DNA of 64,000 bases from Streptomyces europaeiscabiei. GTDB lineage: Bacteria; Actinomycetota; Actinomycetes; Streptomycetales; Streptomycetaceae. How positions within the stretch are numbered: the first letter of the stretch is position 1; each line of letters opens with the position of its first letter. Position numbers and translations under genes: made by a program. The notes under the pieces are model-generated. The model had not been told where the DNA came from. It did not search any database and saw only the letters and a program-made list of their open reading frames with translations. Shown one piece after another: positions 1 through 64,000 of the stretch. The stretch lies in the NCBI RefSeq assembly GCF_001550375.1, contig NZ_LRTR01000532.1, positions 1-64,000 on the forward strand. The letters run 5' to 3'.

Positions 1-425
1 CGCTCGGCGCCCTGCTCGGCGGCGGTCCGCCGTCGGCGGTAGCCGCTCTCGACCGGGCGGGCCGCAGTCTCGGCCTGGCATTCCAGGTCATCGACGATGT
101 GCTGGGCATCTGGGGCGACCCCGAGATCACCGGCAAACCCGTTCACGGCGATCTTCGGGAGGCCAAGAAGACCTTCCCCGTGCTGGCCGCACTCGACTCC
201 CCGTCCGCTGAAGCGCGGCGTCTGGCCGTGGTGCTGAAGTCAGGAGCGGACCCGCAGGAGGCGGCCGTACTCGTCGAGGCGGCGGGCGGCCGGGCGGCGG
301 CGCTGGCCGAGGCACGCCATCACATCGCGGCGGCGGAGGCCGCGCTGGCGGACGCTTCGCTGCAGGGCACGGCAGGCGACGAGTTGCGGGCGCTGGCGGC
401 GTTCCTCGTGCGTCGCGACCTCTGA
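1..425 (+). CDS. Polyprenyl (isoprenyl) diphosphate synthase, C-terminal part
   Basis: The gene enters from the left edge (codons begin at base 3), so only the last 140 residues or so are visible. They contain the second aspartate-rich motif of the trans-prenyltransferase family in the context FQVIDDVLGIWGD, followed by the conserved GKP and DLREAKKT stretch that binds diphosphate through magnesium. Such enzymes condense isopentenyl diphosphate with allylic diphosphates to give geranylgeranyl or longer chains in the cytoplasm. The chain length cannot be judged because the first aspartate-rich motif lies outside the window. A hairpin follows 18 bases after the stop, so this is probably the last gene of its unit and is unrelated to the polysaccharide genes that follow. 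Confidence 0.9.
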   Translation, partial: LGALLGGGPPSAVAALDRAGRSLGLAFQVIDDVLGIWGDPEITGKPVHGDLREAKKTFPVLAALDSPSAEARRLAVVLKSGADPQEAAVLVEAAGGRAAALAEARHHIAAAEAALADASLQGTAGDELRALAAFLVRRDL

Positions 426-443
426 CGGAGTGCCGGCCGCGTT

Positions 444-468
444 CCGGGGCCTTCCCACCGGGCCCCGG
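444..468 (+). terminator. Hairpin after polyprenyl synthase
   Basis: Eight-base perfect stem (CCGGGGCC with GGCCCCGG) around a nine-base loop, just downstream of the synthase stop. There is no U tract, as is usual in high-GC actinobacteria. Confidence 0.5.
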
Positions 469-469
469 G

Positions 470-1125
470 ACAGCCGAGCGCCTCCTGTCCGGCGGGCGCC
501 CCGCTCGTTCCTCGCGGGGCTCCGGCGCTCCAACTGATGCGTAGGACTTGCCGGCCCGGGGTGGTCGCGGACTGGTTGGCCACGTCGCTGACTTCGGCCG
601 GGCCGGCGTAGTAAAGAAACTGGTCGCCTTCGCCAGGGGCGGCTCATGGCCACGATCTGCAGCACGTGGTGAGTCCCGCGGCCTCGGCTGCGGTGCGCAG
701 GGTGCGTTCGTGGTCGGCGAAGGTGTGGCCGGGGCTCGGCCGGGTTGTCGGGGCGGGCGGTGCGATCAAGTACCCGTCTGCGTCCCGCCGATCCGCGTTG
801 GAGATGGCACCGAGTCCTGACAGGGCTCGGGCCCTCCGTAACTTTCTCCACAACGGACCAAAAGCCTGGCTGGTCCGGAGGGAGGTGTGGACACATGGGG
901 CTGAAGTCTCTAGCCTTGTCGGCGAACCATCACGGTCGTCGATGTGACCCGACAGCGCGGTAGCCATCGACCTCTCCTGTTTCCGAGCCGTTGCCCCCGC
1001 TCGGCGTAGTGGCCTGCTGAAGCACACCTGGCGGGCCGAAGCGGCGACATCCCGCTACGGCATCGGCGCGGCAGCGCGCGCCCCAAGCCTGGCAGCCATC
1101 TGTTCAGGAAGGGGATTGCATTGTC
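470..1125. other. Gene-free stretch with an unidentified decayed minus-strand reading frame
   Basis: No intact gene was found here. On the minus strand, from about 860 down to about 540, several short frames give protein-like text in succession. One contains GYLIAPPAPTTRP and HTFADHERTLRTAAEAAGL, the next VLQIVAMSRPW, and the next DQFLYYAGPAEVSD. This looks like one former gene broken by frameshifts. The family was not identified. The last 25 bases hold the ribosome site of the gene at 1126. Confidence 0.3.
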
Positions 1126-3960
1126 ATGTTCATGAGAATCAGGAGGGCTAAAGCCGCGCGTTGGCCGGCCATCGGTTCGGCTCTGCTCCTGGTCGCGGCC
1201 ACTCTCACCGCGACCTTGTCCAGTGCGACCCCGGCCTCGGCGCACCCGATCAACGCCGCCGACTTCCAGCAGGTCCAACTGGCCCGCGGTGTCGCGGAGG
1301 TCGGTGAGCCGATGTCGCTGGCCGTACTCGCCGACCGGTCGGTGCTGCATACCGCTCGCAACGGGACCGTGCGCCGCACGGAGGCCAACGGCACCACCAC
1401 GGTGATCGGCAACATCCCCGTATACGTGCACGACGAGGACGGCCTGCAGGGCATCGGCATCGACCCGGGTTTCGCCACCAACCGGCACATCTACCTCTAC
1501 TACGCCCCGCCGCTGTCCACACCAGGAGGCGACGCACCGACCACCGGCGGCAACTGGTCGGCGTGGCAGGGTGTCAACCGGCTTTCCCGGTTCACGCTCA
1601 ACGCCGACTTCACGCTCAACCAGTCCAGCAAAGTGGACATCCTCGACGTGGCGGCCGACCGGGGTATCTGCTGCCACGCCGGCGGAGACATCGACTTCGA
1701 CGCGGCAGGCAACCTGTACCTGTCCACAGGCGACGACACCAACCCGTTCGAGTCCGCCGGATATTCCCCGCTCGACGAGCGGTCCAACCGCAACCCGGCG
1801 TTCGACGCGCAGCGCACCGCCGCCAACACCAACGACCTGCGCGGCAAGATCTTACGAATCAAGGTGAACGAGAACGGGTCGTACTCGATCCCGGCAGGCA
1901 ACCTGTTCCCGCCCGGCACGGCCAGGACCCGGCCGGAGATCTACGCGATGGGCCTCCGCAACCCGTTCCGGATGAGCGTGGACAAGGCCACCGGCATCGT
2001 CTACGTCGGCGACTACGGCCCCGATGCCGGCGCCACCTCGGCGCGCGGGCCGCAGGGCCAGGTCGAGTTCAACCGCGTCACGGGCCCGGGCTTCTATGGC
2101 TGGCCATACTGCAACGGCACGAACACGAGCTCCGAGACGTACGCCGAGTGGGACTTCGCCACCAACACGGCAGGAGCGAAGTACAACTGCTCGGGCGGGC
2201 CGACGAACAACTCGTTCCGCAATACCGGCTTGAGTACGCTGCCCCCCGCCAAGGCTGCCTGGATCCGTTACGGCGGCGACGCCGGCAGCCCGCCGGCGTT
2301 CGGCGGCGGCTCGGAGTCGCCGATGGCGGGCCCGGTGTACCGGTACGACCCCGACGTCGGCTCGCCCACGAAGTTCCCGCAGTCGTTCGACGGGCAGTTC
2401 TTCGCCACGGAGTTCGGCCGCGGCTGGATCAAGCCGATCCACCTCAACGCCGACGGTTCCCCGGGGAGCATCGACAGCTTCCCCTGGACCGGCAAGCAGG
2501 TGATCGACTCGGCGTTCGGCCCGGACGGCTCCTACTACGTGCTGGACTACGGTGCCGGGCTGTACCAGGGCGACCAATACTCTGCCCTTTACCGTTTCGA
2601 CTACGTCGGCGGCGGCAACCGGGCGCCCACGGCGATGGCCGGCGCCAACCGGACCTCCGGCGCGGCGCCGTTGACCGTGACATTCTCCTCGGCCGGCTCA
2701 TCCGACCCTGACGGTGGGGCACTGACCTATGCGTGGAGCTTCGGTGATGGCACCACCTCCACCGTCGCCAACCCGACGAAGACGTACAACGCCAACGGCG
2801 ATTACACGGCCACGCTGACGGTGCGCGACCCGCAGGGTGCCACCGGCACCGCCGACGTGCGGATCACCGTCGGCAACACCGCGCCGACCGTGACCATCAA
2901 CAGCCCCACCGCGGGGGAGATCTTCGCCTTCGGCGACACCGTGCCGTTCAGTATCACCGTGACGGATCCGGAGGACGGCACGGTCGACTGCACCAAGGTC
3001 AAGCTGACGTACATCGTCGGTCACGACAGCCACGGCCACCCGATCACCTCGAAGACCGGTTGCTCCGGCACGATCACCATTCCGGTCGACGGTGAGCACG
3101 ACGACGCGGCGAACATCTTCGCGGTCTTCGATGCCGAGTACACCGACAACGCCGGGCTCACCACGCACAAGCAGCACATCCTGCAGCCGAAGCACCGGCA
3201 GGCCGAGCACTACAAGACATCGTCAGGCATCGCCACCTTGGACAAGTCGACCGCAGAGGGCGGCAAGTCCGTTGGTGACATCGAGAACGGCGACTGGATC
3301 GCATTCGAGCCGTACAAGCTCAGCAACGCCACGTCGTTCAGCGCCCGGGTGTCGTCAGCCGGCGCGGGCGGCACGTTGCAGGTTCGGGCCGGTTCGCCGA
3401 CCGGCACCGTCCTCGGCTCCGCCACCGTCCCGGTCACCGGCTCGTGGACGAACTTCACCACTGTCAACGGCTCGATCTCCGGTGCACCGGCCGGCACCAC
3501 CACGCTCTACCTGACCTTCACCGGCGGCTCCGGATTCCTCTTCGACGTCGACGCGTTCACCTTCAATCCCGGCGGCGGCCCGCCCACCCCCGGGGTGGGT
3601 CCGATCGTGGGGCTCGCGGGTAAGTGTCTGGATGTCCGTGACGGCGGCTCGGCGGATGGGACGGCGGTGCAGATCTCGTCGTGTACGGGCTCGGCGGGGC
3701 AGCGGTGGACGGTGGCGCCGGGGTCGACGGTCAAGGCGTTGGGCAAGTGCCTGGATGTCACCGGTAACGGGTCGAGAGTCCAGTTGTGGTCCTGCAACGG
3801 TGGCGCCAACCAGAACTGGCAGGCGTACCCGGACGGGTCGCTGCGCAACCCGCAGGCGGGCAAGTGCCTGGACGTGTCGGGCGCCAACTCGTCGGACGGC
3901 ACCCTCGTGTCCCTGTGGACCTGCCACGGCGGAGCCAACCAGAAATGGACCCTGCCCTGA
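1126..3960 (+). CDS. Secreted PQQ-type soluble sugar dehydrogenase-like protein with PKD, CBM6-like and ricin-lectin modules
   Basis: This 944-residue protein starts with a basic, then hydrophobic export signal ending near Ala39. Residues about 50-490 form a beta-propeller of the soluble glucose/sorbosone dehydrogenase type, with blade motifs such as GGDIDFDAAGNLYLSTGD and EIYAMGLRNPFRMSVD. A PKD domain follows (about 495-585), then an Ig-like and CBM6-like region (about 590-815), and a ricin-type beta-trefoil with three GKCLD..QxW repeats (about 822-944). The expected role is oxidation of a sugar or glycoside outside the cell while bound to polysaccharide; the substrate and cofactor cannot be read from sequence. 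The chosen ATG has AGGAAGGGG 11 bases upstream, and a second in-frame ATG lies six bases on. Only 29 bases separate it from the next gene, which suggests one transcript. Its last 390 bases are repeated exactly at the end of that gene. Confidence 0.88.
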   Translation: MFMRIRRAKAARWPAIGSALLLVAATLTATLSSATPASAHPINAADFQQVQLARGVAEVGEPMSLAVLADRSVLHTARNGTVRRTEANGTTTVIGNIPVYVHDEDGLQGIGIDPGFATNRHIYLYYAPPLSTPGGDAPTTGGNWSAWQGVNRLSRFTLNADFTLNQSSKVDILDVAADRGICCHAGGDIDFDAAGNLYLSTGDDTNPFESAGYSPLDERSNRNPAFDAQRTAANTNDLRGKILRIKVNENGSYSIPAGNLFPPGTARTRPEIYAMGLRNPFRMSVDKATGIVYVGDYGPDAGATSARGPQGQVEFNRVTGPGFYGWPYCNGTNTSSETYAEWDFATNTAGAKYNCSGGPTNNSFRNTGLSTLPPAKAAWIRYGGDAGSPPAFGGGSESPMAGPVYRYDPDVGSPTKFPQSFDGQFFATEFGRGWIKPIHLNADGSPGSIDSFPWTGKQVIDSAFGPDGSYYVLDYGAGLYQGDQYSALYRFDYVGGGNRAPTAMAGANRTSGAAPLTVTFSSAGSSDPDGGALTYAWSFGDGTTSTVANPTKTYNANGDYTATLTVRDPQGATGTADVRITVGNTAPTVTINSPTAGEIFAFGDTVPFSITVTDPEDGTVDCTKVKLTYIVGHDSHGHPITSKTGCSGTITIPVDGEHDDAANIFAVFDAEYTDNAGLTTHKQHILQPKHRQAEHYKTSSGIATLDKSTAEGGKSVGDIENGDWIAFEPYKLSNATSFSARVSSAGAGGTLQVRAGSPTGTVLGSATVPVTGSWTNFTTVNGSISGAPAGTTTLYLTFTGGSGFLFDVDAFTFNPGGGPPTPGVGPIVGLAGKCLDVRDGGSADGTAVQISSCTGSAGQRWTVAPGSTVKALGKCLDVTGNGSRVQLWSCNGGANQNWQAYPDGSLRNPQAGKCLDVSGANSSDGTLVSLWTCHGGANQKWTLP
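3571..3960 (+). repeat. 390-bp direct repeat, copy A (lectin module)
   Basis: This segment encodes the glycine-proline linker, the whole ricin-type lectin domain and the stop codon. By base-by-base reading it is identical to 5298-5687, including synonymous positions. It points to very recent duplication or gene conversion. Confidence 0.95.
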
Positions 3961-3989
3961 TTTCTGTCACCAAGAAGGGAGCGACGGAC

Positions 3990-5687
3990 ATGCGCAGACA
4001 ACCCCGAATGCTGCTTGGTGGGGTGGCCACGACACTCGCCGCCCTGGCCCTCCTCGCGCAGCCCACACCCGTCAGTGCCGCGGACACGTCCTACGACGTC
4101 CTCGTGTTCTCCAAGACAGCCGGTTTCCGGCACGACTCGATCCCCGCAGGGATCCAGGCCATCCGCGACCTCGGCGCGGCGAACAGTTTCACGGTGACGG
4201 CCACGGAGGACGGCAACCACTTCACCCCCGGCAACCTGAGCCGTTACGAGGCGGTGGTCTTCCTCAACACCACCGGCGACGTTCTGAACGACGCCCAGCA
4301 GTCGGCGTTCCAGTCGTACATCGGCTCGGGCGGCGGCTTCGTCGGCGTCCACTCGGCCGCGGACACGGAGTACAACTGGCCGTTCTACGGCGATCTGGTC
4401 GGCGCCTACTTCGCCTCCCACCCCGCTGTCCAGCAGGCCAACGTCAAAGTGGAGGGGCGGGCGCACGCGGCGACCGCCCACCTGCCGCAGACATGGACCC
4501 GCACCGACGAGTGGTACAACTTCCGGACCAACCCCCGTACCACCGCGCGCGTGCTCACCACGCTGGACGAGTCGTCGTACTCGGGCGGCTCGATGGGCGC
4601 CGACCACCCGCACACCTGGTGCAAGACCTATTCGGGGGGCCGGTCCTTCTACACCGGCGGCGGGCACAGCCAGGCGTCGTACGCGGAGCCGGCGCTCCGG
4701 GCGCACCTGCTAGGCGGTATCCGGTACGCGGCAGGCCGGACCAAGGCCGACTGCCGGCCCGAGAACGGCTATACGGCCCTCTACAACGGCTCGACCACCG
4801 GCTGGTCGCAGGCCGGCCCAGGCGGCTTCACCAACTCGGACGCCACCCTCGCCTCGTACGGCGGCCTGGGCATGCTCTGGTACAGCGCCCGGCAGTTCAC
4901 CGACTACTCGCTGAAGCTGGACTGGAAGATGCCCGGCGACGACAACTCCGGTGTGATCGTGGGCTTCCCGCCGTCGAGCGACCCGTCGTCGGCACTGAAC
5001 AACGGCTACGAGGTCCAGATCGACGCCACCGACGCGCCTGACCGTACGACTGGCTCGATCTACGCCGTCAAGGCCCCGGACACGGCTGCCCGGGACGCGG
5101 CACTCAACCCACCGGGCGAGTGGAACACCTTCGAGTTGCTGGTGGAGGGCGAGCGGCTCCAGGTCTGGCTCAATGGCGTGAAGATCAATGACTTCACCAA
5201 CACCGACCCCGCCCGCTCGCTCGCCGGCCACGTCGGCATCCAGAATCACGGTACGGGGGACGACGTATCGTTCCGCAACGTCCGGATCAAGGAGCTGGGC
5301 GGCGGCCCGCCCACCCCCGGGGTGGGTCCGATCGTGGGGCTCGCGGGTAAGTGTCTGGATGTCCGTGACGGCGGCTCGGCGGATGGGACGGCGGTGCAGA
5401 TCTCGTCGTGTACGGGCTCGGCGGGGCAGCGGTGGACGGTGGCGCCGGGGTCGACGGTCAAGGCGTTGGGCAAGTGCCTGGATGTCACCGGTAACGGGTC
5501 GAGAGTCCAGTTGTGGTCCTGCAACGGTGGCGCCAACCAGAACTGGCAGGCGTACCCGGACGGGTCGCTGCGCAACCCGCAGGCGGGCAAGTGCCTGGAC
5601 GTGTCGGGCGCCAACTCGTCGGACGGCACCCTCGTGTCCCTGTGGACCTGCCACGGCGGAGCCAACCAGAAATGGACCCTGCCCTGA
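3990..5687 (+). CDS. Secreted ThuA-domain / 3-keto-disaccharide hydrolase (DUF1080) / ricin-lectin protein
   Basis: The ATG at 3990 follows AGAAGGGA at 3972-3979, giving 565 residues. An export signal runs to about Ala30. Residues about 32-250 are a ThuA-like (class I glutamine-amidotransferase fold) domain, with FSKTAGFRHDSIPAG and the late GADHPHTWCK motif. Residues about 258-433 match the concanavalin-like 3-keto-disaccharide hydrolase domain (formerly DUF1080): LYNGSTTGWSQ, NNGYEVQIDATD and VGIQNHG. The ricin-type lectin fills 442-565. ThuA proteins are linked to trehalose and keto-sugar use, and the second domain to cleavage of 3-keto glycosides. Combining both with a lectin suggests extracellular attack on an oxidised glycoside made by the neighbouring dehydrogenase. 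The gene lies 29 bases after that gene and ends at a strong terminator. The exact reaction is unproven. Confidence 0.88.
   Translation: MRRQPRMLLGGVATTLAALALLAQPTPVSAADTSYDVLVFSKTAGFRHDSIPAGIQAIRDLGAANSFTVTATEDGNHFTPGNLSRYEAVVFLNTTGDVLNDAQQSAFQSYIGSGGGFVGVHSAADTEYNWPFYGDLVGAYFASHPAVQQANVKVEGRAHAATAHLPQTWTRTDEWYNFRTNPRTTARVLTTLDESSYSGGSMGADHPHTWCKTYSGGRSFYTGGGHSQASYAEPALRAHLLGGIRYAAGRTKADCRPENGYTALYNGSTTGWSQAGPGGFTNSDATLASYGGLGMLWYSARQFTDYSLKLDWKMPGDDNSGVIVGFPPSSDPSSALNNGYEVQIDATDAPDRTTGSIYAVKAPDTAARDAALNPPGEWNTFELLVEGERLQVWLNGVKINDFTNTDPARSLAGHVGIQNHGTGDDVSFRNVRIKELGGGPPTPGVGPIVGLAGKCLDVRDGGSADGTAVQISSCTGSAGQRWTVAPGSTVKALGKCLDVTGNGSRVQLWSCNGGANQNWQAYPDGSLRNPQAGKCLDVSGANSSDGTLVSLWTCHGGANQKWTLP
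5298..5687 (+). repeat. 390-bp direct repeat, copy B (lectin module)
   Basis: Identical to 3571-3960. The shared stretch begins exactly at the GGGPPTP linker in both genes, so the module was copied as a unit with its linker. Recombination between the copies would delete 1.7 kb and fuse the dehydrogenase to a single lectin. Confidence 0.95.
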
Positions 5688-5703
5688 GCTGACGCGGCAC
5701 GCT

Positions 5704-5740
5704 GGAAGGGCCACCGCACTCACCGTGCGGTGGCCCTTCC
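5704..5740 (+). terminator. Terminator of the dehydrogenase/ThuA operon
   Basis: Perfect 16-base stem (GGAAGGGCCACCGCAC with its complement) around a five-base loop, 17 bases after the stop. It is one of the strongest hairpins in the window. Confidence 0.85.
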
Positions 5741-5829
5741 GCGTTCCCAGGCCGGGTGTGGCTGACGTCAGGCTGTGCCGCGCTTTGGTGCGGGCGTGGC
5801 CGAGTACGTGCTCCCGAGCGGGCCGGGGC

Positions 5830-6103
5830 GTCCGGCGCATGCGTGTGCGCCCACTCCTGAAGGACCGCCCCCGCCGCACCGCCGACACGAAAGCAAGCCG
5901 GTGGCCGCACCGTCCCCAGCTGGTCCGGCAGCCGCGAGGAGTCTGCGCCACGGCTCGGCGGGTTCCGGGGGAGTGCGGCCGTTGTTCCGCACGAACCTGT
6001 CACGCGGCGAACGTCCCGTGGAGATCGGGAGCACCGGGCCCCGCAAGCCGTGCGGTCCGATGTACGCGACCGGCTGGGTGCCGCCGGTGCCCCCGCTCAC
6101 CTG
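5830..6103 (-). pseudogene. Remnant of a feruloyl esterase / PHB-depolymerase-type esterase
   Basis: Reading leftwards from about 6103, the minus strand gives GGTQPVAYIG, then [11 protein letters not shown], then PPEPAEP. This lines up with [21 protein letters not shown] and NPPEPAPG of the intact esterase at 33410-34720. The catalytic aspartate region (HGINDN in the intact gene) reads HGLRGP here, so the acid residue is lost. Further left a different frame gives GCRTSWGRCGHRLAF, which resembles the YSGCR..YPV.WAAF segment. The serine-bearing N-terminal half is absent. This is a dead fragment of a third copy of the esterase family and the only content of the 5741-6156 gap. Confidence 0.7.
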
Positions 6104-6156
6104 TCCGCCCGAGCGATCGCGCTGTCGTTCGAGATCGCCCTCATGGAGGTGGCGAC

Positions 6157-7650
6157 TCAGCGGTAGCCGGCGGCGACGATGTTGGCCTGCACCGCGCTCT
6201 CGGTTGCGTCGGACGGATATCCGGACACCATCGCGCCCTCGTAGAAGGTGCCGGCGCTGAGGTTCGCGCCGCCGCCGGGCTTGCAGCAGTCACCACCGCT
6301 GCCGAGGATGATGGCGCCCTGCTTCTTCATGGGGCTGTAGCCGGGCGGAAGCGCGCCGTCCCACAGCGTGGTCAGGCTTCCGGTCTGGCCGTTGCCACCC
6401 TTGAGCGCGAATCGGCTCGTCCCGTTGTTCTTCAACATCGCCGTCACGAACTTGCTGGTGAAGGCCCGCTGGTTCGTGTTCCAGGCCTGGCTGCCACCGG
6501 AGTAGAGCCCCCATTCGAGGTCCGCCTGGACCCATGGGCCGGTGCCGGAGCACCCGCCGAACCAGCACTGGGTGCTGAAATTGATCGCGTCCATCGCCCC
6601 GGCCGCGTCGGCCGCTCGGGTCGTCTCACTGTTGCCGTAGTCGAAGCAGCAGCCGCCGTTGACATGGGTGCCGCTGGTCACCATGTACATGCCTTCGGGG
6701 GCGCTGCCGGTCGGCACGCCGGTCAGGTGGCCGTCCCGCCAGTAGCTGTTGCCGGGGTTGATGTAGAGCGAGTAGGCCTTGCTGCCGCCGACCGCCAGCG
6801 ACTCCGACGTCGCGTTCGCCGGGCGGCTCTGGGGGGAGCCGGGCACCACACTCGATCCCTGGTACCACAGGTCGTTCCCGCGGCCGGATTGGTCGTAGAC
6901 GACGGTGACGACACAGGTGGTCCCCGCGCAGAACGAGTCCTGCGTCGTCGCGTCGGCGGTGCCGCCCGCGCTCAGGACGCCGATGTTCCGGGTCGTGCTG
7001 TCGGACGAGCGCCGGACCTGGTAGAGGTTTCCGTTGTAGGTGCCGTAGAGCGCTCGTGTGGTGCTGTGGGCTGCGATGCAGGGGGTGCCGCCCGAGGCGT
7101 AGATGTCACACGTGCCCGCGCCCCCTGGCACCGGAGGGTCCGTCGGCGGGGTCGGCGAGCTCCACTGCTGGTTGGTGCCGCCGTGGCAGGACCAGAGGGT
7201 GATTCTGGTGCCGTTGGCGGTGCCGCCGGCGTTGGCGTCGAGGCAGAGTCCGGACTGGACGCCGGTGATGGTGCCGTTGGGGTTGACGTTCCACTGTTGG
7301 TTGTTCTGGCCGTTGCAGTCCCAGATGACGACGGCGGTGCCGTTGGTGGTGCCGCGTCCGCTGGCGTCGAGGCACTTGCCGCCGGAGACGGTCAGTTGTT
7401 TGCCGGCGGTGTAGGTCCAGGTCTGGCCGGGCGCGCCGGTGCAGTCCCAGAGTTGGGTCTGGGTGCCGTTGGTGGTGCTGGAGCCGGGGACGGTCAGGCA
7501 GCGGCCGGACTGCGACCCCACGATGGGGGCGCTCTGCCCGGGCTCGATCGGTGCAGCCACCGCGGTGGCGCCGACGGCGACAAGCACCAGGGCGGCGCCC
7601 AGCGCGGACAGCCGTCCGTACCAACGGGGCCGAGGTATCCGAAACACCAT
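6157..7650 (-). CDS. Secreted alpha-L-arabinofuranosidase, GH54 (AbfB type), with N-terminal ricin lectin
   Basis: The protein has 497 residues: an export signal to about residue 33, a ricin-type lectin (42-165) with three QxW repeats, a short TP-rich linker, and a GH54 catalytic domain (180-497). The GH54 part is recognisable by CDIYASGGTPCIAAHSTTRA near its start, the CCFDYGNSE segment and ADLEWGLYSG, whose glutamate matches the family nucleophile region. GH54 enzymes release terminal arabinofuranose from arabinan and arabinoxylan. Fungal members carry a C-terminal CBM42; here an N-terminal lectin takes its place. The ATG at 7650 has GAGGAA just upstream. The lectin DNA is almost identical, in inverted orientation, to that of the gene at 17734-20115. 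It lies 71 bases after the gene at 7722-11282 on the same strand and may be co-transcribed with it. Confidence 0.9.
   Translation of the reverse strand: MVFRIPRPRWYGRLSALGAALVLVAVGATAVAAPIEPGQSAPIVGSQSGRCLTVPGSSTTNGTQTQLWDCTGAPGQTWTYTAGKQLTVSGGKCLDASGRGTTNGTAVVIWDCNGQNNQQWNVNPNGTITGVQSGLCLDANAGGTANGTRITLWSCHGGTNQQWSSPTPPTDPPVPGGAGTCDIYASGGTPCIAAHSTTRALYGTYNGNLYQVRRSSDSTTRNIGVLSAGGTADATTQDSFCAGTTCVVTVVYDQSGRGNDLWYQGSSVVPGSPQSRPANATSESLAVGGSKAYSLYINPGNSYWRDGHLTGVPTGSAPEGMYMVTSGTHVNGGCCFDYGNSETTRAADAAGAMDAINFSTQCWFGGCSGTGPWVQADLEWGLYSGGSQAWNTNQRAFTSKFVTAMLKNNGTSRFALKGGNGQTGSLTTLWDGALPPGYSPMKKQGAIILGSGGDCCKPGGGANLSAGTFYEGAMVSGYPSDATESAVQANIVAAGYR
7162..7512 (-). repeat. 351-bp inverted repeat, copy A (lectin module)
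   Basis: The lectin-coding segment of the GH54 gene. Its reverse complement matches 19753-20103 with about seven mismatches by eye (roughly 98 percent) and no gaps. Confidence 0.9.
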
Positions 7651-7721
7651 GGCGGTTCCTCACGGGTTCGTAGAGAGGGATGCCCGGCGCGCGACCGCGC
7701 CGGGCATCCCGTCCGGACGGG

Positions 7722-10700
7722 TTAGACGGCGGTGAACCGCCACTGTTGGTTGGTGCCGCTGTGGCAGCTCCACTGCAGGAGTCGTGCGCCGTCGGCCGTC
7801 GAGCCGCCGTTGACGTCGACACACAGTCCACTGGGGAGGCTTTTCACCGTATACACGCCCACCGTGGTGGACGGTGTGACGAGGAACTTCTGCGGCTGGC
7901 CGTTGTCGCAGGTGGATTGCTGCAGGAACGCGCCCTGGGCGGTGGAGCCGCCCGCGACGGCGAGGCACTTGTCGCTGTGCACCGCCTTCAGGTAGACGGC
8001 GCCGCCACCGGCGTCGACGGCCTGCCACTTCTGGTTGTTGGCGCCGTTGGCCGGCCACTGGACGACCTGGGCGCCATCAGCGGTCGAGGCGCCGTTGACG
8101 TCCACGAATTTGCCGCTGTGCTGCGCTGCGACCGTCCAGGTCCGACCGGCCACGCCGTCACCACCACCACCACCGCTGCCCGGTTCGCCGACCCCGTTGC
8201 CGCCGAAGGTGAGCGAGTCGAGGTCGAACCAGTTGTTCGAGGTGCCCTTGAACACCAGGTAGAGCGGGTGCGAGCCGGAGAGATCGGCTGTGTTCACCGC
8301 CTGCGTGGACTGGTAGGTGTTCCAGCCGCCGGTGCTGGGCACCGGTGTCGTGGCCAGGAGTGTGCCGGTCGGGGAGTCGGCGCGCAGTTCGATCGATCCG
8401 CCGCCGCTCGGCGACGACAGGCGGTAGCGCACGCTCGTGACGCCCGACAGGCTCATGGGTTTGAACGAGATCCAGTCGCCGTCGGAGATGTTGCCGACTC
8501 GCTTGCCGCTCTCCGCGCCGGCCTGCTCGACGATCTGCACACCCGACTGGTCCGTGTAGAACTCGGCCTGCTTGTGCTTGGGCTGGAGGATCGCCTGGGC
8601 GTAGCCGGTGAGCGGGTTCGCACCGCCGGGGCCGCCGTCGTCGGTGTAGCGGGCGTTGAGGACGTAGTACAGGTTGGCGCCGTCGGGGTGCCCGCCCAGC
8701 AGCGTCGTGTCGATGGTGCCCGAGCACCCCGGATGGTCCGTGGTCTCGTGCTGGTGGTCGTCGTGGCCGAGAGCTGGGTTGACGAACACCTTGGCGCAGT
8801 CGATGGGCGCGCCGCCGGGATCCGAGACGGAGACCTTGTACGGGACGCGGTCACCGAAGTCCAGCATGCCGCCGTTGGACGGAATCGTGAGGGTGACGAT
8901 CGGTGCGGAGTTGCCCACGGTGATCGGCACGTTGGCGAAGGCCGTCTTGCCGGTGTTGTCGGTGACCTTGAGCTGGGCGGTGTAGTTGCCGTTGGCGGTG
9001 TAGGTGTGTGACGGGTTGGCCGCCGTGGACGTGGTGCCGTCGCCGAACGTCCAGTGGTGGCTGAGCGTGTTACCGGGATCCGGGTCCGTGGACCCCGCGC
9101 TGCTGAACTGCACGTTCAGTGGCGCGTTCCCGTTGGTGGGCGTTCCGGTGGCTTTGGCGATCGGCGACCGCCCGCCGTGGTTGTAGTCGATGCGGTAGAG
9201 CCCCGAGTCGTTGTTGCCACCGGAGAAGTTGTTGCCCCATTCGAGCAGGTACAGCGAGCCGTCGGGCCCGAACTCCATGTCCATCGGCTTGAGGAACTTG
9301 GCGGCGGGCATGAAGGGGTTGGTCCGGGTGACCGCGGTCGCGGAGTCGAAGTGGACCTCCTTGACGGTGTGGCGCGACCACTCGTAGAAGAAGTGGACCC
9401 CGTCGTAGTAGGGCGGGAACTTCGTCTCGGACGGGTTCGCGGCGTCGTAGCGGTAGACCGGTCCGCCCATCGGCCCCGAGCCGCCGGAGCCGAGTTCGGG
9501 GAAGTTCGGTGAGACGCCGTAGCCGTACCACATGTTCGGCGCGACGATCGGCTTGAGGCTGGTCAGGCCGGTGTTGTTCGGCGAGTTGTTGACCGGCGCG
9601 TTGCAGTTGAACTTGGCGCCGACGACGCCGGTGCTCGGGTTGTAGGGCGCGTAGGCCTGGTTGTCGCCGTGGCAGAACGGCCAGCCGTAGTTGCCCGGGG
9701 TCTTGATGACATTGAGCTCGACGAGCCCTTCGGGGCCGCGGTTGGTCGTGGGCGGGTTCCGGTCCGGGCCGTAGTCGGCGAGGTAGACCCACCCGTTGTC
9801 CGGGTCGATCGAGAAGCGGAACGGATTGCGGAAGCCCATCGCGTAGATCTCCGGCCGGGTCTGCGCCGTGCCCTGCGGGTAGAGGTTGCCGGCCGGGACG
9901 GTGTAGCCGCCGTCGGCCGACGGCCGGATGCGCAGGAGCTTGCCCCGCAGGTCGTTGGTGTTGCCGGCGGTGCGGGCGGCGTCGAGGTTGGCCTTGCCCG
10001 ACCGCCAGTCCAGCGGGGCGTAGCCCTGCCAGTTGGAGTCGAGGTTCGGTGGGACGTCGTCCCCGGTACCGATGTAGAGGTTCCCGTCGGGGCCGAACTC
10101 GATGTACCCGCCCGTGTGCCCGGGCTCGGCGAAGGTGCGGTCCCGGGTCGCGGGGATGTCGATGATCGTCACCTGGCTCGACATGTTCAGGGTGTCGCCG
10201 GTGAGCGTGAACCGGGAGACCCGGTTGATGTCGTTCGGGACTCCGGCCGGGGAGTGATACAGGTACACGTAGCCGTTGTCGGCGAAGTCGGGGTCGAGCG
10301 CCAGTCCGGTGAGGCCGTCCTCGCCGCCGGTGTAGACGCTGAGCGTGGCGGCTGTCACGGTCCTGTTGGTGGTCGGTTTGAAGATCTTCAGTTGCCCGCC
10401 CCGCTGGACGTAGAGCACCCGCCCGTCCGGGGCGACCGCGAGGGCCATCGGGTCCGCGGTGTTGTCGTCGAGGGTGCGCTTCTCGAAGTTGCTCCACACG
10501 GTGCCGCCGCAGTCGCCGGGCTCCTTGCCGGCCGCCCACTTGACGCCCCCGAGGACGTGGTTGCGGAAATGGGTCTCGCTGTAGGCGGCGCTGGTGTGCC
10601 CCATGCCGGTGGCCCACACGCGACCGCCGCCGGTGTTGCGGCACCAGGAGATGGGGTGGTCCGGCCCCATGGCGCGGGAGCCCGGGTTGTACGTGCGCTC

Positions 10701-11282
10701 GTCCGCGGTGACCAGGACATGGACGTCGCCGCGGGGGTTGCGGTCGAAGTTGTACCACTCCTCGCTGCGGTTCCAACGGTCCGGCAGGCCGGCCGTCGAC
10801 GGGTGCTTCTTGTCCGCGACGATCGCGGTGCCGGACAGCACGCCGGGGGAGTGCTCCGGCATGTGCGCGCCGCCGTTGATGGTCTGGTCCCACCACGGGT
10901 ACTCGTTCTCGATGCCCATGTCGGTGGCGTTGTGGATCGCGACGATGCCCTTGCCGCTGGCGAGGTAGCCCTCCAGCGCCTGACGTTGGGCCGCCGTGGT
11001 CCACACCATTCCCGAGGTCTGGAACATGATGAGCACGTCGAAGGTGGCGAGGTTCGCCGGGGTGAAAACGCTCGAGTCCTCGCTGTGGACCAACTCGAAG
11101 TCGTTGGCCGCCGCCTGCTCCCGGAACATCGTGAGGCCGGCAGGGATCGAATCGTGCCGATAGCCGGTTGTCTTCGTGAAGACCAGGGCTCGGAAGGCCG
11201 GCGCCGCTGACGCCGGTTGGGCTACGACGAGCGACAGGAGCACGCTCGCGATCACCCCGAAGATAAATATGATGCGACGCAT
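7722..11282 (-). CDS. Secreted five-domain protein: ThuA, sugar dehydrogenase propeller, PKD, CBM6-like, ricin lectin
   Basis: Starting at the ATG at 11282, with AGGAGA about five bases upstream, the protein has 1186 residues. A short export signal ends near Ala27. Residues 28-252 form a ThuA domain (VFTKTTGYRHDSIPAG; GPDHPISWCR). Residues about 263-650 are a soluble sugar dehydrogenase propeller (GGYIEFGPDGNLYIGTGDD; EIYAMGFRNPFRFSID). A PKD domain (about 690-770), a CBM6-like region (about 895-1035) and a ricin-type lectin (about 1048-1186) follow. It thus fuses the activities encoded separately by the genes at 1126 and 3990. ThuA plus dehydrogenase in one chain suggests that the oxidised sugar is passed directly to the second domain. 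It faces the RbsABC-type operon across a regulatory region. A longer in-frame upstream reading exists but lacks a signal peptide and was rejected. Confidence 0.88.
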   Translation of the reverse strand: MRRIIFIFGVIASVLLSLVVAQPASAAPAFRALVFTKTTGYRHDSIPAGLTMFREQAAANDFELVHSEDSSVFTPANLATFDVLIMFQTSGMVWTTAAQRQALEGYLASGKGIVAIHNATDMGIENEYPWWDQTINGGAHMPEHSPGVLSGTAIVADKKHPSTAGLPDRWNRSEEWYNFDRNPRGDVHVLVTADERTYNPGSRAMGPDHPISWCRNTGGGRVWATGMGHTSAAYSETHFRNHVLGGVKWAAGKEPGDCGGTVWSNFEKRTLDDNTADPMALAVAPDGRVLYVQRGGQLKIFKPTTNRTVTAATLSVYTGGEDGLTGLALDPDFADNGYVYLYHSPAGVPNDINRVSRFTLTGDTLNMSSQVTIIDIPATRDRTFAEPGHTGGYIEFGPDGNLYIGTGDDVPPNLDSNWQGYAPLDWRSGKANLDAARTAGNTNDLRGKLLRIRPSADGGYTVPAGNLYPQGTAQTRPEIYAMGFRNPFRFSIDPDNGWVYLADYGPDRNPPTTNRGPEGLVELNVIKTPGNYGWPFCHGDNQAYAPYNPSTGVVGAKFNCNAPVNNSPNNTGLTSLKPIVAPNMWYGYGVSPNFPELGSGGSGPMGGPVYRYDAANPSETKFPPYYDGVHFFYEWSRHTVKEVHFDSATAVTRTNPFMPAAKFLKPMDMEFGPDGSLYLLEWGNNFSGGNNDSGLYRIDYNHGGRSPIAKATGTPTNGNAPLNVQFSSAGSTDPDPGNTLSHHWTFGDGTTSTAANPSHTYTANGNYTAQLKVTDNTGKTAFANVPITVGNSAPIVTLTIPSNGGMLDFGDRVPYKVSVSDPGGAPIDCAKVFVNPALGHDDHQHETTDHPGCSGTIDTTLLGGHPDGANLYYVLNARYTDDGGPGGANPLTGYAQAILQPKHKQAEFYTDQSGVQIVEQAGAESGKRVGNISDGDWISFKPMSLSGVTSVRYRLSSPSGGGSIELRADSPTGTLLATTPVPSTGGWNTYQSTQAVNTADLSGSHPLYLVFKGTSNNWFDLDSLTFGGNGVGEPGSGGGGGDGVAGRTWTVAAQHSGKFVDVNGASTADGAQVVQWPANGANNQKWQAVDAGGGAVYLKAVHSDKCLAVAGGSTAQGAFLQQSTCDNGQPQKFLVTPSTTVGVYTVKSLPSGLCVDVNGGSTADGARLLQWSCHSGTNQQWRFTAV

Positions 11283-11531
11283 GCCGTCTCCTATTTCGGC
11301 GGAGCAACGATGGCATGACCACGGGCACGCGCCGGCCGCACCTGGCGATGCGCCGGAGTGCCTGAGCGCGTCGCAGGCACGCGTGTGCCTTCCGCTCGTC
11401 ATCCCGTCCGCCGTGACGGGCAGTCAAGTCCCTACGGAAGAGAGGGGGCGTCACACCGGATGCGGCCATCTCCCGTGGTCTGCCGGTCAGCATGCAGCGG
11501 CCTATCGCAACAGTCAATATGGCTCGGACAC

Positions 11532-11705
11532 GGGCCGATTCCATAACACATTTCGCGCATCAATCGTCGTGGTTCGGTGCGCGACTGTCGTCGGGCCGAT
11601 TCGATAACACATTTCGCGCATCAGTCGCCGTGGCTCGGCGCGCGACTGTGGACGGTCCGATTCGATAACAGATTTTGGCGTATCAATCGCCGTCGACCGA
11701 TCGCC
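11532..11705. repeat. Three 61-bp tandem repeats in the divergent promoter region
   Basis: Units begin at 11532, 11593 and 11654. The first two differ at about seven positions, and the third is shorter and more diverged. Each carries an AT-rich core CCGATTCGATAACA followed by TTT and GCGCATCA-like text. They sit between divergent genes, 250 bases from the minus-strand start at 11282 and 240 bases from the plus-strand start at 11945, so repeated regulator binding sites are the likeliest meaning. The rest of 11283-11944 contains no gene. Confidence 0.85.
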
Positions 11706-11830
11706 GATCCACATCGAGCAGTTCGAACGGCGAACGTCCTCCTGTGATGTCCGATGCTATTGCCAGGCGCTCATCGAGGCATTTACCCTCGGGGCCGCGA
11801 TGTCGACCATCGCGTCCGGCGAAAGTCCGC

Positions 11831-11848
11831 GGCTATTCGACGATAGCC
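11831..11848. promoter_or_regulatory. Candidate operator GGCTAT-n6-ATAGCC
   Basis: Perfect six-base inverted repeat with a six-base spacer, about 96 bases before the transporter ATPase start. The size and symmetry suit a LacI- or ROK-type repressor, but no such regulator gene is in the window. Confidence 0.4.
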
Positions 11849-11944
11849 AGCGGGCGGGAACTGTCATTCCATGCCGGCCGTACCCGAACGATTCAGCTAT
11901 CGGTGACTCAATCCTGCTGACGAGCGAATGTAGAGGGTCCCACC

Positions 11945-13456
11945 ATGTCTGGCCTGCCGCCGTCGCTGTTGCTCGCTCTGCGAGGCATCGGCAAGTCGTT
12001 CCTCGGCGTGCGGGTGCTCGATGGCGTCGACCTCCAGGTCCGGCCGGGCGAGGTGCACGCGGTCGTCGGCGAGAACGGCGCCGGCAAGTCCACGCTCATG
12101 AAGGTGGTGTCCGGCGTCCACCAACCCGACGAGGGAACGGTCGAGTTCGCCGGCGCACCGCGGACGTTCCGCAGCCCGCGTGAGGCCCGACAGGCCGGTA
12201 TCGGCATCGTCTACCAGGAGCTGACCCTGCTGCCCGAGCGCACCGTCGCGGAGAACGTCTGTCTGGGCCGCGAGCCCCTGCGCCGCGGACTCGTCGACCG
12301 CAGGGCGATGCTCAGCCACACCGCGGGGCTCCTCGCCTCGATCGGGGAGGGCTCGTTACCGCCCGACACGCGCGTGGGACGACTCGGCGTGGCGCAACAA
12401 CAGGTGGTCGAGGTCGTCAAGGCGCTCGCCCTCGACGCCCGGCTGCTCATCATGGACGAGCCCACCGCGGCTCTCGCCGACCACGAAGCCGACCAGCTCT
12501 ACGCGCTCGTACGGCGGCTGCAGGAGCACGGGATAGGCGTGCTGTACGTCTCGCACCGCCTCAAGGAGGTCTTCGACCTGTCCAGCCGGATCACCGTGCT
12601 CAAGGACGGCCGGGCGGTGGCCACCTTGGACACCGCGGACACCAGCGCCGATCAGCTGGTGCGCCACATGGTCGGCCGCGAGCTGTCGAGCTACTACCCC
12701 GGCCCGGCGAAGCCGCAGGAGTTGGGCCCGGTGCGGCTGACCGTCCAGGGCGGAGGCAACCGGAAGCTGCGCGGCATCGACCTACGGCTGCGCGCTGGCG
12801 AGGTGCTCGGCGTCGGCGGCCTGCAGGGCTCCGGCCGGTCGGCGCTGGCTCGCGCACTGTTCGGCGCCGCACCGTTCGGCACCGGCCAGGTGACCGTCGA
12901 CGGAGCGCCGGTCCGGCTGCGCTCGCCCCGCGCCGCGATGCGGGCCGGTATCGCCTACGTCTCCGAGGACCGCAAGGGCGAGGGGATCGTCGCCGAGCAG
13001 TCGGTGCTCGACAACGCGCTGTTGGCCGGCCGCGCCGTCCGCCCGGGCTGGGTCGGCCGCGGTGCCCGGACCGCGCGGGTCCGGGAGCTGCTCGCGGCCG
13101 TTGAGCTCCGCGCCGCCGGGGAGGACCAGGAGATCCGTTTCCTGTCCGGGGGCAACCAGCAGAAGGTCGTACTGGCCAGGTGGCTCGCGCTCGCCCCGAG
13201 GATCCTGCTCTTCGACGAGCCGACCCGGGGCATCGACGTGGGCGCCAAGTCGGCGATCCACGATCTCGTCCGCCGACTGGCCCGCGACGGCGCCGCCGTG
13301 CTGATGGTCTCGTCCGAGCTGCCCGAGCTGCTCGGCATGAGCGACCGGATCATCGTCATGCGCGACGGCCGGATCGCCGGCGAACTATCCGCAGGAGCGA
13401 CAGAGGAGAATGTCCTCGCCCTGGCGGTCGGCACCGCGCGGGAGGCGGCCGGATGA
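11945..13456 (+). CDS. Sugar ABC transporter ATPase (RbsA/XylG type, two nucleotide-binding domains)
   Basis: 503 residues with two ATPase halves, as in ribose and xylose importers. The N-terminal half has Walker A GENGAGKST and Walker B LLIMDEPTAAL. The C-terminal half has a degenerate P-loop region (GGLQGSGRSALA), signature LSGGNQQKV and Walker B LLFDEPTRGIDVG. It powers import of a monosaccharide through the two permeases that follow. The ATG has GAGGGT about seven bases upstream. The stop overlaps the next start (ATGA), so the genes are translationally coupled. It heads a five-gene operon: ATPase, permease, permease, binding protein, epimerase. Confidence 0.95.
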   Translation: MSGLPPSLLLALRGIGKSFLGVRVLDGVDLQVRPGEVHAVVGENGAGKSTLMKVVSGVHQPDEGTVEFAGAPRTFRSPREARQAGIGIVYQELTLLPERTVAENVCLGREPLRRGLVDRRAMLSHTAGLLASIGEGSLPPDTRVGRLGVAQQQVVEVVKALALDARLLIMDEPTAALADHEADQLYALVRRLQEHGIGVLYVSHRLKEVFDLSSRITVLKDGRAVATLDTADTSADQLVRHMVGRELSSYYPGPAKPQELGPVRLTVQGGGNRKLRGIDLRLRAGEVLGVGGLQGSGRSALARALFGAAPFGTGQVTVDGAPVRLRSPRAAMRAGIAYVSEDRKGEGIVAEQSVLDNALLAGRAVRPGWVGRGARTARVRELLAAVELRAAGEDQEIRFLSGGNQQKVVLARWLALAPRILLFDEPTRGIDVGAKSAIHDLVRRLARDGAAVLMVSSELPELLGMSDRIIVMRDGRIAGELSAGATEENVLALAVGTAREAAG

Positions 13457-14424
13457 GCGGCGCGCTGTCCCTGCCGACCCGGCGGACTCCGCCCGGCGTG
13501 TTCGTCGCCCTGGTCCTCACCCTGGCGATCGGTTGGCTCGTCGTCACGGTCGATGGCGGCCGGCTGTTCAGTGTGCCGACGACGGTGAGCCTGCTGCACG
13601 TCGCCGCCGGTCTGGGCCTCGTCGCGGTCGGCCAGACGCTGGTCGTCGTCGGGGGCTCGCTGGACCTGTCCGTGGCGTACGTGGTCAGTCTGAGCACCCT
13701 CGTCGCCGCCGAGACCATGGCCGGTGACGACGGTGCGCTGCTACCGGCGATCGGCCTGACGCTCGCCGTCAGCAGCGCGATCGGCCTTGTCAACGGCCTG
13801 CTCGTCACGACAGCGCGGATCAACCCCTTCATCGCGACCGTCGGCGTCGGGCTGCTGCTGAAGGGATACCTCGACAACGGATACGACGGCCCGGCCGGCA
13901 AGACCGCACCCGCCCTGGTGCAGGGCCTGGGGTATCAGCGCATCGGCCCGGTGCCGGTGTCGTTCCTGCTGCTGCTCGCCGTCGCCGCCGCGGCCTGGTT
14001 CGTGCTGGCGCGCACCCGCTTCGGCCACCACCTGATCGCCGTGGGCGGTGACCCGGAGGTCGCCCGGCTCTCCGGTGTGCGGGGCAGCCGGGTCCTCGTC
14101 ACCGCCCATGTGCTGTGCGCCCTCTGCGCCGGCCTCGCCGGGGTCTATCTCGCCAGTCGGCTCGGCGCCGGCGCACCAAGGGTGGGCACCGAGGGACTGT
14201 ACGACCTGGAGTCGATCGCCGCGGTGGTGCTCGGCGGCACCGCCCTGGCCGGCGGGCGCGGCGGCGTTGTCGGCACGGTCGGCGGCGTACTGCTGCTCGC
14301 GAGCATCGACGCCATCTTCAACCAGCTCGAGGTCGACGTGTTCTTCAAGCAGGTGATCCGAGGCGTGATCATCATCGCGGCGGTCGCCGTCTACGCCCGC
14401 CGGGCGATGCGAAAGGCGTCCTAG
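13453..14424 (+). CDS. Sugar ABC transporter permease (RbsC family), first
   Basis: 323 residues starting at the ATG that overlaps the ATPase stop. The chain is mostly hydrophobic with about eight to ten membrane segments. It holds the family signature region GGSLDLSVAYVVSL near residues 60-75 and GGDPEVARLSGVR in the cytoplasmic loop. It forms half of the transmembrane channel with the next gene product. Having two different RbsC-like genes suggests a heterodimeric channel, unlike the ribose system, which uses one permease. Confidence 0.93.
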   Translation: MSGALSLPTRRTPPGVFVALVLTLAIGWLVVTVDGGRLFSVPTTVSLLHVAAGLGLVAVGQTLVVVGGSLDLSVAYVVSLSTLVAAETMAGDDGALLPAIGLTLAVSSAIGLVNGLLVTTARINPFIATVGVGLLLKGYLDNGYDGPAGKTAPALVQGLGYQRIGPVPVSFLLLLAVAAAAWFVLARTRFGHHLIAVGGDPEVARLSGVRGSRVLVTAHVLCALCAGLAGVYLASRLGAGAPRVGTEGLYDLESIAAVVLGGTALAGGRGGVVGTVGGVLLLASIDAIFNQLEVDVFFKQVIRGVIIIAAVAVYARRAMRKAS

Positions 14425-14425
14425 C

Positions 14426-15397
14426 ATGCGGATCGCGCGCCCACCGCGGCTCCTTGAGTTCCGCTCCGGCGGTCTCGCACCGATCATCGTGATCCTGGCG
14501 GTGTTGCTGATTCTGCTGACCGCCCGCCAACCGGACTTCCTCTCGCCGCCGTCGCTGATGTCCTTCCTCGGCCGCTCCGCGCCGATCGTCCTGCTCGCCG
14601 CCGGCCAGTACTTCGTGATCGTCTCCGGCGAGTTGGACCTGTCCGTCGGCTCTCTGGTCACCGCGCAGGTGGTCATCGCCGCCCGGCTGATCGACAGCGA
14701 TCCGTCGGCCGGCTGGCCCGTCGTCGTGCTCCTGCTCGCGTTCGGCATCGCCGTCGGCCTCGTCAACGGCCTCGTCACCACGCGGCTGCGGGTGCCGTCG
14801 TTCATCACGACCCTCGGGATGTTCCTGATCCTCGTCGGTGCCGTGTACCTGTGGTCCAACGGTGCCCCGAAGGGCGGCCTCTCCGAGGAGTTCCGGCGGC
14901 TCGGTCGGTCGGGGTTCGAGGACGTGCCCGCGCTGGGCCGGATACCGTACGCCCTGGTCATCCTGCTGGCGGCGGCCGCTCTTGTGCTGGTGCTGACGCG
15001 TTCGGACTTCGGCCGCACCCTGGTCGCCGTCGGCGGCAACCCGCGGACCGCCGAGCTGAGCGGCGTGCGTGTGTGGCGCGCCAAGACCATGGCGTTCGTC
15101 CTCAGCGGACTCGCCGCCACACTCGCGGCGGTCCTCATCGGCGGGTACGGCGGAGTGTCGTTCCAGGCCGGTGCCGGCCTGGAGTTCGGCGCGATCACCG
15201 CGGCGGTCCTCGGCGGTGTCGCTCTGGGCGGGGGCCGCGGTTCGGTCGTCGGCGCGATGCTGGGCGCGCTGACCCTCGAGACGCTCTTCACGCTCATGAA
15301 CTTCTACGGCGTCTCCGGCGCCCTCAAACCGACCGTACAGGGCGCGATCATCCTGTTCGCCGTGGCGGCGGCGTCCTTCCGTCTCCCGTCCAGATAA
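14426..15397 (+). CDS. Sugar ABC transporter permease (RbsC family), second
   Basis: 323 residues, starting one base after the previous stop. Membrane-spanning throughout, with SGELDLSVGSLV and GGNPRTAELSGVR as the family landmarks. It should pair with the first permease in the same complex. The C terminus is short (RLPSR) and the binding-protein gene begins ten bases later. Confidence 0.93.
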   Translation: MRIARPPRLLEFRSGGLAPIIVILAVLLILLTARQPDFLSPPSLMSFLGRSAPIVLLAAGQYFVIVSGELDLSVGSLVTAQVVIAARLIDSDPSAGWPVVVLLLAFGIAVGLVNGLVTTRLRVPSFITTLGMFLILVGAVYLWSNGAPKGGLSEEFRRLGRSGFEDVPALGRIPYALVILLAAAALVLVLTRSDFGRTLVAVGGNPRTAELSGVRVWRAKTMAFVLSGLAATLAAVLIGGYGGVSFQAGAGLEFGAITAAVLGGVALGGGRGSVVGAMLGALTLETLFTLMNFYGVSGALKPTVQGAIILFAVAAASFRLPSR

Positions 15398-15407
15398 AGG
15401 GGATTCA

Positions 15408-16592
15408 GTGAGGCATTCCATGACGGTGCTGGCCGTGAGCACCTTACTGGTGCTGGCCGGCTGCGCCACCGACGAGCCCACCACCGGCGCATCGAGGTCG
15501 CCCTCCGCGGGCACCGGGTCGGGCACGGGGGAACAGTCGAAGTTCTTCGTGCAGGCCGACTACGACAAGCAGCTCGCGCTCCTGGACGCCGCGCCCACCG
15601 GGCCGGCCGACAAGCCCTGGGAACAGGCGCTCAACCCGGCGATGGTGGAGACCGCGAAGTTCACCAAGCCCGGACCGTACAAGATCTGTTTCTCCAACGC
15701 GGGGCTGAACAACCCCTGGCGCCAGGTCGGTTTCAAGACCATGCAGGCCGAGGTCGACACGCACCGCGGCCGGATCTCCGAGTTCGTCCACGTCGATGCC
15801 GAAGGCAAGGACCAGAAGCAGATCGCCGACATCAACGACCTGCTCGGCAAGGGCTGCCACGCGCTCATCGTCTCGCCGAACACCACCGCGACGCTCACCC
15901 CGGCCGTGGAGGCCGCCTGCCGGAAGGGCCTACCGGTCATCGTCTTCGACCGCGGCGTCGACACGACCTGCCCGGTGACGTTCATCAACCCGATCGGCGG
16001 CTACGGATTCGGCCACGTCGCGGCGGAGTTCGTCACCCAGAAGATGAAGCGCGGTGGCAAGGTGCTCGCGCTGCGCATCCTGCCCGGCGTCGACGTGCTG
16101 GAGACCCGTTGGTCCGCGGCGAAGGTCGCCTTCGACAAGGCGGGCGTCGACGTCGTCGGCGTCGAGTTCACCGACGGCGACCCGGCCAAGACGAAGAAGA
16201 TCGTCAACGACTACATCCAGCGGTACGGCACGATCGACGGCGTCTGGATGGACGCCGGGGCGGTCGCGGGCGCGGCGGTCGAGGCGTTCGAGGACGCCGG
16301 CAAGCCCGTGCCGCCGATCAACGGCGAGGACCAGCTCGACTTCCTGAAGCTGTGGAAGGACAAGAAGCTCACGGCGATCGCCCCGACCTACCCGACCTAC
16401 CAGTGGCGCACCCCGATCATCGCCGCCCTGAAGGTCCTTGACGGCGAGCAGGTGCCGAACCCGTGGAAGCTGCCTCAGCCGACCATCACCCAGGACAACC
16501 TGGACGAGTACGTCGACGCCACCATGCCGCCGCTGCACTACGCGATGTGCGGCTGCACCGACCTGCCCGGTTACCCGCGGCGCTGGAAGTAG
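15408..16592 (+). CDS. Sugar-binding lipoprotein of the RbsABC-type transporter
   Basis: A GTG start at 15408, preceded by AAAGGGG, gives 394 residues. The N terminus is a lipoprotein signal with lipobox LAGC at residues 16-19, then a serine/glycine/threonine-rich tether. The mature part has the type 1 periplasmic-binding fold: KICFSNAGLNNPWRQVGF at the first strand, LIVSPN and VIVFDRGVD in the middle, and DGVWMDAGAVAGAAVEAFEDAG later, as in ribose and autoinducer-2 binding proteins. It is held on the outer face of the membrane and hands substrate to the two permeases. The ligand cannot be told from sequence; the neighbouring epimerase hints at a ketose or keto-sugar. Confidence 0.92.
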   Translation: MRHSMTVLAVSTLLVLAGCATDEPTTGASRSPSAGTGSGTGEQSKFFVQADYDKQLALLDAAPTGPADKPWEQALNPAMVETAKFTKPGPYKICFSNAGLNNPWRQVGFKTMQAEVDTHRGRISEFVHVDAEGKDQKQIADINDLLGKGCHALIVSPNTTATLTPAVEAACRKGLPVIVFDRGVDTTCPVTFINPIGGYGFGHVAAEFVTQKMKRGGKVLALRILPGVDVLETRWSAAKVAFDKAGVDVVGVEFTDGDPAKTKKIVNDYIQRYGTIDGVWMDAGAVAGAAVEAFEDAGKPVPPINGEDQLDFLKLWKDKKLTAIAPTYPTYQWRTPIIAALKVLDGEQVPNPWKLPQPTITQDNLDEYVDATMPPLHYAMCGCTDLPGYPRRWK

Positions 16593-16596
16593 TTCG

Positions 16597-17475
16597 GTGT
16601 ACACCATCGGTGTCAACCCGTGGGTCTGGGCCTCGCCGGTCGACGACGAGGCCATGGCCGAGCTGGTACCGCGGATCGCGGCGTTCGGTTTCGACGCGGT
16701 CGAGCTGCCGATCGAGCAACCCGGCGACTGGGACCCGGCCCGCACCCGGGACCTGCTGGCGGCGTACGGCCTGCGCGCGGTCGGCGTCTGTGCGGTCACC
16801 TCGCCCGGACGTGACCTCGTGAACGCCCCGCCGGAGGTCGTCGCCTCCACCGTGGCGTACCTGCGGACGTGTGTGGACAGCGCGGTGGCCGTCGGCGCGC
16901 CCTGCGTCGGCGGCCCGGTCTACGCCGCGGTGGGGCGGACCTGGCGCATGTCACCGGTGGAGCGCGCGGCCTGCTACGCGGACGTCCGCCGCGCCCTGCG
17001 GCCGGTAGCCGACTACGCGGGGGAGCGGGGTGTGAGCATCGGCGTGGAGGCCCTCAACCGCTATGAGACGAGCGTCGTCAACACGGTCGAGCAGGCGGTG
17101 GAGCTGATCGACGGCCTGCCCGCGAACGTCGGTCTCATGATCGACACCTATCACATGAACATCGAGGAGGCCGACCCCTACGAGGCGCTCGGCACGGCTG
17201 GTCCGCACATCAAGCACGTCCAGGTCAGCGGCACCGACCGCGGCACCCCGGGGGCCGACCACTTCGACTGGCCACGCTTCCTCGCCCGCCTGGCCACGAC
17301 GGGCTACGGCGGCGCGGTGTGCATCGAGTCGTTCACCGCGCAGAACGAGGCCATCGCTACCGCGGCCTCGATCTGGCGGCCGCTCGCCCCGTCGCAGGAC
17401 ACGCTCGCCCGTGACGGGCTGTCCTACCTCCGAACTGTCCTCCGCGGACTGGAAAACGCTCCCTTGACCGGGTGA
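16597..17475 (+). CDS. Sugar isomerase/epimerase, D-tagatose/D-psicose 3-epimerase-like
   Basis: A GTG at 16597, four bases after the binding-protein stop and with GGAAG just upstream, gives 292 residues. It is a TIM-barrel protein of the xylose-isomerase-like (AP endonuclease 2) superfamily. The metal and catalytic positions of ketose 3-epimerases are all visible: glutamate in VEALNRYE, aspartate and histidine in MIDTYHMNIEE, histidine in IKHVQVSGTDRG and glutamate in CIESF. Such enzymes move a proton at C3 of free ketoses, and relatives act on keto-sugars from 3-keto glycosides or on inositol intermediates. As last gene of the operon it probably acts on the imported sugar in the cytoplasm. 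The precise substrate is unknown. Confidence 0.85.
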   Translation: MYTIGVNPWVWASPVDDEAMAELVPRIAAFGFDAVELPIEQPGDWDPARTRDLLAAYGLRAVGVCAVTSPGRDLVNAPPEVVASTVAYLRTCVDSAVAVGAPCVGGPVYAAVGRTWRMSPVERAACYADVRRALRPVADYAGERGVSIGVEALNRYETSVVNTVEQAVELIDGLPANVGLMIDTYHMNIEEADPYEALGTAGPHIKHVQVSGTDRGTPGADHFDWPRFLARLATTGYGGAVCIESFTAQNEAIATAASIWRPLAPSQDTLARDGLSYLRTVLRGLENAPLTG

Positions 17476-17506
17476 AAGGGGTCGCTTTGGTTTCCGAACG
17501 ACGTCG

Positions 17507-17517
17507 CACGTCATACG
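17507..17517. promoter_or_regulatory. Single GTCATAC site, same motif as in the gntR promoter region
   Basis: The stretch CACGTCATACG lies in the 258-base gap before the beta-helix gene. Three copies of CGTCATAC(G) sit in the intergenic region between the GntR-type regulator gene and its divergent transporter. The shared motif suggests, but does not prove, control by the same repressor. Confidence 0.4.
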
Positions 17518-17733
17518 CATCGGCCCACGGGGAACCGCCCTACGGTCCGACCGGTCTGTGCACCGACCGCCGTACAACGCGCCGACAGTTCGGCGGTCGG
17601 CACCGAGCGAAGCGCAACGCCCACGCCCACGCCCGAACGTCGTGTCCCCTCCGCGAGCCCTCATCCCCGCACGCCGAGTAGCCCGGTCGCGCCGTCATCC
17701 CCTTCCGCCCGGGAACCGCCATAAGGAGAAAGC

Positions 17734-20115
17734 GTGTTCACCACTCTCAGTTGGATACGAAGGCGGCTTCTGGCCGGAGCCGCCACAGCCGGTTTGACCG
17801 CGACCGCCGTGATGGCGTTCCCCGCGCCCGCATCCGCGGCTCCCCTCACCGTGCACGTCTCGCCGTCCGGCACCGGCACCGACTGCTCCAGCGCGCAGCC
17901 GTGCTCACTGACAGCCGCGCAGGCGGCGGTGCGATCGCTCAACGACGCCATGTCGGACGACATCGTGGTGCAGTTGGCCGACGGCGTGTACCGGCTGGCC
18001 CAACCCTGGCGGCTGACGGCGGAGGACTCCGGTTCAGGCGGTCACACGGTCGTGTGGCGGGCCGCCCCGTCGGCGCGTCCGGTGATCACCGGTGCCCGGG
18101 CGGTCACCGACTGGTCGGTGGCCGACGCAGCCAGGAACATCTGGCGGGCCGACGTGCCCGAGGGTCTCGATGCCCGGCAGCTCCATGTCGACGGCGCCGT
18201 CGCCACCCGGGCACGCACGCAGGTGAACAGGGCCGATTTCACGGCCTCCAGCGCCGGAATGACGTTCTCGGGCGGTGCGCTGAGCTATCTGAACAACCTG
18301 GCCGACCAGAGCCGGATCGAGGTGGAGAGCGTCAACTCCTTCACCGACCGGTACTCGCCGGTGCAGAGCATCAGTGCGAACTTCATCACGATGCAGCAGC
18401 CGGCATGGAACAACAACAACTTCGGCTACGACACCCTCATGCGGCCACACCGGGCCGGTCCGTTCTACCTGTCCAACGCGTACGAGTTCTTGGACTCGCC
18501 CGGCGAGTGGTACCTCAACCCCACGGCCGGAGCCTTGTACTACATCCCCCTGGCCGGGCAGAACATGAGCACCGTCAGCGTGGAACTGCCGACGCTGCAG
18601 TCGCTGGTGAACGTCGGGGGCACGTACGGCGAGCCGGCGCACCACGTCACGTTCAGCGGGATCACCTTCACCGGTACGAGCTGGCTGGGCCCCAGCAGCA
18701 ACCAGGGTTACGCAGACCAGCAGACCGGCGCGTACATCGCCGGCAACTGGAGCTGGCCGAGCTTCGACTCCTGCCACAACGGCTGCACGCAGTTCGAGGC
18801 CGCCCGGCCGCACTGGCGGCAGATGCCGGCCGCCGTGCAGATCTCCGCCGCCAACACCATCACCTTCAGCGACTCCAAGTTCGTCAACCTGGGCCAGACG
18901 GCCATCGGTATCGGCAACGACGCCAACGCCCACGCCAGCGGCGTCGGCCTGGGCGCCGGCAACATCACGGTGACCCGGTCGGAGATCGCCCGGAGCTCAG
19001 CCGGTGGCATCCTCGTGGGAGGCGTGCGTGCCGACGCCCACCACCCCAGCGACCAGCGCATGGTCAACAGGGACATCACGATCAGCAACAACCGCATCCA
19101 CGACCTCGGGACGGACCACCGGGGCATCGTCTCTGTCCTGACCACGTACGTCACCAACAGCACCGTCGCCCAGAACGAGGTCTACAACATGCCGTACTCC
19201 GGCATGTCGATCGGGTACGGCTGGGGCGCCAACGACGCGGGCGGCAGCAACCACTACGCCAACCGCGGCCTGTACAACTACCAGCCGCGCTACACGACGC
19301 CGACCACCGCGTCCAACAACCGGCTCGTCGGCAACTACATCCACGATGTCATGCAGCAGATGAACGACGGTGGCTGCATCTACACGCTCGGATGGAACCC
19401 GAGCGCGACGATCAGCCGGAACCACTGCCTGCGGACCAACGGATACTTCGGGCTGTACTTCGACGAGGGCTCGAAGTACTACACGGCCACCAACAACGTC
19501 TTCGCCAACACCGGTACGTGGGCGACGGCCAACTACTGGGGTGGCGAGAACATGGGGAACTGGACCGTCACCAACAACTGGTCGACCAACGGCAGCACGA
19601 ACGTGACCGACGGGGACCGCGGCAACGTGGTCTCCGGCAATGTCACGGTCACGAATGGCAACTGGCCTTCCGGTGCCCAGGACGTGATGGCGTCCGCCGG
19701 ACCGCAGGACACCACCCCACCGCCGACAACGGCTCAGCAGATCGTGGGCGCGCAGTCGGGCCGCTGCCTGACCGTCCCCGGCTCCAGCACCACCAACGGC
19801 ACCCAGACCCAACTCTGGGACTGCACCGGCGCGGCCGGCCAGACCTGGACCTACACCGCCGGCAAACAACTGACCGTCTCCGGCAACAAGTGCCTCGACG
19901 CCAGCGGACGCGGCACCACCAACGGCACCCCGGTCGTCATCTGGGACTGCAACGGCCAGAACAACCAACAGTGGAACGTCAACCCCAACGGCACCATCAC
20001 CGGCGTCCAGTCCGGACTCTGCCTCGACGCCAACGCCGGCGGCACCGCCAACGGCACCAGGATCACCCTCTGGTCCTGCCACGGCGGCACCAACCAGCAG
20101 TGGGCACGGCGATAG
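17734..20115 (+). CDS. Secreted right-handed beta-helix enzyme with C-terminal ricin lectin
   Basis: A GTG start with AAGGAGA seven bases upstream gives 793 residues. An export signal ends near Ala35. Residues about 36-650 form a parallel beta-helix: repeated short strands such as NRDITISNNRIHDLG, NSTVAQNEVYNMPYSGMSIGYGWG and TASNNRLVGNYIHDV, typical of polysaccharide-acting helices. The N-terminal layout resembles GH141-type proteins (fucosidase or xylanase), but catalytic residues cannot be assigned with confidence. A ricin-type lectin occupies about 670-793; its DNA is the inverted twin of that in the GH54 gene. A GTCATAC motif upstream hints at control by the GntR-type repressor at 20789. 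A strong terminator follows. Confidence 0.82.
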   Translation: MFTTLSWIRRRLLAGAATAGLTATAVMAFPAPASAAPLTVHVSPSGTGTDCSSAQPCSLTAAQAAVRSLNDAMSDDIVVQLADGVYRLAQPWRLTAEDSGSGGHTVVWRAAPSARPVITGARAVTDWSVADAARNIWRADVPEGLDARQLHVDGAVATRARTQVNRADFTASSAGMTFSGGALSYLNNLADQSRIEVESVNSFTDRYSPVQSISANFITMQQPAWNNNNFGYDTLMRPHRAGPFYLSNAYEFLDSPGEWYLNPTAGALYYIPLAGQNMSTVSVELPTLQSLVNVGGTYGEPAHHVTFSGITFTGTSWLGPSSNQGYADQQTGAYIAGNWSWPSFDSCHNGCTQFEAARPHWRQMPAAVQISAANTITFSDSKFVNLGQTAIGIGNDANAHASGVGLGAGNITVTRSEIARSSAGGILVGGVRADAHHPSDQRMVNRDITISNNRIHDLGTDHRGIVSVLTTYVTNSTVAQNEVYNMPYSGMSIGYGWGANDAGGSNHYANRGLYNYQPRYTTPTTASNNRLVGNYIHDVMQQMNDGGCIYTLGWNPSATISRNHCLRTNGYFGLYFDEGSKYYTATNNVFANTGTWATANYWGGENMGNWTVTNNWSTNGSTNVTDGDRGNVVSGNVTVTNGNWPSGAQDVMASAGPQDTTPPPTTAQQIVGAQSGRCLTVPGSSTTNGTQTQLWDCTGAAGQTWTYTAGKQLTVSGNKCLDASGRGTTNGTPVVIWDCNGQNNQQWNVNPNGTITGVQSGLCLDANAGGTANGTRITLWSCHGGTNQQWARR
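19753..20103 (+). repeat. 351-bp inverted repeat, copy B (lectin module)
   Basis: The lectin part of the beta-helix gene, about 98 percent identical to the reverse complement of 7162-7512. The two copies enclose 12.2 kb containing the five-domain oxidase, the RbsABC operon and most of the beta-helix gene. Confidence 0.9.
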
Positions 20116-20160
20116 CGGAATCAACGCCTGTCCGCTCCTTCGGGACAGGAGCGGATGTCG

Positions 20161-20194
20161 GCGGTGGGGCCCGAGTGGGTGCGGGCCCCACCGC
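20161..20194 (+). terminator. Terminator of the beta-helix gene
   Basis: Perfect 13-base stem (GCGGTGGGGCCCG with its complement) and an eight-base loop, 45 bases after the stop. Confidence 0.8.
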
Positions 20195-20334
20195 GCCTCG
20201 GTGGATCTGTGGGCACGTGCTGAATGCGGCACGCCGCCGCCGGCCTCTGCCGGCCCCTCGCCCTCGTCGCGCGAGTCCCTGGACGCAATGCCGGTGGCTA
20301 TGGCTCATTCCGGTCGTTCAGAGGGGTGTGCCAA

Positions 20335-20792
20335 GGCCCGGACAGCCCAAGTCGCAGACAGCACCAGCAGCGTCGTCGTCAACAACGCGATCGTGCTCGC
20401 GACGGCGTTCGGCCTGACCGGGGACGTCCGCTACCGCGACAGTGCCGTCCAGGCGACGGACTACCTCTTCGGCCAACGCCCTCAGCCACTCCTACGTGGC
20501 CGGTTGGGGCCAGAGAGCGGCCGGAACAGCACAGCGAATCTTCGCCAACCAGCTTGCTCCTGCCCTGCCGAACCCGCCGACGGGCTCGCTGGCCGGCGTC
20601 CCGAACGTCGAGCTGCAGGATCCGTCCCCCGGCGGGCTGCCGGCCGACTGCAAGCCGATGTTCTGCTGTGTCACTCGACCACATCGACTCGTGGTCGACG
20701 AACGAGGTGGCCCTCAACTGCCACCAGGAGATGACCACCTGCGCTGCGATGGCATCGGCCTCGCCCGCGGCAGGACCGTCAGTCGCCTCTAA
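20335..20792 (+). pseudogene. C-terminal remnant of a GH9 cellulase with at least two frameshifts
   Basis: Three overlapping frames together spell the end of a glycoside hydrolase family 9 catalytic domain. Frame one gives VVNNAIVLATAFGLTGD and VRYRDSAVQATDYLFGQ. The next gives ALSHSYVAGWGQ, FANQLAPALPNPPTGSLAG and VPNVELQDP. The last gives DHIDSWSTNEVALN, which corresponds to the family's YVDHIEAWSVNEVAINW with its catalytic-site residues. Everything upstream of this segment is missing, so the gene is both truncated and frameshifted. It ends against the convergent GntR-type gene. No ribosome site or signal peptide precedes it. Confidence 0.8.
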
Positions 20793-21559
20793 CGCCGCAG
20801 CCGGGTCGGCCCGCCCGGCCCGCTGCGGCGCACCACCCACGCCTCGGTGATGTGGGTGAACATCGCCTCGGCCGCGCCCTCGGGGTCGTGCGCTGCGATC
20901 CGCTCGTAGATGCGCCGATGGCCGTGGTTGGACGCGACGCAGAAGGCGCGGCCGGTTCGGCCCATGTAACGGGCGGAGTTGATGACCTGGCGCTCCAGCG
21001 AACGGACCACGGCACGCCCGATGCGGTTCCCCGACGCCTGCATGACGGTGTCGTGGAACGCCCGGTCCTCTTCCTGGTACGCAGCGGGGTCGTCGACGAG
21101 CTCATCCATCCGCTCCACCAGACCGCGTAGCCGGTCGATCACCTCGGTGTTCGCCAGGCGGGCGGCGACGTTGGCCATATCGGACTCCAGCGCGCGGCGG
21201 GTCGCGACGAGGTGATCGAGGATGGCCAGGCTCTCGTCCTCGGCGATGGTCGCGCCGAGGACCAGCTCGTCAAGCATGTTCCACATCGCCGACGGGGTGA
21301 CCGTCGTGCCGGCGCCCTGGCGGACCTGCACCAGCCCCTTCTCCTGAAGCATCTTCACCGCCTCGCGGACCACGGTGCGGCTGACCGAGAAGGTCTCGCA
21401 GAGCACGGGCTCGGGGGGCAGCGGAGAACCGGACGGATGGACTCCACGGACGATCCGCTCCACCAGCTCAGCCGTGACCGCGGCGGCAAGATTCGCCGGG
21501 CGCCGACTCCAAGCGGGGGCCTCGGAGGCCTTTGCGGATGACTGCGGTACTGCCGTCAT
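20789..21559 (-). CDS. GntR-family (FadR subfamily) transcriptional regulator
   Basis: From the ATG at 21559 the protein has 256 residues. The N-terminal winged helix is clear (LPPEPVLCETFSVSRTVVREAVKMLQEKGLVQVRQGAGTTV read as separate motifs around SRTVVREAV). The C-terminal all-helical FCD domain has its metal-site pattern, including DRAFHDTVMQASGN and HRRIYERIAAHD. FCD regulators usually sense sugar acids or other carboxylates and release DNA when these bind. It is divergent from the transporter/dehydratase operon at 21721, with which it shares a promoter region full of GTCATAC motifs. A longer start at 21628 would run through those motifs and has no clear ribosome site, so the shorter one is preferred. 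The expected role is repression of sugar-acid uptake and breakdown. Confidence 0.9.
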   Translation of the reverse strand: MTAVPQSSAKASEAPAWSRRPANLAAAVTAELVERIVRGVHPSGSPLPPEPVLCETFSVSRTVVREAVKMLQEKGLVQVRQGAGTTVTPSAMWNMLDELVLGATIAEDESLAILDHLVATRRALESDMANVAARLANTEVIDRLRGLVERMDELVDDPAAYQEEDRAFHDTVMQASGNRIGRAVVRSLERQVINSARYMGRTGRAFCVASNHGHRRIYERIAAHDPEGAAEAMFTHITEAWVVRRSGPGGPTRLRR

Positions 21560-21618
21560 GACACCCCCCCGGGACCCGTGCCGTACCAAGGATGTTGGCC
21601 TACTGTACGGCATCCCTG

Positions 21619-21656
21619 TTGACGTCATACGTCATACGGGTTACATACGTCATACG
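21619..21656 (+). promoter_or_regulatory. Promoter with three GTCATAC operator-like sites
   Basis: TTGACG (21619-21624) and TACATA (21642-21647) are 17 bases apart and could be the -35 and -10 of the transporter operon starting at 21721. CGTCATAC occurs at 21623-21630, 21630-21637 and 21648-21655, overlapping both hexamers. Its core GT-CAT-AC fits the GTnnnAC pattern of FadR-subfamily operators, so bound repressor would block RNA polymerase. Confidence 0.6.
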
Positions 21657-21720
21657 AGTTGCGTTCCTCCTCAGCCTCAACTGCCGGACAGCCGGCCACC
21701 ATCAGGAGAGTGGGGCAGCA

Positions 21721-22992
21721 ATGAAGCAGCGAACACTGTGGTCGGCGACCCTGGTTGCCGGGCTCGTTGTCTTAGCCGGCTGCGGAAGCGCATCCGACCC
21801 GGATTCGGCGTCCGGTGGTGCGAAAGGCAAGCTCGTCGTCTGGGACTGGAAGTCCGGCGACGCCACAGCGTCCTCATACGTCAAGAAGGCCAAGGCCGAC
21901 TTCGCCCAGCGGCATCCCGGCGTGACGGTCGAGTTCGTCGCGCAGCCGTTCGAGCAGTACTACACCCTGCTCGGGGCCGCCATCCAAGCCGGCAAGGGGC
22001 CGGACGTCATGCTCTTCAACGGCGGCGGGCAGATCCGTGACCGCGCGGACTCCCTTCTGCCGTTGGACGAGTACGTCCGTGATGACAGGAAACGGCTGGC
22101 CGGGTGGGAGGCCTTCAGCAAGGACAGCAAGACCTACGCCGCTCCGGTGACCTTGCAAGGTCACCCGATCTACTACAACAAGTCGCTCTACCGGAAGGCA
22201 GGGCTGGACCCGGAGCAGCCGGCCACTAGCTGGGACGAGTTCGTCGCCAACTGCCGGACCATCACCAAGGCGACCGGTGCCAGGTGCTTCGCGCAGGGCA
22301 ACAAGGAAGGCATCGGTATCCAGTTCTTCCTGTCCGGGCTCGGCTCGGGCGTCCTGTCGCCCACGGAGTACGACGACTGGATCGCCGGCAAACGAGACTG
22401 GTCTTCGCCGGCGGTCAAGCGGGTCTTCTCGCTCTGGAAAGAGGCCAATGACAAAGGCCTGAACAACGACGGGGCGAACTCGACGGCGATGTTCAACGAC
22501 GCGTTCGCGGTGTTCCAGTCCAACAAGGCCGCCCACGTCATCGGGTTGATGTCGGACATCGGGCACTGGAAGGACTTCGCCGAATTCCTCGACGCCGGCA
22601 ATGTCGGCGTCATGAAGCCGCCGGTCGTCACGGCCGGCGCCACGCCGAGCCTTCCCTACGACGGCGGCATCGGCTACGGCGTCGCGAAGTGGACCAAGGA
22701 CCCCAAGGTCGCCGCCGACCTGGTGCGCTCCCTGACCTCGACCGACGCACTGAAGTCGTTCTACGCCGACGCGGGCGCCATCGCGGCCGACCGCACCGTG
22801 GACGTCTCGAGCGGTGGACCGGCCGTCGCCACCATCGTGTCCGAGATCGACCGTGGCAAGCCCGCCCTGCACGTGGCCCTGTCGTCCAGGACTGTGGACC
22901 TGATGGGGCGGCTGTCTCAGCAACTGCTGAGCGGATCGGTCACGGTCGACGCGGCGGTCAAGCAGCTGGCGGCGTCCGACCAAGCGGGCTGA
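21721..22992 (+). CDS. Sugar-binding lipoprotein (solute-binding protein family 1)
   Basis: 423 residues from the ATG at 21721, with AGGAGAG ten bases upstream. The N terminus has a lipoprotein signal with lipobox LAGC at residues 18-21. The mature protein has the family 1 (maltose/oligosaccharide-binding) layout: KLVVWDWKSGD at the start, GKGPDVMLFNGGGQIRD in the hinge region and PIYYNKSLYRKAGLDPE further on. It captures an oligosaccharide or sugar acid outside the membrane for the two permeases that follow. No ATPase gene is present in this operon, so a shared MsiK-type ATPase encoded elsewhere is likely, as is common in streptomycetes. Confidence 0.93.
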   Translation: MKQRTLWSATLVAGLVVLAGCGSASDPDSASGGAKGKLVVWDWKSGDATASSYVKKAKADFAQRHPGVTVEFVAQPFEQYYTLLGAAIQAGKGPDVMLFNGGGQIRDRADSLLPLDEYVRDDRKRLAGWEAFSKDSKTYAAPVTLQGHPIYYNKSLYRKAGLDPEQPATSWDEFVANCRTITKATGARCFAQGNKEGIGIQFFLSGLGSGVLSPTEYDDWIAGKRDWSSPAVKRVFSLWKEANDKGLNNDGANSTAMFNDAFAVFQSNKAAHVIGLMSDIGHWKDFAEFLDAGNVGVMKPPVVTAGATPSLPYDGGIGYGVAKWTKDPKVAADLVRSLTSTDALKSFYADAGAIAADRTVDVSSGGPAVATIVSEIDRGKPALHVALSSRTVDLMGRLSQQLLSGSVTVDAAVKQLAASDQAG

Positions 22993-22996
22993 GGCC

Positions 22997-23977
22997 ATGT
23001 CATCCGATGGTTCGTCGGTCCGCGCTGCTCAAGCAGGCCCGACCGACGGGGCGCGAGCAGGCGAGGCGGTAGGTGGCCGCGGCCCCGCGTCGAAATCTCC
23101 GCGAGTCCGCAGCGGCCGACGCGCCGAACGCCTCGCCCCCTACGTCCTGGTCGCTCCCGCTGTCCTGATCATCGTGGTGCTCCGGCTCTGGCCACTGGGA
23201 CTGGGTGTCAACTTCTCCTTCACCGGTGACGGCGAAAGCAACGGTGCCACGGTGGGGCTCGACAACTACGCGGAGCTCATCGACGACCCGCTGTTCCGCA
23301 CCGCGCTGCGCAACGTCGGACTGCTGGTGCTGCTGTTGCCGGTCGCGGTCGCGATCCCGGGACTGCTCGCTACCTTCATCTACCTGCGGGTGCCAGGACA
23401 CCCGTTCTTCCGGAGCGTCTACTTCTTCCCGGCTGTGCTCTCACCGGTGATCGTCGGCGCGATCTTCAACCTGCTACTGGCCTTCGACGGTCCGCTGAAC
23501 GACGTGCTCCGCGGCTCAGGGGTCGGCCCGGTCGACTGGCTCGGCGATCCCGACGTAGCCATGTTCGCCGTTGTCGGCGTGCACATCTGGGCGACGTCAG
23601 GAATGGCGCTGGTGGTGTTCCTGGCCGGGTTCGCGACCCTGGACTCCGCACTTCTGGACGCCGCCCGGGTCGACGGCGCCTCGCTCGCGCGGATGATCTG
23701 GCACGTCATCATCCCGGGTCTGTCCCGCACCATCCAGTTCGTCGTCGTCACCACGATGATCGGGATGCTGACCTCGATGTTCGGGCTGCTCTACGTCATG
23801 ACCAGTGGTGGCCCGGAAGGGTCGACCTACCTGCCGGAGTACTACATCTGGGTCCAGCAGGGGCAGATGAGCCGCCCGGCGCTCGCGTCGGCCGCGTCCA
23901 CAGTCCTCCTCCTCATCATGCTGGTCGTGGGCCTGCTGCAGGTCGGCCTGCTGCGCCGGGCGGGGAGGGAGGACTGA
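22997..23977 (+). CDS. Sugar ABC transporter permease (MalF/UgpA type)
   Basis: 326 residues, starting four bases after the binding-protein stop. After a basic N-terminal tail of about 45 residues come about six membrane segments. The cytoplasmic EAA loop is visible as LDAARVDGASLARMIWHVIIPGL, split around the conserved glycine. It forms the import channel with the next gene product. The stop and the next start overlap (TGATG). Confidence 0.93.
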   Translation: MSSDGSSVRAAQAGPTDGARAGEAVGGRGPASKSPRVRSGRRAERLAPYVLVAPAVLIIVVLRLWPLGLGVNFSFTGDGESNGATVGLDNYAELIDDPLFRTALRNVGLLVLLLPVAVAIPGLLATFIYLRVPGHPFFRSVYFFPAVLSPVIVGAIFNLLLAFDGPLNDVLRGSGVGPVDWLGDPDVAMFAVVGVHIWATSGMALVVFLAGFATLDSALLDAARVDGASLARMIWHVIIPGLSRTIQFVVVTTMIGMLTSMFGLLYVMTSGGPEGSTYLPEYYIWVQQGQMSRPALASAASTVLLLIMLVVGLLQVGLLRRAGRED

Positions 23978-24804
23978 TGTCTCGCCTGGGGCCGAGCAGG
24001 TGGCTGGTCGCCGTGCCGATGGTGCTCCTCGCCCTGGCGACGATCTACCCGCTGCTGTTCACCGCCAACGTCGCGATGAAGACCCGCCGGGAGTACATCC
24101 TCGACCGGTTCTCCCTGGCAAGCACTCTCCAGTGGGACAACCTCGGCACCGCGTGGAACAGCGTCGGCATGGGGCGGTACTTCCTCAACTCCGTGATCGT
24201 GGTGGCCTGCGCCGTGGCGCTGCTCCTGCTCATCGGGTCCATGGCCGGGTTCGCGCTGGCCCAGGTGCGGTTCCGTGGCTCGTCCACGCTGGCTCTGGTC
24301 TGCCTCGCGGCACTGTTCATCCCGTTCCAGGTGATCATGGTGCCGCTGGCAAGGATCATGGCCGACGGCGGTCTCATCGACACCTATCCGGGGCTGATCC
24401 TCGCCTACGTCGCGCAGTTCCTGCCGTTCACCGTCTTCCTGATGACGAGCTACTACCGGGCGGTGCCCACCGAGCTCGTCGACGCCGCACGGATCGACGG
24501 AAACACCCTGTACGGCGTCTACCGGCGAATCATGCTGCCGATGGGTGCTCCGGCACTGCTGTCGGTGGGCATCCTCGACGCGCTGTTCTGCTGGAACGAC
24601 GTGCTCATCTCGCTGCTGATGATGCCGTCGGCCGACCATCGCACCCTGATGGTGGGCATCACCTCACTGCGCGGCCAGTACTCCGCCGACATCCCCACCT
24701 TCGCAGCCGGTGTCCTGATCGCCGGGCTACCCGTGTTGGTGACCTACCTGTTCCTGCAGCGCCAGATCGCCGACGGCGTGACGGCCGGCGCGACGAAGGG
24801 CTGA
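23977..24804 (+). CDS. Sugar ABC transporter permease (MalG/UgpE type)
   Basis: 275 residues with six predicted membrane segments and the EAA loop ELVDAARIDGNTLYGVYRRI, followed by LPMGAPAL. It is translationally coupled to the first permease. The C-terminal part VLIAGLPVLVTYLFLQRQI is typical of the family. Four bases separate it from the dehydratase gene, placing uptake and breakdown in one operon. Confidence 0.94.
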   Translation: MSRLGPSRWLVAVPMVLLALATIYPLLFTANVAMKTRREYILDRFSLASTLQWDNLGTAWNSVGMGRYFLNSVIVVACAVALLLLIGSMAGFALAQVRFRGSSTLALVCLAALFIPFQVIMVPLARIMADGGLIDTYPGLILAYVAQFLPFTVFLMTSYYRAVPTELVDAARIDGNTLYGVYRRIMLPMGAPALLSVGILDALFCWNDVLISLLMMPSADHRTLMVGITSLRGQYSADIPTFAAGVLIAGLPVLVTYLFLQRQIADGVTAGATKG

Positions 24805-24807
24805 CGC

Positions 24808-26013
24808 ATGCGCATCACCGGGTACAGAACCCTGACGACGGCACAGCAATGGGGTCGACCTGTCGGTGACGCAAACGGCGTCCACGACGACGGCGTCGTG
24901 CCCGTGCCGGTCGTCATCGTCGAGACCGATGAGGGGATCACCGGAGTCGGCCTGGGACCGCACGTGGAAGCCGAGGTGATTTTCGCCGCCATCGACGGCC
25001 AGGACCCGCGCGCGGTGACCGCCCTCTACGACCGCATGCTGCGGCACACCTTCAAAGCCGGGCATGCCGGCGTGGTGTTCGGCACGATCGGTGCGTTCGA
25101 CACGGCGTTGTGGGACATCAAGGCACAGGCCGTGGGTGAGCCGCTGTGGCGGTTGCTCGGCGGCAACGACCGCATGGTCCACGCCTACGCCTCCGGCCTG
25201 GACATCGGCCTCACCGACGACGAGCTCGTCGCCACCTACCAGGTCTATGCCGAACGCGGGCTGAGGGCGGCGAAGCTCAAGGGCGGCCTGGACATCGAGC
25301 GTGACCGGCACCGGCTGTTGCTCGTACGCGAGGTATTGGCCGAGGCCGCGCACGGGACCCGGCCAGGGCTCATGCTGGATGCGAACGAGTCCTGGAGCCG
25401 CAAGCAGGCGGTACGCCACGTCGGCGAATTGGAACGCACACTCGACCTGACCTGGATCGAGGAGCCGGTCCGGCGCTGGGACGCCGACGGCCTGGCCGCT
25501 GTCAGCCGTGGCGTACGGACGGCGGTCGCCAGTGGGGAGAACCTCACCGGCCTCGAGCAGTTCCGCCCGCTGATCGCGGCGGGAGGCGTCGACATCGTCC
25601 AGACGGCCGCGGTCTGGGGAGTCACCCACTTCCTGCGTGTCGCCGCGCTGGCGCACGCCTACGACCTGCCGGTCAGCCCGATCGGCAACACGCCTGTCGC
25701 GCTGCTGCACGCCGCGACGTCGGTGCCCAACCACCTCGTCAGCGAACTGCAGGGCCTGCAGCCGCCGATCGGCGTCGCGATGGACCTGCACGTCGAGGAC
25801 GGTGCCTTTGTGCTCGGCGACACGCCGGGCCTGGGCATCCGGATCGACGAAACGGTGATGACCGCGGCCGCCCGTCAGCGAACGGCACACGCACCCGACG
25901 GACCGCACATACGGCCGGAGCAGGCCGGGCTGCGGCTGCTCGCGGTCACCCCTGAACCGTGCAGATCCACCGCGGAAGAGACGTTAGACACCATGGGGAT
26001 GGAGGATCGATGA
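24808..26013 (+). CDS. Enolase-superfamily sugar-acid dehydratase (mandelate racemase-like)
   Basis: 401 residues. The N-terminal capping domain is followed by the modified TIM barrel of the mandelate racemase/muconate lactonising group. The catalytic KxK lysines lie in AKLKGG, and the magnesium ligands are the aspartate in MLDANESW, the glutamate in WIEEPV and the glutamate in ASGEN. Such enzymes remove water from an aldonic or uronic-type acid to give a 2-keto-3-deoxy acid in the cytoplasm. The substrate cannot be fixed from sequence. The C terminus after about residue 355 is long and low in conservation, so the chain may have been extended. The stop overlaps the start of the chimeric remnant at 26010, as expected where a dehydrogenase gene once followed. 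Confidence 0.88.
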
Positions 26014-26321
26014 AAGCGGTTGTCCACCGCGGGGCCCGGACCCTCGAGATCGAGAGCCGGGTCACCGAGGCGCCGGCCCTGGCGAAGGAGTGGGGCGGGC
26101 GCGGCGTCAACGTCATCGCACCGGGCTGCATCGCCACCGACAACACCGAGGCGTTACGCGCGGACCCCCAGCACAACCAGGCGATCCTTGGCCGGATCCC
26201 GGCCGGTCGCTGGAGAGGCGCCGACGATCTCGCCGGGGCCACGGTGTTCCTCGCCTCCTCGGCGTCGGACCATGTCAACGGCATCGTTCTTCCCGTTGAC
26301 GGCGGATGGCTGGGACGATGA
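26010..26321 (+). pseudogene. Deletion chimera: start of a zinc alcohol dehydrogenase joined to the end of a KduD-like SDR
   Basis: The ATG overlaps the dehydratase stop. The first 22 residues or so ([17 protein letters not shown]) are the typical opening of a zinc-dependent alcohol/sugar dehydrogenase. The reading then passes in frame to [31 protein letters not shown] in pieces, and on to [19 protein letters not shown], which is the last third of 2-dehydro-3-deoxy-gluconate 5-dehydrogenase (KduD) and related SDR proteins. Two residues of the usual NVNAIAPG are missing. The 103-residue product would have neither cofactor nor catalytic site. It is best read as a deletion that removed the rest of two adjacent catabolic genes of this operon. 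Confidence 0.85.
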
Positions 26322-26440
26322 TGGGCTGCCATGCATTGCCAGCCGGCCGCGCCCGAGTCGATCGTGCGTGCGAACCCGAGGGTGGCGACGTGCGCGGCAC
26401 CTGGGGCGGCCTTGCCCGAGTCAATGTGTACGGGCTCGTG

Positions 26441-27343
26441 ATGCGAGCCGGCCGATCCGACGAGACGAGCCTGGTCGTCGCCGCACAGGCCGGCGATCCA
26501 AGAGCCCTCGACGACCTGGCCGCGACGTACCTGCCACTGGTATACGCGATCGTGCGCAGGGCACTGGGTGAGCTTGCGGACGTCGACGACGTGGTGCAGG
26601 AGACGATGCTGCGGGCACTTCCTGAGCTGCGCACGTTGCGCGCCCCGGAGTGCTTCCGGCCCTGGCTGGCCACGATCGCGACACGACAGATCAGCACCCA
26701 TCTGCACCGGCGGCAGGCGGATGCCGAACGGACGGCCCCCCTCGACGAGATGACCGACTCGCCGGACGCCGACGCCGAGAACCTGGCCCTGATCCACGTC
26801 GAGCTGTCCGGTCATCGCCGAAAGACCGTACGCGCCAGTCGATGGCTCGACCCGGACGCCCGGGCGCTGCTGTCGTTGTGGTGGCTGGAGACCGCGGGCC
26901 GGCTGGCGAGGGCGGAGCTCGCGGCGGCGCTGGGAACGAGCGTGGCTCACGCGGGTGTGCGCGTCCAGCGGATGCGCAACCAGCTGGAGCTGAGCCGGTC
27001 ACTCGTCGCCGCGCTGGAGGCCAGCCCCCGGTGCCCACAGCTGACCGCCGCGCTGGGAGGCTGGGACGGCGTACCGAGCACGCTGTGGCGTAAGCGCATC
27101 ACCCGGCACACCCGATCCTGTGCGGACTGCGGCCGGGCCGCCGGCGAACTGGTACCCCTTGAGCGGCTGATCGTCGCCTTGGCGCTGCTCCCCGTCCCGC
27201 CGGCGCGGTCGGCCGCGGTGCTCGACAGACCTGCGCTCGCCGGGGCGACCGAGAACGCCGTCGTGATGGGAGCCGAGTCGGCCGAGATCGGCTCGGGGCC
27301 GGTTGCCGGCGTCAAGGCTGGGCTACTCGACCAACTCGCCTGA
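26441..27343 (+). CDS. ECF-type RNA polymerase sigma factor with C-terminal zinc-finger motif
   Basis: From the ATG at 26441 (GTG at 26438 is an alternative) the protein has about 300 residues. Region 2 is visible as YLPLVYAIVRRALGELADVDDVVQETMLRAL in pieces, with the core-binding DVVQET motif. Region 4 follows after an acidic linker, with helix-turn-helix text AELAAALGTSVAHAGVRVQRMR. Near residue 222 an HTRSCADC sequence gives the HX3CX2C pattern seen in zinc-binding anti-sigma factors, so sigma and anti-sigma-like parts share one chain. Streptomycete relatives, as I recall them, continue into a membrane helix and carbohydrate-related domains; here the chain stops at LLDQLA just before where such a helix would start. 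It may be truncated, or it may act alone. It could control neighbouring hydrolase genes. Confidence 0.8.
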   Translation: MRAGRSDETSLVVAAQAGDPRALDDLAATYLPLVYAIVRRALGELADVDDVVQETMLRALPELRTLRAPECFRPWLATIATRQISTHLHRRQADAERTAPLDEMTDSPDADAENLALIHVELSGHRRKTVRASRWLDPDARALLSLWWLETAGRLARAELAAALGTSVAHAGVRVQRMRNQLELSRSLVAALEASPRCPQLTAALGGWDGVPSTLWRKRITRHTRSCADCGRAAGELVPLERLIVALALLPVPPARSAAVLDRPALAGATENAVVMGAESAEIGSGPVAGVKAGLLDQLA

Positions 27344-27785
27344 GGGCCGCTCGAGTCGACACCCAAGTCTTCGCGTTCGGTGACGGCGCCGTGCTTTTCG
27401 GCACTACGTCGACTGCGACTGTCCAAGCCGGCCGCTGATAACGAAAACTTCCGCGAATTACACGCGCACGTCACTCCAATTCGCCGCCTGAAAAGGTTAT
27501 GAGGGGTGGCCGTCAATAGTCCCGCTTCTCCGGTTGGTTGCACCACGGCTCTGGCTCATATATATCGACCGTTCCCTCTTGAATGGACCGTGGCAATCTG
27601 ACAATCTTCTAGTCGTCGACGCGTCACCGTTCCCCATTCATGACCTGTGAAAGCGGAATCCACAAGCGATCTACGGATTGCCGGCGCCAACACAGTGAGG
27701 TGGCCCCGACTTCGAAAGGTGCCGGTGATGAACGAATTCGTGTACTCGGCTGATCCGCCGCGGCGGCCCCGGGCCCGACCCATCC
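27344..27785. other. Gene-free stretch before the GH10/GH62 remnant
   Basis: No coding sequence seen. At 27442-27453 the text CGAAAACTTCCG resembles the GAAA-n-TTTC type box found near xylanase genes, which would fit the promoter of the former xylanase whose remnant follows. AT content is locally higher around 27430-27640. Confidence 0.4.
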
Positions 27786-28204
27786 TGCTCCCTGGAGAAG
27801 GGCCGCTACTTTGGCGCCGCGGTCGGCCGGAACGGACAAGTTCTCCTCCAACACCTCCATGTCGGTTCTCAACCGCGAGTTCAACAGCGTCGTCGCCGAG
27901 AACGAGAGGTCGCCGCCGATACCGGTCGTTCACCTCGGGCAGCCTCAGCGGTTCGTGGACGCCACACCTGGCGACGGAGCCGAGCCCGTGCGCCCGCTCC
28001 GACAACGTGACGTTCTCGGGCCCGGCGTGGACCCGGGACTTCAGCCACGGGGAGCTGATCCGGGCCGGTGACGACCAGACCGTGCCGTTGAACCCGTGCC
28101 AGTCGCAGTTCCTGTACCAGGGCATGCACCCCAACGCCGGCGGCGACCGCATCTCCCTGCCGTGGCGGATGGGGCTACTCACCCAGACCAACTCCACCTG
28201 CTGA
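27786..28204 (+). pseudogene. Chimeric remnant: start of a GH10 xylanase joined to the end of a GH62 arabinofuranosidase
   Basis: At 27786-27840 one frame reads LEKGRYFGAAVGRN. After a frameshift another reads SSNTSMSVLNREFNSVVAENE, together matching the opening of a GH10 catalytic domain (compare [12 protein letters not shown] and [14 protein letters not shown] in xlnA at 44276). Immediately after AENE, a third frame from about 27911 reads YRSFTSGSLSGSWTP, WTRDFSHGELIRAGDDQT and NPCQSQFLYQGMHPN to a stop at 28204. That is the C-terminal third of a GH62 enzyme (compare [12 protein letters not shown] and [12 protein letters not shown] at 41896). A deletion of about 2 kb or more between adjacent xylanase and arabinofuranosidase genes would produce this. 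Both functions are lost here, but intact homologs of both lie at 41.9-45.7 kb. Confidence 0.82.
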
Positions 28205-28419
28205 CCCGGAGATCCGGGCGAAGCCGGGGAGCGAGGCTTTCCAGGCGCCACGGCAGCGGCATGACGCTGACATGCTCGCCGCGCGGAGCGATCTGGGAGG
28301 GGGCCGGCGCGGAGTGGGCAAGCTCCGCGCCGGCTCGGCCGGCTGCCGGCAGGCGGCCGACGTCAACAGATCGCGCACAGTGCAGACGTGACCACACCGC
28401 CAACCGGGAAGGCACGACC

Positions 28420-29901
28420 ATGCCCCACACCCGTCGCCGGCGCTACCTCGCCCGGGCGCTCGCCTGCATCCTGACCGCTCTCAGCGCGCTCGCGGTCGTC
28501 GAGCACCAGAGCGCCTCGCCGGCCGCCGCCGACACCGCCCAGTTCCGCGGCGTCAACTGGGCCCGGCTCGGTGACAACTTCCACGGTGGACCGCTGGTCC
28601 TGCACGGGTTGAGCGGCTCCGACAGCTACCAGACGGTCGTGGCGAAAGCCACCGCCATCTACACCGGCTTCGAGAACAACCTCGGCGCCAACACCGTTCG
28701 GCTCCCCATCAACACCTACACAGTCGGGACGAGCTGGTGGAGCGCGTACACGGGCGCGATAGACGCAGCCACCGCGAAGGGATTCAAGGTCGTCCTCTCC
28801 TACTGGGAGGACGGAGTGGCCGCCCGCGGCGGTCGCATCGTCGACCCGAGCGCCTTCGACACCATGTGGAACACCGTGCTTGCCCGGTACGGCACCAACA
28901 GCCTCGTCCACTTCGAGCCGATGAACGAACCGGGAGGGCACAGCGCCGGCGAGTGGGCGAACGTGGTGAGCAACTGGATCAGCAGCCACCCGTCGATTCC
29001 GCGGAACCGCATCTTCGTCAGCGGCGCCGGCCTGAACACCGACATCAGATCCATGTGCGCCGACCGCCGCCTTGACGGGACGTTCCTGTCGCTGCACCAC
29101 TACACGTTCTTCAGCGGTGCGAAGACCTACGACCAGTGGGTGGCGTACCTGCGGAACGCGATCGGCTCCTGCGCCGACCGCACTGTCGTCGACGAGTTCG
29201 GCGCGCCGATGGATACCGGGCTCAACTACCACGACGCCGGGAGCACCGACAACTTCGTGCGCTACTTCCGGGCCACCACCACGGTGCTTCGGGAACTGCG
29301 GATCGGCTCCATCTACTGGCCCGGGCTGGGCGGGAAGATACGCGCCGGTCAGGCCGACGACTGGTATGCCATGCAGAAACTGCACGGCACCGGTACCAAC
29401 CTCACGCTCAGCACGCCCAGCGCCAGCGGCCGCGAGCGCCTCAGGCACGGCTGGGGCCTGGACGGCGACGTCCCGGCCCCGACCAGCCTGCTGCGCAACG
29501 TCAGCACCGGACGCTGTCTGGACATCCCCGGCGGGACCACGGCGAACATCCAGGTCCAGGTGGACACCTGCGCCAACTCGGTTGGCCGGCAGTGGACCTT
29601 GACGGTCGGCGGACAGATCACCGCACTTGGAGGCCAGAAGTGCCTGGATGTGTACAACAGCGGGACGACGAACGGCACCGTGGTCGGCACGTGGGCGTGT
29701 ACCGGCGGCGACAACCAGCGTTGGACGGTGGGCGCTGACGGCACCATCCGCAGCGTTCGCTCCGGCCTCTGCCTCGACGTGAACACCGCCACCTTCAAGG
29801 CGCAGCTGTGGACGTGCTGGGGCGGCGACAACCAGAGGTGGCAGATCCAGAACACTGACGCGCGACGCGACGCCCGACTCGGCGGACACGGTGGACGGTG
29901 A
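28420..29901 (+). CDS. Secreted GH5-type glycoside hydrolase with C-terminal ricin lectin
   Basis: From the ATG at 28420 (GGGAAGG about ten bases upstream) the protein has 493 residues with an arginine-rich export signal ending near residue 41. Residues 43-345 form a GH5-like TIM barrel: FRGVNWARLGDNFHGG at the first strand, the acid/base glutamate in FEPMNEPGG, and the likely nucleophile glutamate in VVDEFGAP. A ricin-type lectin (352-480) with GRCLDIPGG and GDNQRW repeats ends the chain. GH5 covers endoglucanases, mannanases and others; the subfamily is not assignable here. The last 15 residues are arginine-rich and unlike a lectin end, suggesting that a small mutation has extended the frame. 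It stands alone between two remnants. Confidence 0.85.
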   Translation: MPHTRRRRYLARALACILTALSALAVVEHQSASPAAADTAQFRGVNWARLGDNFHGGPLVLHGLSGSDSYQTVVAKATAIYTGFENNLGANTVRLPINTYTVGTSWWSAYTGAIDAATAKGFKVVLSYWEDGVAARGGRIVDPSAFDTMWNTVLARYGTNSLVHFEPMNEPGGHSAGEWANVVSNWISSHPSIPRNRIFVSGAGLNTDIRSMCADRRLDGTFLSLHHYTFFSGAKTYDQWVAYLRNAIGSCADRTVVDEFGAPMDTGLNYHDAGSTDNFVRYFRATTTVLRELRIGSIYWPGLGGKIRAGQADDWYAMQKLHGTGTNLTLSTPSASGRERLRHGWGLDGDVPAPTSLLRNVSTGRCLDIPGGTTANIQVQVDTCANSVGRQWTLTVGGQITALGGQKCLDVYNSGTTNGTVVGTWACTGGDNQRWTVGADGTIRSVRSGLCLDVNTATFKAQLWTCWGGDNQRWQIQNTDARRDARLGGHGGR

Positions 29902-30022
29902 CCGCCAGGCGCGGCCGAACCGATGGCAACAACGACGCCACGGCAATGGTCTGCCGGCAGGTCAAGGGTCGTTCTGTTCTACGAGGCGACGAGGTTCACC
30001 ACCGGGCGCAAGAACGCGGTCC

Positions 30023-30425
30023 GCGTGGATCAAGAAGGCGGAGGCACTGGCCGACTCCGGCGTGATCCCCGCCCGGCCGGTGGTCGCCGTCTCCGGCGAC
30101 CTGGCTGAGGTCGAACGCTGGATCCGCCCGGTTCCGGTCGCGGCCCACCGACCGACGTGGCAGCCGCGCTCGCCGACGACCTTGTCCAGTTCCGCGACCA
30201 GCATCGTCTCGACCGGACGGTGGTGATCAACGGCGCGTCGACCGAGCCGTGCGCCACCGGCCACCCGGCGCATGCCGGTCTCGCGGCGCTGGAGGCTGCC
30301 CACGCCGCGCCGGCCACGGTGCTGCCGACCCGTTCGACCTACGCCTACGCCGCGTTCCGGGCCGGCTGGCCCTACACCGACTTCACCCCGTCCACCGGCG
30401 CGCCCGGCTCCCGGGCGCCGCGTCC
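30023..30425 (+). pseudogene. Internal fragment of an inositol-3-phosphate synthase-like gene
   Basis: One frame gives WIKKAEALADSGVIPA and GDLAEVERWIRPVP. Another, from about 30160, gives DVAAALADDLVQFRDQH, RTVVINGASTEPCATGHPAH and PTRSTYAYAAFRAGWPYTDFTPSTG. This order matches the middle of actinobacterial inositol-3-phosphate synthases, with the VNVASTEP and YAAF..G.PYVDFTPSTG landmarks. A frameshift lies near 30150. Both ends are missing, so no enzyme can be made. It fills the gap between the GH5 and GH95 genes (29902-30458). Confidence 0.75.
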
Positions 30426-30458
30426 GCGCCCTGCCCCAGTCAGTGAAGGGAGAACGAC

Positions 30459-34720
<4,262 letters not shown>

Positions 34721-34730
34721 GCACAGGTGT

Positions 34731-34761
34731 GAAGGCGGCCGCAGTAGTCGCGGCCGCCTTC
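34731..34761 (+). terminator. Terminator of the esterase gene
   Basis: Perfect 12-base stem (GAAGGCGGCCGC with its complement) and a seven-base loop, ten bases after the stop, followed by CTCTCC. Confidence 0.8.
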
Positions 34762-35312
34762 CTCTCCAGTCGGTCCAGCCTTTCGGAAGTCCGTCTCGGC
34801 ATGACCGCACCCTGGGCCCAGCGGGTTCGTCGGCCTTTGGAGGCCCCACAGGAGTACGTGATGGATCTGCCCATGAACCGCAGGCGCGTCGTCGCTGCCG
34901 GAATACGAGACATCCGCGCCTTCGGATGAACGGTTGATGGCCGAGAGGGACTGTAAGACGTTCGGCGTAACTCCCGATAACGCGGAGTCTGGAGGGCGAG
35001 GCGGGGTTTGGTCCGTGACTGGTCCGGAAGTACTGGTCAGGAGCGGGAGAGCAGTGGGAAGAACTGGGAGTTACGGCGTAAGTCGGTCTTGGCTCTGGGC
35101 CAGCCAAGAGGAAGGCCCCTGGAGGGCAAAAGCCCCGGTCAGGCGCCTTCGTTTGTGCGTCTGGAAGAAGCCCAGTTTCTCGGTGAGCACGACACCAGGA
35201 GGTTCTTCCTCTGCGGTGGTACACGCCTGACCTCGCTTCTGACCTGCGACAAAAGGCCGGACTCGTCTACTGCGAAGCCGAGTTGGTCCGCTCCTGGTCC
35301 GGATCTTGGTGA
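34762..35312. other. Gene-free stretch with a 10-base inverted repeat
   Basis: No recognisable gene. CGTAACTCCC at 34966-34975 and GGGAGTTACG at 35066-35075 form a perfect inverted repeat enclosing a 90-base purine-rich, lower-GC stretch. A 98-codon open frame at 34934-35230 has poor codon character. Origin unknown; possibly DNA from outside the chromosome core. Confidence 0.4.
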
Positions 35313-36489
35313 GTGGTCCGTCGTGCTGTGCGGCTGACCCATCTGGCCACTCGGACACCACCGGCTGTACTCGGCCGTCTTGACGAGTCGGTCGCCGGAG
35401 CCCTCGCGGTGACCGTGCTCACGGCCTCCTATCAGGTGACCACGCCGGCGTTCACCAACACGCCGGTAGCTGGTTGGACCCTGGCGATCGACGCCACCCT
35501 CGCCGATCTGCTGTTGGCGGTGGCGTGCGGTCCGGCATGGTGGCACCAGCCGCCCCCGGACTCGCGGGCACCCTGGTGGCACCGCGCGGGCGCATACCTG
35601 ACAGTCCCGTTGGCTGTGCCGATCGGGCTGTACATCGGAGTCAATCGCACCGGCGCCACGTCCGGCGGCCCGTACGGCACCTGGTGGGTGCTGGTCACTC
35701 TTCGCCTGGCGACCGCCGGGGCGACTGCGATCTGTGTGTCGTTGTCCCGGCCGTGGTGGCGTGGCGAGGGCGTGGGCGGATGGATGGTGCCGATGCTGGC
35801 GACCACGACCCTGTACGGACTCGCGTTTTGGATCGGCACAGCCTCATCGGTGTACGTGTGGTTGTCCACACCGTCCGAATACCTGATCCTCGCGACGAGG
35901 GCGGCATGGACCGGGCCCCTCGCGGTCGCCGCCGTGCTGGGCTGCGTGTTCGCTTGGCGTCTGGCGGGGGACCACGGTGTCGCGGATGCCACCGCTGATC
36001 GTCCTGCTCTCCGCCGGCGCCGCGGCCGCAGCGACCTGCACAGTACGCCTGCGAACGGTATCGCCCATCGAGGCGGACGAGAAGGCCGCGGTCCAACTGC
36101 TCGACATGTGGTCAGCGGCCGGAGCCGGCCTGGCCGTGCTCCTGGCCATCCTCATAGCAAGAGCCGACGTGGTGCCCGACGTCCTGCGAGCGGCGCCACT
36201 GGCCACCACTCTCACCTTTGTGGCGAGCTGCATCCGGTGGGCGACAGTCTGGACCGACCCACTCGAAACAGCCCGTCGTTTCCTGGTGACACCGCTTGCG
36301 GTCCTGGCCGTGTCCGTCCTGCTTCTCGCCGCGTCCGTACCCCTGCTACCGTCCCGAACCCGACCCCTGCACCGAACGGTCCTGTACCTGCTTCCACCTC
36401 TGTCGGCCGGGATCGCCGCAGCCCTGACCACCTTGCTGATCAACTACGCAGGTCTGATGGATTATCACGTCCTGCTCGCCTTCGGGTAA
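35313..36489 (+). pseudogene. Multispan membrane protein broken by one frameshift (family not recognised)
   Basis: From a GTG at 35313 one frame encodes about 220 residues with five or six hydrophobic segments, for example VPLAVPIGLYIGV and LAVAAVLGCVFAWRLAG, then becomes arginine-rich nonsense. At that point, near a GGGGG run at 35965-35975, a second frame takes over from 35977 with PLIVLLSAGAAAAATCTVRL and four more hydrophobic segments to the stop at 36489. Rejoined, the chain would be about 390 residues with about ten membrane helices. It is either a true frameshift, a sequencing error in the G run, or two coupled genes. No family was recognised. Confidence 0.6.
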
Positions 36490-36782
36490 CGGCAGGAGGC
36501 ATCGGCGGCCGCGACGTGGTCGACCGACCGTTGCGTCAACTCGGTACGACGGCGGTCGATACGTGGCGAGGATGACGGTGGTCGTTTCGTTCGGCAGCCG
36601 TTGAGGACTTCGGCGAGCGGACGAGATGGCTGACGCCCAGGCTGCGGGCGCCGTCGAGATGCCGGTCGTCGTAGGGGCTGTACCAGAGGCCGCCGGTGAG
36701 GGCACGGTTCGGGCCCTGTTCCGGTGGGGTGAGAGCTTCGGTCCTGAGGACCTCGACGCGGGTGTGACGCCAGTCCACCGCC

Positions 36783-37090
36783 GGTAACCCCCGGCGGACC
36801 GGCCTGGTCAGCAACGTCCTCAACCCGAAGATCGCCGACTTCTGCACCGGTGCTGCCCGCGCCAGCACCGCCCGGGCTGCCGACCGCCTGGGCCATGACG
36901 CTGCTCGTCCTCTTCCCCAGCGCCCTCACCCTCGTTCGGCTGGGCGGCTGCGGGCTCCTCCTGTCCAAGGCCGGGCCGATCCTCCACAGGCCACGCCTCG
37001 GCCGCGCGCTCGAACGGACCACGGGCCTCGCCCTCATCGGATTCGGCCTCGCGGTCACCACCGCTTCCGGCCGAGTTCGCCGACCCGTCG
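36783..37090 (+). pseudogene. C-terminal remnant of a LysE-family amino-acid exporter
   Basis: One frame reads RRTGLVSNVLNPKIADF, matching the FRTGLVSNVLNPK segment of LysE/RhtB exporters. After a frameshift, another reads RLGRALERTTGLALIGFGLAV, matching the last membrane helix of the family. The N-terminal half is absent. The rest of 36490-37310 shows only a minus-strand stretch (about 36800-36600) with GLWYSPYDDRHLDGARSLGVSHLV, which looks like a fragment of another unidentified protein. Confidence 0.7.
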
Positions 37091-37310
37091 CAACGGCGGC
37101 ATCAACCCCGCCTACCCGAGCAGCGATTGGGTGCGCCCGCCCCGTATCCACCTCGTACTCACGGGGCATGGGTCAACAAGTGGGTCGACAAGGGGGAGCC
37201 GGAACCACAGGGGCGAGCGCCCAGGCATGAGCACCGAGGAACGGACCAGCACACCAAGCGCCGGGTGGTGAGGCCCGGCACCACGACGTCCACGGGAAGA
37301 GAGACAGAGG

Positions 37311-38870
37311 ATGGTCCAAGCGGAACCCGAACCCCAGAGCATCGGCGTCCCGGCCGAGTCCACCGCGGGCGAGACAAGGGTGGCGGCGACGCCGGTCACC
37401 GTGAAGAGACTCGTCGCGCTCGGGTACGGCGTGGTGGTCGAACCGGGGGCGGGGGCCTCGTCCCGTTTCTCCGACGCGGCCTACGAGGAGGCCGGCGCCA
37501 GGCTCGGCGACCCGTGGGCGGCGGAGATCGTGCTCAAGGTGAACGGCCCCTCCACCGAGGAGGTCGGCCGGCTGCGCGACGGGGCGACACTGGTCGCGCT
37601 GATCAGCCCGGCACTCAACCCGGACCTGGTCGAGGATCTGGCCCGGCGACCCATCACCGTCCTCGCCATGGACGCCGTGCCCCGCATCTCCCGAGCCCAG
37701 TCGCTGGACGTCCTCAGCTCGATGGCGAACATCGCCGGATACCGGGCCGTCGTCGAGGCCGCGCACGCCTTCGGGCGCTTCTTCACCGGCCAGGTGACCG
37801 CCGCAGGAAAGGTGCCACCCGCCAAGGTCCTGGTGGCCGGCGCCGGGGTCGCCGGACTCGCGGCGATCGGCGCTGCCCGCAGCCTCGGCGCCGTGGTCCG
37901 CGCCACCGACCCCCGGCCCGAGGTCGCCGAGCAGGTCCGCTCCCTGGGCGGCGAGTTCCTCACGGTCTCCGCCGCGCAGGAAGTCAGCACCGACGGTTAC
38001 GCCAGGGCCACCTCCGACGACTACGACCGGCTCGCCGAGCGGCTGTACGCCGAGCAGGCGGCCGACGTCGACATCATCATCACCACCGCGCTCATCCCGG
38101 GCCGTCCGGCACCCAGGCTCATCACCGCCGAGGACGTCGCGCGCATGAAGCCCGGCAGCGTCATCGTCGACATGGCGGCCGCCCAGGGCGGCAACGTCGA
38201 GGGCACGGTCGCCGGCAAGGCCGTCGTCACCGACAACGATGTGACGATCATCGGGTACACCGACCTGCCCGGCCGGCTCCCCGCCCAGGCCTCACAGCTC
38301 TACGGCACCAACCTCGTCAACCTGATGAAGCTGCTCACCCCCGGCGAGGACGGCCGGCTCGTCCTCGACTTCGACGACGCCGTGCAGCGCTCGATGACCG
38401 TGGTCCGCGACGGAGCGAAGACCTGGCCCCCGCCCCCGGTGAAGGTGACCGCCGCGCCGGCCCCGGACGGGGCCCCGGAACCCGCGACGCCGACCTCCTC
38501 CGAGACGGCGGCGAAGCCCGCACGCCCGGCCCGGTCCGCCTACGTCCTCGTCGGCGCCGGAGCGCTCGCCCTGTTCCTGGTGACCGCCTTCTCACCGGGC
38601 GAACTCATCGGCCACTTCACGGTGTTCGTGCTGGCGATCGTCATAGGCTTCTACGTCATCGGCCAGGTGCACCACGCGCTGCACACCCCGCTGATGTCGG
38701 TCACCAACGCCATCTCCGGGATCGTCGTGGTCGGCGCGCTGCTGCAGATCGGGCACGGGAACGCCGCCGTCACCGTGCTGTCGTTCGCCGCGATCCTGTT
38801 GGCGAGCATCAACATCTTCGGCGGATTCGCCGTCACCCGCCGCATGCTCGGCATGTTCTCGAAGGGCTGA
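37311..38870 (+). CDS. pntA: NAD(P) transhydrogenase subunit alpha
   Basis: 519 residues, close to the 510 of the E. coli protein. The N-terminal domain I binds NAD(H): ETRVAATP near residue 22, the Rossmann motif [22 protein letters not shown] and [14 protein letters not shown]. After an Ala/Pro-rich linker, about four membrane helices end the chain. With PntB it forms the proton-driven enzyme in the cytoplasmic membrane that makes NADPH from NADH. The ATG has AGAGG close upstream. PntB follows after six bases. It may supply NADPH or balance the NADH produced by the sugar dehydrogenases around it. Confidence 0.97.
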
Positions 38871-38876
38871 TCAGGG

Positions 38877-40307
38877 ATGACCATCGTCACGGCAGCAGAA
38901 GCCGCCTACGTCGTCGCCGCGTTGCTGTTCATCCTCAGCCTCGCGGGGCTCTCCCAGCACCGGACGTCCCGCTCGGGAGTCGTCTGGGGCATCACGGGCA
39001 TGGCCATCGCCCTGGCCGCCACCGTCGGGCTCGCCTCGCGGAGCATCACGGCCACCGGTCTCGTTCTGATCGCCGTCGCCACGGCCCTCGGCGCCGGTAT
39101 CGGACTGTGGCGCGCCCGGGTCGTCGAGATGACAGGCATGCCCGAGCTGATCGCCATCATGCACAGCCTCGTCGGTCTCGCCGCCGCGTTCGTCGGCTGG
39201 AACGGCTACCTCGATGTCGACGCCGATCTCACCGGTTCGCTGCTGGGCATCCACCACGCCGAGGTGTTCATCGGGGTGTTCATCGGCGCCGTCACCTTCA
39301 CCGGCTCCGTCGTCGCGTACCTGAAGCTCTCGGCACGCATCGACTCCCGCCCCCTCACGCTGCCCGGCAAGCACGTCCTCAACGTGAGCGCCCTCGTCGC
39401 CTTCGTCGTGCTCACTGTCGCCTTCGTGGCCCGCCCCGGCATGGGCCTGCTCATCGCCGTCACCGTGATCGCGCTCGCCCTGGGCGCGCACCTGGTCGCC
39501 TCCATCGGCGGTGGTGACATGCCGGTGGTCGTCTCCATGCTCAACAGCTACTCCGGCTGGGCCGCGGCGGCCTCCGGCTTCCTCCTCGCCAACAACCTGC
39601 TCATCGTCACCGGCGCGCTCGTCGGATCGTCCGGCGCCTACCTCTCGTACATCATGTGCAAAGCGATGAACCGCTCCTTCATCTCGGTGATCGCGGGCGG
39701 CTTCGGCGCCCCGGCGGCGGCCGACGACGGTGAGCAGGGCGAACACCGGGAGATCAACGCGGAGGAGACCGCACAACTGCTGCGCGACGCCTCCTCGGTG
39801 ATCATCACGCCCGGCTACGGCATGGCGGTGGCCCAGGCCCAGTACCCGGTGGCCGAACTGGCGCGCAAGCTGCGTGAGCGGGGTGTCGAGGTGCGCTTCG
39901 GCATCCACCCCGTCGCCGGCCGGCTGCCCGGACACATGAACGTGCTGCTCGCCGAGGCCAACGTGCCCTACGACATCGTCCTCGAAATGGACGAGATCAA
40001 CGACGACTTCCCCGCCACCTCGGTCGTCCTCGTCATCGGCGCCAACGACACCGTCAACCCGGCCGCCATCGACAACCCGGCCAGCCCCATCGCCGGTATG
40101 CCCGTGCTGCACGTGTGGGAGGCCGCGAACGTGGTGGTCTTCAAGCGGTCCATGGCCGTCGGCTACGCGGGCGTGCAGAACCCGCTGTTCTTCCGCGAGA
40201 ACACCCTGATGCTCTTCGGCGACGCCAAGCAGCGGGTGGAGGACATCCTGCGGGGCCTCGACGCCCTCGACACCCCGGTCCCGGAGATGGCCGGCACGTC
40301 ACGCTGA
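38877..40307 (+). CDS. pntB: NAD(P) transhydrogenase subunit beta
   Basis: 476 residues: about eight membrane helices in the first 270 residues, then the NADP-binding domain III with [36 protein letters not shown] and [15 protein letters not shown], all diagnostic of PntB. It completes the proton-translocating transhydrogenase. An acidic insertion of about ten residues ([12 protein letters not shown]) joins membrane and nucleotide domains. A strong hairpin follows 17 bases after the stop. Confidence 0.97.
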
Positions 40308-40323
40308 ACCGCGAGGTGCGACG

Positions 40324-40355
40324 CGTGTCCCGGACGGTACGTCGTCCGGGACACG
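40324..40355 (+). terminator. Terminator of pntAB
   Basis: Perfect 13-base stem (CGTGTCCCGGACG with its complement) around a six-base loop. Confidence 0.85.
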
Positions 40356-41004
40356 GATCGGCAACACCGCACTGCTCAGTCGTCCGTGCCCGTGGTGGTC
40401 CTGCTCGGCAGGCAGATCCGGCGGGCCCCGGCCCAGGCGCATCGTCCCGCCGACCAAACCGGCACCGGGTCGTCGGCAGGCGACGCCAGCGCGTAACCCG
40501 GCGCCGATACCGTGCAGACGGTCAGGACAACGAACCCCGCAGAGCCCTGCATCCCTCACCGCAACATCGGCCGGCCGGCGCCTTGGACGCCGGCCGGTGG
40601 GGAATCCATCGCCTCGTGGCCCGGGAACCGACCCGCAACAGGCGCATAGCGTCGCGACCAACATGAGGAACACCCCCGACGATCGCCGCGCACACGGTGG
40701 TCCATCGGCCCGCCCCGTACGAGACGTCGCAGGGTGAGCAGAGAACGAGGAACACCGCTTCCGAGGTCCACAGGACACCGAGCGTCCCCGTGTGCGCAAG
40801 GACGGACCGGAACCGTGTGCGGTCGGCTCGCGGCGGAGCAGGTTGAAGGCTGATCAGAGGGCCGCCGGTGGTCGGGTACCGCTTCGTGTGGGTGAAGGGC
40901 ACGCGACCATCCGGGCGTTGTCCGTGTGGCGTGCCGGCGCCCCGGGCGCGCTTGGTGTGCCCTGAGGTCCTCAGGACGGCTCACGCGTGAAGGAGACACA
41001 CGGC
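40356..41004. other. Gap with a possible decayed small membrane protein on the minus strand
   Basis: No intact gene. Minus-strand frames from about 40900 down give LGVLWTSEAVFLVLCSP, then in another frame VGGVFLMLVATLCACC, which together look like two membrane helices of one broken gene. Not identified. The last bases hold the AAGGAG ribosome site of the next gene. Confidence 0.3.
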
Positions 41005-41397
41005 ATGTTCGGACAGGCACCGGCGTTCAGTGGTTTCGCGGTCGACGACCTCGGCGAGGCCCGCAGGTTCTACGGGGAGACTCTCGGGCTGCAGGTGGAG
41101 GAGGCCGGACAGGGAGACATGCGGATGCTGATCCTCACACTTGGCAGCGGCGCGCGTGTCTTCGTCTACCCGAAGGAGACGCACACTCCCGCGACGTTCA
41201 CGCTTCTCAACTTCCCCGTCGGCAACATCGAGTCCGCCGTCGACGAACTGGATCGGCGCGGCGTGAACCTCGAGCGGTATCCCGGATTCGACCACGACGA
41301 GAAGGGCATCGTCCGGGTCGGCGACGGCGGCCCTGCGGCGATCGCGTGGTTCACCGACCCCGCAGGGAACGTCCTCTCCGTGCTCCAGGAGAAGTGA
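41005..41397 (+). CDS. VOC-superfamily (glyoxalase/dioxygenase fold) protein
   Basis: 130 residues from the ATG at 41005, nine bases after GAAGGAG; an upstream GTG at 40987 would overlap that site. It has one pair of beta-alpha-beta-beta-beta units: [24 protein letters not shown] at the start and [13 protein letters not shown] at the end, where the family metal or substrate ligands usually lie. Members include resistance proteins, isomerases and dioxygenases; nothing fixes the substrate. It stands alone. Confidence 0.85.
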
Positions 41398-41475
41398 CGA
41401 ACGAGGTGACGGCGAGGCGTCCGGAGGACCATCGGCCGGGATCAGCTCCGGGTCGCCCACCGCGTCCCAGGCCAC

Positions 41476-41547
41476 GTCTCCGTCTCCGTCTCCGTCTCCG
41501 TCTCCGTTTCTGTCTCTGTCTCTGTCTCTGTCTCTGTCTCTGTCTCT
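41476..41547. repeat. Hexanucleotide microsatellite, 12 units
   Basis: Five GTCTCC units, one GTTTCT and six GTCTCT units in perfect six-base register, in a non-coding gap 78 bases after the VOC gene. In frame it would code for alternating Glu-Thr (minus) or Leu-Arg/Leu-Cys (plus). Confidence 0.97.
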
Positions 41548-41703
41548 GTCGAGCTTCGGACTGGAGGCTGCACCCTGGCTGTACCGTTGATCTCGCGGCC
41601 GGCGTCAGGGCGGGCTTTCCTTGGGTGAGCTTCACCGTGGTGTCGGTGTGGTCCCAGACCGCCCACTTGTGGCTCAGCGGCAGGTGCAACTCCGCGCGGT
41701 GCA

Positions 41704-41810
41704 TGGGCCGGCCCGAGCGCGCCATGCGCATCGCCTCCAACCGCGGCCATCGCCGTGTGTACGAGCCATCGCCGCCCACGACCCGCGCTCCGTCGCCGTA
41801 CGAGCGCTGA
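41704..41810 (+). pseudogene. C-terminal remnant of a GntR/FadR-type regulator
   Basis: The plus strand reads MGRPERAMRIASNRGHRRVYE and then, after a frameshift, AIAAHDP. The intact regulator at 20789 has MGRTGRAFCVASNHGHRRIYE followed by RIAAHDP at the same place. The rest of the gene is missing. Just upstream (about 41700-41580) the minus strand reads LPLSHKWAVWDHTDTTVKL, an unidentified fragment. Confidence 0.6.
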
Positions 41811-41826
41811 CGTGGTCGCGTGACCC

Positions 41827-41857
41827 TGGCGGGCTCGGCCTTCCGCCGAGCCCGCCA
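41827..41857 (-). terminator. Terminator of the GH62 gene
   Basis: Perfect 13-base stem (TGGCGGGCTCGGC with its complement) and a five-base loop, 39 bases beyond the minus-strand stop. Confidence 0.8.
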
Positions 41858-41895
41858 CGCCGGCTCCCTACCGGAACCGGACTCGTGTCACGCCG

Positions 41896-43374
41896 TCAGC
41901 GCTGCCGTGTCAGCAGACCCGGCCGGTAGGGCCAGTGGCCGTACTCGCCGCCGGAGTTGGGGTTGCGTCCTTGGTAGAGGAACTGCAGGTTGCAGGGATC
42001 GACGGTGAAGGTCTGATCGGCGCTGGTGCGGATCAGTTCGCCATGGCTGATGTCGTTGGTCCAGGTGGCGCCGCTGTTGGCCTTGCCGGCGAAGGCGTTG
42101 CTCTCGGTCGCGGCCTGGGGTGTCCATGAGCCGTTCAGGCTGGTGGCCGTGAATGAGCGGAAGTAGCGGCCCTGCGAGCCTCTCGCCTCGACGATCATGA
42201 GGTAGCGGTTCTGGCCCTGGAGCTTGTAGACCTGCGGGGCTTCGAACAGGTTGTCCGCTGTGTCGCTCATGATCGTTGTGTAGTTCGAGCCGAAACTGCT
42301 CGGGAAGTTCCCGATCGGCATGCTGGCCCGGTAGATCTTGCCGTTGTCACCGGCGAAGAACAGGTACATGTTCTGGCCGTCAGCGATGAGCGTCTGGTCG
42401 ATGGGGCCGGTGCCGGAGCCGGTGATGCTTCCGGAGAAGAGCACCTGCTGTGCGGACCAGCCATTGGGGTTGGAGGGGTCGCTCGACGTCCGGTAGGAGA
42501 AGGCGCTCCCACCTCCCCACTGGTAGGCGAGCACCCAGATGCTCTTCGGCGCGAAGTAGAAGAGCGTGGGCGCCACGGCGGAGTTCGACATCGCGTTCTG
42601 GCCGGCCGAGGCCATCTCCGGCCAGTTGCTGAACAGGCCGAAGTTCATCGAACCCCAGCCCGCTCCCGTTCCCGCGGCGCCGTGTGTCGTCGCATAGACG
42701 AGATGCCTGCCGTTGTAGGGGACGACGGTGAAGTCCTTGAGCGAGGCCCACCCAGCCTTGGGCTGCGCCAGCGCGCCCGTCGATGTCCAGCGGTATGTCG
42801 CCGGAAGATCGCACGTGCCGGGGTTGCCGCCGCCGACCTTGACGAGCTGCCACTGCTGGTTGCTGCCACCCCAGTCGTCGTACTGGACGATGTTCGCGCT
42901 GTCGGCGGTGGACGCGCCTTGTACTTCGAGGGCCTTGTTGCTGTGGCGCGCGATGAACCTCACGTAGCCGTCCGAGCTGTCGGCCAGCCGCCACTGCTGG
43001 TTGGTGCTGTTCAGGTCGGTCCACTGGACGATCGCGCCGCCGTTGGCGGTGGACTCGTTGAGGACGTTCAGCACCTTGCCCGAGTGGCGGGACTTGATGC
43101 GGTAGTAGCCGCCCCCGGAATCAACGAACTGCCACTGCTGCTGGTTCTGATCGTTCCTGGTCCACTGGGTGATGCGGGCGCCGTCGTTGGTCGCCAGGTT
43201 GTAGACATCCAGGGCCTTGCCGCTGTTGCGGTTGACCAGCACATACGAGGCGTTGGGGTCTACGGTCGCCGCGCTGGCGGGCTGGGCACCGAGGAAGGTG
43301 GCCACGAGCAGCAAGGGCGCAAGGACGGCGAGTATGCGTCTAAAGCGGACCGGGGGCGGGTGCCGAAACCACAT
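41896..43374 (-). CDS. Secreted GH62 alpha-L-arabinofuranosidase with N-terminal ricin-type lectin
   Basis: 492 residues with an export signal ending near Ala35. Residues 36-180 form a beta-trefoil lectin of the [12 protein letters not shown] type with NQQWQ repeats. Residues 187-492 are the five-bladed GH62 propeller: the aspartate in ASLKDFTVV, the aspartate in [11 protein letters not shown] and the glutamate in NLFEAPQVY match the family's catalytic positions, and the conserved ending [14 protein letters not shown] is present. It removes arabinofuranose from arabinoxylan, clearing the way for the GH10 xylanase. It is divergent from xlnA, and the space between holds GAAA-n-TTTC type boxes. 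A strong terminator lies beyond its end. Confidence 0.94.
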
Positions 43375-43454
43375 CAGAGGGCCTCCTTTGGAGGGCTGGG
43401 GTGAGGTGACCCCGATGAACCGCGGAGCGGACGTGCCGGGGGCGGGGACAATCT

Positions 43455-43465
43455 CGAAACGTTCG
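43455..43465. promoter_or_regulatory. Xylan-regulon-type box CGAAACGTTCG
   Basis: Palindromic CGAA-n3-TTCG, 81 bases upstream of the GH62 start. Inverted repeats of this kind are known upstream of xylan-degrading genes in several streptomycetes. Confidence 0.45.
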
Positions 43466-45706
<2,241 letters not shown>

Positions 45707-45737
45707 TGGGACCTGCCACGAACGGAAGGGTGAATCG

Positions 45738-47120
45738 ATGAAGACCTACCGTGCGGCTTCCCCCGCCCCTCCACGCAGACACCGCTGGTGGTCCCGGGTC
45801 GCCGCCGTGGTGGCGGCTACCCTCGCGATCGGCATGCTCACCGCGGTGAATCCGGCGCCCGCCGAGGCGGCGACGGTGGACACCAATGCCTGGTATGCCC
45901 TGGTCAATCGCAACAGCGGCAAGGCACTGGACGTCTCTGGCACGTCCACCGCCGACGGCGCGCGGGTCAACCAGTGGACGCGCAACGACGGAGCCAACCA
46001 GCAGTGGCAGTTCGTGGACTCCGGCGGCGGCTTCTACCGCCTCAAGGCCCGGCATTCGGGCAAGGTTCTCGACGTGGCCGGCGCCTCGACCGCAGACGGT
46101 GCCGCGATCCAGCAGTGGGCCGACGGCAACGGGGCCAACCAGCAGTTCCGCCTGGCCGACTCCGACGCGGGCCACGTCCGGCTGATCAACCGCACCAGCA
46201 GCAAGGCGGTGGAGGTGCAGGGCGCCTCCACCGCCGACGGCGGCACCGTCGTCCAATACTCCGACTGGGGCGGCGCCAACCAGCAATGGCAGATGATCAA
46301 GCTGTCGTCCGGTGGTGGCGGCGGTGGTGGCGGCGGATGCGGCAGCGCCCCGACGCTGGCGAGCGGTACGCACACGATTCAGAGCGGCGGCAAGAGCCGC
46401 AGCTTCATCCTCAGGGTTCCCGCCAACTACGACAACAGCCGCCCCTACCGGCTGATCTTCGCGTTCCACTGGCGGGGCGGAACCGCCGGCGACGTCGCCT
46501 CGGGCGGCACGAGCGGGAACGCCTGGTCCTATTACGGCCAACAGGAACAGTCGAACAACAGCGCGATCCTCGTCGCCCCCCAGGGCCTCGGCAACGGCTG
46601 GGCCAATTCGGGCGGTGAGGACATCACCTTCGTCGACGACATGATCCGGCGCATCGAGGGCGGCCTCTGTGTCAACCCGGCACAGCGCTTCGCCACGGGA
46701 TTCAGCTGGGGCGGCGGTATGAGCTACGCACTCGCATGCAGCCGGGCGAACGTCTTCAGGGCCGTCGCGGTCATGTCCGGCGCCCAGATCAGCGGGTGCA
46801 GCGGCGGCTCCCAGCCCATCGCCTACTTCGGAATCCACGGCATCAGCGACAACGTCCTCGGCATCGCGCAAGGACGTTCCCTGCGCGACAAGTTCGTCGC
46901 CAACAACGGCTGCACCGCCCAAAACCCGCGCGAGCCCGGACCGGGCAGCCGGACACACATCACCACCACCTACTCGGGCTGCCGTGCCGGATACCCGGTC
47001 CAGTGGGCCGCGTTCGACGGAGGCCACATACCCGGTCCGGTCGACGGCTCCTCCGGCGAAAGCGGCGTCACCACCTGGACCAAGGCAGAGATCTGGAGGT
47101 TCTTCGCACAGTTCCAGTGA
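45738..47120 (+). CDS. Secreted feruloyl esterase-like enzyme with N-terminal ricin-type lectin
   Basis: 460 residues. An export signal ends near Ala44, a beta-trefoil lectin ([17 protein letters not shown] type) fills 45-190, a run of nine glycines links to the esterase domain (202-460). The triad is serine 323 in GFSWGGGMSY, an aspartate in HGISDNVL and a histidine in FDGGHIPGP. The catalytic part resembles that of 33410-34720, but the lectin is at the opposite end and of the other subtype, so the two were assembled independently. Placed just after xlnA, it probably cuts ferulate or acetate esters on arabinoxylan. A terminator follows. Confidence 0.9.
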   Translation: MKTYRAASPAPPRRHRWWSRVAAVVAATLAIGMLTAVNPAPAEAATVDTNAWYALVNRNSGKALDVSGTSTADGARVNQWTRNDGANQQWQFVDSGGGFYRLKARHSGKVLDVAGASTADGAAIQQWADGNGANQQFRLADSDAGHVRLINRTSSKAVEVQGASTADGGTVVQYSDWGGANQQWQMIKLSSGGGGGGGGGCGSAPTLASGTHTIQSGGKSRSFILRVPANYDNSRPYRLIFAFHWRGGTAGDVASGGTSGNAWSYYGQQEQSNNSAILVAPQGLGNGWANSGGEDITFVDDMIRRIEGGLCVNPAQRFATGFSWGGGMSYALACSRANVFRAVAVMSGAQISGCSGGSQPIAYFGIHGISDNVLGIAQGRSLRDKFVANNGCTAQNPREPGPGSRTHITTTYSGCRAGYPVQWAAFDGGHIPGPVDGSSGESGVTTWTKAEIWRFFAQFQ

Positions 47121-47136
47121 CACGCCCGCACCTCTG

Positions 47137-47167
47137 AGTGGAGCCAGGGTGGTCCTGGCTCCACTCG
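47137..47167 (+). terminator. Terminator of the xlnA-esterase operon
   Basis: Perfect 13-base stem (GAGTGGAGCCAGG with its complement) with a five-base loop, 16 bases after the stop. Confidence 0.85.
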
Positions 47168-47769
47168 GTCGACGTCCGTCCCGGATCGGAGGACGGAGAG
47201 GTTATTCCAGGAGAGCGCCCACGCCCTCGTTCTGGGCACGGCTGGTGAACATGCCCTGAGAGACGTGGTGTTCGAGGACACGCCCTCGCGGCGGGAGGTC
47301 TCGTCCGCCCGGTTCACGGCCTCGCAGGCCGCCACGGCCGCGGGTTTGCTGAACGAGGGCGACGGCGGCGGTGATCTCAAGGAGCGCGCGAAGAAGATGG
47401 CAATGGCCGCGTAAGGACGACCGCGAAGGGCTGCCGTGGTCGGGGGTGTGCGCTTCGTGGACAGCCCCGACCGACCGCCCCGCACTCGGCAGCAGCACCG
47501 AACCAGGACGGCGCGCCACGGCGCCCCGACCCCGCCTTCGACGTCTTCACGTTCGCCCCCCGACCTCGGCGGCGCCGATAGTGACGGTTGCACGCCAAGA
47601 AGGCCTGTCCGGTGGGCGTCGTACGGCACTGTGGAGCCGTTCGCCGGGACAGAAGAAGCCACCCGGGCCCGCCGAAACCACGGGTGGTCTCCGGTACCGA
47701 CGTCCTGATCGGAGACCGGCCCTTCAGCCATGCTGCGCGCCCTGTCACACGCCGGGGAAGGGGGTGCAG
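47168..47769. other. Gap with one coding-like fragment
   Basis: From about 47197 to 47414 a plus-strand frame reads RLFQESAHALVLGTAGE and later TASQAATAAGLLNEGDGG before a stop. It looks like the tail of a former protein but was not identified and has no clear start. The remaining bases show nothing recognisable, apart from GGAAGGGGG before the ATG at 47770. Confidence 0.3.
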
Positions 47770-48059
47770 ATGAACGACGCCACCTGGCCGGCGCAGTACG
47801 TCGACAGCGCCGAGGGCAGGCCCGGCGAGCTGTGGGGGCACGCATTCGCCCCCCTCGGCCCCAACCTCAGCCTGCACCCGGCGGCTCCCACGGAAAGGAA
47901 GTCTGAGCCCGTGCTCGACGTCCACTCCCACCTGTTCTTCGACGAACTGTTGGCAGCCGCCGGCCCGACAACCTCCGGCGCATGCTCAAAACCAGTGAAC
48001 GCTTCACGCTCCTCGACCAGCAGGTCTTCACCTCCAGCCCGCTGAAGATCGGACAGTGA
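47770..48059 (+). pseudogene. Short frameshifted gene of unknown family
   Basis: A strong ribosome site (GGAAGGGGG) precedes an ATG. The frame reads WPAQYVDSAEGRPGELWGHA and EPVLDVHSHLFFDELLAA, then loses sense near 47960. A second frame continues with PDNLRRMLKTSERFTLLDQQ and VFTSSPLKIGQ to a stop at 48059. Repairing one indel would give about 96 residues. The family was not recognised. The following 280 bases to the next gene hold nothing clear. Confidence 0.4.
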
Positions 48060-48339
48060 GGAAACCGCGTCCAGCAGCTGCCAGGACACCGATCGCCGCC
48101 GTGATTGATGAACAGCGGGAACGCCGGCGCCCGTAGCCCGACTGCGTGACGTGCCGCGCCGAAATCGGCGGCACAGCGTGCCGGTCGGTCCAGCCCGGGG
48201 CGCAGGGTGCTTTCGTCGGGAGCCCGGGTATGCGACGGCTCCTGTGTCTGTCCTGGCGGGCCGGCCTCAGTCCCGGCCCACCTCATGAGCGTCGCCCGAT
48301 TCCTGAGGGCGTGCCGTCCGAATCGCCCGAGGAGAGATC

Positions 48340-49179
48340 GTGGTTGCAGGAAGAGTCGAGAACCGCGGGACGACATCCGCGCAGCTTCTCAGGGGCCAGA
48401 AGGCGCTGGTGACCGGTGCCAACTCGGGCATCGGCCTGGCGACCGCCGTGGCCCTGGGCAGGGCCGGAGCGGACGTCGTGGTGAACTACGTCGTCGGCGC
48501 GCACGAGGCGGAGAACGTCGTGAAGGAGATCGAGGGCTTCGGGGTCCGCGCCTACGCCCACGAGGCCGACGTGTCCGACGAGGACCAGGTGACCGCCATG
48601 GTCGCGCGGATGGTCGAGGAGTTCGGCACCATCGACATCATGGTGGCCAACGCGGGCCTCCAGCGGGACGCGGCCCTGACGGAGATGACGCTCGCCCAGT
48701 GGCAGAAGGTCATCGACGTCAACCTGACCGGCCAGTTCCTGTGCGCGCGGGAGGCCGCCAAGGAGTTCATCCGGCGCGGCGTGGTGGAGGAGGTCTCCCG
48801 GTCGGCCGGAAAGATCATCTGTATGAGTTCGGTCCACCAGATCGTCCCGTGGGCGGGGCACGTGAACTACGCCTCCTCCAAGGGCGGTGTGGGCATGCTG
48901 ATGCAGACCCTCGCCCAGGAACTGGCCCCTAAGCGGATCAGGGTCAACGCGGTCGCGCCCGGCGCCATCCGCACGCCGATCAACCGCGACGCCTGGTCCA
49001 CCCCCGAGGCCGAGGCCGAGCTGCTGCGCCTGATCCCGTACCGCCGCGTGGGCGACCCGGACGACATCGCCAACGCGGTCGTCGCCATGGCGTCCGACCT
49101 GCTCGACTACGTCGTCGGCGCCACCCTCTACGTCGACGGCGGAATGACGCTCTTCCCCGGCTTCGCCACCGGAGGCTGA
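48340..49179 (+). CDS. SDR-family dehydrogenase, glucose 1-dehydrogenase-like
   Basis: A GTG start four bases after GAGGAGAG gives 279 residues. The classical SDR landmarks are present: cofactor motif TGANSGIG, NAG in VANAGLQRDA, catalytic serine in ICMSSVHQ, YASSK with the active-site tyrosine and lysine, and the ending TLYVDGGMTLFPGF. The sequence is closest in style to NAD(P)-dependent glucose 1-dehydrogenases, though SDR substrate calls are weak. It is six bases from the NDH-2 gene, so its NADH may feed that enzyme directly. Confidence 0.85.
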   Translation: MVAGRVENRGTTSAQLLRGQKALVTGANSGIGLATAVALGRAGADVVVNYVVGAHEAENVVKEIEGFGVRAYAHEADVSDEDQVTAMVARMVEEFGTIDIMVANAGLQRDAALTEMTLAQWQKVIDVNLTGQFLCAREAAKEFIRRGVVEEVSRSAGKIICMSSVHQIVPWAGHVNYASSKGGVGMLMQTLAQELAPKRIRVNAVAPGAIRTPINRDAWSTPEAEAELLRLIPYRRVGDPDDIANAVVAMASDLLDYVVGATLYVDGGMTLFPGFATGG

Positions 49180-49185
49180 TCCCCG

Positions 49186-50526
49186 ATGCAGGATCACGTC
49201 ACGCCCCGCCGGGTGGTGATCCTCGGAGGGGGGTTCGCCGGACTGTTCGCCGCCCGTGCCCTCCGGAAGTCACCGGTCGCGGTGACCCTGGTCGACCGCC
49301 GCGCCCACCACCTCTTCCAGCCGCTGCTGTACCAGTGCGCCTCCGGAATCCTGTCCGAGGGACAGATCGCCCGACCGATGCGCGGGGTACTGCGGCGCCA
49401 CCACAACGTGCGCTGCGTGCTGGCCGAAGCCACCGACGTGGATGCCGGCGCCCGGCTGGTCCACGCACGGCGACCCGAGGGCGGAGCCCTCGCGCTGCCC
49501 TATGACGATCTGATCGTCGCAGTGGGCATGCGCCAGTCCTACTTCGGGCACAACGAGTTCGCCGCACACGCCCCGGGAATGAAGACCCTGGACGACGCGC
49601 TGGACGTCCGCCGACGGATCTACCGGGCGTTCGAGATGGCCGAAACGGCCGCGGACGACGGCGAACGGCAACAGTGGCTGACCTTCGCGCTCGTCGGCGG
49701 CGGCCCGACCGGTGTCGAACTCGCGGGACAGATCCGGGAGATCGCCGGCCACACGCTCGACCGGGAGTTCCAGAGCATTGATTCGGCCAAGGCCCGGGTG
49801 CTGCTGTTCGAGGGGTCCGACGCGGTGCTGGGCGCGTTCGGCCCTCCGCTGGCCCACCGTGCGGCCCGAACCCTGCAGCACCTCGGCGTGGAGCTCCACC
49901 TGGGCACGGTGGTCACCGACATCGACGCGCACGGCCTGACGGTACGCGACCGTGGCGGCGGGACGACCCGGTTCGACGCGCGCACCGTGCTGTGGACGGC
50001 GGGCGTCGAGGCGCCGCCGATCGCGGCCGCGCTGGCCCGGGCGACCGGTGCCGAACAGGACCGGGCCGGACGTATCCTCGTCGAACCCGACCTCACCGTC
50101 CCCGGCCATCCGGAGATCCGCGTCACGGGCGACGTGATGAGCCTGAACCGGCTGCCGGGCCTGGCCGAGGTCGCCATACAGTCGGGCGCCTACGCGGGCC
50201 GGACGGTGCGCCACACCGTCGAAGGCAGGACGAAACAGCCGAAGCCCTTCAGGTACGTGGATCTCGGCAGCGCCGCCTACATCGCCCGTGGCCGGGCCGT
50301 CGTCAAGGCCGGTCCGCTGCATCTGTCGGGCTTCATCGGCTGGCTCGTCTGGCTCTTCATCCACCTGGCCTTCCTCACCGGCTTCCGCAACAGGCTGGGA
50401 GCGGTGCTCAGCTGGTCCGGCGCCTTCGCCACCGGATCGCGCCGCGAGCGTGCCTTCACCATGCCCGACACCGACGCTCCAGCCGCCGGGCCGCCCGAGT
50501 CGAAGGCGCCCCCGCCGGATTCCTGA
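49186..50526 (+). CDS. ndh: Type II NADH dehydrogenase (NDH-2)
   Basis: 446 residues with two dinucleotide-binding motifs: GGGFAGLFAARAL near the N terminus for FAD, and LVGGGPTGVELAGQI near residue 165 for NADH. FQPLLYQCASGIL and VTGDVM are further NDH-2 landmarks. A hydrophobic C-terminal stretch (SGFIGWLVWLFIHLAFLTGF) anchors it to the membrane. It passes electrons from NADH to quinone without pumping protons. Cytochrome bd genes follow after 93 bases, giving a short low-energy respiratory chain. Confidence 0.93.
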   Translation: MQDHVTPRRVVILGGGFAGLFAARALRKSPVAVTLVDRRAHHLFQPLLYQCASGILSEGQIARPMRGVLRRHHNVRCVLAEATDVDAGARLVHARRPEGGALALPYDDLIVAVGMRQSYFGHNEFAAHAPGMKTLDDALDVRRRIYRAFEMAETAADDGERQQWLTFALVGGGPTGVELAGQIREIAGHTLDREFQSIDSAKARVLLFEGSDAVLGAFGPPLAHRAARTLQHLGVELHLGTVVTDIDAHGLTVRDRGGGTTRFDARTVLWTAGVEAPPIAAALARATGAEQDRAGRILVEPDLTVPGHPEIRVTGDVMSLNRLPGLAEVAIQSGAYAGRTVRHTVEGRTKQPKPFRYVDLGSAAYIARGRAVVKAGPLHLSGFIGWLVWLFIHLAFLTGFRNRLGAVLSWSGAFATGSRRERAFTMPDTDAPAAGPPESKAPPPDS

Positions 50527-50619
50527 CGCGGTCCTCGGCCGGCCTCTCCGGGTCGTCCCTCCATAACCCGTCCTTCCTCAGCCCCGCCTCCTCATGCGGG
50601 GCAGACCTCCGAGGCGCAC

Positions 50620-52104
50620 ATGCTCAGCACAGCGGTCCATCTCGCGAACACGCCGGACCAACTCCTGCCGGCTCGTGAACTGATGGCTTTCACCCTGGCC
50701 TCACACATCCTGCTGGTCCCGTTCGGTGTGGCACTGCCGTTCATCACGCTGCTGATGCACCACCGGGGGCTGCGCCGCAACGACCCCGTCGCCCTCACCC
50801 TCGCCCGGCGCTGGTCGGCGGTGATGGCCGTCCAGTTCGCCATCGGCGTCATCACCGGCACCGTGCTGTCCTTCGAGTTCGGTCTGCTGTGGCCCGGCCT
50901 GATGGGCCGCTGGGGTGACGTGTTCGGCCTCGGGTTCGGCATCGAGGCATGGGCGTTCTTCCTGGAGGCCGTCCTGATCGCGATCTACCTCTACGGCTGG
51001 CGTCGGCTCAAGCCCTGGACGCACTTCTGGCTGGCCGTACCGCTGCCGCTGGCCGCGCTGATGGGATCGTTCGGCATCATCGCCGCCAACTCCTGGATGA
51101 ACACCCCGCAGGGGTTCCGCCTGGACGCCCGGGGCAATCCGGTCGACGTCAACGTGCGGCAGGCGATCTTCACACCGATGTTCGGCCCGGAGTACTGGCA
51201 CTTCGTGGTCGCGATGCTCCTGACAGCCGGCTACGTGGTCGCCAGTGTGTACGCGGTCGGCTGGCTGCGCGGACGCCGCGACCGCTACCACCGGCTCGGC
51301 TTCACCGTGCCGTTCACGGTTGCCTCGATCCTCACCCCGGTCCAGTTCATGCTCGGTGACTCCGCCGCTCGCGCCGTCTTCCACAAGCAGCCGATCAAGT
51401 TCGCCGCCATGGAGATCGTCTGGAAGACCGACACCCACGTACCGGAGTACATGTTCGGGCGTCTGCATCCCGACGGGACGATCTCCGGCGGCCTCAAGAT
51501 CCCCCAACTGGACTCGATCCTCGCCGGATTCAGCCCGGACACCAAGGTGACGGGCCTGTCGTCGGTCCCCGCGAGTGACCGCCCGACGGCGACTCAGGCC
51601 ACCATCGCCCACTGGGCCTTCGACATCATGGTCACCATCGGCAGCCTGCTGCTCCTGCTCGCGCTCTGGTACGCCTGGTCCTGGTGGCGACACCGGGACA
51701 ACCCCGGCGGCCGCTGGTTCTATCGCTGCGCCGCGCTCGCGGGAGTCGCCTGTCTGGTCACCGTGGAGTGCGGCTGGATCACCACGGAGGTCGGCCGCCA
51801 GCCCTGGATCGTCTACCACCACATGAGGGTCTCGGAGGCGGTGACCAGCACTCACGCCGGATCGCTGTGGGCGATGCTCGGCATCGTCATCGTCGTGTAC
51901 GTGGCCGTATTCGGTGCGTTCCTCGCGGTCCTCCTGAAGATGCGCACCCGCTGGCGCATCGCCGACGAGGGCTCGGCCGCCGCGCACGGCGAACTGCCCC
52001 CGGAGACCGACACCCCTTATGGGCCCAGAAGCGAGCCCGAGCCCGCAGCCGTCGGGACCGCGCCCGGCGGCGGGTCCGACCACACCCCTGACGGTGCGTC
52101 GTAA
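50620..52104 (+). CDS. cydA: Cytochrome bd quinol oxidase subunit I
   Basis: 494 residues with about nine membrane helices. Conserved features include the histidine in the first helix (TLASHILLVPFG), the ITGTVLSFEFGLLWP stretch, the GSFGIIAANSWMNTPQG segment that carries haem ligands, and the quinol-binding loop between helices. It binds the haems and, with CydB, reduces oxygen to water at high affinity. Its stop overlaps the cydB start (TAATG). Confidence 0.97.
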   Translation: MLSTAVHLANTPDQLLPARELMAFTLASHILLVPFGVALPFITLLMHHRGLRRNDPVALTLARRWSAVMAVQFAIGVITGTVLSFEFGLLWPGLMGRWGDVFGLGFGIEAWAFFLEAVLIAIYLYGWRRLKPWTHFWLAVPLPLAALMGSFGIIAANSWMNTPQGFRLDARGNPVDVNVRQAIFTPMFGPEYWHFVVAMLLTAGYVVASVYAVGWLRGRRDRYHRLGFTVPFTVASILTPVQFMLGDSAARAVFHKQPIKFAAMEIVWKTDTHVPEYMFGRLHPDGTISGGLKIPQLDSILAGFSPDTKVTGLSSVPASDRPTATQATIAHWAFDIMVTIGSLLLLLALWYAWSWWRHRDNPGGRWFYRCAALAGVACLVTVECGWITTEVGRQPWIVYHHMRVSEAVTSTHAGSLWAMLGIVIVVYVAVFGAFLAVLLKMRTRWRIADEGSAAAHGELPPETDTPYGPRSEPEPAAVGTAPGGGSDHTPDGAS

Positions 52105-53144
52105 TGGCCGAAATCATCGCATGGGTGCTGGTGTTCGCGATCGCCGCCTACGCCTGCGCCGGAGGCACGGACTACGGCGCGGGCTTCTGGGACCTCATGG
52201 CCGGCGGCGCGGAACGCGGCAAGCGGCCCCGCTGGCTCATCGACCACGCCATGGCGCCGGTCTGGGAGGTCAACAACGTCTGGTTGATCTTCATTCTGGT
52301 CATCATGTGGACCGGCTTCCCGACGATGTTCCAGGCAGTCTTCTCCGCGATGTGGCTGCCGCTCGCCCTCGCCGCCATCGGCCTGGTGCTCCGCGGCGCC
52401 GGGTTCGCCCTGCGCAAGCCGTCCCGGCGGCTGGCCCAACGACGCATCTACGGCGCGGTGTTCGCCGTCTCGTCACTGGTGACGCCGTTCTTCCTCGGGG
52501 CGGTGATCGGTGGCATCGCCTCCGGCCGGGTCAAGGTCGGCACGACCGCCTCGGCGGATGCCTGGGCCAATGGAACCTCCGTCCTCGTGGGACTGCTGGC
52601 CATCGCCGCCACCGCCTTCCTCGGGGCGGTCTTCCTCTGCGCCGACGCCGTGCGGTTCGGCGCGCACGATCTCGTCGACTACTTCCGCGTACGGGCGCTG
52701 ATCGCCTTCGGCGCCGTTGTGGTCCTTGCGCTCATCGGCCTGCCCGTCACCCACGACGACGCCCGGTACGTCTGGGACGGCCTCATCGGGGGCCTGGGCC
52801 TGCTGCTGATCATCCTGGCCGCGGTCTGCGGTCTGGCCACGGTGCTGCTTGTGCTGCGCCGGTCCCACGGCTGGTCCCGCTACACCTCGGTGGCGAGCGT
52901 CGCCCTGACCGTCGGCGCCTGGGGCTTCGCGCAGCGGCCCTATGCGCTGCCCACCTCGCTGACGGTGGCCGAAGCGGCCGGCGCCGCTCACACCCTGCGC
53001 TGGCTGGCGATCGTCACGGTCATCGCGATCGTGCTGGTCGGTCCGGCGCTGGCGCTGCTCTACCGGCTCGACACGATGGGTGAGCTGGAGGAACTCACCG
53101 ACGCCGACACCCGGGCCGCCGGAGCACCCGGCGACAACCTGTGA
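52104..53144 (+). CDS. cydB: Cytochrome bd quinol oxidase subunit II
   Basis: 346 residues, mostly membrane helices, with the opening GGTDYGAGFWDLMAGG and WEVNNVWLIFILVIMWTGFP (read as adjacent motifs) typical of CydB. It stabilises the haems of CydA. No cydDC transporter genes follow; instead the convergent GMC oxidoreductase ends 40 bases away without an obvious terminator between them. Confidence 0.97.
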   Translation: MAEIIAWVLVFAIAAYACAGGTDYGAGFWDLMAGGAERGKRPRWLIDHAMAPVWEVNNVWLIFILVIMWTGFPTMFQAVFSAMWLPLALAAIGLVLRGAGFALRKPSRRLAQRRIYGAVFAVSSLVTPFFLGAVIGGIASGRVKVGTTASADAWANGTSVLVGLLAIAATAFLGAVFLCADAVRFGAHDLVDYFRVRALIAFGAVVVLALIGLPVTHDDARYVWDGLIGGLGLLLIILAAVCGLATVLLVLRRSHGWSRYTSVASVALTVGAWGFAQRPYALPTSLTVAEAAGAAHTLRWLAIVTVIAIVLVGPALALLYRLDTMGELEELTDADTRAAGAPGDNL

Positions 53145-53184
53145 CAGTGGCCGGCCGACTCCGTCGCTGTGTACGACACCCTTG

Positions 53185-54765
53185 TCAGCTCAGTCGGGCG
53201 CCGATGTGGTCGCCGACCCGCAGGGCGTTGGCGATGGCGGTCAGGGACGGATTCACCGCGCCGATGCTGGGGAAGAAGCTGGTGTCCACGACGTAGAGGT
53301 TGTCGAGGTCGTGGGCCTTGCAGTTGACGTCGAGGGCCGAACTCTTCGGGTCGTCCCCGAACCGCACGGTGCCCGCCTGGTGCGCGGTGGCGCCGATCGG
53401 CATGCCCTTGTGCAGGTAGATGCTGTGCGACAGCAGATGGTGCTCGTGCATGCCCAGGTGCCCGAGCATGCCCTGAAGCTTGTGCTGGAGGCGCTTCAAC
53501 CCGGCCACGTTGTTCTTCTCGTCGAGCGCCAGGTGGATGCCGTCGTCCTTGTCGAGGGTGACCCGGCTCTCGGGCAGCGGGAGGTCCTCTCCGCACAGCC
53601 AGAAGTCGACGGCATGGTGCGCCAGTACCTCGAAGGGCATGTCGGGCGTGACGGCACCGGCCCAGCGCGGTGCCTCGCCATGGATCTGGTCGGCGTCCGA
53701 CTTGCCGAGCATCTGGATGCCGCCGAGCGGATACTCCCAGTCGTCCGCGCCCAGGTACCAGTCGTTCAGCGCCAAGGTCTTCTGGAATCTGGTGGGGTTC
53801 GGTTCCTTCGAGACCGCCATCAGCGCCAGGTTGTTGTGACGCATGTAGTGGCGTCCCACCACGTCCGAGCTGTTGGCCAGGCCGCCGGGGTGCTTGTCCC
53901 CCGCCGAACGGAGCAGCAGGGCGGCGGAGTTGACCGCGCCGGCGGCGACCACCACGATGTCGGCGCTGAATCCCTCGGTCACTCCGTTCCTGAGTTCGGC
54001 GACGACGCTGGTGACGGTGCGTCCGGTCGGGTCGGTCTCCAGACGCCGCACATTGGCGTTGGTCACCATCGTGACGTTGTCGTACTCGAGCGCCGGGTCG
54101 ACGCAGATCACCTGCGCGTCGGACTTGGCGCCCACCAGGCAGGGGAAGCCGTCGACGCGGTCGCAGCGGATGCAGACGCTGTCGTGGGTGGCCCGACCGT
54201 TATCGTCCTGGGTGAGGTTCACGCCGATGGGCAGGTGGAAGGGGTGCAGGCCGGCCTTGCCCAGATCGTCGCTGAGCTGCTGGATGCGCGCCTCGTGCTC
54301 GACCGGCGGGTAGGCGTACTGCGCGCTGGTCGGCCCTCCTGTGGGGTCCTCGCCGTGGCGGCCGTGCACCAGATAGAGGTGCTCGGCCTGGGTGTAGTAC
54401 GGCTCCAGGTCCTCGTAGCGGATCGGCCAGGCCGGTGAGACGCCGTCGTGGTGGCGGAGTTCGCCGAAGTCCTCGGGCCGGAGTCGGAAGAGCGCGGCGC
54501 CGTAGAACTTGGTGTTGCCCCCGACGTAGTAATTGACCTCCGGGGGGAACTGGTTGCCGTGTCTGTCGTACCAGAACTCGGGGGCACGGTACTTGCCCTT
54601 GACGAAGACGGCGGTGGAGTCCCAGTTGTCCCGCTCCCGCGGCAGGTAGTCGCCGCGCTCCAGGATCAGGACCCGCTTGCCGGTGGGGGCCAGCCGGTGC
54701 GCGAGCGTACCGCCGCCCGCTCCCGTACCGATGATGATGACGTCGTAGTGCTGATCGTCGGCCAT
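53185..54765 (-). CDS. GMC-family FAD oxidoreductase (sugar or alcohol oxidase)
   Basis: 526 residues from the ATG at 54765. The FAD-binding motif VIIIGTGAGGGTLAHRL is near the N terminus, the second GMC signature region with AGAVNSAALLLRSAG near 250, and the C-terminal active-site part has SHSIYLH, ATAHQAGTVRFG and DTSFFPSIGAVNPSLTA. Members oxidise glucose, choline or other alcohols. No export signal is seen, so it probably works in the cytoplasm or at the membrane. A gluconokinase gene 174 bases upstream on the same strand makes glucose or gluconate chemistry likely. Confidence 0.9.
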   Translation of the reverse strand: MADDQHYDVIIIGTGAGGGTLAHRLAPTGKRVLILERGDYLPRERDNWDSTAVFVKGKYRAPEFWYDRHGNQFPPEVNYYVGGNTKFYGAALFRLRPEDFGELRHHDGVSPAWPIRYEDLEPYYTQAEHLYLVHGRHGEDPTGGPTSAQYAYPPVEHEARIQQLSDDLGKAGLHPFHLPIGVNLTQDDNGRATHDSVCIRCDRVDGFPCLVGAKSDAQVICVDPALEYDNVTMVTNANVRRLETDPTGRTVTSVVAELRNGVTEGFSADIVVVAAGAVNSAALLLRSAGDKHPGGLANSSDVVGRHYMRHNNLALMAVSKEPNPTRFQKTLALNDWYLGADDWEYPLGGIQMLGKSDADQIHGEAPRWAGAVTPDMPFEVLAHHAVDFWLCGEDLPLPESRVTLDKDDGIHLALDEKNNVAGLKRLQHKLQGMLGHLGMHEHHLLSHSIYLHKGMPIGATAHQAGTVRFGDDPKSSALDVNCKAHDLDNLYVVDTSFFPSIGAVNPSLTAIANALRVGDHIGARLS

Positions 54766-54939
54766 GAGGGGGTCCCGTTCTGGAAGTCGTCGGCTGTCCT
54801 GGCCGTAGCGCCCGCCCGAGGGCCCGTGGGCTGGGCTGTTCCGCACGGACGCTTACGCAATCGGGACATTCAGCTCCAATCATCAAGCTATCGGGTGGGT
54901 TGGATGGCGGCGACCCGACGGAGTCGAACGGGTGTGCAG

Positions 54940-55455
54940 TCACCTCATGGTCCGGACGGCGCGCACCGCCTGGTCGACGATGGTCCGCGGGTCCGCCGCC
55001 GCGTCGACGGTCAGGCCGGGCTCGTCCGGCCGCAGCGGTTCGAGGGCGGCGTACTGGGAGTCCACCAGCCGGGCGGGCATGAAGTGGTCCACACGGCCTG
55101 CGACCCGTAGGTCGGCGGTCGCGCGGTCGAGCGCCAGATACAGGAACCACACGCCCGCGCCCGCCCTGCGGAAGACGTTCCGGTACGCGTGCTTGAGGGC
55201 CGAGCACGCCACCACCCCGCCCTGGCCGGCATCGGTCGCCTCGCGGATCCACTCGGCGAGGGACAGCAGCCACGGCCGGCGATCCTCGTCGTCGAGTGGG
55301 CGACCCGCGGTCATCTTGGCGCGGTTCGCGGCCGGGTGGACGCCGTCCGCCTCCAGGAAGGGCACTCCGAGGCGCTGCGCGAGCAGAAGTCCCACGGTGG
55401 ACTTGCCCGATCCCGAGACCCCCATGACCACCACGACCTTGGGCACCGGGGTCAC
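54940..55455 (-). CDS. gntK: Gluconokinase
   Basis: 171 residues from a GTG that overlaps the stop of the preceding gene (GTGA). Walker A is GVSGSGKST at residues about 11-19. LEADGVHPAANRAKM and HFMPARLVDSQYAALEPL are strongly typical of GntK. It phosphorylates gluconate to 6-phosphogluconate, the entry to the pentose phosphate path. Coupled translation to the cyclase-fold hydrolase suggests that the latter may deliver gluconate. Confidence 0.95.
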   Translation of the reverse strand: MTPVPKVVVVMGVSGSGKSTVGLLLAQRLGVPFLEADGVHPAANRAKMTAGRPLDDEDRRPWLLSLAEWIREATDAGQGGVVACSALKHAYRNVFRRAGAGVWFLYLALDRATADLRVAGRVDHFMPARLVDSQYAALEPLRPDEPGLTVDAAADPRTIVDQAVRAVRTMR

Positions 55456-56396
55456 AGGACGGCAATCGGGTTGACCGGCGAGCCGGTGGCGTCCGGCAGC
55501 CTCAGCGGGGCGATCACACAGAGGAAGGACCAGCGTCCCTCCGCCTCGCAGACCGGTGCCAGGTCCTCGAACTGCAGGTAGTCCAGCAGGTGAAGGCCCA
55601 TGGCGTGGACTGCCAGCACATGCACGGGGAAGTCGACGCCCTCGGTGGAGCTCGGGGCCGTGTCGTTGTTGCCGTCGCCGCCGAGCACGGCGACCCGCCG
55701 GTCCGCCAGGAACTCCAACGCGGACGGATGGAGCCCCGCGCGAGCGTCCGCCGCGTGCCATGCGCCCAGTTCGGCGCGGCGTCGGCGGTGGCCGACCCGG
55801 ACGAACAGGAGGTCGCCCTCGGCCACGCGGACACGCTGGGCCGTCTCGGCCGCGGTGAGGTCGTCGGCGCTCACGTGATCACCCGGTTCGAGCCAGGGCA
55901 CGCCGCGCAGCCGAGGGATGTCCAGCAGTACGCCGCGTCCGGCGATGCCGTCGCGCGCCGCCTCGATCGAGAGCGCCGTGGCCCCGCCCGCCGTGACGCT
56001 GCTCGCGGACACGCCACCGTGCAGTGTGCCGTCGTAGATCACGTGGCAGAGGGCGTCGATGTGGCTGTCGGCGTCGCCGTGCACGTTCATCGCGAAGCTG
56101 TCCCTCGCGAAGTGGAGCCCGCCCGGGGCGTCCTCGTCCGGCTGCCCGCTCATCCGGTGCCTCGCGGGCTCCGGATTGTCCGGGCCGGCCAGCGTCTCCA
56201 CCGGCGCGGAGAGCGTCACCGTTCGGCCGGTCCGCACCTCCCGGGTGGCGGCCACCACCCGGGAGGGAGTGAGCGCGTCCAAAGCACCCCGGTCACCTGC
56301 GGCCCAGGCGGCGCGCGAGAGCAGACGCCGGTACAGCACGCCGAACTCGTCCTCGGTCAGCGGCGGCGGTCCTGCCGGACGGGCATGCGTGACCAT
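55452..56396 (-). CDS. Cyclase-family (kynurenine-formamidase-like) metal hydrolase
   Basis: 314 residues. The metal site is visible as VHGDADSHIDALCHV, a variant of the HxGTHxDxPxH motif in which the two key histidines and the aspartate remain. The later segment VLGGDGNNDTAPS and VHVLAVHAMGLHLLD supports the family. Members hydrolyse amides, lactones or other carbonyl compounds. Lying between a GH15 glucosidase and a gluconokinase, lactone opening is an attractive but unproven role. It starts three bases after the GH15 stop. Confidence 0.85.
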   Translation of the reverse strand: MVTHARPAGPPPLTEDEFGVLYRRLLSRAAWAAGDRGALDALTPSRVVAATREVRTGRTVTLSAPVETLAGPDNPEPARHRMSGQPDEDAPGGLHFARDSFAMNVHGDADSHIDALCHVIYDGTLHGGVSASSVTAGGATALSIEAARDGIAGRGVLLDIPRLRGVPWLEPGDHVSADDLTAAETAQRVRVAEGDLLFVRVGHRRRRAELGAWHAADARAGLHPSALEFLADRRVAVLGGDGNNDTAPSSTEGVDFPVHVLAVHAMGLHLLDYLQFEDLAPVCEAEGRWSFLCVIAPLRLPDATGSPVNPIAVL

Positions 56397-56399
56397 GGA

Positions 56400-58220
56400 T
56401 CAGCGCCCGTTCTCCGCGTCGAGCGCCTTGTCGAGGGTGGTGGCGGCCATGATGAGCGACAGGTGGGTGAACGCCTGGGGGAAGTTGCCCAGTTGCTCCC
56501 CGCTCGGACCGACCTCCTCGGCGAACAGTCCGACGTGGTTCGCGTAGGTCTGCATCTTCTCGAAGGTGTAGCGGGCCTGGGGCAGCCGCCCCGCCCGGGC
56601 CAGCGCGTCGACGTAGAGGAAGGTGCACAGGCTGAAGGTGCCCTCCGAGCCGCGCAGCCCGTCCGGTGATGCCGCCGGGTCGTAGCGGTAGACGAGGCTG
56701 TCGGAGACCAGCTTGCGGTCCATCGCGTCGAGAGTGGAGAGCCAGGCCGGGTCCCTCGGGGCGATGAATTCGACCCTGGGCATGAGCAGCAGGGAAGCGT
56801 CCAGGACGTCGCCGCCGTAGTGCTGGACGAAGGCACCCTCCTGCTCGCTCCAGCCGCGTTCCATGACCTGTTCGAGGACGGCGTCCCTGGCGCTTCGCCA
56901 CTTCTCCACGTCGGCGGGCCTGCGGAAGTGCTCGGCCAGGCGCAGGCCCTGGTCGAAGGCGACCCAGCACATCACGCGGCTGTAGGTGAAGTCCTGGCGG
57001 CCGCCGCGGGTCTCCCAGATGCCCTCGTCCGGCCGGTCCCAGTGGTCGGCGAGCCAGTCCAGCGTCCTGGCCACCACCTTCCATCCCCGGTACGTGGTCT
57101 GCTGCGCGAGCTCGAGCCCCTGGGACACCGCGTAGAGGGCCTCGCCGTAGATGTCCAGCTGGAGCTGGTCGGCGGCGCCGTTGCCGATGCGGACGGGGGA
57201 GGAGCCTTGGTAGCCCTCGAAGTGTTCGAGTGTCTCCTCCGGCAGGTCGGGGTTGCCGTCGATCCGGTACATCGTCTGGAGCGGCTCCTCCTCCTTGCCT
57301 TCGCGCTCGTGCAGTCTGTCGACGAGCCAGTGGACGAAGGCGGTGGCCTCCTCGACGAACCCCAGGTCCAGCATGGCCCGCACGGACAGCGCGCCGTCGC
57401 GTACCCAGGTGAACCGGTAGTCCCAGTTGCGCTCTCCGCCGACCTGCTCGGGCAGGCCCATGGTGGCCGCCGCGACGAGGGCGCCGGTGGGGGCGTAGGT
57501 GAGGAGCTTGAGGGTGATGACCGAACGGTGCACCAGCTCGGGCCAGCGGCCCCGGTAGCGGGACTGACGCAGCCAGCCCTGCCAGAAGAGGCCGGTGTCA
57601 TCGACCTGTGCGGTGAGCCCGTCGACCGTGAGGGGTGCGGGTGCCTCGCCGCCGGAGGCGCAGACGGTGAACACGGCGCCGCCGGACTCGCCTGCGCTCA
57701 GCGTCACCCTGCCGCGTACGTCCTGGCCGTCCCGCTCCAGCGGGAACGAGGTCTGCAGGTGCGCGTCCATCCCCGGGGACCGGAACAGGCCGGTGTTCTC
57801 GCCGAGTTCCAGTTGGTGCTCGACCCGGCCGTAGTCGAAGCGCGGCCGGCATTCGAGCGTGAAGTCGACGGTTCCCCGCACGGCACGCACCAGGCGTATC
57901 AGGGTGTGACGGTCGGTTGCGGTGCGGGTCCGGTCCGGAGGCATGAAGTCGACCACCTCGCCCACGCCGTCCGGTGACATGAACCGGGTCACCAGAATGG
58001 CCGTGTCGGGGTAATAGAGCTGCTTGCAGGTGGCGTCGGGGTGCTCGGGGGCGAGCCGCATGTACCCGCCCCCGTCGTGGTCGAGCAGGGCGGCGAAGAT
58101 GCTGGGCGAGTCGAACCGGGGAGCGGCGAACCAGTCCACGACACCCTGCGACGAGACGAGCGCGGCGGTCTGCAGGTCGCCCACCAGGCCGTGCTCGGCG
58201 ATGGGAGGGTAGCGGTCCAT
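56400..58220 (-). CDS. GH15 glucoamylase/trehalase-type glycoside hydrolase
   Basis: 606 residues. An N-terminal beta-sandwich (YPPIAEHGLVGDLQTAALVS, then VVDWFAAPRFDSPSIFAALLD) leads to the alpha/alpha barrel. Landmarks are GGERNWDYRFTWVRDG, a catalytic glutamate region DEGIWETRGG and another in GLFAEEVGP. Members of this bacterial group act on alpha-glucans or trehalose in the cytoplasm; no signal peptide is present here. It is the first gene of the minus-strand unit GH15, cyclase-fold hydrolase, gluconokinase, GMC oxidoreductase. Confidence 0.93.
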   Translation of the reverse strand: MDRYPPIAEHGLVGDLQTAALVSSQGVVDWFAAPRFDSPSIFAALLDHDGGGYMRLAPEHPDATCKQLYYPDTAILVTRFMSPDGVGEVVDFMPPDRTRTATDRHTLIRLVRAVRGTVDFTLECRPRFDYGRVEHQLELGENTGLFRSPGMDAHLQTSFPLERDGQDVRGRVTLSAGESGGAVFTVCASGGEAPAPLTVDGLTAQVDDTGLFWQGWLRQSRYRGRWPELVHRSVITLKLLTYAPTGALVAAATMGLPEQVGGERNWDYRFTWVRDGALSVRAMLDLGFVEEATAFVHWLVDRLHEREGKEEEPLQTMYRIDGNPDLPEETLEHFEGYQGSSPVRIGNGAADQLQLDIYGEALYAVSQGLELAQQTTYRGWKVVARTLDWLADHWDRPDEGIWETRGGRQDFTYSRVMCWVAFDQGLRLAEHFRRPADVEKWRSARDAVLEQVMERGWSEQEGAFVQHYGGDVLDASLLLMPRVEFIAPRDPAWLSTLDAMDRKLVSDSLVYRYDPAASPDGLRGSEGTFSLCTFLYVDALARAGRLPQARYTFEKMQTYANHVGLFAEEVGPSGEQLGNFPQAFTHLSLIMAATTLDKALDAENGR

Positions 58221-58992
<772 letters not shown>

Positions 58993-59661
58993 ATGGAGAC
59001 GAAGCTTCAGGCGCTGCGCACTCCACGAGCCGCGGGAGTGGTGGGGATCATCTTCGCCCTGCTGCTCGCCGCGGCCATCATCATGGTCCGCGTGGCGATA
59101 CCGGACGAGTCCGACTACGTGGGCAACAGCTGGGTCACCGACCCCTCGCGTCGGCGTACGGTACATACGGCGCTCAACCTCATTCCCTTCGCGGGCATCT
59201 TCTTCCTGTGGTTCATGGGCGCTGTGCGCGCCCGCATCGGAGCGGCCGAGGACCAGTTCTTCGCCATGGTCTTCCTGGGCAGCGGTCTGCTGTTCGTGGC
59301 GACTCTCTTCGGGGCCGCGGCGGCGGCCGGCGGCCTACTGGTCACGGCCGATGCCTCCGGGGCCGGCTCCAGGCCGCCAGGGTGGTCATTCGGCAGTCAT
59401 GTCACCTACAGCCTCCTGACCACCTACGCGATGCGCATGGCCGCGGTATTCACCTTCACGACCTCCACCATCGGGCATCGGCTCGGAGTCCTTCCGCGCT
59501 GGCTTGCCCTCCTCGGCTATCTCGTAGCTCTGACGCTGCTCTTCGTCTCGCGCAGCATCGCCTGGGTCGAACTGGTCTTCCCCGTGTGGGCTCTCGTCGT
59601 CAGCCTGCACATTCTTGTGGCGAGTTTCCGCCCGGGGCCCGCAACCGTCGTGGCGTCCTGA
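58993..59661 (+). CDS. Integral membrane protein of unknown function
   Basis: 222 residues with about six hydrophobic segments (for example GVVGIIFALLLAAAIIMVRV and PRWLALLGYLVALTLLFV). The N-terminal tail is short and the C terminus ends without a soluble domain. No catalytic or transporter motif was recognised. The ribosome site is weak (GGGAGAGG about 18 bases upstream). It stands alone between the GH15 unit and a decayed stretch. Confidence 0.75.
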   Translation: METKLQALRTPRAAGVVGIIFALLLAAAIIMVRVAIPDESDYVGNSWVTDPSRRRTVHTALNLIPFAGIFFLWFMGAVRARIGAAEDQFFAMVFLGSGLLFVATLFGAAAAAGGLLVTADASGAGSRPPGWSFGSHVTYSLLTTYAMRMAAVFTFTTSTIGHRLGVLPRWLALLGYLVALTLLFVSRSIAWVELVFPVWALVVSLHILVASFRPGPATVVAS

Positions 59662-59851
59662 GCGGTCCTTTCCCCGACGGTTCGAGCGCATCACCGTCCA
59701 CACACGGCACCACCCGCGCTGGTCGCCGCGCCGATACTGGTCGGCGCCGACCAGTACACGACACCACGCGGCGACCTCCTGCGCACTGAAGGTCGGTCAA
59801 ACGTCCTGTCCTCGGCCAGCCAGAAGCGGCTGCTGATGGAATCCGTCAGCG

Positions 59852-59965
59852 GAATGGATCGAGGCCGCCGCCGACAACCTCACACACACCTTCCTCACCA
59901 CCCTCCTCCTCCCCGGCATCGGCACGATCGCCGAACTCGAACGCGCCCACACCCTCGGCGTCCGT
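59852..59965 (+). pseudogene. Internal fragment of a 4-hydroxy-2-oxovalerate aldolase gene
   Basis: A 38-codon frame reads [31 protein letters not shown] and AHTLGV. This corresponds to the [27 protein letters not shown] stretch of MhpE/DmpG-type aldolases of aromatic breakdown. Nothing of the gene remains on either side; it runs into the radical SAM gene on the other strand. The rest of the 59662-59992 gap shows nothing recognisable. Confidence 0.65.
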
Positions 59966-59992
59966 CCTGACGCTCCCGCCGGTGCGACGCGC

Positions 59993-60874
59993 TCACGCCG
60001 AACCGGCCAGCCTCTGCCGCAGGGCGTCGTTGTCGTCGTGGTGGACGACCTCGTCGAAGCGCAGCCGCAGCCCGTGCTTGGCCAGCAGGCCGGCCACGAT
60101 CGCGTCGAGCCGCTCGCGGTGTTCCTCGGTGCGGGCCTGTACGTATGCCTTGCGTACCTCGTCGGGTTCGTCGGCCAGGACCTGGTCCATGCGCTCGCGG
60201 ATGTACCGCTTGAGGTTGATGTGCTCCATGAACACCTCGGTGATGCCGGCCTCGACGAGTTGCCCGAAGAGGTGGTCCAGGAGTTCGGGCTGGGCGGCGA
60301 AGTGGGGCAGGAGCGGGCCGACGAAGGCGAAGGTGGGAATGCCGGCCTCGCGCAGTTCCGTGAGGGTGCGCAGGCGGCGGGAGGCGAGGGGGGCGCGGAC
60401 CTCCAGCCAGCGGCTGACCTTGTCGTCCGCGGTGGTCACGGTCATGCCGACCTCCGCCCGGGGCAGGCTGGTGAGCAGGTCGATGTCGCGGGTGACGACG
60501 GGCGACTTGGTCAGGATGCGGACCAGACCCGGGTACTCGACCGCCTTCAGCTCGCGCAGGATGCCCCGGGTGAGCCGGTAGCGCGTCTCGTGGCCCTGGT
60601 AGGGGTCGGTGACCGAGCTGAGCAGCATCGTGCCGTGGCGCTTGTGCTCGGGCATCCGGGCCAGCTCCTTGCGGGCCAGCTCGACGGCGTTCTTCTTCAC
60701 GTACAGGTAGTCGCCCCACTCCTTGGCCGACCGGCCGAACTGCCGTCCGGCGAAAGAGGCGAAGCAGTACGCGCAGCCCAGAACGCAGCCGGTGTAGGGG
60801 TTGATCACGTAGTCGTTCGACGGGGTCTTCGACTTCTGGATCAGGGTCTTCGCCTCGATCTCGACCGGTTCCAT
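59993..60874 (-). CDS. Radical SAM protein (Rv2578c / spore-photoproduct-lyase-like group)
   Basis: 293 residues from the ATG at 60874, with GAGAGGA upstream. The iron-sulphur motif CX3CX2C is in [14 protein letters not shown] near residue 32. [11 protein letters not shown] and [17 protein letters not shown] follow, as in the actinobacterial relatives of spore photoproduct lyase. The exact reaction of this group is not settled; DNA repair or nucleic-acid modification has been suggested by similarity only. A longer frame to 60982 adds an arginine-rich leader without motif and was rejected. Confidence 0.9.
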
Positions 60875-60997
60875 GACGGGTTCCTCTCTGTTGCCGGGCC
60901 GCCCGCGCCGCGGTCGCGCCACGTTCCTGGGCCGCCCGCCGGGCGATGCGACTGGACGCCACACGTGCATCACAAGGAACAATAATCCCTGGAAGTT

Positions 60998-61011
60998 GAT
61001 TCCATGGAATC
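60998..61011. promoter_or_regulatory. Perfect 14-base palindrome GATTCCATGGAATC
   Basis: Lies in the AT-rich gap between divergent genes (radical SAM and VOC). Flanks TT..TAA extend the symmetry. Probably a repressor site; the MarR-type protein at 62606 is a candidate ligand. Confidence 0.5.
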
Positions 61012-61175
61012 TAAATGGTTTGCTGGGCGGGCGGCCGATCCGGCGCTTTGGTTGCCCGCCCCGGCAGGCAGGCCCCGTGGGGTCGTTCCGCCGGAGTGCG
61101 GCCGTCGCCCTCCGGATCGAGTCCGCCCTGGAGAGTTACCTTTGTCCCGATATGGGGCTGAGAGGAGTGAGTGTC

Positions 61176-61556
61176 ATGACCGTTCCCGCCTTCAACTCGG
61201 TCGCCTGGTTCGAGTTCGGCACCGACCAGCCGGAGAAGGTCAAGGAGTTCTACGGGGAGCTCTTCGACTGGAACTACGTCCTCAACGCCGACACCCCGGG
61301 TGTCACCTACCACTCGGTGATGACGCCCGGTGCCCAGCAGCCGGCGGGCGGCGTGTGGGAGTCGGAAGGCAAGTTCCCCAACTACGCGATCTTCTACGTC
61401 CTCGTCCAGGACGTCGCCGCGACCGTCGAGCGCGCCGGCGCACTGGGCGCCGAGGTGCTCATGGAGCCGGTCTCCGACTCCGCGGGCTTCACCTTCGCCC
61501 GGCTGGGCGACACGGCCGGCAACCATTTCGGCGTCTTCTCGGCACCCGCCCCCTGA
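61176..61556 (+). CDS. VOC-superfamily protein, second
   Basis: 126 residues from the ATG at 61176, eight bases after AGAGGAG. It opens with AFNSVAWFEFGTDQPEKVKEFYGELFDW and ends GDTAGNHFGVFSAPAP, typical of glyoxalase-like antibiotic-resistance/dioxygenase fold proteins with two half-modules. No substrate can be named. It precedes the SnoaL-like gene by 74 bases and probably shares its transcript. Confidence 0.88.
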   Translation: MTVPAFNSVAWFEFGTDQPEKVKEFYGELFDWNYVLNADTPGVTYHSVMTPGAQQPAGGVWESEGKFPNYAIFYVLVQDVAATVERAGALGAEVLMEPVSDSAGFTFARLGDTAGNHFGVFSAPAP

Positions 61557-61630
61557 CCGACCGCGCAGGCCACCGCACGGCACTCGCCCGACAACCACCC
61601 CCCTCGCACAAGAACCCAGGAGCAAACGAC

Positions 61631-62023
61631 ATGACCAGCGCGAACATCGACACCGCCCGCACCTACTTCCAGGCCGTCCAGACCGGAGACATGGCCGCTC
61701 TCGGTGAACTCCTCGACGCCGACATCGTCTGGCACCAGCCCGGCGCCAACCAGTTCTCCGGCGAACACAAGGGCCAGGCCGCGGTCTTCCAGATGCTCGG
61801 CAGCATGATGGAGGCCAGCCAGGGCACCTTCGCCATCGACAAGATCCACACCCTCATGGGCAACGGCGACCTGGTGGCCGCCACCATCCACTTCACCGGC
61901 CGTCACGGCGACGCGTCGATGAGCATGGACGGCGTCGACGTCCTGCGCATCGAGAACGGCAGGATCACCGAGATGTGGCTGTTCTCCGCCGACCCGGCCG
62001 CCGAAGACGCCTTCTGGGGCTAG
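61631..62023 (+). CDS. SnoaL-like / NTF2-fold protein
   Basis: 130 residues. The helix YFQAVQTGDMAALGELL, the strand ADIVWHQPGANQFSGEHKG and the closing VDVLRIENGRITEMWLFS define a cone-shaped NTF2-like fold. Members include polyketide cyclases, isomerases and stress-related binding proteins. An AGGAG site lies just upstream. It sits in a small set with VOC and F420-oxidoreductase genes. Confidence 0.88.
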   Translation: MTSANIDTARTYFQAVQTGDMAALGELLDADIVWHQPGANQFSGEHKGQAAVFQMLGSMMEASQGTFAIDKIHTLMGNGDLVAATIHFTGRHGDASMSMDGVDVLRIENGRITEMWLFSADPAAEDAFWG

Positions 62024-62098
62024 AACCCGCGGTGTCCGAGGCCGAACTCGGCCTCGGACACCCACCAGTTGATCCATACGCACATGGAAGGCACCCGC

Positions 62099-62524
62099 AT
62101 GCGGAAGATGACCGAGGAGCAGTGGCGTGCGTTCGTCACGCACGGCACCCGTACCGGCAAGCTGTCCACCGTCCGCGCCGACGGCAGCCCCCACGTGACA
62201 CCGGTCTGGTTCCTCCTCGACGGCGACGACATCGTGCTCACCACCGAGAAGAACGGGGTCAAGGGCCGCAACCTCGCCCGCGACGGACGGTTCGCCCTCT
62301 GCGTCGACGAGGACCGCCCCCCGTACGCGTTCGTCCTCCTCCAGGGCCGAGCGACGATCTCCGAGGACCCGGAGGACATGGTGCGCTGGGGCGGCCTCCT
62401 CGGCGCCCGATACATGGGCGACGATCGCACGGAGGAGTACGCCGCACGCAACGGCGGTCCCGGGAACCTCCTCGTCCAGGGCCACATCGACAAAGTCATC
62501 GCCTTCGCCGGCATCGCCGACTGA
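62099..62524 (+). CDS. PPOX-class F420-dependent oxidoreductase
   Basis: From the ATG at 62099 with GGAAGG nine bases upstream, 141 residues. The split-barrel flavin/F420 fold is shown by RTGKLSTVRADGSPHVTPVWFLLDGD in pieces, KGRNLARDGRFALCVDE and VLLQGRATI. Relatives reduce or bind F420, biliverdin or haem. Last gene of the VOC-SnoaL-oxidoreductase set, ending at a two-way terminator facing marR. Confidence 0.9.
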   Translation: MRKMTEEQWRAFVTHGTRTGKLSTVRADGSPHVTPVWFLLDGDDIVLTTEKNGVKGRNLARDGRFALCVDEDRPPYAFVLLQGRATISEDPEDMVRWGGLLGARYMGDDRTEEYAARNGGPGNLLVQGHIDKVIAFAGIAD

Positions 62525-62529
62525 AGCGT

Positions 62530-62581
62530 TGGGCTGATGGGTCGGGGGCTTGCGTTCTTCCGGCCCCGGCCCATCAGCCCA
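62530..62581. terminator. Two-way terminator between the oxidoreductase and MarR genes
   Basis: TGGGCTGATGGG and CCCATCAGCCCA form a perfect 12-base outer stem with further G/C pairing inside. It serves both convergent genes. Confidence 0.75.
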
Positions 62582-62605
62582 TGGGCGCTGCGGAGCCCTC
62601 GCCGC

Positions 62606-63124
62606 TCACGATCTCGGTCCGCCGGGCCGCTTCGGCGCCCGCGCAGCCGACACCGGCGTCTGAGCGGCGGCCCTCCGCTCCGCGTCCAGGGCGCGTCCGG
62701 CCGCCCGCAGTGTGCTGAGGACCGCCGTCACCTCGCGTACCGACTGCTCGGGAATCACCGACCCGATCCGCAGTTCCAGCTCTTCCTCGAAGACCTTCAA
62801 TGCCCCGTCCACCAGCTTGCGCCCCGCAGACGTCAACTCGACGATCGAGGAGCGGCGGTCGTTCGGATTGGCCCGCCGCGCACACAGGCCCGCCGCCTCC
62901 AGACGGTCGACGACTTTGCTCGTGCCGCCCACCGTGATCGAGAACTCCTCCGCGATGTCCTGGATCCGCCGCCCGGGCCGCCGCAGCAGCAGGTGCAGCA
63001 CCTCGAACGAGGTCAGCGCCAAGTCGTACTCGGCCCGCAACCGCCCCTCGATGCCGTCCCACAACTCGATCTCCAGCGAGACGAGCTCCCGGTACAACAG
63101 CTTCAGGTCAGCGTCAGCCATCAC
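62606..63124 (-). CDS. MarR-family transcriptional regulator
   Basis: 172 residues; an ATGATG start follows GGAAGATGAG. The winged helix is clear: LTSFEVLHLLLRRPGRRIQ, ITVGGTSKVVDRLEAAGL and the wing NPNDRRSSIVELTSAGRKL. Such regulators bind short palindromes as dimers and release them with phenolic or oxidising ligands. A GAAGA-n4-TCTTC repeat ten bases upstream suggests self-control. The convergent VOC-SnoaL-oxidoreductase set is a likely target. Confidence 0.93.
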   Translation of the reverse strand: MMADADLKLLYRELVSLEIELWDGIEGRLRAEYDLALTSFEVLHLLLRRPGRRIQDIAEEFSITVGGTSKVVDRLEAAGLCARRANPNDRRSSIVELTSAGRKLVDGALKVFEEELELRIGSVIPEQSVREVTAVLSTLRAAGRALDAERRAAAQTPVSAARAPKRPGGPRS

Positions 63125-63133
63125 TCATCTTCC

Positions 63134-63147
63134 GAAGAATTATCTTC
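63134..63147. promoter_or_regulatory. Inverted repeat GAAGA-ATTA-TCTTC upstream of the MarR gene
   Basis: Perfect five-base arms with an AT spacer, ten bases before the start codon. The adjoining TCTTCCGAAGA at 63128-63138 overlaps it as a second palindrome. Likely autoregulatory operator. Confidence 0.55.
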
Positions 63148-63722
63148 CGCAGCTGGAAACTGTACCTGTCGCTGCTCCGGGCAATCCGCGCTCGCGCACG
63201 AACACGCTCGGTGCGAGGGCGCACGCGAGGCAGGCGACTTGTCCGTCCAGGACCTGGGCCCGGATCATCGATCCACAGCGAGCCCGGCAGCCGGCCGACC
63301 CGTAAACAGGTCCGTCCGGCCGGAGTTTGGTGATGACGACGCCGATCGCGCGGGCCCCGTACGACGCGGGCCCGTTCCCGGCCCTACGGGGCGGAGTTGC
63401 GGGTGATGGCGTGGCCGCCGCTGCACGACGGTCAGCCGCGGTGAACTCCCCGTCCTTCGCGCTGTTCCGATGCGTCACGCTGGGAGGAGGCCTGGCCGCC
63501 GACGCTGTTGCCCAACTCCTTCTGGGTACAGCCCGATTGCGGGAAATTCCCGAGACGCGCCTCAAGCCGGCGCCGATCTCGTCGGACACCTGCGTGATCG
63601 GGCGTTCGAGGTCCGGTGGTCTCGGCGCGCCGCCCCCGGCGGCTCGCTCGAGTCCTCCGCTCGGCGAGCCGCCGAGGAGCCCCTCGTAGGGGGTGCCGGC
63701 AGACAGCGTCTGCCTGCTCGGG
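63148..63722. other. Gap with no recognised gene
   Basis: A minus-strand frame (63140-63589) contains a cysteine-bearing stretch ARCGSMIRAQVLDGQVACLA but has no recognisable family and weak codon character. A plus-strand frame at 63327-63689 is equally unconvincing. The bases near 63637-63674 form a hairpin. Confidence 0.35.
63637..63674 (-). terminator. Hairpin after the metalloprotease gene
   Basis: Eleven-base stem CGGCGGCTCGC with its complement and a 16-base loop, 49 bases beyond the minus-strand stop. Confidence 0.45.
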
Positions 63723-64000
63723 TCAGTCGGCGCCCGCGGCCTGTGCGGCGACCAGTACCCCGACCCGGCTGCGGTACGCCTCGACCAGGTTGCCGCCGTT
63801 CGAACTGGGAAGTCCCTCCGCGCCGGCCCCGATCGACTGCAGGACCGTGTCGGCGCGGGCCTGAAGGTCCGCCACCTCCTCCGCGGTGTGCGGGTACAGC
63901 AGGTTGAGCCCGCGCTTGTCGCCGTCCGACAGGGTCTGCCCGTTGCCGGTCGGTGCGCAACTGCTCGGGGCGGACTTGTAGAAGAACGACGGGAACCGGT
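63723..64000 (-). CDS. C-terminal part of a probable zinc metalloprotease (metzincin-like)
   Basis: The minus strand gives a continuous reading from the right edge to a stop at 63723, about 92 residues. It contains FPSFFYKSAP, then TLSDGDKRGLNLLYPHT, and ends SRVGVLVAAQAAGAD. The SDGDKRGLNLLYP stretch resembles the sentence that follows the Met-turn in astacin- and other metzincin-type secreted proteases, where LSxGDxxGLNxLYP closes the catalytic domain. The zinc-binding histidines would lie outside the window, so the call is tentative. Confidence 0.55.
   Translation of the reverse strand, partial: RFPSFFYKSAPSSCAPTGNGQTLSDGDKRGLNLLYPHTAEEVADLQARADTVLQSIGAGAEGLPSSNGGNLVEAYRSRVGVLVAAQAAGAD

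What the first reader, a model, noticed from the sequence alone, without database searches (positions are those of the whole stretch)
7722..11282. Single 1186-residue protein fusing ThuA, sugar-dehydrogenase propeller, PKD, CBM6-like and lectin domains
It unites in one chain what the two plus-strand genes at 1126 and 3990 encode separately. Fusion supports a functional link between ThuA and the dehydrogenase: one likely uses the product of the other.
Basis: partly seen in the sequence, partly recalled or inferred. Interest (0 to 1): 0.55.

Follow-up and report, generated by a model that had tools for sequence, protein, structure and literature searches.

The report
Secreted sugar-oxidising, sugar-cleaving fusion enzyme
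A soil bacterium secretes one large sugar-binding protein that appears to oxidise a sugar and then process the oxidised sugar with a second built-in enzyme, a pairing so consistent in its relatives that it points to an overlooked way of breaking down plant sugars outside the cell.

Summary
Window 7722-11282 (minus strand) encodes a 1186-aa secreted protein: ThuA, GSDH-type propeller, PKD, CBM6 and ricin-type lectin. The fusion is not strain-specific: 80 named loci carry it (found with a fused query). In 23 genomes of the genus, 48 of 48 propellers of this subtype have a same-strand ThuA within 5 kb and 36 of 48 have PF06439; for ordinary GSDH both figures are 0 of 34. ThuA and propeller share a chain in both domain orders, and two kinds of triple fusion include PF06439. 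A CUT2-type importer and a ketose-3-epimerase-like gene recur beside the fused gene. Best explanation: extracellular oxidation of a glycosyl residue to a keto-glycoside, processing by ThuA, electron exit through the Ig-like domain, then import and epimerisation. The genetic link is strong in the genus and only partial in other phyla; chemistry, substrate, cofactor and metal are inferred. A new variant of the known 3-keto-glycoside route.

The parts
7722..11282 (-). Fused secreted protein P0001 (1186 aa): signal peptide, ThuA, propeller, PKD, Ig-like His-cluster domain, CBM6, ricin-type lectin
   Evidence: model of residues 29-1030: mean pLDDT 90.2, pTM 0.86
10533..11192 (-). ThuA domain (residues 31-250)
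   Evidence: PF06283 217 bits, 4e-63; conserved residues
9183..10493 (-). Six-bladed GSDH-type propeller (residues 264-700)
   Evidence: PF07995; model residues 235-675 match 3a9g and 2ism at Z 40.9
8931..9167 (-). PKD domain (706-784)
8574..8924 (-). Unannotated Ig-like domain 'C3' (about 787-903) with H840, H843, H845, H865 and C829/C853
   Evidence: the first three His 71 of 71, H865 70 of 71, each Cys 67 of 71; model pLDDT 87.3, pTM 0.81
8205..8570 (-). CBM6 (905-1026)
7740..8147 (-). Ricin-type beta-trefoil lectin (1046-1181)
6157..7650 (-). Next gene on the same strand: lectin + GH54 alpha-L-arabinofuranosidase
   Evidence: PF09206 2.5e-138
1126..3960 (+). Split paralogue: GSDH-PKD-C3-CBM6-lectin
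3990..5687 (+). Split partner: ThuA-PF06439-lectin
11945..13456 (+). CUT2-type sugar ABC importer, ATPase
   Evidence: best NCBIfam models AraG, xylose and RbsA ATPases, all below cut-off
13456..14424 (+). ABC permease 1
   Evidence: PF02653
14426..15397 (+). ABC permease 2
   Evidence: PF02653
15408..16592 (+). Sugar-binding protein
   Evidence: PF13407; ribose-binding-protein type
16597..17475 (+). Xylose-isomerase-like TIM barrel, ketose 3-epimerase-like (GTG start inferred)
   Evidence: best solved relatives D-tagatose 3-epimerases 7e-46; Pfam PF01261 was scanned on its relatives in L068, L130 and L082, not on this gene

Best explanation
A secreted, carbohydrate-anchored two-step enzyme. 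The propeller, a relative of soluble PQQ sugar dehydrogenases, oxidises a hydroxyl of a terminal glycosyl residue, most likely C3, giving a keto-glycoside. ThuA, joined to it or encoded next to it, acts on that activated product: cleavage by elimination or hydrolysis, or a directly following step. PF06439 in the neighbouring gene does the same class of step. Electrons leave the reduced cofactor through the Ig-like C3 domain, whose four-His cluster is predicted to hold a redox metal or haem and is replaced, in relatives from Bacteroidota, Gemmatimonadota and one planctomycete genome, by a cytochrome c segment within the same domain. CBM6 and lectin hold the enzyme on plant polysaccharide; in this window a GH54 arabinofuranosidase gene follows. 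The released sugar is taken up by the CUT2-type importer and epimerised by the PF01261-type enzyme. Shown: domains, genetic linkage, repeated fusion, conserved residues, conserved neighbours. Inferred: C3 regiochemistry, PQQ, redox role of the C3 domain, substrate, order of steps.
For: 48 of 48 subtype propellers have same-strand ThuA within 5 kb and 36 of 48 PF06439, against 0 of 34 full-profile GSDH for both. ThuA and propeller share a chain with ThuA N-terminal (types I and III) and, in 7 of 26 type II loci, with ThuA C-terminal plus PF06439; Georgenia has ThuA + propeller + PF06439 in one 2603-aa chain. ThuA and propeller trees agree: Mantel r 0.92 for 27 separate-gene pairs, 0 of 500 permutations as high (includes common species descent). 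PF06439: BT2157 is a 3-ketotrehalose hydrolase, and a Caulobacter member is proposed to act with lactose 3-dehydrogenase (PMC9007349, passages). thuAB is tied to 3-keto derivatives of trehalose and maltitol (title of Ampomah 2013 in a reference list). Agrobacterium sugar phosphate isomerase/epimerase-type proteins (PF01261 by recall) do beta-elimination and, on preliminary evidence, hydration of 3-keto-glucosides (PMC10628242, passages). A full CUT2-type importer lies in the flanks of 44 of 80 loci and a PF01261-like gene in 46 of 80. C3 domain: three His in 71 of 71; a CxxCH segment interrupts it in Runella, four proteins of one planctomycete genome and Gemmatirosa, and none of these six has the His motif; type III loci lack C3 but 14 of 14 partner proteins carry a CTIPGHxxM cupredoxin motif; the Haladaptatus fusion has a Copper-bind match (2e-6).
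Against: No activity is known to me for any protein of this architecture. Solved propeller relatives are aldose or glucose dehydrogenases, usually C1 oxidisers (recalled). sGDH K377, R406 and R408 are replaced. No PqqE match over cut-off (weak matches ring in every control) and no PqqC match (where no control rang either), so PQQ would come from outside. ThuA chemistry is undetermined; papers on polysaccharide deacetylases use the word ThuA-like (search listing only). Single deletions of BT2157 or BT2158 gave no growth defect on raffinose-family sugars in one study (PMC11501099, passage). The second half of the C3 profile is weak around the cytochrome segment (7-10 bits in four of the six, 23 in L193, not hit in Runella). 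Six more distant planctomycete-phylum proteins have a C3-like domain with neither motif, one of them cut by a contig end. No ThuA was found in the held stretch for Runella and Halocatena, Gemmatirosa, L193, L195, L197-L202, L205, L211 and L212 (some short). 36 of 80 fused loci lack the full importer set, some on short contigs. PF06439 was seen in the flanks of only 15 of 80 type I loci.
Confidence: 0.48

Rival explanations
1. The propeller is mainly an electron source for copper oxygenases (LPMO) on plant cell wall, like fungal AA12 pyranose dehydrogenase; ThuA is an accessory activity on the oxidised sugar or product removal.
For: Fungal CcSDH joins a PQQ propeller, cytochrome b and a cellulose-binding module (PMC4133262, passages and discussion). 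Teredinibacter secretes GSDH-cytochrome c-CBM proteins, and its authors compare them with the LPMO-activating AA12 enzyme (PMC12055684, passages). P0001 has CBM6, lectin and a possible redox domain and lies among GH54, GH62, GH10, GH5 and GH95 genes.
Against: Does not explain why ThuA and PF06439 accompany this propeller subtype and not the ordinary one in the genus, nor the importer and epimerase-like neighbours.
Confidence: 0.2
2. Reverse order: ThuA acts first on the polysaccharide or oligosaccharide (for example cleavage or deacylation) and the propeller oxidises the released sugar, giving a sugar acid or ketose for import.
For: Solved relatives are named aldose sugar dehydrogenases (2g8s, 3das). 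Papers on polysaccharide deacetylases use the word ThuA-like (search listing). The PF01261-type neighbour is closest to ketose 3-epimerases.
Against: PF06439, linked to cleavage of 3-keto sugars, sits in the same operons or chains; thuAB is tied to 3-keto derivatives (title).
Confidence: 0.2
3. The propeller is not a dehydrogenase but a binding or differently catalytic propeller; the whole protein is a carbohydrate-binding scaffold or a hydrolase.
For: Three PQQ contacts are replaced. Hedgehog-interacting protein shares the fold (Z 33.2) and, from recall, is not an enzyme. No PQQ synthesis genes were found in the genome, on weak tests.
Against: Catalytic His, the R/N pair, RGP and the GxxGWP motif are kept in 27 of 27 rows and the Glu after RGP in 26 of 27. 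CcSDH also lacks several PQQ residues yet binds PQQ at Kd 1.11 nM (PMC4133262). Cytochrome c or cupredoxin modules in relatives argue for redox chemistry.
Confidence: 0.12

Closest known systems
Bacterial 3-keto-glycoside routes: thuEFGKAB of rhizobia, BT2156-2160 of Bacteroides, LacABC + DUF1080 of Caulobacter
   Same: ThuA and/or PF06439 with a sugar dehydrogenase; an importer (thuEFGK); isomerase/epimerase-type enzymes in related operons
   Different: Oxidation here would be extracellular by a propeller dehydrogenase fused to ThuA, CBM6 and lectin, in place of ThuB or LacABC (their enzyme families recalled)
Soluble PQQ aldose sugar dehydrogenases (3a9g, 2ism, 2g8s, 3das) and sGDH (1cru)
   Same: Six-bladed propeller (Z 32.8-40.9), catalytic His, R/N pair, Glu at the Q76 position as in 2ism and 3a9g
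   Different: K377, R406 and R408 positions replaced; long insertions (Pfam covers positions 3-227 of 332); tied to ThuA in 48 of 48 cases of the genus sample
Fungal AA12 CcSDH / CcPDH
   Same: Secreted propeller + electron-transfer domain + cellulose-binding module
   Different: Fungal; cytochrome b (AA8), no ThuA; propeller match weaker (6h7t Z 30.2, 6jt5 Z 28.7)
Teredinibacter GSDH-cytochrome c-CBM proteins (PMC12055684)
   Same: Secreted GSDH with redox and CBM domains
   Different: ThuA and the His-cluster domain are not mentioned in the passages read
ThuA-like proteins of Bacteroides (4jqs, 4pxy)
   Same: ThuA fold (Z 25.2, rmsd 2.3, 220 residues)
   Different: Listed as putative ThuA-like, no function named; the His of the DHPISWC motif is Phe there

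Membership tests
ThuA (PF06283) | Score over the curated cut-off, full profile | tested here: met
   213.8 bits against 33.4, positions 1-209
ThuA (PF06283) | Activity on 3-keto disaccharides | not testable with these tools
   needs enzyme assay
GSDH / soluble PQQ dehydrogenase (PF07995) | Score over the curated cut-off | tested here: met
   121.1 bits against 25, positions 3-227 of 332
GSDH / soluble PQQ dehydrogenase (PF07995) | Catalytic His and R/N pair (H144, R228/N229 of sGDH; roles recalled) | tested here: met
   H389, R485/N486; invariant in 27 of 27 rows
GSDH / soluble PQQ dehydrogenase (PF07995) | K377, R406, R408 PQQ contacts of sGDH (roles recalled) | tested here: not met
   aligned with Ala, Lys and Met of the profile. 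So it is filed as a relative by fold and family score, not as a proven PQQ sGDH
CAZy AA12 | Fungal-type propeller with AA8 cytochrome b and CBM1 (architecture of CcSDH) | tested here: not met
   no cytochrome domain by Pfam, CBM6 instead of CBM1; fold match weaker than to bacterial aldose dehydrogenases
3-keto-glycoside pathway | 3-keto-disaccharide hydrolase family PF06439 present | tested here: met
   gene 3990 (4e-39); absent from P0001 itself
3-keto-glycoside pathway | C3 dehydrogenase activity | not testable with these tools
   inferred only
thuEFGKAB operon | ThuB-type cytosolic dehydrogenase beside ThuA | tested here: inconclusive
   not found among the window ORFs scanned by Pfam; not all window genes were scanned
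CUT2 sugar importer | ATPase, two PF02653 permeases, PF13407 binding protein | tested here: met
   no equivalog cut-off reached by the three parts scanned, so substrate unknown
D-tagatose / ketose 3-epimerase | Score over an equivalog cut-off | tested here: not met
   124 bits against 300 for D-psicose 3-epimerase; best solved relatives D-tagatose 3-epimerases

The most novel reading that the evidence does not exclude
An overlooked class of extracellular oxidative glycosidase: a quinone-propeller dehydrogenase that makes 3-keto-glycosides on plant polysaccharide, an in-chain ThuA (sometimes also PF06439) that cleaves them, and a new Ig-like electron-transfer domain whose four-His metal or haem-b site takes the place that a covalently bound cytochrome c holds in homologues from other phyla.
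Probability: 0.3. Interest if true: 0.82.

Novelty: new variant of a known kind. Interest (0 to 1): 0.6.

Why it matters
If the inference holds, bacteria have a secreted oxidise-then-cleave route for glycosides, alongside hydrolases, lyases and LPMOs. It would give a biochemical setting for secreted ThuA domains, a role for a large uncharacterised propeller subfamily, and a testable new electron-transfer domain. The repeated fusion turns 'what does ThuA do' into a directly testable question: feed the propeller's product to the ThuA of the same chain.

Tried and rejected
Rejected: a recent joining of the two neighbouring genes (domains 43-46% identical; in both trees the nearest rows of the fused gene are other fused genes and those of the split pair mostly other split genes); strain-specific accident. 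The CDtoxinA Pfam hit (21.5 bits, cut-off 22) is read as beta-trefoil resemblance and not pursued.

Led nowhere or weak: the C3 sequence profile against solved structures gave one match under E 0.3, an Ig domain (9kvu, 1e-5). C3 fold matches are mostly PKD/Ig-like sandwiches (best Z 9.8), which identifies no metal. No model coordinates could be read, so the distance between the His cluster and the cofactor pocket was not measured. A first look for cupredoxin by similarity aligned other stretches in 10 of 14 partners; the motif search found it in 14 of 14. FastTree trees serve only for grouping: types I and II are clustered but not clean (5 and 8 changes in the ThuA tree, 7 and 9 in the propeller tree), some rows labelled 'alone' come from my ORF-pairing rule, and long branches were flagged. 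The seven single-chain type II rows gave a weaker Mantel r of 0.48 (16 of 500 permutations as high). Papers: searches listed none whose title or abstract start describes this fusion; the two names together gave 13 papers and none held both. The Nature 2024 paper on 3-keto glycan breakdown that I recalled is not held and is not used as evidence.

Counts and drops: one search used 85 of 85 GSDH and 80 of 80 ThuA rows but 44 of 64 PF06439 rows (20 with E of 4e-7 or weaker left out; some of these passed the cut-off). None of the 20 lies within 6 kb of a GSDH place on the same contig (which re-entered 57 of the 85 GSDH places). Alignment A2 used 75 of the 92 stretches listed, A3 27 of 39 and A4 27 of 39, A5 71 of 94. 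The 130 C3 copies include repeat copies of the window's own gene and leave out shorter C3 hits. PF06439 was sought with the window's own domain only, so distant ones may be missed. One search counted 25 PF01261-like genes as directly upstream by a gap rule that leaves out a few with long overlapping frames. Foldseek/VIA lists do not exclude unlisted families.
Full report
WHAT IS THERE. The reported stretch encodes, on the minus strand, one secreted 1186-residue protein. Pfam finds ThuA, GSDH, PKD, CBM6 and a ricin-type lectin well over their cut-offs. A model of residues 29-1030, built from 75 aligned sequences, has mean pLDDT 90.2 and pTM 0.86. Its propeller matches solved PQQ-type sugar dehydrogenases best (3a9g, 30% identity, and 2ism, 31%, both Z 40.9; sGDH entries Z 32.8-34.6), and its ThuA part matches 4jqs (Z 25.2). 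Between PKD and CBM6 lies a domain of about 115 residues that I call C3, given no Pfam family. In prediction it folds as an Ig/PKD-like sandwich.

NEIGHBOURS. Gene 1126-3960 is propeller-PKD-C3-CBM6-lectin, and gene 3990-5687 is ThuA-PF06439-lectin. The next gene on the fused protein's own strand is a lectin-GH54 arabinofuranosidase. Divergent from the fused gene stand a four-gene CUT2-type sugar importer and a xylose-isomerase-like gene at about 16597-17475, closest to ketose 3-epimerases. The window also holds lectin-bearing GH5, GH95, GH62 and GH10 genes, so the setting looks like plant cell-wall breakdown.

HOW WIDESPREAD. Of 293 genomes of the order, 291 have some match to the protein, though many are to single domains. 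By my count 41 of the listed rows, at about 95%, 65% and 46% identity, run from ThuA to CBM6 in one match; the list was cut, and four of these carry an inner stop flag. A scan of named genomes returned 80 loci, and in 80 of 80 ThuA and propeller lie in one frame. They come from Streptomyces, Micromonospora, Actinoplanes, Nonomuraea, Saccharothrix, Kribbella, Georgenia and others, plus MAGs labelled Pirellulales and Acidimicrobiaceae. The query was fused, so this shows spread and not frequency. Plasmids of Paenibacillus cellulosilyticus and Haladaptatus pallidirubidus carry it as well.

FUSED AND SPLIT FORMS. In 23 genomes of the genus, 85 GSDH places were listed. I sorted them by how far the Pfam profile runs. 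Of 48 with the short profile typical of this subtype, 48 have ThuA on the same strand within 5 kb and 36 have PF06439. Of 34 with the full profile, 0 and 0; of 3 others, 0 and 0. The 48 fall into three types: I, the fusion as here (8, in 5 genomes); II, propeller-PKD-C3-CBM6 followed by ThuA (26, of which 22 have PF06439 and 7 are a single frame propeller-PKD-C3-CBM6-ThuA-PF06439); III, ThuA-propeller of mostly about 850 residues followed by a PF06439 protein (14). One type II single chain was confirmed by Pfam. Georgenia holds ThuA, propeller and PF06439 in one 2603-residue chain. I infer from the two domain orders that the fusion arose more than once. Distances in the ThuA and propeller trees agree: Mantel r 0.92 for 27 separate-gene pairs (0 of 500 permutations as high), 0.82 over 135 pairs (0 of 200), but 0.48 for the seven single-chain type II rows (16 of 500); shared species history contributes. 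ThuA also occurs without the propeller: 32 of 80 ThuA places in the same genomes are not within 5 kb of any GSDH.

ACTIVE SITES. The propeller keeps H389, R485/N486, E321, RGP and GxxGWP in 27 of 27 rows and the Glu after RGP in 26 of 27. By alignment with sGDH the positions of K377, R406 and R408, which I recall as PQQ contacts, are replaced. The fungal CcSDH also lacks several PQQ residues and yet binds PQQ tightly (PMC4133262, passages and discussion read). In ThuA, H43, H117, D121, H144, H160, E175, Y177, H209, W213, C214 and H229 are invariant in 27 rows of fused and split forms. The genome gave no PqqE match over the cut-off (weak matches ring in all 14 controls) and no PqqC match (no control rang, so that absence is weak). 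PQQ would then have to be taken from outside.

THE C3 DOMAIN. H840, H843 and H845 are present in 71 of 71 aligned copies, H865 in 70 of 71, and C829 and C853 in 67 of 71 each. One of them, L196, is itself ThuA-fused. The evidence for the split domain is uneven: the part after the insert scores 23 bits in L193, 7-10 bits in four others and was not hit in Runella, where I read it by eye. Type III propeller proteins have no C3 hit, but 14 of 14 partner proteins carry a CTIPGHxxM type-1 copper motif (Pfam Copper-bind in the one scanned). Haladaptatus has a Copper-bind match on its fusion. So where the His cluster is missing, another electron carrier is often there, and I read C3 as an electron-transfer domain. 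Its ligand (copper, haem b, or only a structural metal) is open. Six distant relatives in that phylum have a C3-like domain with neither motif, one of them cut by a contig end.

OPERON LOGIC. A complete importer set like the window's lies in the flanks of 44 of 80 fused loci, 27 on the same strand and 17 divergent. A PF01261-like gene is in 46 of 80, directly upstream on the same strand in 25. Three such upstream genes were confirmed by Pfam. In Agrobacterium, proteins annotated as sugar phosphate isomerase/epimerase (PF01261 by recall) are the beta-eliminase and, on preliminary evidence, the hydratase of 3-keto-glucosides (PMC10628242, passages). Haloarchaeal loci also show sugar phosphate isomerase/epimerase genes.

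MECHANISM. I infer: anchoring by CBM6 and lectin; oxidation of a glycosyl residue by the propeller; processing of the keto-glycoside by ThuA; electron exit by C3; import; epimerisation or hydration inside. The keto-glycoside idea rests on PF06439 (BT2157, 3-ketotrehalose hydrolase; the Caulobacter member important for lactose use, proposed to hydrolyse 3'-ketolactose; PMC9007349, passages) and on thuAB (title of Ampomah 2013 as cited in PMC10433430). One study saw no growth defect on raffinose-family sugars after deleting BT2157 or BT2158 (PMC11501099, passage). None of this is shown for the protein in hand.

LIMITS. Outside the genus the link is looser. No ThuA was found in the held stretch for Runella and Halocatena, Gemmatirosa, or L193, L195, L197-L202, L205, L211 and L212 (several of these stretches are short). 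L194 has ThuA as the next gene, and L196 and L203 are fused. PF06439 was seen near only 15 of 80 type I loci. The LPMO-donor idea raised for Teredinibacter proteins (PMC12055684, passages) stays open. My searches of the held open-access library listed no paper that describes the fusion in what I saw of it; subscription papers are mostly not held.

Noticed in passing
window 6157-47117: A run of secreted glycosidase-type genes; eight of the ten ORFs scanned carry ricin-type lectin domains, some N-terminal and some C-terminal (GH54, GH141-like, GH5, GH95, GH62, GH10 and two others).
   Followed up: partly
window 16597-17475: A xylose-isomerase-like gene overlooked at first because I scanned an antisense frame over it; conserved beside the fused gene in relatives.
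   Followed up: yes
L153-L166: Type III loci: 14 of 14 PF06439 partner proteins carry a type-1 copper motif.
   Followed up: partly
L107, L100, L121, L130: Very long fusions (about 1800-2600 aa) with extra domains matching DUF1349 and GH43_C2, and a FIMAH domain in two of them.
   Followed up: no
L149:6513-9161: A second haloarchaeal propeller with cupredoxin-type matches lies just upstream of the ThuA fusion, with a multicopper oxidase and a sugar phosphate isomerase/epimerase nearby.
   Followed up: no
window 37311-38870: A pyridine nucleotide transhydrogenase-type gene (AlaDh_PNT domains) within the glycosidase cluster.
   Followed up: no
G000:C555 and C724: Two stand-alone ThuA matches with identical scores on different contigs, perhaps a duplicate or an assembly repeat.
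   Followed up: no
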